From NCBI GenBank assembly GCA_003224085.1, contig QHYK01000103.1:1-33663 (forward strand): a DNA stretch of 33,663 nt, read 5' to 3'. Position numbers and translations under genes: made by a program. Under the pieces are notes generated by a model, which saw only the letters and a program-made list of their open reading frames with translations, was not told the origin of the DNA and made no database searches. Shown in pieces: positions 1-33,663 of this stretch. Numbering within the stretch: the first letter of the stretch is position 1; the number at the start of each line of letters is the position of its first letter. The stretch comes from Acidobacteriota bacterium (GTDB taxonomy: Bacteria; Acidobacteriota; Terriglobia; Acidiferrales; UBA7541).

Positions 1-465
1 CACCTTGAGAATCATTATTCGTTTTTGCGTGAGGTCAGCCGAATTCTCAAACCCGGTGGCGTTTTCGTGCTAACCACTCCAAACATTACGGCGCTGCGGT
101 CACGCGTGCGCTTCTTTGGCAGCGGTTTTTTCGGCCGCGATGCGCGTCCGCTGAACGAGTCCTCCCGGCATCCGCTTCATCATATCGGCCTGGTTACGTT
201 TCCTGAATTGCGTTACGAGCTGCATGTTTCGGGCTTCCGCCTCAGCGAAGTGCGCCACACCCACGTCAAGCCCATCAGCTACGTCTATTCCATTTACGTG
301 CCATGGATTTGGCTGTACACGCTGATTGCTTTCCGAAAAGAGAAAGATTCCGGGCAGCGAAAACACAACAAAGAGATTCGCTCTGCCCTGCATTCCTTCT
401 CCCTTCTCTTCGGCGAATGCCTCATGCTCATCGCCAGAAAATCGCGGACTGAGCCACAAAATTGA
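1..465 (+). CDS. SAM-dependent methyltransferase, C-terminal part (5' end outside window)
   Basis: The frame is open from base 1 and stops at 463-465, so only about 154 C-terminal residues are present. The visible start, HLENHYSFLREVSRILKPGG followed by VFVLTTPN, matches the end of a class I SAM methyltransferase domain of the Methyltransf_11 type. There a His-Leu pair precedes a helix, then the L-(K/R)-PGG turn and a strand ending in TPN. The glycine-rich SAM-binding motif I lies upstream of the window. The rest has an aromatic hydrophobic stretch near residues 90-105 and a basic tail. Substrate cannot be told; such proteins are common in glycan and cell-surface clusters. The gene converges on the c-di-GMP module and is followed by a strong hairpin terminator. 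The family call is fairly safe and the role is unknown. Confidence 0.8.
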   Translation, partial: HLENHYSFLREVSRILKPGGVFVLTTPNITALRSRVRFFGSGFFGRDARPLNESSRHPLHHIGLVTFPELRYELHVSGFRLSEVRHTHVKPISYVYSIYVPWIWLYTLIAFRKEKDSGQRKHNKEIRSALHSFSLLFGECLMLIARKSRTEPQN

Positions 466-475
466 CCGCTAAAAA

Positions 476-525
476 GGGCGAAGCGCCTGGCGGTTCGTTT
501 GTTTCCGCCAAGCGCTTCGCCTTTT
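476..525. terminator. Bidirectional rho-independent terminator between convergent genes
   Basis: A 17-position stem pairs 477-493 with 505-521, with one C-A mismatch and an 11-base loop. It is followed by TTTT on the plus strand (522-525). On the minus strand it is followed, one base after the stem, by five T residues (complement of 471-475). It can therefore end both the methyltransferase transcript and the PilZ transcript. It is the clearest terminator in the window. Confidence 0.85.
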
Positions 526-605
526 GATACTTTTGCGCTAGTAATCTGACTTCCTTCTTTGTTCCAGCCGTTGCTCTCCTATCCGCTCGCCGCTTGCGCG
601 TCAAG

Positions 606-923
606 CTATTTTGGGGATTGAACGACCCATCGCCCTTTCGGGTTGAGGAACTCCACGCCAATCGCAAAGCCGTCGCCTTGCAAAGATTGGCAGTAGGCTA
701 CTCGTGCCGAGGAGCGAAACTCTCCGGTGCGCGAGGCGAACTTCAGCGGTTCGCCCGGCTCCCAATACCGCGCGCTGATCACCCGCGCCCCGCGCGCGCT
801 CACGTTCTCGGTAAACGTCGATTCCATGCCCGGCGCCTCGCGATGGCCGTCGATCAGCACAGGAATTTCCATCGGAATGCGCTTCTCCGCCCGGTGAAAA
901 ACGAATTTTGTCTTGAGCGGCAT
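606..923 (-). CDS. PilZ domain protein (c-di-GMP receptor)
   Basis: This 105-residue single-domain protein carries both halves of the PilZ c-di-GMP site: R11-x3-R15 in HRAEKRIPMEIPV, and N40-V-S42-A-R-G45, matching (D/N)-x-S-x-x-G. The remainder is beta-rich, as in PilZ barrels, ending with FAIGVEFLNP. It is predicted to be a soluble effector that binds c-di-GMP and alters a partner, but it has no output domain and the partner is not shown. The ATG lies 15 bases after the stop of the upstream diguanylate cyclase gene, with a GAGGA sequence overlapping that stop, so the two are almost certainly co-transcribed. Signal synthesis and signal binding are thus encoded by one unit. Confidence 0.85.
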   Translation of the reverse strand: MPLKTKFVFHRAEKRIPMEIPVLIDGHREAPGMESTFTENVSARGARVISARYWEPGEPLKFASRTGEFRSSARVAYCQSLQGDGFAIGVEFLNPKGRWVVQSPK

Positions 924-938
924 TTCGAATGGTCATCC

Positions 939-2384
939 TCACAGGCACGCGGCGATTCGCGCGAGATTCTGCACGCTGCTCCGGCCCCCGTGCTTCATGA
1001 TGTACAGGGCGCGGTCGGCGGAGCCAAGAAGCTTTTCCGGCGTGTCGCCGTCTTGCGGAAAGGCAGCGACACCGGCGCTTACCGACAACGCCGGAGCCTC
1101 GGTCTCGGCGGCTAGCCGTTCGTGAATCCTTGTTACCACGCGCGTCGCGATGTCCTTGCCGGTTTCTGGCAGAACCAGAGCAAATTCATCGCCCCCGTAG
1201 CGTGCCGGCGTATCAATGGCGCGCGAGTGGTTGCGAAGAACTTTTCCGATGCGCACCAGCGCGCGGCTGCCCGTAAGATGTCCGTACCGATCGTTGACGG
1301 TCTTCAAGCCATCCATGTCGAGAAGCACAATGCTGAACGGACGCTGCGTGCGGCGCGAACGGTCCAGCTCCGCCTCGAGCACGCTGATGAGGCGCCGATA
1401 GTTCGCCAGGCCGGTGAGCGGATCGCTCACGGCCATGGTCCGCACTTGCTCGAACAACCGCGCCTGGTCCAGCAAAGCACCCGCGAGCATCACCATGTAG
1501 CTCGAGGTCTTGCTCAACTCCGCGAGAAAAAATGGGCCGTCGAAAAGCTGCCGCGAAAACACCGAGAACAGGTGGCAGATCGCGTTCAGGGAAGCCACGA
1601 TGAGCAGCGAATAATCAAGGAGATTCGCGCTGCTCTTCTTGTCCTTTTCGCTCTTGATGCGCAGCCGGAAGCACACCGCTGCGATCAAGTAGAGCGCAGC
1701 GGGAAGCAGATCCCAAGGACGCGACAGAATGTTTTTCGAGTTCGCCACCGGCGCCGCCGGAGCCGCCAGAAACGCGGCGCTTGTCAGGTACGCCGCCAAG
1801 GCCACCACGAGCAAAACCGCAGCGGTCTCCCTGCTCGGTTTCCGCGCCGTGGGCATATAGCGTTCTACGGCAAGGGCCGCAAGAAGCAGGACGGCCAACA
1901 GCGTCCGGCTCACCATCCACCCCACCGGAACTTTGGAGAGCACCAACGTTCCGGCATTCAACGCCTCGTTGAATCCGAAGTAGCCCATGGTCTCGATAAT
2001 TCCGGAGATTGCAAATCCGAAGGAAAAGATCAGCGCAGTACGGTCGTGCGTTCCGCGGAACCGCACCAGGGCGTTCGCTGCATAACAATAGCAAAGCAGC
2101 GTTCCACCCACCTCGAGGTACAGATAAGCTTGCGGAGAAGCCGCCACCGTGATTTGCCGCGAATAGAAGATTGCAGCGAAAAGGAGCGTCACCAAGGTTA
2201 GTGCAGTGGCAAAAAGGAGGCGCCACCGAAAACTCCGCGCGCAAAGCGCCTGACGGCTGCTTCCGAGAAACCCGCTAATACTGGCCCAACTTCCCACAAA
2301 ATCCCCCAAACTACCAAAGAAACACGGCCAACCGGCAGAAAGAGCAAGTTTGTGGCCTTTTTCGGCAGCCAAATCTGCGCTCAT
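939..2384 (-). CDS. Membrane diguanylate cyclase (multi-TM sensor plus GGDEF)
   Basis: This 481-residue protein makes c-di-GMP from two GTP. Residues about 50-310 hold seven or eight hydrophobic segments, resembling a MASE-type membrane sensor. A GGDEF domain follows at about 320-475: it begins DPLTGLANYRRL, has the Mg-binding Asp in LLDMDGLK (about D356), and an exact GGDEF at 397-401. An RxxD inhibitory site (R388-AI-D391) sits five residues before it, so product inhibition is expected. No EAL or HD-GYP domain is present. The ATG at 2382-2384 is preceded by a 338-base leader holding a large palindrome. The first 45 residues are poorly conserved in appearance, so a later start is possible. 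It heads the two-gene unit with the PilZ protein. The membrane-domain subtype and its ligand are unknown. Confidence 0.9.
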   Translation of the reverse strand: MSADLAAEKGHKLALSAGWPCFFGSLGDFVGSWASISGFLGSSRQALCARSFRWRLLFATALTLVTLLFAAIFYSRQITVAASPQAYLYLEVGGTLLCYCYAANALVRFRGTHDRTALIFSFGFAISGIIETMGYFGFNEALNAGTLVLSKVPVGWMVSRTLLAVLLLAALAVERYMPTARKPSRETAAVLLVVALAAYLTSAAFLAAPAAPVANSKNILSRPWDLLPAALYLIAAVCFRLRIKSEKDKKSSANLLDYSLLIVASLNAICHLFSVFSRQLFDGPFFLAELSKTSSYMVMLAGALLDQARLFEQVRTMAVSDPLTGLANYRRLISVLEAELDRSRRTQRPFSIVLLDMDGLKTVNDRYGHLTGSRALVRIGKVLRNHSRAIDTPARYGGDEFALVLPETGKDIATRVVTRIHERLAAETEAPALSVSAGVAAFPQDGDTPEKLLGSADRALYIMKHGGRSSVQNLARIAACL

Positions 2385-2722
2385 AAGAAATTGAAACTAA
2401 AAAACTTACAGACATCAGCAGGCTAGGGAGCGAAGTGGATTCACACGGGCGAGACAGTATGAAAAGTAGCGAGTTTCCGGTTTGGGTCGCTATCTGCTCG
2501 TGTTTCGTTAGAGTTACCGGGCAAAGGGCCAGTATCAGTGAGAATCCTGTCGGCGTCTCAGCTTGAGACAGTCTCAAGCCTTGAAACGAGCGCCGCTAAG
2601 CAAACAGGATTCACCGCCATGCAGCTGGTGGCGCTATCTCGATGGCGTCAACGCATCAAAGTGGTTTGCCCGACAAAGCAGAGCGGAACAAAGAGGAGTT
2701 TGGCTCTCCTGAGTGTTTCGAA
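2385..2722. other. Intergenic region, leader of the diguanylate cyclase gene
   Basis: No convincing gene is seen in these 338 bases; short open frames here lack ribosome sites and family resemblance. It lies downstream of the CDGSH gene and upstream of the diguanylate cyclase gene, both on the minus strand. It contains a nested palindrome (2542-2612), listed separately. On the minus strand it also has a GGGCAAACC sequence at about 2664-2672. That resembles one conserved segment of c-di-GMP-I riboswitches, but the second conserved segment is missing. Confidence 0.6.
2542..2612. repeat. Nested palindrome, possible structured RNA or REP-like element
   Basis: Three nested inverted repeats share one axis. 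The outer arms are GAATCCTGT (2542-2550) with ACAGGATTC (2604-2612). The middle arms are CGGCG (2551-2555) with CGCCG (2591-2595). The inner arms are GCTTGAGAC (2561-2569) with GTCTCAAGC (2571-2579). All arms are perfect. In RNA the inner arms would make a 7-bp stem with a 5-base loop. Another TCTC half-site at 2556 overlaps the inner unit. No T-run follows, so it is not a simple terminator. It may be a folded leader of the diguanylate cyclase mRNA, a protein-binding site or a small repeated element. Confidence 0.6.
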
Positions 2723-2956
2723 TCACACCTTAGGCTTGGGCGGAGGGAGATCGCGCGCGACGACGGTGTCGGTGAACCCCGAGGTCTTGTGCGAGCCGTC
2801 GCAGAAGGGCTTATTCGCGGAGTGGCCGCAGCGGCACAGAGAAATGGCGGTCTGTCCCGCCAGCCCGAAGGGTTTCCCTTGCGGATCCACAATTTCAAAA
2901 TCGCCTTCCACGCGTATGGATCCGTTGTTCCTGATGGTGATCTTGGTTGCCGCCAT
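2723..2956 (-). CDS. CDGSH iron-sulfur domain protein
   Basis: This is a 77-residue protein with one CDGSH [2Fe-2S] site. The sequence CRCGHSANKPFCDGSH fits C-x-C-x2-(S/T)-x3-P-x-C-D-G-(S/A/T)-H exactly, with ligands of three Cys and one His. Known relatives bind a redox-active, transferable cluster. An ATG at 2954-2956 is chosen because AGGAG lies five bases before it; an upstream in-frame start would add 22 residues of non-conserved sequence. It is the last gene of the minus-strand sulfur cluster, 74 bases after the E1-rhodanese gene, which suggests a role in sulfur or redox handling. That link is inference. Confidence 0.88.
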   Translation of the reverse strand: MAATKITIRNNGSIRVEGDFEIVDPQGKPFGLAGQTAISLCRCGHSANKPFCDGSHKTSGFTDTVVARDLPPPKPKV

Positions 2957-3030
2957 TTTTTCTCCTAGCTCGCGAACAAAGTATGCCCTCAAGCCCACGC
3001 CACGGCGCCCCTCTAACGGCACTTCGGTCT

Positions 3031-4215
3031 CTAATACTTGGGGATGGACGGATCCACCTCATCCGACCAAGCGAGGATGCCGCCCTTCAAGTTGAGCACT
3101 TTGCGGAAGCCGGCCTTGCGCAAAAAGTCCACGGCCTCGGCGGAGCGCTTGCCGCTGCGGCAATGCGCAACAATTTCTCGCGAAGAATCCAGCTCATGCA
3201 CGCGGCGCGGCAATTCCCCCAGCGGAATCAGTTGCCCCTTCAAATTGCAGATCTGATATTCGTGAGGCTCGCGGACATCGAGAATGAAAAGGTCGTCTCC
3301 GCGGTCAAGACGCGCCTTCAGTTCGCGGGGAGTGATTTCCGGAACCTGGACGTTGGGCGCGGGAGCTTCCTCGCCGCGAACTCCGCAGAATTCATAATAG
3401 TCGATGAGCTTGTGAATGGTGCGATTCGAACCGCACATCGGGCACTTGGGATTCTTGCGCAGCTTGAGTTCGCGGAAGCGCATTCCCAGCGCATCGAACA
3501 AAAGCAAGCGGCCAATCAGATTGTCGCCGCTGCCGAGAATCAATTTGATCGCTTCCATCGCTTGGATCGAGCCGACGATTCCAGGCAGAACGCCAAGCAC
3601 GCCGCCTTCCGCACAAGACGGCACGAGCCCCGGCGGAGGCGGTTCGGGATAGAGGCAGCGATAGCACGGGCCATCGGGCATGCCGAAAATCGTTACCTGC
3701 CCTTCGAAACGGAATATGGAGCCGTAAACATTGGGCTTGCCAAGCAAAATGCAGGCGTCATTCACCAGATAGCGAGTCGGAAAATTGTCCGTGCCATCGA
3801 CGATGACGTCGTAGTCCTTGAACAGCTCGAGCGCATTCGCGCTGGTCAATTGCGCTTCGATGGCTTCGATTTGAATGTCCGGATTAAGATTCGAAAGCCG
3901 CGCGCGGGCTGCCTGGCTCTTGGGCTTGCCCACGTCGCTGGTGCCAAACGTAACCTGCCGCTGAAGATTGGTGAAATCCACGACGTCGAAATCAACGAGG
4001 CCCAGCTTGCCCACACCCGCCGCCGCGAGATACAAACCGAGCGGCGCACCGAGCCCGCCCGTGCCGATGAGCAAAACCTTGGCGTTTTTCAGCTTGAGCT
4101 GCCCCTCCATGCCGACTTCGGGCATGATCAGATGGCGGCTATAGCGCAGAATCTCTTCTTTCGAAAGCGTCGCAGCCGGCTTTGTTCCGGGCTGCGCCTG
4201 AGTGGTTGTAGCCAT
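3031..4215 (-). CDS. moeZ: E1-like adenylyltransferase fused to rhodanese (MoeZ/MoeB type)
   Basis: This 394-residue protein adenylates the C-terminal glycine of a ubiquitin-like sulfur carrier and then passes sulfur to it. The ThiF/MoeB domain (about 20-285) has the nucleotide loop GTGGLG at 51-56, the acidic segment DFDVVDFTNLQRQ at 75-87, zinc cysteines C184/C187 and C258/C261, and the conserved Cys201 in SCAEGGVLGVLPG. A rhodanese domain (about 293-390) ends the protein, with active-site Cys352 in CRSGKRS. This fusion is the architecture of mycobacterial MoeZ, known to activate CysO as well as MoaD. It lies downstream of cysO with a 157-base gap that holds a 9-bp perfect hairpin (4334-4354). 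It probably serves CysO and may also serve molybdopterin synthesis. Confidence 0.92.
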   Translation of the reverse strand: MATTTQAQPGTKPAATLSKEEILRYSRHLIMPEVGMEGQLKLKNAKVLLIGTGGLGAPLGLYLAAAGVGKLGLVDFDVVDFTNLQRQVTFGTSDVGKPKSQAARARLSNLNPDIQIEAIEAQLTSANALELFKDYDVIVDGTDNFPTRYLVNDACILLGKPNVYGSIFRFEGQVTIFGMPDGPCYRCLYPEPPPPGLVPSCAEGGVLGVLPGIVGSIQAMEAIKLILGSGDNLIGRLLLFDALGMRFRELKLRKNPKCPMCGSNRTIHKLIDYYEFCGVRGEEAPAPNVQVPEITPRELKARLDRGDDLFILDVREPHEYQICNLKGQLIPLGELPRRVHELDSSREIVAHCRSGKRSAEAVDFLRKAGFRKVLNLKGGILAWSDEVDPSIPKY

Positions 4216-4333
4216 TGCAATTTCCTGCCCTTCTGGATTCCTTCAGAATAGCAAAATTCCAATCAAAGATTTCTTGGCAAATGGTATCGGTTACGATGAA
4301 ATCGAACGAACCTGAAACACTCCGGGCCTGCGC

Positions 4334-4354
4334 ACGCTCCCCCGTGGGGAGCGT
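4334..4354. repeat. Perfect 9-bp inverted repeat between cysO and moeZ
   Basis: ACGCTCCCC (4334-4342) pairs with GGGGAGCGT (4346-4354) across a 3-base loop. No T-run follows on the minus strand, so it does not look like a terminator. It could stabilise or separate the cysO and moeZ parts of the transcript. Function is unknown. Confidence 0.5.
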
Positions 4355-4372
4355 ATCTCGCCGATGGAAAGG

Positions 4373-4663
4373 CTACCGGGAACAACAACCGCCGCCGGCA
4401 ATGGAAGGAATAATGCTAATCGTATCTCCATCCTTGGTCGCCGTGTTCTCTTTGGCGAGGTAGCGAATGTCTTCGTCATTGACGTAGACGTTCACAAAAC
4501 TGCGCAGCTTGCCGTCTTCGGTGAACAAGTGCTTGCGCAGGTCCGCATACTCGGTCGTGAGATAAGTGAGCGCTTCGCCGACCGTTCCGGCATTGAACTC
4601 CGCCGAAGCACGCTTCCCCGCGTACGGCCGAAGCGGCGTTGGAATCATGACTTTCACAGGCAT
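4373..4663 (-). CDS. cysO: CysO/MoaD-family sulfur carrier with C-terminal tail after Gly-Gly
   Basis: This is a 96-residue beta-grasp protein. The segments IPTPLRPYAG near the start, FVNVYVNDEDIRYL in the middle and DGDTISIIPSIAGG at the end follow the CysO pattern closely; VNDEDIR and the IP-x-IAGG ending resemble mycobacterial CysO. Family members normally end at Gly-Gly, which is adenylated and turned into a thiocarboxylate. Here the frame continues past Gly90-Gly91 with Gly-Cys-Cys-Ser-Arg before the stop, so the usual reactive C-terminus is buried. Processing by a protease is therefore expected, and the JAMM protease gene is immediately upstream. GGGAG eight bases before the ATG supports the start. 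The cluster context favours cysteine synthesis over molybdopterin. Confidence 0.88.
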   Translation of the reverse strand: MPVKVMIPTPLRPYAGKRASAEFNAGTVGEALTYLTTEYADLRKHLFTEDGKLRSFVNVYVNDEDIRYLAKENTATKDGDTISIIPSIAGGGCCSR

Positions 4664-4689
4664 TTCATTTTCTCCCTAAATCCTTGAAG

Positions 4690-4713
4690 AAAAACCGCCG
4701 GGCTCATGCCCGG
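4690..4713 (-). terminator. Terminator-like hairpin between mec and cysO
   Basis: On the minus strand CCGGGC and GCCCGG (4713-4708 and 4703-4698) form a 6-bp GC-only stem with a 4-base loop, followed by CGG and then TTTT. It sits downstream of the mec stop and 27 bases before the cysO start. It could partly terminate the cysM-mec transcript and so set a lower cysO-moeZ level, or it may be a common dispersed palindrome. The stem is short. Confidence 0.5.
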
Positions 4714-4764
4714 TCTCTACAAAATCCTAAAAAACACATGTCTAAAGACCTGCCACAACAAAAT

Positions 4765-5229
4765 TCAAACTGCGGCGCGATGGCGAATCTCAATGCCCTC
4801 GGGCGAAAAAGCTTGGCGGTCATCGTTCAGCCGCCACGAGGTCATGTCCTGCGGCGCGCCATTTTGCACGCTGACGATAACATAGCTGTACCACGGCCAC
4901 GCATGATCCTGATCATACTGGCTCGGCCGCGCCGGGTGATCCGGATGCGAATGATACCACCCGATCACTTCCATGCCCTGTTTCTGCGCAGCTCGATCCG
5001 CATCGAGCACGTCTTGCCCAGTCAGCGAGAAACGATTGCGCGCCGAATCGTCGCGGCGATTCAACAGCGGGAACAGCGCCAAAACTTCGCGCACAGCTTC
5101 CGGATCCGTGGCCTCGGCGTCACGTCCCAGGAGCGCGCCACAGCACTCATATGGATACGTCTCCGCGCCATGCGCACGGATTCTCTCCGCCAAGTGGCTG
5201 CTGATCCAAAGTGTGGTTTCGCCCGCCAT
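4765..5229 (-). CDS. mec: JAMM/MPN+ metalloprotease, Mec type
   Basis: This 154-residue protein carries the complete JAMM zinc-protease signature: Glu28 in YPYECCGALLG, then H93-S-H95 followed by exactly ten residues and D106. The serine in HPARPS of the same loop is also present. Mycobacterial Mec cleaves newly made cysteine from the CysO C-terminus, and relatives in other thiocarboxylate pathways trim C-terminal extensions of the carrier. Here it may do both, since CysO has a tail. The ATG at 5227-5229 has AAGGG five bases upstream; a GTG two codons earlier is possible. It starts 13 bases after the cysM stop, so the two are co-transcribed and probably translationally linked. Confidence 0.9.
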   Translation of the reverse strand: MAGETTLWISSHLAERIRAHGAETYPYECCGALLGRDAEATDPEAVREVLALFPLLNRRDDSARNRFSLTGQDVLDADRAAQKQGMEVIGWYHSHPDHPARPSQYDQDHAWPWYSYVIVSVQNGAPQDMTSWRLNDDRQAFSPEGIEIRHRAAV

Positions 5230-5242
5230 GTCCACCCTTCGT

Positions 5243-6214
5243 CTAGTCCTCGTCCCAAAAGCGTTCGTTCAGGTACTTGAACGCGGAATCCGCAAAAACC
5301 GTGACCATCACCGCGCCCAGCTGCTTCGGGATCCTCGCGGCTACTGCGAAGCAACCCAGCAGCGCAGCGGCCGCGCTGGGGCTGACGAGCAAGCCTTCTT
5401 CCCGCGCCAGGCGCTTTGCCAGCCGATACGCGTCTTCCGTCGAGACCGGCAAATTCTCATCCGCGAGCTTGTCATCATAAATCGCCGGCACAATCGCCGT
5501 GGGCATGTGCTTCCAGCCTTCCAAGCCGTGGAAGGACGCATCGGGCTGCAAGCTGACGCAGCGAATTTCGCGATTTAATTCCTTCAATCGCCTTGTCGTT
5601 CCGACAAAAGTGCCGCTGGTGCCCAGCCCGGCCACGAAATGCGTAATGCGGCCCGAAGTTTGCGCCCAGATTTCGTTCGCCGTAGTGCGGTAATGCGCCT
5701 GCCAATTCGCCGGATTGCTGTACTGGTCGGCGTAAAAATATTTGTTGGGCTCTGCGGCAACAATCTGGTGCACCTTGCGAATCGCGCCGTCCGTGCCCTC
5801 GTCGCCCGGCGTGATGACCAGTTCCGCGCCATACGCCTCGAGGATGCGCTTGCGCTCCTGCGAAGCGCTGTCCGGCAGGCAAAGCTTCACGGGATAACGC
5901 ATCGCCGCGCCAATCATGGCGTAGGCGATACCCGTGTTACCGCTGGTGGCATCAATGATGGTCTTGCCGGGAGCGAGCGCACCGCTGGCCAGCCCGGCTT
6001 GAATCATGCTCAGCGCGGGGCGGTCCTTAACAGACCCGCCGGGATTGAACCATTCCGCCTTGGCATAAAACTCCACGTTGGGGAACTCCTTGCCCGCTCG
6101 CTGCAGCCGCAGCAGGGGCGTATTCCCAATGCGGTCGAGCAAAGTCTCGCCGCTACGGCTCGGTGGAGTCGTTGATTTGACGGCAGATGTCGCGATTTGA
6201 CCGGTGATTCCCAT
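5243..6214 (-). CDS. cysM: PLP-dependent cysteine synthase, CysM type
   Basis: This 323-residue fold-type II PLP enzyme has the PLP lysine at K63 in NPGGSVKDRPA, the substrate loop SGNTG at 91-95, and the phosphate loop GTSGT at 198-202. The C-terminal tail YLNERFWDED resembles the lid of mycobacterial CysM. That enzyme uses O-phosphoserine and the CysO thiocarboxylate rather than O-acetylserine and sulfide. Placement directly before mec and cysO supports the same use here, although substrate choice cannot be proven from sequence. The first 25 residues are low in conservation, so the true start could be slightly downstream. It is the first gene of the cluster; 241 bases separate its ATG from a divergent hypothetical gene. 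Confidence 0.9.
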   Translation of the reverse strand: MGITGQIATSAVKSTTPPSRSGETLLDRIGNTPLLRLQRAGKEFPNVEFYAKAEWFNPGGSVKDRPALSMIQAGLASGALAPGKTIIDATSGNTGIAYAMIGAAMRYPVKLCLPDSASQERKRILEAYGAELVITPGDEGTDGAIRKVHQIVAAEPNKYFYADQYSNPANWQAHYRTTANEIWAQTSGRITHFVAGLGTSGTFVGTTRRLKELNREIRCVSLQPDASFHGLEGWKHMPTAIVPAIYDDKLADENLPVSTEDAYRLAKRLAREEGLLVSPSAAAALLGCFAVAARIPKQLGAVMVTVFADSAFKYLNERFWDED

Positions 6215-6455
6215 GTCTTAGAGCTTGGCTTTGCCCTAAACCCCGCACGCGTCCATGGTGGCATAATGCTCGCCCCTACAGCGACGTACAGGCACAGATA
6301 TACGACTATTTTACTCCGAATTGGATGCGCACGCCTAGCGCCGAGGTATACCACGGTTTGACCTGTGTCACCCAGCCACGCGGTGGTTCGCCCGATTCGT
6401 GGCCGACCTTAGTGCGCTTTACAGAAACCGCCGCAATCGTTACTCTGGATCCATT

Positions 6456-6899
6456 ATGTGGAATGTCGAAGAACGATTCTCACCGAAAGCGATGGAAGGT
6501 TTGGCGGCGCTGGGGTTCGCGGTAGGCAGCACGCGGGGAGTCGTGCGAGTCGAGAAATACGGCTGCGGCGCGGAATTCAGAAAAGGCGCGGGCGAACGCT
6601 ATCAGATGACGGTCATGCCCACGATCATGCTGAAGGGCCAGTTCACGCGGCTGTGGGACGCGGGCTACCAGAAGTTTTTGCTGACCGATGACGGCTTGAA
6701 AATTCCGGCGCTGGCCTCGCACCTGCAAAATCTGCGCAAGTTCAACGAAGAGTTGCGAACCGCTCTCGGTGTTCCGACCTTTTACAACGAAGCTCTCGGT
6801 TCCGTTAGCCAACTGAGTGTTTACGACCGCGTGCGCGGCCGCAAAGGCGATGTGCCAGACGAAACGGTTGGCGCGCACAGTGCAAGCGCTGAGCACTAG
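6456..6899 (+). CDS. Conserved-looking hypothetical protein, divergent from cysM
   Basis: I do not recognise this family. From the ATG at 6456 it has 147 residues and is soluble, with no signal peptide or membrane segment. It is mixed alpha/beta, with a basic central part (VVRVEKYGCGAEFRKG), a strand-rich stretch TVMPTIMLKGQFTRLWD and helices after it. One cysteine is present. The start is uncertain: a GTG at 6399 in the same frame would add 19 residues (beginning ADLSALYRNRRNRYSG) that also look coding, and neither start has a strong ribosome site. It shares a promoter region with cysM, which could mean shared control. No function is claimed. Confidence 0.6.
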   Translation: MWNVEERFSPKAMEGLAALGFAVGSTRGVVRVEKYGCGAEFRKGAGERYQMTVMPTIMLKGQFTRLWDAGYQKFLLTDDGLKIPALASHLQNLRKFNEELRTALGVPTFYNEALGSVSQLSVYDRVRGRKGDVPDETVGAHSASAEH

Positions 6900-6998
6900 A
6901 ATCGAAATTGGAAAATAGAAAATTGAAATCGGCCCTGGAAGTTTGAGGCTTTCGAGTATTCCGTTCTAAAAAAACTTCATTTCAATCTCATTGGCATT

Positions 6999-7295
6999 TC
7001 ATTTTGAAGATGCTTCCTCGAGTTGCCGGCGAAATTCCGCGACGTCGACGCGATGCTTCGCGGCTTTGTGCGCGCCGATGAAGATCACGGGAATGTCCCA
7101 GTCGTAGCGCTCCTTCAGAGTTGCATCCTCTTCGATGTTGACTTCGCGGAGCGCGGCGCCGAATTCACGCAGCAACGGCGCGATCGCGGCTTTGGCTTCC
7201 TCGCAAAGATGGCATCCGGGACGCGAATAGAGCGTAACGTCGCGTGGTCCGCAGGCGGCGAGCCGCGCTTCTTCAGGCGAGTGGCTCGAAGTCAT
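6999..7295 (-). CDS. Glutaredoxin/thioredoxin-fold protein with CxxC
   Basis: This is a 98-residue protein with the glutaredoxin-like core VTLYSRPGCHLCEEAKAAI. The redox motif C-H-L-C is at about residues 28-31, then a cis-Pro strand DIPVIFIG as in thioredoxin folds. It belongs to the small glutaredoxin-like group (DUF836 type) that reduces disulfides or is of unknown target. The ATG at 7293-7295 lies 8 bases after the stop of the DinB-family gene, so the two form one unit. A longer frame upstream overlaps the DinB gene and adds no conserved sequence. The ribosome site is weak, consistent with coupling to DinB translation. Confidence 0.8.
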   Translation of the reverse strand: MTSSHSPEEARLAACGPRDVTLYSRPGCHLCEEAKAAIAPLLREFGAALREVNIEEDATLKERYDWDIPVIFIGAHKAAKHRVDVAEFRRQLEEASSK

Positions 7296-7303
7296 GTTCG
7301 CAG

Positions 7304-7834
7304 TCAGGGCTGGGGATTGGAGTACTTCATGAACGGGCCGGAATTGGGATGGAACGCGTGCGCGCGATAGAGCTCCGCGATCTGCCGCAAGTGGCCCAGG
7401 TCGTGATTGGCCCATTCGTTGAGCAGATGCGCCAGCGTGATGGCGCCGAGCTCCGCATGGACGGCGGTGCGGGCGCCCGCGGAAGCCGGCAATCCCGTGA
7501 GCATGGCAAGGGTTGAACGGCGGGTGCGCGTGAAGAGCGCCAGATTTTCGCCGGCGGAGCCGCGAGAATACTCGTCGCGGGACTTCGCGCCGTCTAGGTC
7601 ATATCTCGTCAGCTTCGGAGAATCTTCCGCCACGATACGCAGAACGCGTTCGGCGTAAATCTGTTCGAGCGCGGCGAGATGCGCCAGCACTTCGCAAATG
7701 GACCAACGGTCCGGCTTTGGCTTCCAGTGAAGAAGCTCGCCCGGCAAGTCGCCAAGCAGCGTTTCGAGAAGTTGCGGCGTCTTTTCTAAGAGCGAAATGG
7801 CAGGCTGGATCTCGATGGCAGAGGCTGGTTGCAT
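7304..7834 (-). CDS. DinB-family protein
   Basis: This is a 176-residue four-helix protein of the DinB/YfiT superfamily. The expected metal-binding histidines are visible: His in CEVLAHLAALE (about residue 52) and the pair in NEWANHDLGHLRQIAELY (about 143 and 147). The segment WKPKPDRWSICEVLAHL is typical of the family. Members act as metal-dependent thiol transferases (bacillithiol, mycothiol) or are of unknown role; nothing here shows the thiol used. GGGAGGT six bases before the ATG supports the start. The glutaredoxin-like gene follows after 8 bases, so a shared role in thiol chemistry is plausible but inferred. Confidence 0.85.
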   Translation of the reverse strand: MQPASAIEIQPAISLLEKTPQLLETLLGDLPGELLHWKPKPDRWSICEVLAHLAALEQIYAERVLRIVAEDSPKLTRYDLDGAKSRDEYSRGSAGENLALFTRTRRSTLAMLTGLPASAGARTAVHAELGAITLAHLLNEWANHDLGHLRQIAELYRAHAFHPNSGPFMKYSNPQP

Positions 7835-7940
7835 GAGGCACCTCCCGGTATAGCGCGCAGAGGATCAGTTTACTCACAATCCTTCAGCGAATGAAGAAGT
7901 AGCGCATAATGTCAGTGGCGAGCAGGGGAGAAAAGAAGAC

Positions 7941-8291
7941 ATGGGAAGAGTTATAGCGTTGATGGACGATTTGTTCTTCCAGATGAAACTGGCGGAGACC
8001 GCGAAGCAGCTCGGTGTGGAAGTGAAGGTGGCAACGAATGGCGATGCGCTGATGGGCTTAATGGAGAGCGCGCCCAAACTGGTGATCGTGGATTTGAACG
8101 CGCGCAGCCAGCCGTTGCAGGCAATCGAAAAGGTGCGACAGAAGAGCAAAGACATTCGCGTGGTGGGATTTCTGTCGCACGTGCAGACGCAACTGGCGGC
8201 ACAAGCGCAAGCCGCAGGATGCAACGAAGTGCTACCGCGATCGAGCTTCACGCAAAATCTTGCCGCGATCCTCGGCGCTTCCAAGGAATGA
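7941..8291 (+). CDS. Stand-alone receiver-like protein (atypical response regulator)
   Basis: This 116-residue protein has the CheY alternating alpha/beta pattern. It keeps an acidic pair (D9, D10) at the end of the first strand, an Asp at the phosphoacceptor site (D51 in LVIVDLN) and Ser79 at the switch position. The near-invariant lysine of the last strand is replaced by Arg100 in VLPRSSF. It has no output domain. Receivers without that lysine often signal without normal phosphorylation. A GGGGAG sequence upstream of the ATG supports the start. No kinase is nearby. It could be a scaffold or a pseudo-receiver; partner unknown. Confidence 0.7.
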   Translation: MGRVIALMDDLFFQMKLAETAKQLGVEVKVATNGDALMGLMESAPKLVIVDLNARSQPLQAIEKVRQKSKDIRVVGFLSHVQTQLAAQAQAAGCNEVLPRSSFTQNLAAILGASKE

Positions 8292-8339
8292 TCGACCATT
8301 GTTCGCCATGAATGCGGTCAAAATGAATTGTCGAGCCAG

Positions 8340-9290
8340 ATGAGATACCAAAAACGCATTTTCGGCGCGTTCGGCGGCATACTGCTGGCCGCAGCAAATG
8401 GCTTCGCGCAAGATTCACGTTCGAATCCGGAGCCCAACTCGGCAAGCGCATCCAGCGCGGCTTCTGCGCAAAGCGCGCCGGGCAGCGCTTTGAGCAATGC
8501 GCTGGCCGCAGCTTGCGCCCAGAACCAAACGGAATTCGCGCGTTTTCTCACGGTTCGCAACAAAGATTCCTTTTCTCGCATGACGCCGGCCGCTCGCCTC
8601 GCGCTGATGAAACGCTTCGTTCTCCTCGGCGAACCCGGCAAAGCCGCGATTTCCGCGAATCCTTCCGGGCGCCCCATCGTGCGCTGCGAAACTCCGGGCG
8701 GGACGACGGAAATGCAAATCGGCGGCGCGGACATCCACGATAACGTCGCGTTTTTGCCGCTGGAGCTCCAGGAAGCTACCGATTCGACGGGGGCAAGCGC
8801 GCACCAAATCAACATGGGACTGGTGCGCGAGGAAAGCGAATGGAAGCTGCTTTCCCTGGGGGTTCTTCTTCTGGACCTTCCGGCGCTCGAAGTGGAATGG
8901 GATGAATCTGAAATCGAGGCGACAGAAAAAGATGCTCTGGAGTCGCTAAAAACTATTACTTCCGCCGTTGAATCCTATCGCAAGAAATATCTGCGCCTTC
9001 CGGAATCTTTGGCGAATCTTGCGCCGCCGGCGCGGGGCAAGCCCAGTGCCGAAGCTGCCGGCCTGCTGGATTCCGAGCTCGCGAAGGGCGAGAAGAACGG
9101 GTACGCCTTCCGCTGCGTCATTGCCGGAGCCAGCGATCTCGGGGCTCCCGCAAAATACGAATTGTCCGCAACTCCACAGAAGTATGGCCGGACGGGGCGG
9201 CGGTCGTTCTTCCGCGATTCGAACGGCGGCTTCCATGCGGCAGACCGCCAGGGTGCGGTCGGTGCCGAGACGGATCCGCAAGTCGAGTAG
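8340..9290 (+). CDS. Secreted protein with pseudopilin-like C-terminal domain
   Basis: This 316-residue protein starts with a signal peptide (RIFGAFGGILLAAANGFA, cleavage near residue 24) and then a Ser/Ala-rich linker. The middle (about 60-190) is unrecognised. From about residue 200 it resembles the globular part of GspG/PilA-type pilins: a helix LKTITSAVESYRKKYLRLPE, a segment LLDSELAKGEKNGYAFR, and the strand pair ending TGRRSFFRDSNGGFHA. In pilins these follow an N-terminal GFTLIE helix, which is absent here. So it is likely a soluble periplasmic or secreted relative, or it borrows the fold. A TTG four codons upstream is an alternative start. Confidence 0.6.
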   Translation: MRYQKRIFGAFGGILLAAANGFAQDSRSNPEPNSASASSAASAQSAPGSALSNALAAACAQNQTEFARFLTVRNKDSFSRMTPAARLALMKRFVLLGEPGKAAISANPSGRPIVRCETPGGTTEMQIGGADIHDNVAFLPLELQEATDSTGASAHQINMGLVREESEWKLLSLGVLLLDLPALEVEWDESEIEATEKDALESLKTITSAVESYRKKYLRLPESLANLAPPARGKPSAEAAGLLDSELAKGEKNGYAFRCVIAGASDLGAPAKYELSATPQKYGRTGRRSFFRDSNGGFHAADRQGAVGAETDPQVE

Positions 9291-9367
9291 CCCTCCTGAA
9301 CACTTCTTACGCAAAACGGCTTTCTTTGTGCTGGCGTTCACTTGGCGCTACTATCGTTCGACCTCCT

Positions 9368-10465
9368 ATGGTGCGCCATCAACGAATCCTTTTCCGTTTC
9401 TTTTGTGCGCTGCTGGCATTCTGCCTGTTCGCGCCGGTTCGCGTCACGGCTCAGTCGCAGACGAACTACACCGAAGCCCAGCTACCCGTTTTTGAGCTGC
9501 ACAGCGGGTTTTGGATCAACCTTCATCACACGCTGTATTACGAAGCAAGGCAGCGAAAAGCGGCTGCTTCTCGCGTAGCGACCGCGAACAAGTCCAGCTC
9601 GGCAACGACTAAGTCGTTGATCGCAGGAAAAGGGCTGACGGACGCGGAGCAAAAGACCTGGGATGAGGCGGTCGCCTATTATGCCGCCAATTACGCTGAA
9701 AAAGATCTGCTCTTCACGACGGAACTGATTCAGCTGAAGGACCAACTCGGCGACTTCGAGGATTGCGACGAACTCTCCGGCAGGAAGCGTAAATTCTGCG
9801 ATGCCGGATTGCCGCCGAGCCTGACGCAAGTGCTGGAAGCAACCGCTCCCGTCTACCGCGCGCGTCTCTGGCCCGAACACGATCAAGCCAACCGCCACTG
9901 GATTCTGCAAGTGGCTCCGCCGGTGCGCGAGAAGGGAGAGGGAGTTGCGGAGCGCCTGGCGGACATTTACCAAACGCGGTGGCCCCACGAGAAAATCCGC
10001 GTGGACGTGGTTGCGTATGCGAATTGGGCCGGCGCCTACACCACTGTCGATCCGCTTCGTGTCACGATCTCGAGCCTGGATCCACGCAATCAGGGACCCT
10101 CGGCGTTCGAGGTACTTTTTCACGAAGGCTCGCATGGGATTGCGGGAGCCGTGCAGGCGGCCATCATCCGCGAGTGCCGCCAGCGCGACAAACCCATCCC
10201 GCGGGATCTGTGGCACGCGCTGGTCTTTTACACCACTGGCGAAGTCGTTCGAACGGTGCTGACTCTCCCTTTGGCAAACGGCGCCGAAAAGGAAAAAGGT
10301 GGCGGCAATTCCGGAGACGGATACAAGGCCTACGCCTTTCGCGAAGGCCTGTACCAGCGCGGATGGAAGAGTTACCTCGAGCTGCTGCAAAGGTTCTGGC
10401 AGCCGTACCTCGACGGAAAAGCTACCTTTGATGACGCCATCGCGCGGATGGTGTCTTCCCTCTAG
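9368..10465 (+). CDS. Secreted protein with HExxH motif, putative zinc metalloprotease
   Basis: This 365-residue protein has a signal peptide (hydrophobic residues about 8-22, ending VTAQS). The main clue is FHEGSHGI: H252-E253-x-x-H256, a zincin motif set in a hydrophobic helix. E292 in FYTTGEVVR lies 36 residues later and could be the third zinc ligand, as in gluzincins. Two Cys pairs around 133-144 may form disulfides. I do not recognise the family and no known peptidase domain is evident. It follows the pilin-like protein gene after 77 bases on the same strand, so the two may be one unit. The ATG chosen gives the best signal peptide; no clear ribosome site precedes it. Confidence 0.6.
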   Translation: MVRHQRILFRFFCALLAFCLFAPVRVTAQSQTNYTEAQLPVFELHSGFWINLHHTLYYEARQRKAAASRVATANKSSSATTKSLIAGKGLTDAEQKTWDEAVAYYAANYAEKDLLFTTELIQLKDQLGDFEDCDELSGRKRKFCDAGLPPSLTQVLEATAPVYRARLWPEHDQANRHWILQVAPPVREKGEGVAERLADIYQTRWPHEKIRVDVVAYANWAGAYTTVDPLRVTISSLDPRNQGPSAFEVLFHEGSHGIAGAVQAAIIRECRQRDKPIPRDLWHALVFYTTGEVVRTVLTLPLANGAEKEKGGGNSGDGYKAYAFREGLYQRGWKSYLELLQRFWQPYLDGKATFDDAIARMVSSL

Positions 10466-10622
10466 CATTTGCCACGAGCCATCGTGACCCTCGTCACTGC
10501 AAAAGCGTTCGAACCGCCCGAGCGGTCCCAAGCCGGCAACCGGCCGAAAGTTGCAGAAAGATAGGCAGCTGCAGAAAGCATGGTTGCAGCTGCTCATCGA
10601 GGATCAACCCGGAGTCTGTCTG

Positions 10623-10676
10623 AAAAGGTGGAGCATCATCGCCCGGCAACAGAGCCTTGTCCGGAGGTGCTCCACC
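10623..10676 (-). terminator. Terminator of the small exported protein gene
   Basis: On the minus strand a perfect 9-bp stem (10676-10668 with 10635-10627) is followed by TTTT (10626-10623). The 32-base loop holds a second stem, CCGG with CCGG extended by CAA/TTG, giving a two-tier hairpin. It lies about 20 bases after the stop of the gene ending at 10697. The rest of the 231-base gap (10466-10696) shows nothing else. Confidence 0.7.
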
Positions 10677-10696
10677 CTAAGTTTGTTGGGGGACGT

Positions 10697-11176
10697 TTAA
10701 GACGTGGCGTCCTTGATGTCCTCGCGGGCCCGTCTCTGGGCGCTCTTCGCCTGCGTCTTGGCGTCGACATCCGAATTCAGGAGGCGGATGGCTTTGTCCA
10801 AGGACACGGCCTTGTCTCTGGGCGGAGCTTCGCAGGCCTTCACATCACCACTGGGACGAGCCGCGGTCATGTCCCATTTCAGGCAGTTGAACTTGATTTT
10901 GACGTTGCGGCTCACGTGAAGCGCGGCGACACAATCTTCCAGGCTAAGGAATCCGCTGCACGCTTCTCTTAAAGTTGTTTTCGGAGGCAGCAAAGCCTGC
11001 AATTGCATGGTGAGCTTTCGCTCTTGCTCTTTGTCGGCCGCCAGTTGCTCGTTGGCGGTCGGTCCCGGGCTCTTCTTGATCCACTTGAGAGGATTGTAAG
11101 AATGCCCGGCAGCCCCGGCGGCGCCAAGCAACATAGTGATTCCTGCTCCTCCGATCACAAGCCATTTGTGTTTCAT
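10697..11176 (-). CDS. Small exported hypothetical protein
   Basis: This 159-residue protein begins with a signal sequence (KHKWLVIGGAGITMLLGAAGAAG), cleaved near residue 24-28. The segment SYNPLKWIKK follows, then a charged helix-forming stretch (ANEQLAADKEQERKLTMQL) and a domain with four cysteines. The C-terminal 50 residues are charged and helical. I do not recognise a domain and give no function. AGGA five bases before the ATG at 11174-11176 decides the start. It stands alone between a convergent gene and a 448-base gap, and has its own terminator. Confidence 0.65.
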   Translation of the reverse strand: MKHKWLVIGGAGITMLLGAAGAAGHSYNPLKWIKKSPGPTANEQLAADKEQERKLTMQLQALLPPKTTLREACSGFLSLEDCVAALHVSRNVKIKFNCLKWDMTAARPSGDVKACEAPPRDKAVSLDKAIRLLNSDVDAKTQAKSAQRRAREDIKDATS

Positions 11177-11672
11177 TGATGTCCTCACTTCAAGGGCGGG
11201 GCGTGGGCTAGCCTCAGTAAGCCACGTCCTGAGGAGCGGTTCGAGCTTTGTGTGGTGCGGTACTCTCCGAATGGGTTACGTTGGCCTTCGGGTCAGGCTA
11301 AAAATGAGAGGTCCTGTCCATTCGGCGCCTGGCAGGAACAGCCATTCCGAAGGCTGCATTTTTGGCGCATATTTCTCGGTTTTGACGGAGTATGCAGGGA
11401 GATTGTCGACCCCGAGTGACGTTGTCGCGGCTGGGCGGGATGTGCTAGGCTTCTTGGGCAAGAGATTATCCGGCGCCGCGTCAGGCAAGCCCCTGCGACG
11501 CGCATTCCGTACGTCTTCCGATTGAGCGTTCCCAACCTAGGGGAGCCATCGGAAAAATTGGGCCAGAGAATCAAGTTAGCAGGGACTCCGGCGCAGCGTC
11601 CCCGGCTCTTGGAATTGGGGGGGGATGGCCCGGAAGCAACCGGGATCGCACCAGAAGAGGAATCACCAGCCC
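11177..11672. other. Gene-free interval with weak inverted repeats
   Basis: No supported gene is found here; it is the upstream region of two divergent genes. It holds an 8-bp perfect inverted repeat, CCGAATGG (11267-11274) with CCATTCGG (11318-11325). A 5-bp hairpin CAGCC/GGCTG (11339-11356) is followed by a T-rich run. These may form a folded RNA or be chance. A G-run at 11617-11624 lies just before a possible upstream start of the next gene. Confidence 0.4.
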
Positions 11673-12548
11673 ATGCTTGGCCAACAAGCAGCTTCCAAGA
11701 CTGAACCAGGGACTGTCGAAATCAAGCTGGCGCATTCGCCGGATTCCGACGATGCATTCATGTTCTATGCGCTGGCGACCCACAAGCTGTCCACGCCGGG
11801 CTACAAATACACGCACGTTCTTTCCGACATTCAATCGCTGAATGAAGCGGCGTTGGCGGAAACCTACGACGTTACGGCCATCAGTTTTGCCGCTTATCCG
11901 GAGCTTCGCAACAAATACGTTCTGCTGGATTGCGGCGCCAGCTTTGGGGAGGGCTACGGTCCCGTTGTCGTTTCCCCAAGAGCCTTGAAGCCGCAGGAAC
12001 TGGCCGGCAAGCGCATTGGCGTTCCTGGGTTGAAGACTTCGGCTTATCTCAGCCTGAAGCTGTTCGAACCTAATTTCGAACCGGTGGCGATGCCGTTCGA
12101 CAAAATCATCGATGCGGTGCAGAACAATCTAGTCGAAGCGGGCCTGCTTATCCACGAAGGGCAGCTTTTCTTCCCGGAAAAGGGTTTGCACAAGGTGATT
12201 GACTTGGGCATATGGTGGCAGGAACAGACGGGACTGCCGCTGCCGCTTGGCGGGAACGCCGTTCGGCGCGCGCTGGGGCCGAAGCTTGGTCGCCAAATCG
12301 CCAAAACCATTCGCGACAGCGTTTCCTATGGCCTGGAGCACCGCGAAGAAGCGTTGAATTACGCCATGCAGTTTGCGCGCGAGATGGATGCCGAACTCGC
12401 GGATCAGTTTGTCCGGATGTACGTGAACAAATGGACGCTCGGCCATGGCGAAAAGGGCAAACAAGCGGTGAAAGAATTGATTGTGCGCGGCACGAATGCT
12501 GGGCTCCTCCCGGGGCCACCTATTGTTGAATTCCTGGGCGAGGATTGA
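11673..12548 (+). CDS. mqnD: MqnD-family protein, probable 1,4-dihydroxy-6-naphthoate synthase
   Basis: This 291-residue protein has a periplasmic-binding-protein-like fold of the MqnA/MqnD family. The N-terminal HSPDSDDAFMFYAL corresponds to the SPCPNDTF motif of MqnD. The later segments DVTAISFAAYPEL and FGEGYGPVVVS match the family's substrate-site region. MqnD converts cyclic dehypoxanthinyl futalosine to 1,4-dihydroxy-6-naphthoate in futalosine-dependent menaquinone synthesis, in the cytoplasm. No signal peptide is present, which favours an enzyme over a transport protein. No other mqn gene is in the window. The ATG at 11673 has GAGGA eleven bases upstream; an ATG at 11625 in frame would add 16 residues with little conservation. 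Confidence 0.75.
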   Translation: MLGQQAASKTEPGTVEIKLAHSPDSDDAFMFYALATHKLSTPGYKYTHVLSDIQSLNEAALAETYDVTAISFAAYPELRNKYVLLDCGASFGEGYGPVVVSPRALKPQELAGKRIGVPGLKTSAYLSLKLFEPNFEPVAMPFDKIIDAVQNNLVEAGLLIHEGQLFFPEKGLHKVIDLGIWWQEQTGLPLPLGGNAVRRALGPKLGRQIAKTIRDSVSYGLEHREEALNYAMQFAREMDAELADQFVRMYVNKWTLGHGEKGKQAVKELIVRGTNAGLLPGPPIVEFLGED

Positions 12549-12655
12549 TCGCTTCAAACGCCTGACATCTGGAACTCTCGATTCGCTTCCCGGAGACGAG
12601 GTTTGGTGTCGCTGGCCTTGACGCTGTGGTGCGAATCCCTTAGTGTTTTTTTGTC

Positions 12656-14509
12656 ATGATCGCAAATCGGAACGCAATTCTGCTGACTTTCCTCGCATTT
12701 CTGGCTGCACCGTTGGTTCCTTCATGGCGGGCCTCCGGCCAATCGGCGGCGAAGCCTGCGGCTCAGGCGGAAACACCGAAAGGCTGGCCGAAGCAGGCCG
12801 TCCGCGCCGCACATGGGATGGTGGTTACAGACGAGGGACTTGGATCGCAGGCAGGAGTGGAGATTTTGAAGCGCGGCGGCAACGCCGTGGACGCGGCAGT
12901 GGCAACCGCGTTGGCATTGGCCGTCGTTGAACCCGCTGCAGGCAATATTGGCGGCGGAGGCTTCATGCTCATCCGGCTGGCGGACGGCAAGACCACGTTT
13001 CTTGACTACCGCGAAACGGCTCCCGGAAAAGCCACGCGCGATATGTATATCGGCAAGGATGGCAAGCTGGACGAAGAAGCTTCGGTGATTGGTTATCGCT
13101 CGGTGGCCGTACCGGGAACTGTTGCAGGCCTCGAATTGGCGTTGAAGACTTACGGCACCATGAAACTCGCCGACGTGATGGCACCTGCTCTTCGCCTTGC
13201 CGAAGAAGGTTTCACGGTCAGCGAAAAACTGGCCGCGGAATTGGAGGAAGAAAGTCCGGGCCTGCAAGCTTTTCCGACAAGCAAGCGGATTTTCCTGAAC
13301 GGCGGGCGGAGGTTCAGAGGCGGGGAGGCGTTGAAGCAACCCGAACTTGCAGCAACCCTGAAACGTATCGCTGAGAAAGGCGCGGCAGAACTCTATCGCG
13401 GTGAAACGGCGCACGTGCTAGCGGAGGAAATGGAGAAAAACGGCGGAATCCTCTCGCTCGATGACCTTGCGAATTACAAGCCGAAAGTCAGGGAGGTTCT
13501 GCACGCAAAATACGACAGCGGCGGGCATTCCTGGGAGCTGTTAACCGCTCCCCCGCCAAGTTCGGGAGGCGTGGCGATTATTGAAGCTCTGAACATGCTG
13601 AAAGACATGCCGTTGAAGGGCTGGAACGATCCGCAGAGCGTACACATGGTCGCGGAGACAATGCGGCGTGTGTTTGCGGACCGCGCCGCTTATCTGGCTG
13701 ATCCGGACTATTCCAAGATTCCCGTAGCCGGCCTAACTGATCCGTGCCATGCGAAGGAACGAGCAGCAACGATTGATCCCGCGAAGGCCAGCCCAAGCAA
13801 GACCGTCGCCGCCGGAACGCCGCACACTTGCGGTGCTTCCGCAAATCCTGATGCTGCGCCGCATCTCGCCGCCCGCCGGTCGGAAGGCCGCCACACCACG
13901 CACTTTTCCGTTGTGGATGCCGCGGGAAACGCAGTCGCCAGCACTTACACGTTGAACGACAGCTACGGCTCGCACGTGACCTGCGCGGCCGGCTTTTTGG
14001 TAAATGATGAGATGGACGATTTCACGACGCAGCCCGGAGCTCCGAACTCGCTCTACGAGCTGATGCAGTCTGACGCCAACGCCATCGCGCCCGGCCACCG
14101 CCCCCTCAGTTCGATGACGCCGACGATTCTGCTGCGAGATGGCCAACTCAGCTTCGTTACCGGCTCGCCCGGCGGACCGACGATTATCTCCGTGACTTTG
14201 CTGAGCATTCTCAACTGGATGCGGCTCGGGATGGACGCGCAGGCGGCGATCAATGCGCCTCGCTTCCATCATCAATGGTTCCCGGATCGCATCCGCATGG
14301 AAGCGGAGTTTCCGCTGAGCGTGGAGCAAGCTCTACGCGCCAGCGGGTACGAGGTGGAGCGCGGCTGGTATTACACTCCGAGCCTTGGCAGCGAGGCTAA
14401 GCTGAGCAAGCACATGGGCCTGGTGAATGCCATTGGCATCGATCCGCAAACCGGGGAGCGGCTGGGCGCGGCCGATCCGCGCGACCAAGGTTCGGCTGTC
14501 GGATATTGA
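12656..14509 (+). CDS. ggt: Gamma-glutamyltransferase
   Basis: This 617-residue N-terminal-nucleophile hydrolase is made as a precursor and exported; residues 1-29 form a signal peptide. The autoprocessing site is at HTTHFSVVDAAGNAV, where Thr414 should become the nucleophile and first residue of the small subunit. Also visible are the substrate-binding Arg119 in DYRETAP, the NDEMDDF segment, PLSSMTPTI and GSPGG. It hydrolyses or transfers the gamma-glutamyl group of glutathione and related compounds in the periplasm. Length is in the normal range. It stands alone, 107 bases after mqnD and with no strong ribosome site. Confidence 0.93.
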   Translation: MIANRNAILLTFLAFLAAPLVPSWRASGQSAAKPAAQAETPKGWPKQAVRAAHGMVVTDEGLGSQAGVEILKRGGNAVDAAVATALALAVVEPAAGNIGGGGFMLIRLADGKTTFLDYRETAPGKATRDMYIGKDGKLDEEASVIGYRSVAVPGTVAGLELALKTYGTMKLADVMAPALRLAEEGFTVSEKLAAELEEESPGLQAFPTSKRIFLNGGRRFRGGEALKQPELAATLKRIAEKGAAELYRGETAHVLAEEMEKNGGILSLDDLANYKPKVREVLHAKYDSGGHSWELLTAPPPSSGGVAIIEALNMLKDMPLKGWNDPQSVHMVAETMRRVFADRAAYLADPDYSKIPVAGLTDPCHAKERAATIDPAKASPSKTVAAGTPHTCGASANPDAAPHLAARRSEGRHTTHFSVVDAAGNAVASTYTLNDSYGSHVTCAAGFLVNDEMDDFTTQPGAPNSLYELMQSDANAIAPGHRPLSSMTPTILLRDGQLSFVTGSPGGPTIISVTLLSILNWMRLGMDAQAAINAPRFHHQWFPDRIRMEAEFPLSVEQALRASGYEVERGWYYTPSLGSEAKLSKHMGLVNAIGIDPQTGERLGAADPRDQGSAVGY

Positions 14510-14605
14510 GGGTGGAATGATTCGGCACAGGGACCTGAGAGAGCAGGGAGGCTCGAGCGAAACCACGGTAAACTGCTGAAGGCTCATCCATCAAACGCGA
14601 AAATC

Positions 14606-15490
14606 ATGCAGAGACTGCTCTCGACGTATTTGTTCATTTCCAAGAAATTGACACCGGAACTCCTCGGGCAAATCGCGGACGGAGGATTTGAGGGTATTGA
14701 AATTTTCTGCACGCGCAGCCATTTCGAATACACGCTGAAACAGGAAATTCGGGCGATGGCCGGAGCGCTGGAAGTGCGGAGCCTTCAGCTCGCGTCGCTC
14801 CACGCGCCCACCAGCCGAGACCTGAGCGCGATGCGCGAGAGCGGGACGCCGCTATCGATTTGCGAAGTCGAGCGCGTCCGGCGGATTGAGGCGATGGATG
14901 AACTGAAACGGGTGATTGATGTCGCGGAGGACTTGCCTTACGCGCGGCTCATCCTGCACATGGGCGGCTCGCGGGAAACGGCCGACCAGCGAAAGCGCGA
15001 TGCGGCCTTTAGTTCGCTGGAGCACCTGATTCTGCATGCGCGGCACGCCGGAGTCACTATTTGCGTGGAGAACACGACGAGCGAGATGGGGAGTCCCGAT
15101 TACCTTCGCGCTTTTGTGGATGAAACGAGGCTCAGTGGCTTGCGCTTCAACTTCGACGTTGGCCACGCGCATCTCGCGGAATTTCCCGAACAAGAACGGC
15201 TGGAGAAGAGCTTTGCGCCGCTGCGGGAGATGGTGTCTTCCGTGCATCTTCACGACAATCACGGGGAAAAGGACGAGCACTTGCCGCCCTACCACGGCTC
15301 GATTCACTGGCCGGATGCCGTTAAACTGCTCAAGTCCGGGACACAAAATGGCTTGCCGCTGGTCCTGGAATTGAAAGAAAAAACCGGCCTCGAAGTGCCC
15401 ACGGTCGCCGAACAACTTACTGCTGCCCGCAAGTCGCTTGATAAGTTTGAGAAAGACTGGGCGCACCCCACAGTAAGCACCAACCAATGA
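14606..15490 (+). CDS. Sugar phosphate isomerase/epimerase family TIM-barrel protein
   Basis: This 294-residue protein belongs to the AP endonuclease 2 / xylose isomerase-like TIM-barrel family. Metal-site segments appear in barrel order: SLHAPT, LILHMGGSR, ICVENTTSE, NFDVGHAH, SVHLHDNHGEKDEH and LVLELKE, giving the Glu/Asp/His set that binds divalent metals in this fold. Family members include sugar isomerases, epimerases and endonuclease IV; the DNA-binding loops of endonuclease IV are not evident. Substrate is unknown. It begins 96 bases after ggt and is followed in the same frame by the remains of a PIN-domain gene. Confidence 0.8.
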   Translation: MQRLLSTYLFISKKLTPELLGQIADGGFEGIEIFCTRSHFEYTLKQEIRAMAGALEVRSLQLASLHAPTSRDLSAMRESGTPLSICEVERVRRIEAMDELKRVIDVAEDLPYARLILHMGGSRETADQRKRDAAFSSLEHLILHARHAGVTICVENTTSEMGSPDYLRAFVDETRLSGLRFNFDVGHAHLAEFPEQERLEKSFAPLREMVSSVHLHDNHGEKDEHLPPYHGSIHWPDAVKLLKSGTQNGLPLVLELKEKTGLEVPTVAEQLTAARKSLDKFEKDWAHPTVSTNQ

Positions 15491-15714
15491 ATTGACTCCA
15501 AGGGCGGGATTGGTTTGAAGGTAGATCTCTCTGAATGGCTCGCAGAATCCACCGAAGGCACCCGGGAAGCTCCCTTCACGCGCGAAATCGCACTCGCGGC
15601 GCTGCATTTGCCTATGCATGGGGATCCGGCTGACCGTTTCCTCGCCGCTACTGCACAAGTCATCAAGACACTGGCCAACCGCTGACCATCGCAAGCGGCC
15701 GCCCGTTCTTAGAG
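15491..15714 (+). pseudogene. Remnant of a VapC-like PIN-domain toxin gene
   Basis: Downstream of the isomerase stop, the same frame runs open to a TGA at 15683-15685. It encodes LSEWLAESTEG, then PFTREIALAALHLPMHGDPADRFLAATA in two stretches. This is the C-terminal half of a VapC-type PIN domain (EIAL...LP..HGDPADR..AATA). The N-terminal half with the first catalytic Asp is absent. After about 15655 the usual ending is found only in the next frame (TGQPLTIASGR), which implies a frameshift. No start codon with a ribosome site and no antitoxin gene are present. It is a decayed toxin-antitoxin locus. Confidence 0.65.
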
Positions 15715-15767
15715 TGCAACCTTCTCTGTTAAACTAGCCGATTGCGAATCACGCAGAGAATCGCGCT

Positions 15768-17069
15768 ATGACCACGATCACGATTGAGCAAGCGGGAAAA
15801 CACGAAGGGCAGGAAGTTACGCTCCAGGGCTGGCTTTACAATCTGCGCGAGTCGGGCAAGCTGCTTTTCCCCATTTTTCGCGATGGAACCGGCATCATCC
15901 AAGGCGTTTCCTCGCTTAGAGAAAACCCAGAGGCGTTCGAATCACTGAAAGGCCTGACGCAAGAATCCAGCGTCATCGTCACGGGAAAAATTCGTTCAGA
16001 AAAGCGCGCTCCCGGCGGCTACGAAATTGGCGTCACGAAACTGCAGGTCGTACAAAAGGTTCCCGAATCCACGCCGTTTCCCATCCAGCTAAAAGAGCAC
16101 GGCGTCGATTTTCTCCTCGACAACCGCCACCTCTGGATTCGCACGCCGCGCCAGGCAGCCATCCTGCGCATTCGCGCCGAAGCCATTCGCGCCGCGCGCG
16201 AATTCATGGACAGCCAAGGCTATACGCTCACAGACGCCCCGATGTTCACTCCTGCGGCGTGCGAGGGCACCTCAACGCTGTTCGAGGTTAATTACATCGA
16301 CGACCAGAAAGCCTACCTGACCCAAAGCGGCCAGCTCTATGGCGAAGCTTTGGCCATGGCGCTTGGCAAGATTTATACGTTCGGCCCCACGTTCCGTGCC
16401 GAAAAATCCAAGACGCGGCGCCACCTGACGGAATTTTGGATGCTTGAACCCGAAGCCGCTTATGTCGAGCTGGACGAAGCCATGGCCCTGGGCGAAGGCC
16501 TCGTGAGCGCTATCGTCCAGGGAGTCCTCAAAAACAAATCGTGTGAACTGGAAACACTCAAACGCGATCCGAAGAAATTGGAATGTGCCAAGCCGCCTTT
16601 CCCGCGCATCAGTTACGAAGAAGCTGTGGCTGTTCTCCACAAAAATGGCAATCCCGCCAAATTTGGCGACGATTTCGGCGGCGACGAAGAAACCATTATT
16701 TCCAGTTCCTTCGATCGCCCGGTGCTCGTCCATCGCTATCCCACGTCGCTCAAGGCCTTTTATATGCAGCCCGACCCGAAGCGGCCAGAACTGGCGCTGG
16801 CCTTTGACATGCTCGCGCCGGAAGGCTACGGGGAAATCATTGGCGGCAGCCAGCGCATCCACGATTACGACTTGCTTGTTCAGCGCCTACATGAACACAA
16901 CCTGCCGGAAGAAGCGTTCCAGTGGTATCTCGATCTGCGCCGCTACGGTAGCGTGCCGCATTCTGGCTTTGGGCTTGGCCTGGAACGCACGGTGGCATGG
17001 ATTTGCGGGACCGAGCACATCCGCGAGGTGATTCCCTTCCCTCGCATGATTTACCGCGTGTATCCTTAG
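15768..17069 (+). CDS. asnS: Asparagine--tRNA ligase
   Basis: This 433-residue class IIb synthetase charges tRNA-Asn. An OB-fold anticodon-binding domain (about 1-105, with [18 protein letters not shown]) precedes the catalytic core. Motif 2 is [20 protein letters not shown] followed by MLEPE; motif 3 is [17 protein letters not shown]. The [12 protein letters not shown] form and the ending [15 protein letters not shown] match AsnRS rather than AspRS. Length agrees with the family. No T-box or other leader is seen in the short upstream gap. The start ATG gives the normal N-terminus. Confidence 0.95.
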
Positions 17070-17199
17070 CGTGGGTAGTTCAACGTCCTCCCGCGGTTCA
17101 AGAGTTTTGTGGAAATTAAGAAAGTAGTTTGGATTCGATGGCAGCGCGTACCTCGCGGTTCCAGCACGGTTTTCGCAAGTCACCAGTCACGGACAAGAA

Positions 17200-18111
17200 A
17201 TGGCGCAAAAGGTTCGCATCATCGGCGTCCCCATGGACCTCGGCCAAAGCCGCCGCGGCGTGGACATGGGCCCTTCCGCCCTCCGCGGTGCGGGCCTGCA
17301 TTCCGCCATCAAAAAGCTCGGCCACACGGTGGAAGACATCGGTAACCTCGAAGTGAAACAGCCCGAAGAAATGCCCGTCGGCGAAAAGCGCGCGAAGTAT
17401 CTTCAGGAAATTGCGGAAACCTGCCGGGACATTTGCAAGACGGTCGAAAAATCCTTGGGCGAGAGCTTCCTCCCGCTCGTGCTTGGCGGGGATCACTCCA
17501 TCGCGGTCGGCGCGGCGGCCGGCGTGGCTTCGCATTTTCGCCTTCAGAAAAAGGAAATCGGCTACCTCTGGCTTGACGCGCATGGCGACATGAACACGCC
17601 GGAATCTTCACCGTCCGGCAACATTCACGGCATGCCGCTTGCCGCGATTATGGGTTACGGCGCGACGGAACTCGTGGAGTTGGGGGGCTTCAAGCCCAAG
17701 GCCGAGCCTGGCAACATCGTTATCGTTGGCGCGCGCGACCTCGACGCGCAGGAGCGCAAAATCGTCAAGAAATCCGGCGTCCATGTCTTCACCATGCGCG
17801 ACATCGACGAGCGCGGTATGCGCGACGTGATGTCCGAAGCTTTGAAATACGCCATGGACGACACCGCCGGCGTCGCCGTCAGCCTGGACATGGACTTCGT
17901 GGATCCAACCGATGCCCCAGGAGTTGGCACCCCCGTTCGCGGCGGCGCGACGTACCGGGAAGCGCATCTCGCCATGGAAATGATTGCCGACACGGAGTCC
18001 ATGGTTTCGATGGAAGTGGTGGAGATCAACCCTATTCTCGACGAACACAACCGCACCGCGCTTCTCGGTGTCGAATTGGTCCTCTCCGCACTGGGTCAGA
18101 AGATCCTTTGA
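17200..18111 (+). CDS. rocF: Arginase
   Basis: This 303-residue ureohydrolase has all six manganese ligands in standard motifs: H99 in GGDHS, D126-H128-D130 in DAHGDMNTPESSPSGNIHG, and D230 and D232 in SLDMDFVDPTDAPGVGTPV. The NTPESSPSGN stretch that reads the arginine alpha-amino and carboxyl groups favours arginase over agmatinase. It hydrolyses arginine to ornithine and urea in the cytoplasm. It is 130 bases after asnS on the same strand. No arginine-catabolic partner is nearby. The ATG at 17200 begins the conserved QKVRIIGVPMDLGQ strand. Confidence 0.95.
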   Translation: MAQKVRIIGVPMDLGQSRRGVDMGPSALRGAGLHSAIKKLGHTVEDIGNLEVKQPEEMPVGEKRAKYLQEIAETCRDICKTVEKSLGESFLPLVLGGDHSIAVGAAAGVASHFRLQKKEIGYLWLDAHGDMNTPESSPSGNIHGMPLAAIMGYGATELVELGGFKPKAEPGNIVIVGARDLDAQERKIVKKSGVHVFTMRDIDERGMRDVMSEALKYAMDDTAGVAVSLDMDFVDPTDAPGVGTPVRGGATYREAHLAMEMIADTESMVSMEVVEINPILDEHNRTALLGVELVLSALGQKIL

Positions 18112-18114
18112 TCG

Positions 18115-18330
18115 GTTCCCGGTTTCCGGTTTTCCGTTTTCAGCCGGTCCGTACGGGAAATGCTAGCAAGGTCCCTGACAAGCCTTTTTCTGGGCCTCTC
18201 TTTCTCTGAACACTGACAAAAGTCTGGCCGCTGACTAAGATTCTCCATTGACAGTTCCGCACGCGACAAAAAACAACCTCTGCCCCAATCGCAGGTTTTC
18301 ACTTATAACTGAAAACTGACAACTGGGAAC
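18115..18330. repeat. Imperfect terminal inverted repeats filling the rocF-ddl gap
   Basis: The gap begins with a run starting GTTCCC and ending GTTTTCAG (18115-18143) and ends with CTGAAAACTGACAACTGG plus GAAC (18309-18330), its imperfect reverse complement. The arms are built from a short unit like GGTTTTCC. No gene lies between them. This could be a small non-autonomous repeat or only low-complexity spacer DNA. Its right end supplies the weak GGGA before the ddl start. Confidence 0.4.
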
Positions 18331-18334
18331 TCTT

Positions 18335-19468
18335 ATGACCCCTGACAACAAGAAACGACTCCGCGTTGGCATTCTCTTTGGCGGGCGCTCCGGCGAACAC
18401 GAAGTTTCTTTGGCCTCCGCCGCTTCCGTGATCCGCGGCCTCGACCTGGACAAATATGAAGCCGTGCCCATCGGCATCACTAAAGAAGGCCACTGGCTCG
18501 TGGGCAGCGCGGCGCAAAAAATGCTGCCTGAGGTTCTGAAGGGCGGCCAGCGCGTGGTGATGGCCGCCGACCCGACCGACGCGGCGCTAATTCCGCTCGA
18601 CCGCAGCAGCGGCGGCCAGCGCATGGACGTCGTTTTTCCTGTGATGCATGGCACCTACGGCGAAGACGGGACGATCCAGGGATTGCTTGACCTCGCTGGC
18701 CTACCCTTCGTGGGCGCGGGCGTTCTTGGCTCCGCTATCGGCATGGACAAGGATGTCTCCAAGCGACTCCTGCAAGTCGCCAAAATTCCTGTTGTGCCCT
18801 GGATTGCCGTGCAGCGTGCGGATTGGGAGCGTGATCCCAAAGAAATTCAGAAGGCCATCGAAAAGAAATTCAAGTACCCCATGTTCGTCAAGCCGGCAAC
18901 GCTCGGCTCTTCTGTTGGGATGACCAAAGTCCACTCCCGTGAAGAACTGGCGCCCGCTTTGAATCTCGCCGCCGAATTCGCCATGAAAATCCTGGTCGAG
19001 AAATGCATCGTGGGGCGCGAAATCGAAGTCTCCGTGCTCGGTAACCATGATCCCAAGGCTTCGATTCCCGGCGAAATTGTGCCGCACCGCGAATTCTACG
19101 ATTACAGGGCGAAATACCTGGAAGAGGGCTCGCAGATCCTGATTCCCGCGAAGCTCAAGCCTGCGCAGGTGAAAACGATTCAGGAATACGCGGTGGAGGC
19201 GTTTCGCGCACTGGAATTGAGCGGCATGGCCCGCGTTGATTTCTTCCTCGAAAAGAAGGGCGGCAAAATCTATCTCAACGAGGTGAACACCATTCCCGGT
19301 TTCACTTCGATTAGCATGTACCCAAAAATGTGGGAAGCCAGCGGCATTTCGTTTCGCGAATTGATTGACACGCTCATCGAGCTCGCGCTCGAAATGCACC
19401 GCGAAAAAGCCCGCACCAAGTACGAGATCGAGCTACCCGAAGGCGCCGCCGGCGCTTTGGAAGCCTAG
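18335..19468 (+). CDS. ddl: D-alanine--D-alanine ligase
   Basis: This 377-residue ATP-grasp enzyme joins two D-alanines for peptidoglycan precursors. The N-terminal signature RVGILFGGRSGEHEVSLASA is complete. The glycine-rich segment VMHGTYGEDGTIQGLLDLAG, the loop KPATLGSSVGMTKV and the metal site IYLNEVNTIPGFTSISMYP are all present. The omega-loop reads FYDYRAKYLEEGSQI, with the Tyr typical of D-Ala-D-Ala rather than D-Ala-D-Lac ligases. No mur or ftsZ genes are nearby, so it is outside the usual division cluster. The start ATG has only a weak ribosome site. Confidence 0.94.
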   Translation: MTPDNKKRLRVGILFGGRSGEHEVSLASAASVIRGLDLDKYEAVPIGITKEGHWLVGSAAQKMLPEVLKGGQRVVMAADPTDAALIPLDRSSGGQRMDVVFPVMHGTYGEDGTIQGLLDLAGLPFVGAGVLGSAIGMDKDVSKRLLQVAKIPVVPWIAVQRADWERDPKEIQKAIEKKFKYPMFVKPATLGSSVGMTKVHSREELAPALNLAAEFAMKILVEKCIVGREIEVSVLGNHDPKASIPGEIVPHREFYDYRAKYLEEGSQILIPAKLKPAQVKTIQEYAVEAFRALELSGMARVDFFLEKKGGKIYLNEVNTIPGFTSISMYPKMWEASGISFRELIDTLIELALEMHREKARTKYEIELPEGAAGALEA

Positions 19469-19661
19469 TTCGTCATCTCTGCAAGGGAGGGTAAGCTCAC
19501 GCAACGCCAGATATCGCACCACCGGTAGAATTCAGGCCTCGCCGGCCATTTACTCGGGCATCCAAATTTTGTAAGGTTTCAATGTTGCTCGCAACGCCCA
19601 GGAATTTTCTGGAACGACTTATACTTTTGCTTCTCATGCTCGCGGGGCAGGAGACACCCGA

Positions 19662-20105
19662 ATGACGCTGCTGGATCCACCTCCCGTCACACCCCATAAA
19701 TCACGAGCCATACCGTTTACCATCGCGGCAGTCGTCATCGCTGCCATGGTTACCTTTTATTTCGTCTTCCGCTACTATCCCGAAAAGAAAGCTGCGGAAC
19801 GTTTCTTCGACACGCTGGTTGCGGGGAACACCGACCAGGCATACCAGCTTTGGAAGCCCGGGCCAAGCTATACGAAGAAGGATTTTCTTGCGGACTGGGG
19901 TCCTGAAGGATATTACGGCCCCGTGAAAAGCTACGAAATCCTGAAAACGAGTTCGCCGCGCGGTGCAAACGCCGTGGACGTGCGTATTGCGGTCAGCCCT
20001 TATTCGCCGATGCCCGACGCCTCCGACGCGGAAAAGAGCCGAAAAACGAAAATTGTGAGCGTGTGGGTAGTGATGTCCGACAAATCTCTCAGCTTCCCGC
20101 CGTAG
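19662..20105 (+). CDS. Small membrane-anchored hypothetical protein
   Basis: This 147-residue protein has one membrane segment (about residues 17-38, IPFTIAAVVIAAMVTFYFVF) after a short proline-rich cytoplasmic start. The outer part includes AAERFFDTLVAGNTDQAYQLW, a pattern seen in NTF2-like small lipoprotein or DUF4878-type domains in which a helix packs over a curved sheet. No catalytic residues are evident. It ends 5 bases from the convergent stop of the heptose kinase gene, with a small palindrome GTAGC/GCTAC across the junction. Function is unknown. Confidence 0.6.
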   Translation: MTLLDPPPVTPHKSRAIPFTIAAVVIAAMVTFYFVFRYYPEKKAAERFFDTLVAGNTDQAYQLWKPGPSYTKKDFLADWGPEGYYGPVKSYEILKTSSPRGANAVDVRIAVSPYSPMPDASDAEKSRKTKIVSVWVVMSDKSLSFPP

Positions 20106-20110
20106 CGCTG

Positions 20111-21175
20111 CTACCCGCGAACTTCCTCTAGCGCATGTTCCAACTCCTTTGTTGAGACGCTGGCAGTGCCCAGCTTGCCTACGACCACACCGGCAGCAAT
20201 GTTCGCGAGCACGGCCGCGTCCACAATGGACGCTCCCGCCGCCGCCGCAAGCGCGAGCACGCTCAAGACCGTGTCGCCCGCACCTGTCACGTCGAAGACC
20301 TGCCTGCCCATTGCCCCTCGCTCAATTCCCGGCTGCCCCACGCGAGCATAGGTCAGCTCGAGACCAGTCGCAGGAATGTGCACCTGCTTCGGGGAAGATT
20401 CCTCAAACACGCTCATTCCGCTTTCTCCGCGCGTGATCACGACGGCTCCGCATCGGAAGCGCGCGAGAAGCATCCGGCCCGCCTCCTCAAACGATTTTTC
20501 GTCATCCAAAGACCGATTCGCCAACAGGCTCGCTTCCCTGGCGTTACATGCAACCACTCGCGCGCCACGGTAGGCGTAGAGACGCGGCGTTTTCACACCC
20601 ACGAACACCGGAACTTTCAACTGGTGCGCCGCTCTGAGCACGCGATCGGCAAAATCATCCGTAATCAGCCCTTTGTGGTAATCCGAAAGCACCAGCGCGT
20701 CCAGCCGTTTGAGGGCGGCGAACATCATTCGCAGCAGCTTCTCCTGCGTTTCCGGCTGCAGCGGCTCGCGCCGTTCGCGATCTACTCGAACGACCTGGTG
20801 GTGCTTTGCGATAATCCGTGTCTTTACGGTGGTTACGCGCCTGGCTTCCGCAAGAACCGCCCTCTCGGCTATGTTCGCCTCGCGCAGGCAGTTCTGAATG
20901 GCGCGCCCCGCTTCATCTGCCCCGACCACCCCAAAGGCTTCCACCTTCGCACCGAGCGCTGCGAGGTTAGCTGCCACGTTTCCTGCCCCGCCGAGGCAGC
21001 CGTTCTCGTCCACAAAATCTACCACCGGCACGGGCGCTTCCGGCGAGATTCGCGAAGATGTGCCCCATAAGTAGCAGTCCAGCATTATGTCGCCGAGGAC
21101 GCCGATGCGTTTGCCGCGCAACCGCGGGAGCATCCGCTTCAGACGTGGCATGGACTTGGCAAGAGGGGTGGGCAT
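20111..21175 (-). CDS. hldA: D-glycero-beta-D-manno-heptose-7-phosphate kinase (PfkB family)
   Basis: This 354-residue PfkB sugar kinase has the heptose-kinase N-terminal pattern IGVLGDIMLDCYLWG, then RISPEAPVPVVDF and LGGAGNVAANLAALGA. The catalytic-site motif DVTGAGDTV is near the end. HldE of enterobacteria is fused to a nucleotidyltransferase; this protein has only the kinase half (RfaE1/HldA type). It phosphorylates heptose-7-phosphate at C1 for ADP-heptose used in LPS core, which points to a Gram-negative envelope. An ATG at 21173-21175 is used; the sequence before it does not look conserved. It starts 20 bases after the Trm112-like gene and is probably co-transcribed with it. Confidence 0.88.
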   Translation of the reverse strand: MPTPLAKSMPRLKRMLPRLRGKRIGVLGDIMLDCYLWGTSSRISPEAPVPVVDFVDENGCLGGAGNVAANLAALGAKVEAFGVVGADEAGRAIQNCLREANIAERAVLAEARRVTTVKTRIIAKHHQVVRVDRERREPLQPETQEKLLRMMFAALKRLDALVLSDYHKGLITDDFADRVLRAAHQLKVPVFVGVKTPRLYAYRGARVVACNAREASLLANRSLDDEKSFEEAGRMLLARFRCGAVVITRGESGMSVFEESSPKQVHIPATGLELTYARVGQPGIERGAMGRQVFDVTGAGDTVLSVLALAAAAGASIVDAAVLANIAAGVVVGKLGTASVSTKELEHALEEVRG

Positions 21176-21195
21176 GCGGGCTGGGAGGACTCCTG

Positions 21196-21381
21196 TTATT
21201 TGCTCCGGTTTTCCTCCGCGATCGTGGCTTCTTCGGGAAGCATCACGGGAATCTCGTCGCGAATCGGATAAACGCGCCGGCAGGAAACGCATTTCAATCC
21301 GGACTCATCGGCAAGGAGCTCCACCTTGGTTTTACACACAGGGCAAACGAGGATATCGAGCGCGTACTTGGGGATGTCCAA
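21196..21381 (-). CDS. Trm112-like zinc-binding small protein
   Basis: This 61-residue protein begins [21 protein letters not shown] and has two Cys pairs: CPVC and CVSC about 18 residues apart, forming a zinc ribbon. The ending [18 protein letters not shown] is diagnostic of the Trm112/YcaR (UPF0434) family. Eukaryotic Trm112 activates methyltransferases; in bacteria the partner is often unknown, and the gene often sits near LPS-sugar genes. Here it precedes hldA by 20 bases. The start is a TTG at 21379-21381. Confidence 0.85.
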
Positions 21382-21385
21382 GCTG

Positions 21386-21392
21386 TCCTCCC
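21386..21392 (-). promoter_or_regulatory. Ribosome binding site that fixes a TTG start
   Basis: GGGAGGA lies four bases before the TTG of the Trm112-like gene. It is a near-perfect Shine-Dalgarno sequence and the TTG gives the family's normal N-terminus, so the longer frame upstream is not the real gene start. Confidence 0.75.
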
Positions 21393-21625
21393 GCAGGATC
21401 GGCCTGCGAACAATACCGCTGCGGCAAAGACGCACTCTATCAAACGCCCTCGGTTCTCAGCAACTTCGGGTTGTCCCTGCCCGCACCGCCGCCCTTTGGT
21501 GGCAAACTTTAGTACTATACAGCACGCCAACCCCAAAACTGTTCCTCGGGCCAGTAGTTTTGGCGGCCCGCAAGCCATACACTGGGCGCGAGTTAGTTCG
21601 AATCCCCTCCCTACGGGAGAATACT

Positions 21626-22231
21626 GTGTACTGCGATCGCTGTGGACTGAACTTTCTGCCTAAACAATCCGTGTGCACCCGCTGCAAGAAGGTGCCCACA
21701 CGATATTGGTTTCAATTCATGAGCTTGGTCACCATCCTGGTGGCCGTCCTCTGCAACACCGTTCTCGGACTGTTCCTTCTCCCGCGCCTTGCCGACTCCC
21801 ATCGCGGCCGTTTCCTGTTCCGCGGTTGGTATTGGTTCAACCAGAAAGCTGCCCTTTATGGCTGGGTGCCTATCGCGCTGGGTTTACTCGCCTGGGACTA
21901 TTTCATTTGGAAGGAAGCGCGGCCCAAGCTCAAGGGCTGGCTCACGCGAAAGCTACTGACTTTTTCGCTCGCCGCGGGCGTAGCGCCCATGATTCCCTGG
22001 TGGATACCCGCAGGGCAGCCTCCTGGCGAGTTTCTCTCGATGATCGGGAGGTATCAAGGCCTGCCGGCGATGCTGGCCTGGGGTGTGGTCCTGGTCGTAA
22101 CCATTATCTTGTGCATTGACCCCGAATCCCGCGACTACCTGCTCGGCCACGGCAGAACCCTCAGCATCGTAAGCACGGGCATGCTCGTCCTGGTTCTCGC
22201 CATGACGCTAATCGGGTGGTCGCTCAGCTAG
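21626..22231 (+). CDS. Zinc-ribbon multi-pass membrane protein, unknown function
   Basis: This 201-residue protein begins with a short zinc ribbon (YCDRCGLNFLPKQSVCTRCK, two CxxC pairs), followed by about five hydrophobic segments that should cross the membrane. The zinc ribbon would face the cytoplasm. The start is a GTG at 21626-21628, preceded six bases earlier by GGGAG; the long open frame upstream overlaps the divergent Trm112-like gene and is not coding. I do not recognise a family with known function. It lies between two unrelated genes and has no operon partner. Confidence 0.65.
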   Translation: MYCDRCGLNFLPKQSVCTRCKKVPTRYWFQFMSLVTILVAVLCNTVLGLFLLPRLADSHRGRFLFRGWYWFNQKAALYGWVPIALGLLAWDYFIWKEARPKLKGWLTRKLLTFSLAAGVAPMIPWWIPAGQPPGEFLSMIGRYQGLPAMLAWGVVLVVTIILCIDPESRDYLLGHGRTLSIVSTGMLVLVLAMTLIGWSLS

Positions 22232-22361
22232 TGAGCATCACAAACACGCGAATCAAAAATTCTTACTGGCCGTTGGGACAGGATACTCGCAAGCCACAAA
22301 CTCTTCGCGCGATGGTTGCGAAGACAATTCCTCTAGGCTGGAATGAAGTTAAGGAGTAACT

Positions 22362-23348
22362 ATGAGAAGCGAAAAGACCCGGTTCCTTCTGGTTGCCCTG
22401 GCCGTGGCCGCGTTTGCGGGGGCCTCCTTCGCACAGCAGCAACGAATCTTCAATTGGCTGCCCGCCAATGACGAGACCGTGCGGCTCGATCCCGCAAATT
22501 ATCACACGGGCCGGACCTACCACCCGAACGCTCCGGGCCAAAACAATCACGTAGATATTAAGGCGCAGAAGCCGGTCACCATCTTCATGACACCAGAAGG
22601 GGACTGGAACGCGGCACTGCAACATCCCGAGGCCATTGCGAGCCTGCCGCAGGCGTGCCTCCGCGAGCACGTCGTTGAAACCACGTATGTTTGCCAACTT
22701 CCGGTCGAACCCATGACCCTGATCATCCGGGATGAGCGCTACAGTCCCGAGACGCCAGTGTTTGCAGGACTTGGCGTCGTGCTGAACACCATGGAGGCCA
22801 CACAAAACAATACGGTTCGCGCCGTCGGTTCGGGAATCGCCGCCGTGCTCAATAGCACGCGCCAGAGTTCCTCGCCGCGGCAATTCAAGGATCCCAACGA
22901 CCTGCACATTCAGTATTACCGCTGGGACTGCGTCGAGAATTGCGTGCAGCCCGAATTCCGCTGGATGGAGCAGGTCCGAGAGAAATACCAGCTGACGTCC
23001 TTCTTGAAAGTCTATGGCGGCTTCCAGCCGGATCACGATGGCGAGCAGGTCAGCATCAAAATAAAGTCTCCGGTGCCCATGGTTGTGGCCATGCTGCCGT
23101 CGCAAATTGCGGATCAGTTGCATTCGCAGCCGGACGCGCTCGAGACTGCTCTTCAGAAGAATTCCTGCCAACAGCGCGGCGTGCAGTCTCTGCAATTCGA
23201 ATGCACGTTCAATCTGGCCGACGGCCCTCAATCTCTTGTTGTGGCACCGGAGGCCGGCGAAAAGGTGCCTCACAAGAAAGCCGAAATCCTGATGCTTGCC
23301 TGGCGCTGCGTCGAGAATTGTCAAGTTCTGCAAACCGCCGAGAAATAA
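22362..23348 (+). CDS. Secreted cysteine-containing protein with internal duplication
   Basis: This 328-residue protein has a signal peptide (LLVALAVAAFAGASFA, cleavage near residue 24). The mature part holds two related halves. Each starts with a strand V(D/S)IK-x2-(K/S)PV, then has two cysteines twelve residues apart (C99/C111 and C269/C281), and ends with W-x-C-V-E-N-C (188-194 and 314-320). The first half carries about 45 extra residues before its WxCVENC. Eight cysteines in this layout suggest disulfides. I do not recognise the domain. AGGAG five bases before the ATG supports the start. It stands alone and a convergent GNAT gene follows after 34 bases. Confidence 0.7.
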   Translation: MRSEKTRFLLVALAVAAFAGASFAQQQRIFNWLPANDETVRLDPANYHTGRTYHPNAPGQNNHVDIKAQKPVTIFMTPEGDWNAALQHPEAIASLPQACLREHVVETTYVCQLPVEPMTLIIRDERYSPETPVFAGLGVVLNTMEATQNNTVRAVGSGIAAVLNSTRQSSSPRQFKDPNDLHIQYYRWDCVENCVQPEFRWMEQVREKYQLTSFLKVYGGFQPDHDGEQVSIKIKSPVPMVVAMLPSQIADQLHSQPDALETALQKNSCQQRGVQSLQFECTFNLADGPQSLVVAPEAGEKVPHKKAEILMLAWRCVENCQVLQTAEK

Positions 23349-23382
23349 GAATTCTGCTGCCCTTAATGGGGTCCAGACTCTT

Positions 23383-23922
23383 TTAGGAAAGAAACTTCTG
23401 ATATTCGATCAGGGGCATCCCGAAGAAGTCCGAGACTTTTCCGGACCGGCGATACCCGTTCTTCTCGTAAAACCGCATTGCGCGCTGAAGCGGTTCCGTG
23501 GTGTCCAGCGTAACGCGTCTGCACTCACGCGAACCTAGCTCTGCCTCGGCCCTGCTCAGTAATTGCGCGGCTATTCCCTTTCCGCGCATCGATGGGCACA
23601 CCGCCATCCCTCGAAGATGTCCTTCGGCCGTCCGTAGGACATGGCAGGCAATTGTGCCCACAACGCTATTCCCAGAATCGACCGCTAGGAACACGCTCAT
23701 TGTTTCCAGACGCCCCCGAAGTGTCTCCGCCGTCAACACGGTGTCCAGAAACCCTTCGGGAGAGTAGCGGCTCCGAAATTCCTCGAACGCTTCGCGAAGG
23801 CAAGCCAGAATCCCTGGAGCATCCCCAAGGCTCGCCCTGCGTATCGAGATTGCTGAAGTTTGGGCTTGCACGCTTGTGATCACTGCAGCGGGCAATCTAA
23901 TGAAGGGATTCCCCTTACCCAA
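23383..23922 (-). CDS. GNAT family N-acetyltransferase
   Basis: This protein of up to 179 residues has the GNAT fold: strand ISIRRASLGDAPGI, then VVGTIACHVL, LRGMAVCPSMRGKGIAAQLL with the acetyl-CoA loop R-G-K-G-I-A, and RAMRFYEKNGYRRSGK near the end. It transfers an acetyl group from acetyl-CoA to an unknown amine. No in-frame ATG exists near the N-terminus; the coordinate uses a TTG, but a GTG at 23883 or 23871 is equally possible and neither has a clear ribosome site. It follows the GH18 gene on the same strand after 61 bases. Confidence 0.8.
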   Translation of the reverse strand: MGKGNPFIRLPAAVITSVQAQTSAISIRRASLGDAPGILACLREAFEEFRSRYSPEGFLDTVLTAETLRGRLETMSVFLAVDSGNSVVGTIACHVLRTAEGHLRGMAVCPSMRGKGIAAQLLSRAEAELGSRECRRVTLDTTEPLQRAMRFYEKNGYRRSGKVSDFFGMPLIEYQKFLS

Positions 23923-23983
23923 GCTCCATTTTGGTTGTGTTAAGAAGTTTGGTATCCAGACCTTCTAGCGGGCGAAAGACAAG

Positions 23984-25051
23984 TCACTTGTGGGCTGGAA
24001 GCAGATCCCAAATCCCTGCATCTTCTGTGCCGAGCACCCAAGAAGCAAAACCGCGCAGACCCCGCTCCTTGACGAGCGCGTAGCGCTCTTTGAACGTGCG
24101 CAGGTCTGTGTAGAAGATCCACTCGCGCTCATCGTCCCTGTAAAAGTACAGCCAGGCCGACCGGTCCTGCGCGTCCCACTCAACACGCCCGCCGTACGCT
24201 TTGGCCAAGTCAAGCGCATCGTCGGTCGAAATGTATTCAGCAGTCGGGTTGGCCCGGTCGCCGGCTTTGTCTGGCGCTTTGACCGGCGTGCCCGCAAACC
24301 AGTGATAGCCATACAAAGGGATTCCCAGCGCGAGTTTCTGAGGCGGCACGACTTTCAGAGCGTACTCGAGATTGGCGACCGTCCAAACCCATCCAGCAAC
24401 CGGGCCAGGGACGGTCCAAGTCGTGTGCTGGTCGTAAGTCATTAGGCAGAGAAAGTCCACCGACTCCGAGATAGCCTTCAGGTCATACGCCCCACGCCAG
24501 TTCTCGTAAATCCACGTGGAAAATCCTGTTTCTCCCGGATGCCCCGGAGCATTGGGAATAGTCGCGATGGAGAGTTGCAAGTTCTCCTTGTGAAACGCTG
24601 CCGCCGTTTCGCGAACAAAATCCGAGAGCGCGTCGCGGTCGGTCCAGTTGACGTTTTCCATGTCCAACTGGAAACCAATATAGCCGTTGTCTTTGCTCGC
24701 GCGGGCTAGGGCGGCGATAGCTTCCCGCCGCGCTGCTGCATTCGCGAAAAACTTGTGGACTTCTTCCTGCACGAACCCGCCGTTCCCCACCAGCGGCATG
24801 ACCGGTACATGGCGCTGGCGCGCCGTTTCCAGCACTTCTGGATTCGGCCCGCCTGACAGCAAACCGCTCGCGTCCACGGAATACCAATTGGGTGACACGA
24901 TGTCGACTTTGTCCGCGTGCGCCAGAAACGAGCGCACCGACTTCGGCTCGCGCGTCATATAGAAAATAGACTCATGCTGCTGCGCTTCAGCCGTGATTGC
25001 CCCAGAGGAAAACGGCAGGATGATGGCGAGGAATATTTGTGATGGTTTCAT
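23984..25051 (-). CDS. Exported glycoside hydrolase family 18 protein
   Basis: This 355-residue protein has a signal peptide (IFLAIILPFSSGAITAEA). Its TIM barrel resembles GH18 enzymes of the spore-cortex/YaaH-like branch: strand ends KVDIVSPNWYSVD, IGFQLDMENVNW, LSIATIPNAPG, VDFLCLMTYDQHTTW and KLALGIPLYGYHW. The catalytic glutamate would be in QLDMENV, where the family's DxxDxDxE motif is reduced to L-D-M-E with the first Asp lost. Substrates of this branch are N-acetylglucosamine polymers such as chitin or peptidoglycan. No LysM or chitin-binding module is present. Activity is likely but not certain. Confidence 0.85.
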   Translation of the reverse strand: MKPSQIFLAIILPFSSGAITAEAQQHESIFYMTREPKSVRSFLAHADKVDIVSPNWYSVDASGLLSGGPNPEVLETARQRHVPVMPLVGNGGFVQEEVHKFFANAAARREAIAALARASKDNGYIGFQLDMENVNWTDRDALSDFVRETAAAFHKENLQLSIATIPNAPGHPGETGFSTWIYENWRGAYDLKAISESVDFLCLMTYDQHTTWTVPGPVAGWVWTVANLEYALKVVPPQKLALGIPLYGYHWFAGTPVKAPDKAGDRANPTAEYISTDDALDLAKAYGGRVEWDAQDRSAWLYFYRDDEREWIFYTDLRTFKERYALVKERGLRGFASWVLGTEDAGIWDLLPAHK

Positions 25052-25132
25052 GCGCGCAGTCTAACCACTCCGAGCCTTCCAGCGCAACGCTCGCTGCCGT
25101 ATCCAGCTGTAGGGGAACGCACGACTCTGGGT

Positions 25133-26146
25133 TTAGTGACGCACGGCCCACGCCATGCCGTCGGGCCCCTTCCCCGTGGGAATGCGGGCTGCAGCGACCT
25201 CGAGAGTCTTTAAATCGAGAGTCGCAACGTTGTTTTCCCCCGCGACGGCAATATACGCGCGTGTGCCATCCGGAAGAATAAGCATGCCCTCCGGCTGGCG
25301 GCCAAGATTGAGGCGTTTGATTTCTTTCCGCGATTTAGCATCGAGAACCAGCATCTCATTGCCTGCCAAGTCAGACACGAGGACAAGCTTCCCGTCAGGA
25401 GTGAACTTCAGACGATTTGACCGTTTTGTCTGCACGTCGAGCGTCTGCACAACCTTTTTCGCGCCAATGTCAACGATCGAGATGCTCCCATCGTTAGAAT
25501 TCGCGGCCCAGAATTCGCGCCCATCCGGCGAAATGTCCCCGCCTTCCGGGCCTTTGCCTACTGCAATATTCGCGGCGCTCCAGCCAGTGGGAGTGGAGTC
25601 GCGTTGCAACAAAGTGATGGAATCCGACCCAATGTTGGATGTGAAAATCTGTGATCGATCCTTCGAGAAGACCAGCATGTGGGTGCCGTTCTGCCCAATT
25701 CCTAGAAGCCAGTCAACCTGATTCGCCGTAGGATCGTAGCGTCCAATCAGCCGGTTCAGCTCCGCGGTGAACCAGACTTTGCCTTCCGCGAACGTGATTC
25801 CGTGCGGCCGGCGTAATGCACCGAGCTCCACGCGGTGCAGTTCTTTTTGCCCAACCAAATCCATTACGGAAAGCGTGTTCCCCGGAGTGCGCGCCCCATA
25901 ATTGGCGACAAACGCCAGTTTGCCGTCATCGGAAACCGTGATTTCGTGCGGACCTTCGCCAGTGGGTATGCGCGCGACTGTTTTTGAGGTGCCGGGATCC
26001 ACAATCGAAAGCGTGTTGTCCTCTTTGTCGAGGACCAACAGAGCAGGTGATGGAGTCTGTGCCGCTGCAAAATACGGGAGAAGCAGAAAAACAACACTAG
26101 CTGCGAGCCACCCCAATAAAGTCCTCCGCGAAATGGCGAGTTTCAT
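25133..26146 (-). CDS. YVTN-type beta-propeller protein, predicted Tat export
   Basis: This 337-residue protein has an N-terminal signal with paired arginines, ISRRTLLGWLAASVVFLLL, resembling a Tat signal, followed by AAAQ cleavage. The rest is made of repeats of about 42 residues of the YVTN/lactonase-like beta-propeller type: repeated SIVD, IPTGEGPHEITVSDDGKLAFVANYG, VGKGPEGGDISPDGREFWAANS, and RQPEGMLILPDGTRAYIAVAGEN. About seven blades are expected. Such propellers bind partners, metals or cell-wall material; no enzyme site is evident. AAGAGG before the ATG at 26144-26146 sets the start. It is divergent from another predicted Tat substrate. Confidence 0.82.
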   Translation of the reverse strand: MKLAISRRTLLGWLAASVVFLLLPYFAAAQTPSPALLVLDKEDNTLSIVDPGTSKTVARIPTGEGPHEITVSDDGKLAFVANYGARTPGNTLSVMDLVGQKELHRVELGALRRPHGITFAEGKVWFTAELNRLIGRYDPTANQVDWLLGIGQNGTHMLVFSKDRSQIFTSNIGSDSITLLQRDSTPTGWSAANIAVGKGPEGGDISPDGREFWAANSNDGSISIVDIGAKKVVQTLDVQTKRSNRLKFTPDGKLVLVSDLAGNEMLVLDAKSRKEIKRLNLGRQPEGMLILPDGTRAYIAVAGENNVATLDLKTLEVAAARIPTGKGPDGMAWAVRH

Positions 26147-26289
26147 ATTGCTGTTTCCTCTTAGCGATGTAACAGGGCCTCCGAGCGTCCCCGAGCATAC
26201 TACAGGACCGTACAACCAGGACTAATGGTCGCCAAGATTGACAGAGCGAGCGATAATGTCTGTGGCGCCGAGGGATGAGGGAGGAACTC

Positions 26290-27900
26290 ATGAGCAAAGA
26301 TGCACCAGAACAGAAGAAGGAAAGAAAAGCAGAAGCCACAAGCGACAGCAGCGACGAAAAGAAGAGCCTGACGCGGCGAAAATTTATCAGCCGCGTCGCG
26401 GCCGGCAGCGCGGCCGCAGCTCTTGTGCCCCGGCACGTGCTGGGGCGCGGTTTCACGCCCCCGAGCGACCTGCTGAACATCGCTGGCATCGGCGTTGGCG
26501 GGATGGGCCGCGCCAACCTAATCAACTTAGCCAGCCAAAACATAGTGGCCCTGTGCGATGTGGACTGGGGCTACGCGGACAAGGGGTTCGAACGCCTGGA
26601 CACAGACATTCAGAGACTCCGGGACCGCTTGGAAGGCCCTCCCTCACCGCCAGCCACGGGCCAACCGCAAGCGCCTTTCGATGCCGCGAAAACCAAAGCG
26701 CGGCTGGACAATATGATCCGGCTCAAAAACGAGCATCTCCCAAAAGCCAAACGCTACAAGGACTATCGCGGGATGCTCGAAAAGCAGAAGGATATTGACG
26801 CCGTTCTCGTCGCCACCGCCGATCACATGCACGCTCCCATCGCTCTTGCGGCCATGGATCTTCACAAACACGTCTACGTGCAAAAGCCGCTCACCTGGTC
26901 GGTCGAAGAAGCTCGCAAAATGGCCCAGCGCGCAAAAGAGACCAAAGTCGCCACGCAGATGGGCAACCAGGGCCACTCCCTCGACGATGCGCGCACCGCC
27001 GTCGAATACATCTGGGCTGGCGCCATCGGCGAAGTCCGCGAAATACACATTTGGACCAATCGCCCTCTCGGCTTTTGGCCGCAAGGCATTCCCCGCCCGG
27101 AGGCCCTAAAGGAACCGGCCGACAAGCTCAGCTGGAACGGCCGAGGCGTGACGGAGCGGCTGGCTGCGGCCATGGCCGGCAATTATCCTGTTCCCGACAC
27201 GCTCGCGTGGAATCTCTTTCTGGGCGCAGCGGCGCCAAACATCGAGTATCACCCCATCTACCACCCGTTCAACTGGCGCGGCTGGGTGGATTGGGGCGTT
27301 GGCGCCATCGGAGACATGGGCGCGCATCTGATTGACCATTCCATGTGGGCGTTAAATTTAGGGATGCCGGCCAGTGTCGAGACCATCTCAACCCCTTTCA
27401 ACGGCGCTTCCTATCCCCATGCAACGATGACCTTCTACGAATTCCCCGCCCGCGGCCCGCTGCCGCCAGTAAAACTCACCTGGTACGACGGCGGCTTGAA
27501 GCCCCACAAGCCTGAAGAACTTGGCGACGAAGAGCTAAACCAAGAAGGCGGCGCGTTGCTCATCGGCAGCAAAGGCAAGCTGCTCCACGAAACTTACGGC
27601 GCGCATCCGCGGTTGCTTCCCAAATCGCTTCACGATTCGTTTGGCAAACCGCCCCAGAAGCTCCCGCGCATCCCAGGCGAAGCACACGAGATGAATTGGG
27701 TGGAAGCGTCCAAAGGCAAGGCTGAAGCTTCTTGCCCATTCGAATACGCCGCGCGGCTCACCGAAGTCATGCTACTCGGCATCGTCGCGTTGAAGGCAGG
27801 CAGAAAAATCTCTTACGACGGCGAAAACATGCGCGTCACCAATCTGCCACAAGCCAACGACTACCTCCGCCGCGAGTACCGCCAGGGCTGGTCCGTCTGA
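26290..27900 (+). CDS. Gfo/Idh/MocA family oxidoreductase with Tat signal
   Basis: This 536-residue protein carries a long N-terminal charged stretch, then the Tat signal [20 protein letters not shown]. The NAD-binding Rossmann motif [12 protein letters not shown] follows, and DVDWGY ends the second strand. The catalytic-lysine motif is [10 protein letters not shown], with Q in place of the usual E before KP. It belongs to the exported branch of Gfo/Idh/MocA, which acts on sugars or cyclitols; the nucleotide cofactor is probably pre-bound before Tat export. GGGAGGA four bases before the ATG supports the start. Substrate unknown. The 143-base gap upstream is shared with the divergent beta-propeller gene. 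Confidence 0.88.
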
Positions 27901-28028
27901 CGCCGCTACGCCTACGCTTAGGGTCAGATGGTGTACGTGCCTCGGTAGGTTCCGACCTGTGCTTCTAGGTTTGCGGCAATCTACAACGAACTGAATTCTC
28001 GGCAATAGCTTCGTTCTGCGTGTTCTGG

Positions 28029-29024
28029 CTACAACCCTTTTGCCTCGCGGAAACTTCGCACCACAACGGCAGCGTCCTGGTGTTGTGCATCTACAGCGTA
28101 GTTGAGCTTCCGAATGTCGCTTGCGGAAAGCTTCCCGCCAAGATCGGCCAGGGCCGCGCGCAGTTGCGGGAACTGCTCGAGCGTCGATGCGCGCACGATG
28201 GGCACCGCGTCGTAAGGTGGGAAATAATGCTGGTCGTCCTCCAGCGCCACGAGCCCCAGCGCGTCAATCAGCCCATCGGTGGAATTCCCGGCCACCACAT
28301 CCACCTGATGGTCCAGCAGCGCGCGATAGATTAGCCCCAGGTCCATGACCTTGGGCGATTCCGCAAACTGCAGACGGTAGCGCTTGCTGAGCCCGGGAAA
28401 ACCGTCGGGCCGCTCCAGGAACTCGTACCCCACTCCCACCCGCCATTGCGGAGCGATAGAAGGCAAATCCGAGAGCGTGCGAATGTGCATCTTCTTCGCG
28501 TCGTCTCCGCGAATCACCATCGCGAACGTGTTCTCAAAGCCCAGCGGCTCGGTCACTTCCAGGTGAAATTTCTCCGCATATAGTTTCTTGACGCGCTCGT
28601 AGACGGCCGCGGAAGTTCCTTGCGGCGCCTCGTTGAGAACCGCCGTCAGCGCTGTGCCGGTATATTCAACGTACAAATCGAGGTCGCCGGAAAGCAGCGC
28701 TTTGTGCACCAATAGCGTACCGCCAAGGTTCGCCTTCCGAACTACCCTGATGCCCGCCTTCGCCTCGATGTGTTGCGCCACAAGCTCGGCCAGAACGACT
28801 TGCTCCGTAAAAAACTTCGACCCAATCGTGACTCTGTTTTGTGGCTTTTTCTTGCAGCTAGAAACGAAACAAACAACGCTAGTCAGGCAAACAAGATAAA
28901 GAATTAGAGAGACATGTATGGCACAAGGACGGCTGCCAGGTTTGCCATCCCGAGCGTAGCGAGGGATCTGCTTTTTGATTTCCAGGGAAGAAGAACGTGA
29001 GGCAAGAACGCGTCTGGTCTTCAC
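28029..29024 (-). CDS. ABC transporter substrate-binding lipoprotein, ProX/OpuCC/EgtU-like
   Basis: This 331-residue binding protein belongs to the quaternary-amine (OpuAC) family: VTIGSKFFTEQVVLAELVA, then NLGGTLLVHKALLSGDLDLY and VEYTGTAL. Later come STDGLIDALGLVALEDD and YFPPYDAVPIVR. A membrane segment (36-55) ends in a lipobox V54-S-S-C57. The GTG start overlaps the permease stop in GTGA and has GAGG upstream. Residues 14-31 are encoded by a dispersed-repeat-like sequence, and no later in-frame start exists. The family binds betaines, choline or, in EgtU, ergothioneine. Because egtB-like and egtD genes are divergent from this operon, ergothioneine is a candidate ligand. Confidence 0.88.
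   Translation of the reverse strand: MKTRRVLASRSSSLEIKKQIPRYARDGKPGSRPCAIHVSLILYLVCLTSVVCFVSSCKKKPQNRVTIGSKFFTEQVVLAELVAQHIEAKAGIRVVRKANLGGTLLVHKALLSGDLDLYVEYTGTALTAVLNEAPQGTSAAVYERVKKLYAEKFHLEVTEPLGFENTFAMVIRGDDAKKMHIRTLSDLPSIAPQWRVGVGYEFLERPDGFPGLSKRYRLQFAESPKVMDLGLIYRALLDHQVDVVAGNSTDGLIDALGLVALEDDQHYFPPYDAVPIVRASTLEQFPQLRAALADLGGKLSASDIRKLNYAVDAQHQDAAVVVRSFREAKGL
28941..28981. repeat. Repeat-like palindromic sequence inside the binding-protein gene
   Basis: The stretch containing TCCCGAGCGTAGCGAGGGA, followed by TCTGCTTTTT, resembles short dispersed elements that I recall from intergenic DNA of acidobacterial and other genomes. Here it is read in frame as KKQIPRYARDGKPG within the extra N-terminal region of the lipoprotein. 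It is a single copy in this window, so calling it a repeat rests on memory of the motif. Confidence 0.4.
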
Positions 29025-29665
29025 ACGACCCTCAATCGACGTTCGAGCATTCCCAGAAGAAAATCCGCGGCCAACGCCAACAGCGCCGCGGGAATTGCAC
29101 CGGCCAGAATGAGCGAATCACTCACCAGCGCAACGCCGCGAAAAATAAACGTGCCAAGTCCGCCAGCCCCGATGGCCGCCGCGATCGTAGCGATGCCGAT
29201 GGTGATGATGGTGGCCGTTCGAATGCCCGCAAGGATGACGGCAAGCGCGAGCGGGAACCGCACCCGAAACAGGATTTGCGCGCGCGTCATGCCCATGGCC
29301 TCTGCAGCTTCAAGGACGGCAGGATCGATCCCACGCAAACCTACGTATGTGTTTCGCAGAATCGGGAGAAGCGCATAGAGAACCAGCGCAACAATCGCCG
29401 TGCGTTTACCAATGCCGCCAATGAAGGGAATAGGGATTAGGAAACCGAAAAGCGCAAGGCTGGGAATGGTCTGAAAGATATTCGCGATGCCAATCGACAC
29501 CGCGCGCAGAGCCGGCCGCTGCACGATGAACATCCCCAGTGGAACGGCAATAAACATGGCGATCACCATGGAAATCAGGACAAGCTCGATATGATCGAGC
29601 GTAGCGCCAAGAATCTCCGCGCGATGTTCCGCGAAGAAGGACCACCCGCTCGAACCGGGGCTCAC
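29021..29665 (-). CDS. ABC transporter permease, quaternary-amine type
   Basis: This 214-residue permease has about five or six membrane segments and the binding-protein-dependent transport signature EAAEAMGMTRAQILFRVRFPLA, the EAA loop that touches the ATPase. The segments IANIFQTIPSLALFGFLIP and TIAAAIGAGGLGTFIFRG are characteristic of the OpuCB/ProW/YehW group. Its start overlaps the ATPase stop (ATGA) and its stop overlaps the next gene start (GTGA), so all three proteins are translationally coupled. Unlike EgtU of streptococci, the permease and binding protein are separate here. Confidence 0.92.
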   Translation of the reverse strand: MSPGSSGWSFFAEHRAEILGATLDHIELVLISMVIAMFIAVPLGMFIVQRPALRAVSIGIANIFQTIPSLALFGFLIPIPFIGGIGKRTAIVALVLYALLPILRNTYVGLRGIDPAVLEAAEAMGMTRAQILFRVRFPLALAVILAGIRTATIITIGIATIAAAIGAGGLGTFIFRGVALVSDSLILAGAIPAALLALAADFLLGMLERRLRVV

Positions 29666-30444
29666 GCCGGCGCTCCCGGATTTGTTTCCAGCGAAGCCGC
29701 GAACGCGCGCACTTCGGGATGTTCCAGCCTCAAAAATTCTTGAGGCGGCGCGACCGCCGCAATTCGTCCCGCTTCCAAGAGCACGATGCGCGACGCCAGC
29801 AGCAGCGCCTCGCGCAAGTCGTGCGTCACAAACACAATCGTCTTTTGCAGCCGTTGCGCCAGCGTTCGAAATTCCCGCTGCAATTCCGCACGGGTCACCG
29901 GATCCAAAGCGCCGAACGGCTCGTCCATCAGCAAAATTGGCGGATCGGCCGCCAGTGCGCGCGCCACACCCACCCGCTGCCGCTGCCCGCCCGAAAGTTC
30001 TCGCGGGCGCCGCCGTGCAAACTCACTCGGATCAAGCCCTACGAGACAAAGCAATTCGCCAACGCGCGCCGCCGTGCGGCAGCGATCCCATTTCTCCAGC
30101 GAAGGAACAAGCGCCACGTTTTCCTCCACCGTGAAATGTGGAAACAGCCCCGCTTCTTGAATCACATAACCGATTCCACGCCGCAGCCGAATAGGATCCC
30201 ACTCCGTAGTCACGCCACCCTGCACCAGCACTTGTCCCCGCGATGGAAGCAACATCCCGTTAATCAGGCGCAGCAGGGTAGTCTTGCCGCTGCCGCTCCG
30301 CCCAAGAAGCACCAGCGTTTCCCCGATTGGAACTGCCAGGGACACGCTGGAAATCACCTCGCGCCTCAGAATATCGTTTATGTGATACGACACATCGCGA
30401 AATTCAATCAAATTTCTCGAAAAATGTTCGGTCTTCGCATTCAT
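29662..30444 (-). CDS. ABC transporter ATP-binding protein, quaternary-amine type
   Basis: This 260-residue ATPase has Walker A GRSGSGKTT, the Q-loop YVIQEAGLFPHFTVEEN, the signature LSGGQRQR, Walker B ILLMDEPFGALDP and the switch His in VFVTHDL. Similarity is to OpuCA/ProV ATPases, but it lacks the C-terminal CBS domains that sense ionic strength in osmotic transporters. That absence weakens an osmoprotection role. It is the first gene of the operon. An ATG at 30442-30444 is used; a TTG six codons upstream is possible. The divergent egtB-like gene starts 115 bases away. Confidence 0.93.
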   Translation of the reverse strand: MNAKTEHFSRNLIEFRDVSYHINDILRREVISSVSLAVPIGETLVLLGRSGSGKTTLLRLINGMLLPSRGQVLVQGGVTTEWDPIRLRRGIGYVIQEAGLFPHFTVEENVALVPSLEKWDRCRTAARVGELLCLVGLDPSEFARRRPRELSGGQRQRVGVARALAADPPILLMDEPFGALDPVTRAELQREFRTLAQRLQKTIVFVTHDLREALLLASRIVLLEAGRIAAVAPPQEFLRLEHPEVRAFAASLETNPGAPA

Positions 30445-30559
30445 TTCGGTTGACAGCCTCAATTCCCAGCGCGAACATACTAATGTAATTTGCCTCCCGA
30501 CGCCGATTTTTGGCGCATCCTTCTCTGGGGCCTGGCATCAAACGGAAGGGGCCAACGCT

Positions 30560-31894
30560 ATGGGAGCACTTGCCGCCACTGCCGTCCGCATCCGGCACGA
30601 TCTTCATACCGGTTTACTGAAAGCCCGGGGGAGAACCGATGAGCTTTTGCAACTTGTCCGCGAAGAGGCCATGTATGACCGGCCCATCGCCGAGCGCCAT
30701 CGCATTATTTTTTACCTAGGCCACGTCGAAGCCTTCGATTGGAACCTGCTTTCGCAGCGCGCTTTCGGTCTCCGCTCTTTTCATCCGTCTTTCGATCAGC
30801 TTTTTTCGTTCGGGATCGATCCTGACGGCGGCAGCCTGCCTACCGACGCGCCGGGAGATTGGCCAACCCGCCAGGAAGTGGAACGTTACAAAACGCGCGT
30901 GCGCGAAGAACTCGATCACGCCATCGAACACGCACTTCAGCGCCCCGAAGAAGGCCACCCCCACTTGCTGCAAATGCTGCATGTGGCCATCGAGCATCGG
31001 CTGATGCACGCCGAGACCCTCACCTACATGCTGCACCGGCTTCCCGCGCACAAAAAGATTTGTCCCCCCCAGAAGGCCGCTTGGAAAGCCCCGCACGTGA
31101 AATCGCACCTGGTCGAAATCCCCGGCGGACGCGCCACGCTGGGAATTCGCAATTCCCAGGATCCTGAATTCGGCTGGGACAACGAGTTCGCCGAGCACGA
31201 AGTGGCCGTTCCGGAGTTCGCCATCGAGGGTCATAACGTAACAAACCACGATTTTTTGCGGTTTATTCAGGCTGGAGGCTACCAAAATCGCAAACTTTGG
31301 ACCCCCGAGGCCTGGGCCTGGAGAACCAAAGAGAATATTCAGCATCCAATGTTCTGGAGGGCTGACGGCAATCTCTGGCTGTATCGAACCATGTTCGGCG
31401 AAGTTCGTCTGCCCCTGGAATGGCCGGTGTACGTGAGCCACGCAGAAGCCACCGCCTACGCCAATTGGCTCGGGCGCAAGCTGCCGACCGAGGCGCAGTT
31501 TCATCGCGCGGCGTACGGCACGCCAAAGGGCGACCAGGAGCGCACCTATCCCTGGGGCGAAGAGCCACCTAGCGAGCGCCACGGAAATTTTGATTTTCGC
31601 TCCTGGGATCCTTCACCGGTCGGGGCGCATGCCGCCGGTGCGAGCGCGTTTGGCGTTTATGATCTTGTCGGAAACGGTTGGGAGTGGACTCGCACCGAGT
31701 TCGCGCCGTTTCCGGGATTCACGCCGATGCCTTTCTATCCGGGCTACTCGGCAAATTTCTTCGACGGCCGGCATTATGTGATGAAAGGCGGCTCCCCGCG
31801 CACCGCCGCGTGCATGCTGCGCCGTTCATTCCGCAACTGGTTCCAACCGCATTATCCGTATGTTTACGCAACCTTCCGTTGCGTCGAGGACTAA
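30560..31894 (+). CDS. egtB: EgtB-like sulfoxide synthase (DinB_2 plus FGE-sulfatase domains)
   Basis: This 444-residue nonheme-iron enzyme should couple hercynine to a thiol donor with O2 to form the sulfoxide precursor of ergothioneine. The N-terminal DinB-like domain gives three histidines: H55 in YLGHVEAFDWNLL, and H146 and H150 in AIEHRLMHAETL, in the spacing of the EgtB iron site. The FGE-sulfatase domain (about 175-444) includes GHNVTNHDFLRFI, RKLPTEAQFHRAAYG, YDLVGNGWEWT and MKGGSPRTAACMLRRSFRNW. No EgtC gene is nearby, which would fit a cysteine-using form, though other thiol donors are possible. AAGGGG lies ten bases before the ATG. egtD follows 49 bases later. Confidence 0.83.
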   Translation: MGALAATAVRIRHDLHTGLLKARGRTDELLQLVREEAMYDRPIAERHRIIFYLGHVEAFDWNLLSQRAFGLRSFHPSFDQLFSFGIDPDGGSLPTDAPGDWPTRQEVERYKTRVREELDHAIEHALQRPEEGHPHLLQMLHVAIEHRLMHAETLTYMLHRLPAHKKICPPQKAAWKAPHVKSHLVEIPGGRATLGIRNSQDPEFGWDNEFAEHEVAVPEFAIEGHNVTNHDFLRFIQAGGYQNRKLWTPEAWAWRTKENIQHPMFWRADGNLWLYRTMFGEVRLPLEWPVYVSHAEATAYANWLGRKLPTEAQFHRAAYGTPKGDQERTYPWGEEPPSERHGNFDFRSWDPSPVGAHAAGASAFGVYDLVGNGWEWTRTEFAPFPGFTPMPFYPGYSANFFDGRHYVMKGGSPRTAACMLRRSFRNWFQPHYPYVYATFRCVED

Positions 31895-31943
31895 AAGCAG
31901 ACCACCAGCTCAGCCCCAGCTCGGACAGCTCAGGAGAGAGACG

Positions 31944-32912
31944 ATGGCGACGCCTGCTTTAACGCTCCAGCACGTGTCGGAATTTGCGGCAGACGTGCGC
32001 GATAGCCTAACCAAATCCGGACAACGCGAACTGCCCTCGAAATATCTCTACGATGAAGTGGGTTCCGCGCTGTTTGAAGCCATCTGCGTGCTACCCGAAT
32101 ATGGACTAACGCGGGCTGATACTCGTCTGCTTCAAGAAAATGCCGCCGAAATCGTTTCGCGCGTTCCCTCGCCCGTGCGCGTTGCGGAGCTTGGCAGCGG
32201 TTCGGGGAAAAAGACGCGCTGGATTCTCGAAGCATTGTCGCGGCGGCAAATCACATATTACTACCCCATTGAAATTTCTCCCCATGCGCTGGCTGCGTGC
32301 GAAAAAGAATTGGCGCAGATTGATATGGTCAGCGTCGTCGGTCACGAAAAGCCGTATCTCGAGGGGCTACGCACGGTCGCGGACGGACGAAGCGAGCGCG
32401 ACCATCTTCTCGTCCTTTTTCTCGGCAGCACCATCGGCAATTTTGACCGCGATGCCGGCGACCGGTTCCTGCGCGAGATGCGTGAAATTCTTCGCCCCGG
32501 TGATGCTTTGCTCCTCGGAACGGACTTGGAGAAAGCCGTCGACCTGCAGCTTCTTGCTTACAACGATCCTGCAGGTGTCACCGCCGCTTTCAATTCGAAT
32601 GTGCTGGCGCGCTTGAATCGCGAGCTAGGCGCGGACTTCGACTTGAGCTGCTTCTGCCACGAGGCTCGTTGGAATTATTCCGACCGCCGCATCGAAATGC
32701 ATTTGCGCTCTACCCTTCGCCAGAGCGTTCGTATTCCCGCCGCCAGCCTGCGCATCGTGCTCGACGAAGACGAGACCATTTGGACCGAAAGCTCCCACAA
32801 ATACAAAGCCGAAGAGATTCCCGAGATGGCCGAGCGCACCGGCTTCCGCTGCGAAGCCCAGTGGATCGACTCCGAATGGCCCTTCGCCCAAAACCTGCTT
32901 ACCGCAGAATGA
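31944..32912 (+). CDS. egtD: L-histidine N-alpha-methyltransferase (EgtD)
   Basis: This 322-residue SAM-dependent enzyme trimethylates histidine to hercynine, the first step of ergothioneine synthesis. Family marks are KYLYDEVGSALFEAICVLPE with YGLTRAD directly after, the SAM loop ELGSGSGKKTR, YYYPIEISPHAL, LFLGSTIGNFDRD, and LLGTDLEKAVDLQLLAYNDP. Length matches known EgtD proteins. The ATG at 31944 has GGAGAGAG just upstream; an upstream in-frame start overlaps the egtB-like end and is not conserved. It forms an operon with that gene. EgtC and EgtE homologues are not in the window, so the last steps must be encoded elsewhere. Confidence 0.93.
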   Translation: MATPALTLQHVSEFAADVRDSLTKSGQRELPSKYLYDEVGSALFEAICVLPEYGLTRADTRLLQENAAEIVSRVPSPVRVAELGSGSGKKTRWILEALSRRQITYYYPIEISPHALAACEKELAQIDMVSVVGHEKPYLEGLRTVADGRSERDHLLVLFLGSTIGNFDRDAGDRFLREMREILRPGDALLLGTDLEKAVDLQLLAYNDPAGVTAAFNSNVLARLNRELGADFDLSCFCHEARWNYSDRRIEMHLRSTLRQSVRIPAASLRIVLDEDETIWTESSHKYKAEEIPEMAERTGFRCEAQWIDSEWPFAQNLLTAE

Positions 32913-33294
32913 TCCTTAACCGTGCCACGAACCGGGCAACTTCAGTAGGCGTCGGGGCGGAACCACGTCGAGGGCTTCCGCCGTTGCGAGTCCCTACGCG
33001 CCCGCGCAACCCTCAATCTCTTCGAAGACTGGGCGACTGAATACTCTCCCTGCTACCTTTCCCGTGTTTGTCGATAGTCAGTATTCACCGCGCGTACCCT
33101 TCTTTTCTTTTCGCTTACAGCCATCATGTTTAGCAAGTCCCATGTTTTTATAACGATACGGATTGCCGGGAGTGCGCTTCTCCCTCCTTCGACTCGAATC
33201 CAAGTTCCGTGTGGCCTAGGTCGGGAAAACTGCCGGGTGTGGCTATTCTTCCCCTTATGCCCCTTATGGAACTGGTCGCGAGGAGGGGGCGGCT
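32913..33294. other. Gene-free interval between egtD and the TPR gene
   Basis: No supported gene is seen in these 382 bases between convergent genes. It has a perfect 8-bp inverted repeat, TGAATACT (33038-33045) with AGTATTCA (33080-33087), with a 34-base loop, and low-complexity CCTTATG repeats at about 33251-33268. No clear terminator for egtD is visible. Confidence 0.5.
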
Positions 33295-33663
33295 TCAATA
33301 TGCTTCAGGCCGGAGGCCAAGCAGCGTCTCTCCACCACCAGCGGTGAAGGCTGCGGCGGCTTCGCGTTGGAGGTTGTTGGCCTGCCGCAACAACGCCGTG
33401 AATCCCGGTCGCATGCGGAGGGCATCGAGCCACGGGTCGCGCACCATAGCCGGATAGCAGAAAAATCCGTGCGTGATGGCGCGAGACAGCGTTTCCAGCG
33501 CCCAATCCTGCTCGCCAAGGTAACTGAGCTGCCGTGCAAGGTAGTAGATTCCTTCGGGATCGCGGAACGTGGCTTTGCGCAGCTCCTCGCAGGCTTGCAA
33601 GCTCTCTTCTCGATTGCCTTCAAGCAGCGCTCGCAAAGAGATCAGGTAAAGCCTGCCCAGACG
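33295..33663 (-). CDS. TPR-repeat protein, C-terminal part (5' end outside window)
   Basis: The frame is open to the window edge, leaving 122 C-terminal residues. Two tetratricopeptide-like helix pairs are visible: SLQACEELRKATFRDPEGIYYLARQLSYLGE, then a pair with WALETLSRAITHGFF. The segment PAMVRDPWLDALRMRPGFTALLRQA is the pattern found at the C-terminus of TPR regulators in which the repeats follow a serine/threonine kinase or adenylate cyclase domain. The N-terminal domain lies outside the window, so the output cannot be told. The stop is at 33295-33297. Confidence 0.75.
   Translation of the reverse strand, partial: RLGRLYLISLRALLEGNREESLQACEELRKATFRDPEGIYYLARQLSYLGEQDWALETLSRAITHGFFCYPAMVRDPWLDALRMRPGFTALLRQANNLQREAAAAFTAGGGETLLGLRPEAY

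Follow-up and report, generated by a model that had tools for sequence, protein, structure and literature searches.

A three-gene operon in the 33,663-nucleotide stretch of Acidobacteriota DNA analysed here (the window) probably encodes a type I ABC importer that depends on a substrate-binding protein (SBP) and carries a histidine betaine (ergothioneine or hercynine), operating beside the cell's own synthesis and with a pocket different from that of EgtU. The pump most likely takes ergothioneine or its precursor, because its genes lie head to head with egt genes and because it is seldom found without EgtD. The direction of transport is inferred from the SBP architecture, and the ligand and physiological role are likewise proposals.

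Gene content of the locus

The initial annotation had described a three-gene betaine-family transporter divergent from an egtB-like/egtD pair, and the open reading frames with their Pfam and NCBIfam matches confirmed this head-to-head arrangement. The spacing of 115 bases given there is exact when the ATPase is started at the ATG at 30444, and is 97 with the TTG at 30462. The features are as follows:

28029..29024, minus strand: OpuAC-family SBP, probable lipoprotein, with an A-type pocket (F at SpEgtU position 341, N at 419) (Pfam, structure comparison, alignment)
29021..29665, minus strand: ABC permease with one BPD_transp_1 domain (Pfam, NCBIfam)
29662..30462 (TTG start; possible ATG at 30444), minus strand: ABC ATPase, ProV/OpuCA-like, CBS domain not found (Pfam, NCBIfam)
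30463..30559, no strand: divergent intergenic stretch
30560..31894, plus strand: EgtB-like non-haem iron sulfoxide synthase, nearest EgtB-IV/OvoA (Pfam, NCBIfam, PDB comparison)
31944..32912 (better start; ORF open from 31860), plus strand: EgtD, L-histidine N-alpha-methyltransferase (Pfam, NCBIfam)

EgtD is the first enzyme of the ergothioneine pathway and hercynine is its product. The window EgtD matched Methyltransf_33 (Pfam, 2e-91) and exceeded the NCBIfam TIGR03438 cut-off (295.6 vs 290.9), in keeping with known systems that pair EgtD with EgtB-IV, OvoA or EgtB. The EgtB-like protein, with FGE-sulfatase and DinB_2 domains (Pfam), differs from those systems in falling below all three NCBIfam cut-offs, scoring highest on the OvoA N-terminal model (287.9/400), then on EgtB (TIGR03440, cut-off 360; 253.3) and then on SenA (243.8/420). 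Its closest PDB relative was EgtB-IV, with which it aligned across residues 31-442 (8vih), and by homology it is predicted to work like EgtB-IV/OvoA. A further difference is that EgtE was matched only below cut-off in the host genome, but this is uninformative because the same held in 14/14 control genomes.

All three transporter proteins carried the expected domains: OpuAC in the SBP (5e-60), BPD_transp_1 in the permease (9e-20) and ABC_tran in the ATPase (7e-34; all Pfam). Within the 97% complete genome, the SBP was the sole OpuAC-family (PF04069) match. The N-terminal part of its ORF is probably not native, because a repeat, CATCCCGAGCGTAGCGAGGGATCT (28946-28969), falls inside it; this repeat has 9 copies in the genome at up to 2 mismatches, the window copy included. 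A lipobox-like VSSC, read by eye, has its last residue at position 57 of the ORF.

Osmotic OpuC-type ATPases such as OpuCA carry CBS domains, and the initial annotation was right that the window ATPase has no CBS match in Pfam. This absence by itself is not diagnostic and was discarded as proof of function, since the ATPases of two EgtU-like plasmid loci also have no CBS domain and the absence names no ligand. The proposed contrast in layout with EgtUV stood in part: permease and SBP are fused in EgtU and are two genes in the window, but some A-type SBP relatives have the permease fused in front of the SBP, as EgtU does, and therefore separate and fused layouts do not mark a deep difference.

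Binding pocket and family placement

The window SBP has the OpuAC fold of a type II SBP, which it shares with EgtU (SpEgtUBC of S. pneumoniae, BilEB of L. monocytogenes; Z 31.2 to 7txl and 34.6 to 4z7e), with H. pylori EgtU (8dp6/8dp7; 35% identity, Z 34.1 to 8dp6) and with A. fulgidus ProX (38% identity), B. subtilis OpuBC/OpuCC and OsmF/YehZ; on the NCBIfam OsmF model it scored 127/400. Passages of PMC9732360 report that K242, T296 and R379 of SpEgtU contact the ligand carboxylate and E375 the imidazole, and all four are kept in the window SBP, as are N339 and Y443. The residues specific to EgtU are replaced (numbering by SpEgtU), G244 by F and F293 by Y, with Y337 by F. In the cage and water network, Y341 is replaced by F and Y419 by N. 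Where glycine betaine binders of the AfProX type have four cage tyrosines (PMC9732360, in part), the window SBP thus reads Y, F, N, Y.

Among 168 relatives, 149 were A-type, defined as Phe at 341 with Asn, Ser or Asp at 419, and in the alignment these replacements remove two of the four cage tyrosines. K242, T296 and R379 were present in all 149 A-type loci and position 375 was Glu in 142 and Asp in 7, while G244 and F293 were missing from all 149.

The first tree (153-row FastTree) flagged long branches (L104, L224 and EcOsmF), and a 50-row ML tree was therefore built with fewer rows and without L104 and L224. In this tree, a quick search without bootstrap, 32 A-type rows formed a single clade (SH-aLRT 97) from which EgtU, including SpEgtU and BilEB, was excluded. 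Membership of the EgtU group was not supported, given this placement and the loss of the signature residues. The SBP lies in a clade of its own, and grouping with osmolyte binders was not clearly seen in a tree whose osmolyte side consisted of E. coli OsmF (the outgroup, its distance assumed) and an engineered sensor, with no PDB ProX/OpuC glycine betaine binder. In the FastTree, one relative (L142) lay inside the A clade yet has Tyr at 341, which places it outside the letter-based A-type set.

According to PMC9732360, G244 and the Tyr-Phe switch are not conserved in sub-clusters other than that of SpEgtU, and H. pylori EgtU contributes to ergothioneine uptake at lower affinity.

The main rival to a histidine betaine importer is a general importer of betaines or quaternary amines (glycine betaine, proline betaine) serving methyl-group supply or osmoprotection, its link to EgtD being metabolic (SAM supply) or ecological. 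The family names and the nearest natural and engineered PDB relatives, which are choline/betaine binders, speak for it, the carboxylate residues would suit a simple betaine too, and the genome holds this one OpuAC protein; with two of the four cage tyrosines gone, and given the genomic distribution described below, we regard it as unlikely. The same pocket bears on a less probable alternative, in which the importer carries some other pathway compound: histidine as the precursor, hercynylcysteine sulfoxide, selenoneine, an oxidation product of ergothioneine, or thiohistidines resembling ovothiol. On the side where SpEgtU meets the thioimidazole (PMC9732360), the pocket is altered by loss of the Y419/Y341 hydroxyls, and the EgtB-like enzyme scores closest to OvoA/EgtB-IV; against this, the transporter is linked to egtD even where egtB is not alongside (L185-L188, G005), and two genomes of the same genus that have EgtB without EgtD (G033, G035) also have no SBP.

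Gene neighbourhood and co-occurrence with EgtD

The suggested tie between transporter and ergothioneine pathway was supported by the conservation of the neighbourhood and, in two phyla, by joint occurrence with EgtD, and the possibility that the neighbourhood is not conserved was refuted. SBP and EgtD genes lay within 6 kb of each other in 13 of the 89 Acidobacteriota genomes with both (0.21 expected) and in 6 of 36 such Cyanobacteria (0.08 expected). Nine of the families sampled across Acidobacteriota showed adjacency, as did Cyanobacteria and one record titled Deltaproteobacteria, in orders that included head to head, tail to tail, egtD-ATPase-fused SBP, ATPase-SBP-egtB-egtD and egtD-ATPase-permease/SBP in one direction. 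In G027, of the same genus, the operon is flanked on its opposite side by a divergent egtD-egtB pair, with an EgtD 60% identical. The linkage state requires a minimum of 12 changes on the 153-row FastTree and of 8 on the 50-row ML tree. A separate ProX-like SBP group (L191-L196) is likewise linked to egtB/egtD, so that the association may have more than one origin.

EgtD was the commonest neighbour cluster (49/176 loci, many of one genus) when clusters holding transporter genes, one of which had merged with EgtB, were set aside; clusters were judged by eye with overlapping-frame artefacts included, and the remaining ones seemed lineage-specific. No methionine-cycle neighbours were noticed in this by-eye, non-systematic reading, which, with the recurring direct adjacency to egtD/egtB, counts against a general betaine importer.

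Co-occurrence was scored in 52 genomes of the host's order (at least 90% complete, at most 5% contaminated), where 37 had both SBP and EgtD, 6 EgtD only, 9 neither and none the SBP only; in the order table, G040 was scored EgtD-positive from a match of 41% identity. Four further genomes of the order (G003, G073, G081 and G087; 55-82% complete) had the SBP with no EgtD match. Across Acidobacteriota (n=297) the counts were 89 both, 19 SBP only, 28 EgtD only and 161 neither (odds ratio 27), and across about 76 families 36, 6, 7 and 27 in the same order (odds ratio 23, Fisher p 9e-9). EgtD was present in 36/36 cyanobacterial SBP carriers vs 27/110 non-carriers (n=146). In the sampled Acidobacteria and Cyanobacteria the pump rarely occurs without EgtD; against the link, the acidobacterial family f26 holds seven SBP carriers without EgtD out of eight, and four of those seven are A-type with Asp at 419. 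The secondary betaine carriers of the BCCT family, taken as a control, occurred in 19/297 Acidobacteriota, with EgtD in 2 of those 19, and showed no link to EgtD comparable to that of the SBP, which again disfavours a general betaine role.

Genome size and lineage may lie partly behind the co-occurrence; SBP and EgtD were both absent from the Cyanobacteria of up to 2.2 Mb among those listed in both tables. The reading that takes this furthest has no functional link at all, with the neighbourhood due to descent and the co-occurrence to lineage and genome size. Most same-genus loci do inherit a single arrangement, and unlinked A-type relatives outnumber linked ones where the flank sufficed (67 unlinked, 43 linked and 39 undecided of 149; one linked locus, L218, was called so here and on the FastTree from a weak 69-bit EgtD match, while a separate search of its genome, G213, found no EgtD). 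This reading is already strained by the adjacency in varied orders across families and phyla, by the family-level association and by the joint absence of both genes in G076 and G078, members of a genus (g11) in which no single contig was found to carry the genes together, and we consider it very improbable.

Proposed uptake and the intergenic stretch

In the histidine betaine importer that we favour, the SBP cleft would bind ergothioneine or hercynine, the loaded SBP would dock onto a permease homodimer and the ATPase would power uptake. The cell would also make the compound, and the importer would recapture periplasmic leakage or scavenge from soil and mats. Against import, it is not obvious why a producer should need to take up its own product. 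The ergothioneine importers of bacteria described in PMC9732360, PMC12689799, PMC12918743 and PMC10295655 belong to non-producers that scavenge from a host, H. pylori EgtU taking host ergothioneine (one review among the last three); the organisms in which EgtU was described cannot make ergothioneine (PMC9732360), whereas the window SBP is found in producers, as judged by gene content. No description of transporter-egt linkage was found among the matches listed from the open-licence literature, and egtB, egtD and Acidobacter do not occur in the main text of the EgtU paper (PMC9732360).

More tentatively, we suggest that these SBPs may constitute a second kind of ergothioneine/hercynine importer across Acidobacteriota and Cyanobacteria, which would recognise histidine betaines without two of the usual cage tyrosines and form a salvage loop in producers. 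If soil and water producers own a dedicated importer that tracks egtD, ergothioneine would become a metabolite shared by the community, and in both phyla many 'glycine betaine' annotations would be wrong. The proposal also offers an alternative pocket that can be tested and perhaps a way to influence yield and leakage when ergothioneine is produced.

A shared riboswitch in the intergenic stretch was considered and dropped, as Rfam matched nothing there at E values of 1 or below, and a simple scan of the stretch gave no sigma-70 promoter match. The gap was an estimated 96-99 bases in 15 of the 21 same-genus loci measured. A TTGACA was present in 17 of these 21 and in none of 8 loci outside the genus, and a GCATC repeat pair in 19/21 and 2/8, respectively.

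Gene content and neighbourhood of the window locus

The window, contig C103, belongs to a genome of 6.8 Mb with 97% completeness, and its three-gene operon has the components of an importer dependent on a substrate-binding protein (SBP). Among relatives of the SBP in named records are Acidobacteria 'gp2' and Terriglobia assemblies, and an acidobacterial host is accordingly assumed.

Genes of the window locus
28029-29024, minus strand: SBP, OpuAC family, few-base overlap with the permease gene
29021-29665, minus strand: permease, few-base overlaps with the neighbouring ATPase and SBP genes
29662-30462, minus strand: ATPase, few-base overlap with the permease gene
30560-31894, plus strand: EgtB-like gene, running away from the transporter genes
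31944-32912, plus strand: egtD, running away from the transporter genes

EgtD of the window passed its curated cut-off; the EgtB-like protein passed none among the models compared (including OvoA N-terminal), its best model being OvoA N-terminal and its best PDB match EgtB-IV. The SBP was the sole OpuAC match in its genome, where no match to the secondary betaine carriers of the BCCT family was found at E 1e-20. A repeat, CATCCCGAGCGTAGCGAGGGATCT, lies at 28946-28969 inside the 5' part of the SBP reading frame, which it probably lengthens artificially, and has nine genome copies with up to two mismatches (window copy counted). The last 48 codons of egtD recurred at 100% identity on another contig (G000:C33:159293-159436), perhaps as a contig-end overlap. 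Upstream of egtB, 30500-30550 holds two GCATC repeats 20 bases apart; among the loci measured, the pair was present in 19 of 21 of the same genus and 2 of 8 of other genera.

Across the 95 genomes of the window's order, 69 had an SBP match and 77 an EgtD match (E 1e-10). The divergent neighbourhood singled out in the initial annotation was conserved, with ATPase and EgtB genes placed head to head in 23 of the 28 same-genus loci retrieved (our own count, filler locus L051 left out); of the five exceptions, L049 and L098 were explained by contig ends, L085 was otherwise arranged, and L086 and L090 were unlinked. Nine loci from genera g10, g12 and g13 (SBP 55-61% identical) also had the head-to-head order; in one of them, L059, the egt genes looked broken. 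EgtD itself stood head to head with the ATPase in G005, a genome of another family with EgtB on a different contig, and in the same-genus genome G027 a different EgtD-EgtB pair (EgtD 60% identical) lay tail to tail beyond the SBP. For genera g2, g7 and g11, SBP and EgtD were never on one contig in genomes with both.

Co-occurrence with EgtD

The co-occurrence counts ignore the species tree, and lineage and genome size contribute to them to some extent. Among 52 order genomes (completeness at least 90%, contamination at most 5%), 37 held both SBP and EgtD, none SBP only, 6 EgtD only and 9 neither. Four less complete order genomes (G003, G073, G081, G087) had an SBP without an EgtD match, and G076 and G078 of genus g11 had neither. 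Two genomes of the window's own genus carried an EgtB homologue (66% and 63%, respectively) with neither EgtD nor SBP.

EgtB homologues without EgtD
G033:C4:73171-74490
G035:C1:74123-75436

Because of these two genomes, the transporter seems to track EgtD rather than EgtB; their EgtB homologue is possibly given to OvoA-type use of histidine.

Among 297 Acidobacteriota, requested at 90% completeness or more, with every homologue reaching E 1e-15 counted as SBP, 89 had both, 19 SBP only, 28 EgtD only and 161 neither (odds ratio 27), EgtD being present in 67 of the 76 with the closest SBPs versus 22 of the 32 remaining carriers. Collapsing to families gave 36, 6, 7 and 27, respectively, for a total of 76 that is approximate, being read off group labels. 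In the second phylum (146 Cyanobacteria, SBP threshold E 1e-40), EgtD was found in 36/36 SBP carriers (in 33, the SBP shared 54% identity or more with the Microcystis query) versus 27/110 non-carriers. Fifty genomes chosen for holding a close SBP relative had EgtD above cut-off in 45 cases and at E 1e-10 in 47. As a control, BCCT carriers were present in 19 of the 297 Acidobacteriota, only 2 of these with EgtD.

Repeated adjacency in different gene orders

Among Acidobacteriota carrying both, 13 of 89 had SBP and EgtD within 6 kb of each other, against 0.21 expected at a genome size of 5 Mb; by our own tally these 13 span nine families (f1, f4, f13, f20, f23, f27, f45, f65, f73). For the cyanobacterial carriers the figure was 6 of 36 (0.08 expected). 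The linkage state would require at least 12 changes on the large tree and at least 8 on the small one, gains and losses pooled. Pure descent as the explanation of the linkage is strained by the co-occurrence and adjacency counts.

Several orders were observed. Loci L185-L188 ran in one direction as egtD-ATPase-fused permease/SBP; the estimated distance from the EgtD frame to the ATPase start that follows it was ~45-50 bases for L186-L188 and ~115 for L185. The order ATPase-fused SBP-egtB-egtD was found in L191 and L193-L195, and ATPase-permease-SBP-egtB-egtD in L190 and, co-directionally, in the named records L163 and L173. In L192 egtD-ATPase-fused had egtB on the other strand; egtB-egtD was divergent from the ATPase in L189 as in the window, and L196 was arranged tail to tail. 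Two Nostocales, L169 (Trichormus) and L183 (Anabaena), had egtD-egtB on the opposite strand, and in L177, a record titled Deltaproteobacteria, egtD diverged from the ATPase. Some titles may be mislabelled, perhaps this one too: L109 is titled Betaproteobacteria, yet its match is identical to that of G038:C7, which belongs to the genus of the window.

Fusions in which the SBP precedes the permease, opposite to the order in EgtU, the known ergothioneine importer protein, occurred in L191, L193-L195, L201, L202, L215-L217, L219, L220 and L222 (12 SBP-first versus 29 permease-first among the fused frames counted).

Since the transporter tracks EgtD in two phyla and repeatedly adjoins egtD or egtB-egtD, we infer, for both ligand and role, that the likeliest cargo is hercynine, the EgtD product, or ergothioneine, the pathway product; a different pathway compound is possible.

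Binding-protein fold and pocket

An AlphaFold2 model of the window SBP (pLDDT 93, 38 sequences) matched choline/betaine, EgtU and ProX binders alike, with Z from 35.4 (3o66) to 29.7 (AfProX 3mam 34.8, Lmo1422 34.6, H. pylori EgtU 34.1, SpEgtU of S. pneumoniae 31.2). The fold by itself identifies no ligand, and Z also shifts with open or closed state. The chief rival to hercynine or ergothioneine import, a transporter for betaines in general, is compatible with the sequence.

Pocket positions, in SpEgtU numbering, follow passages of PMC9732360. The window residues are K242, F243, F244, G274, T275, Y293, T296, F337, N339, F341, E375, R379, N419 and Y443. The carboxylate set (K242, T296, R379) and E375 are retained and, by the SpEgtU contacts, would fit a betaine carboxylate and imidazole. 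G244 and F293, termed EgtU specificity determinants in those passages, are absent from the window SBP. By analogy, this need not exclude ergothioneine as cargo, because the transporter of H. pylori, which lies outside the SpEgtU sub-cluster, takes part in ergothioneine uptake with lower affinity, as the EgtU authors state there (PMC9732360).

At 341 and 419, both cage tyrosines in SpEgtU, the window SBP has Phe and Asn. In SpEgtU the hydroxyls of these two tyrosines contact the water network surrounding the thione (PMC9732360), and by analogy their loss suggests another binding mode, or a preference shifted to hercynine or to some larger derivative. The combination of Phe at 341 with Asn (135 loci), Ser (6) or Asp (8) at 419, the letters defining what we call A-type, was found in 149 of 168 loci after removal of recognised duplicates, including most Cyanobacteria. 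The 32 A-type rows of a 50-row tree formed one clade (SH-aLRT 97) apart from SpEgtU and BilEB of L. monocytogenes. OpuAC-type ergothioneine importers are already known, in non-producers; no description of a producer-linked importer group with its own pocket was found among the open-licence papers listed.

Asp 419 occurred in L197-L200, L162, L205, L209 and L210; the genomes carrying L197-L200 (family f26) lack EgtD, which hints at an altered ligand. A second SBP group has the full tyrosine cage and includes the egtB/egtD-linked loci L191-L196. Bit scores of L191 against wild-type SpEgtU (114.8), Lmo1422 (116.7), AfProX (113.5) and H. pylori EgtU (110.4) place it about equally distant from all four binders.

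L099, on Synechocystis PCC 6714 plasmid pSYLB, encodes a fused permease-SBP with an A-type pocket; no ATPase or egt gene was annotated within the 11 kb read, the plasmid gene table being incomplete. In Rhizobium leguminosarum (L102:5539-8810), a related SBP (~42% identical) comes after hutC and a gene for histidine ammonia-lyase, whose product might be an ergothionase-like enzyme.
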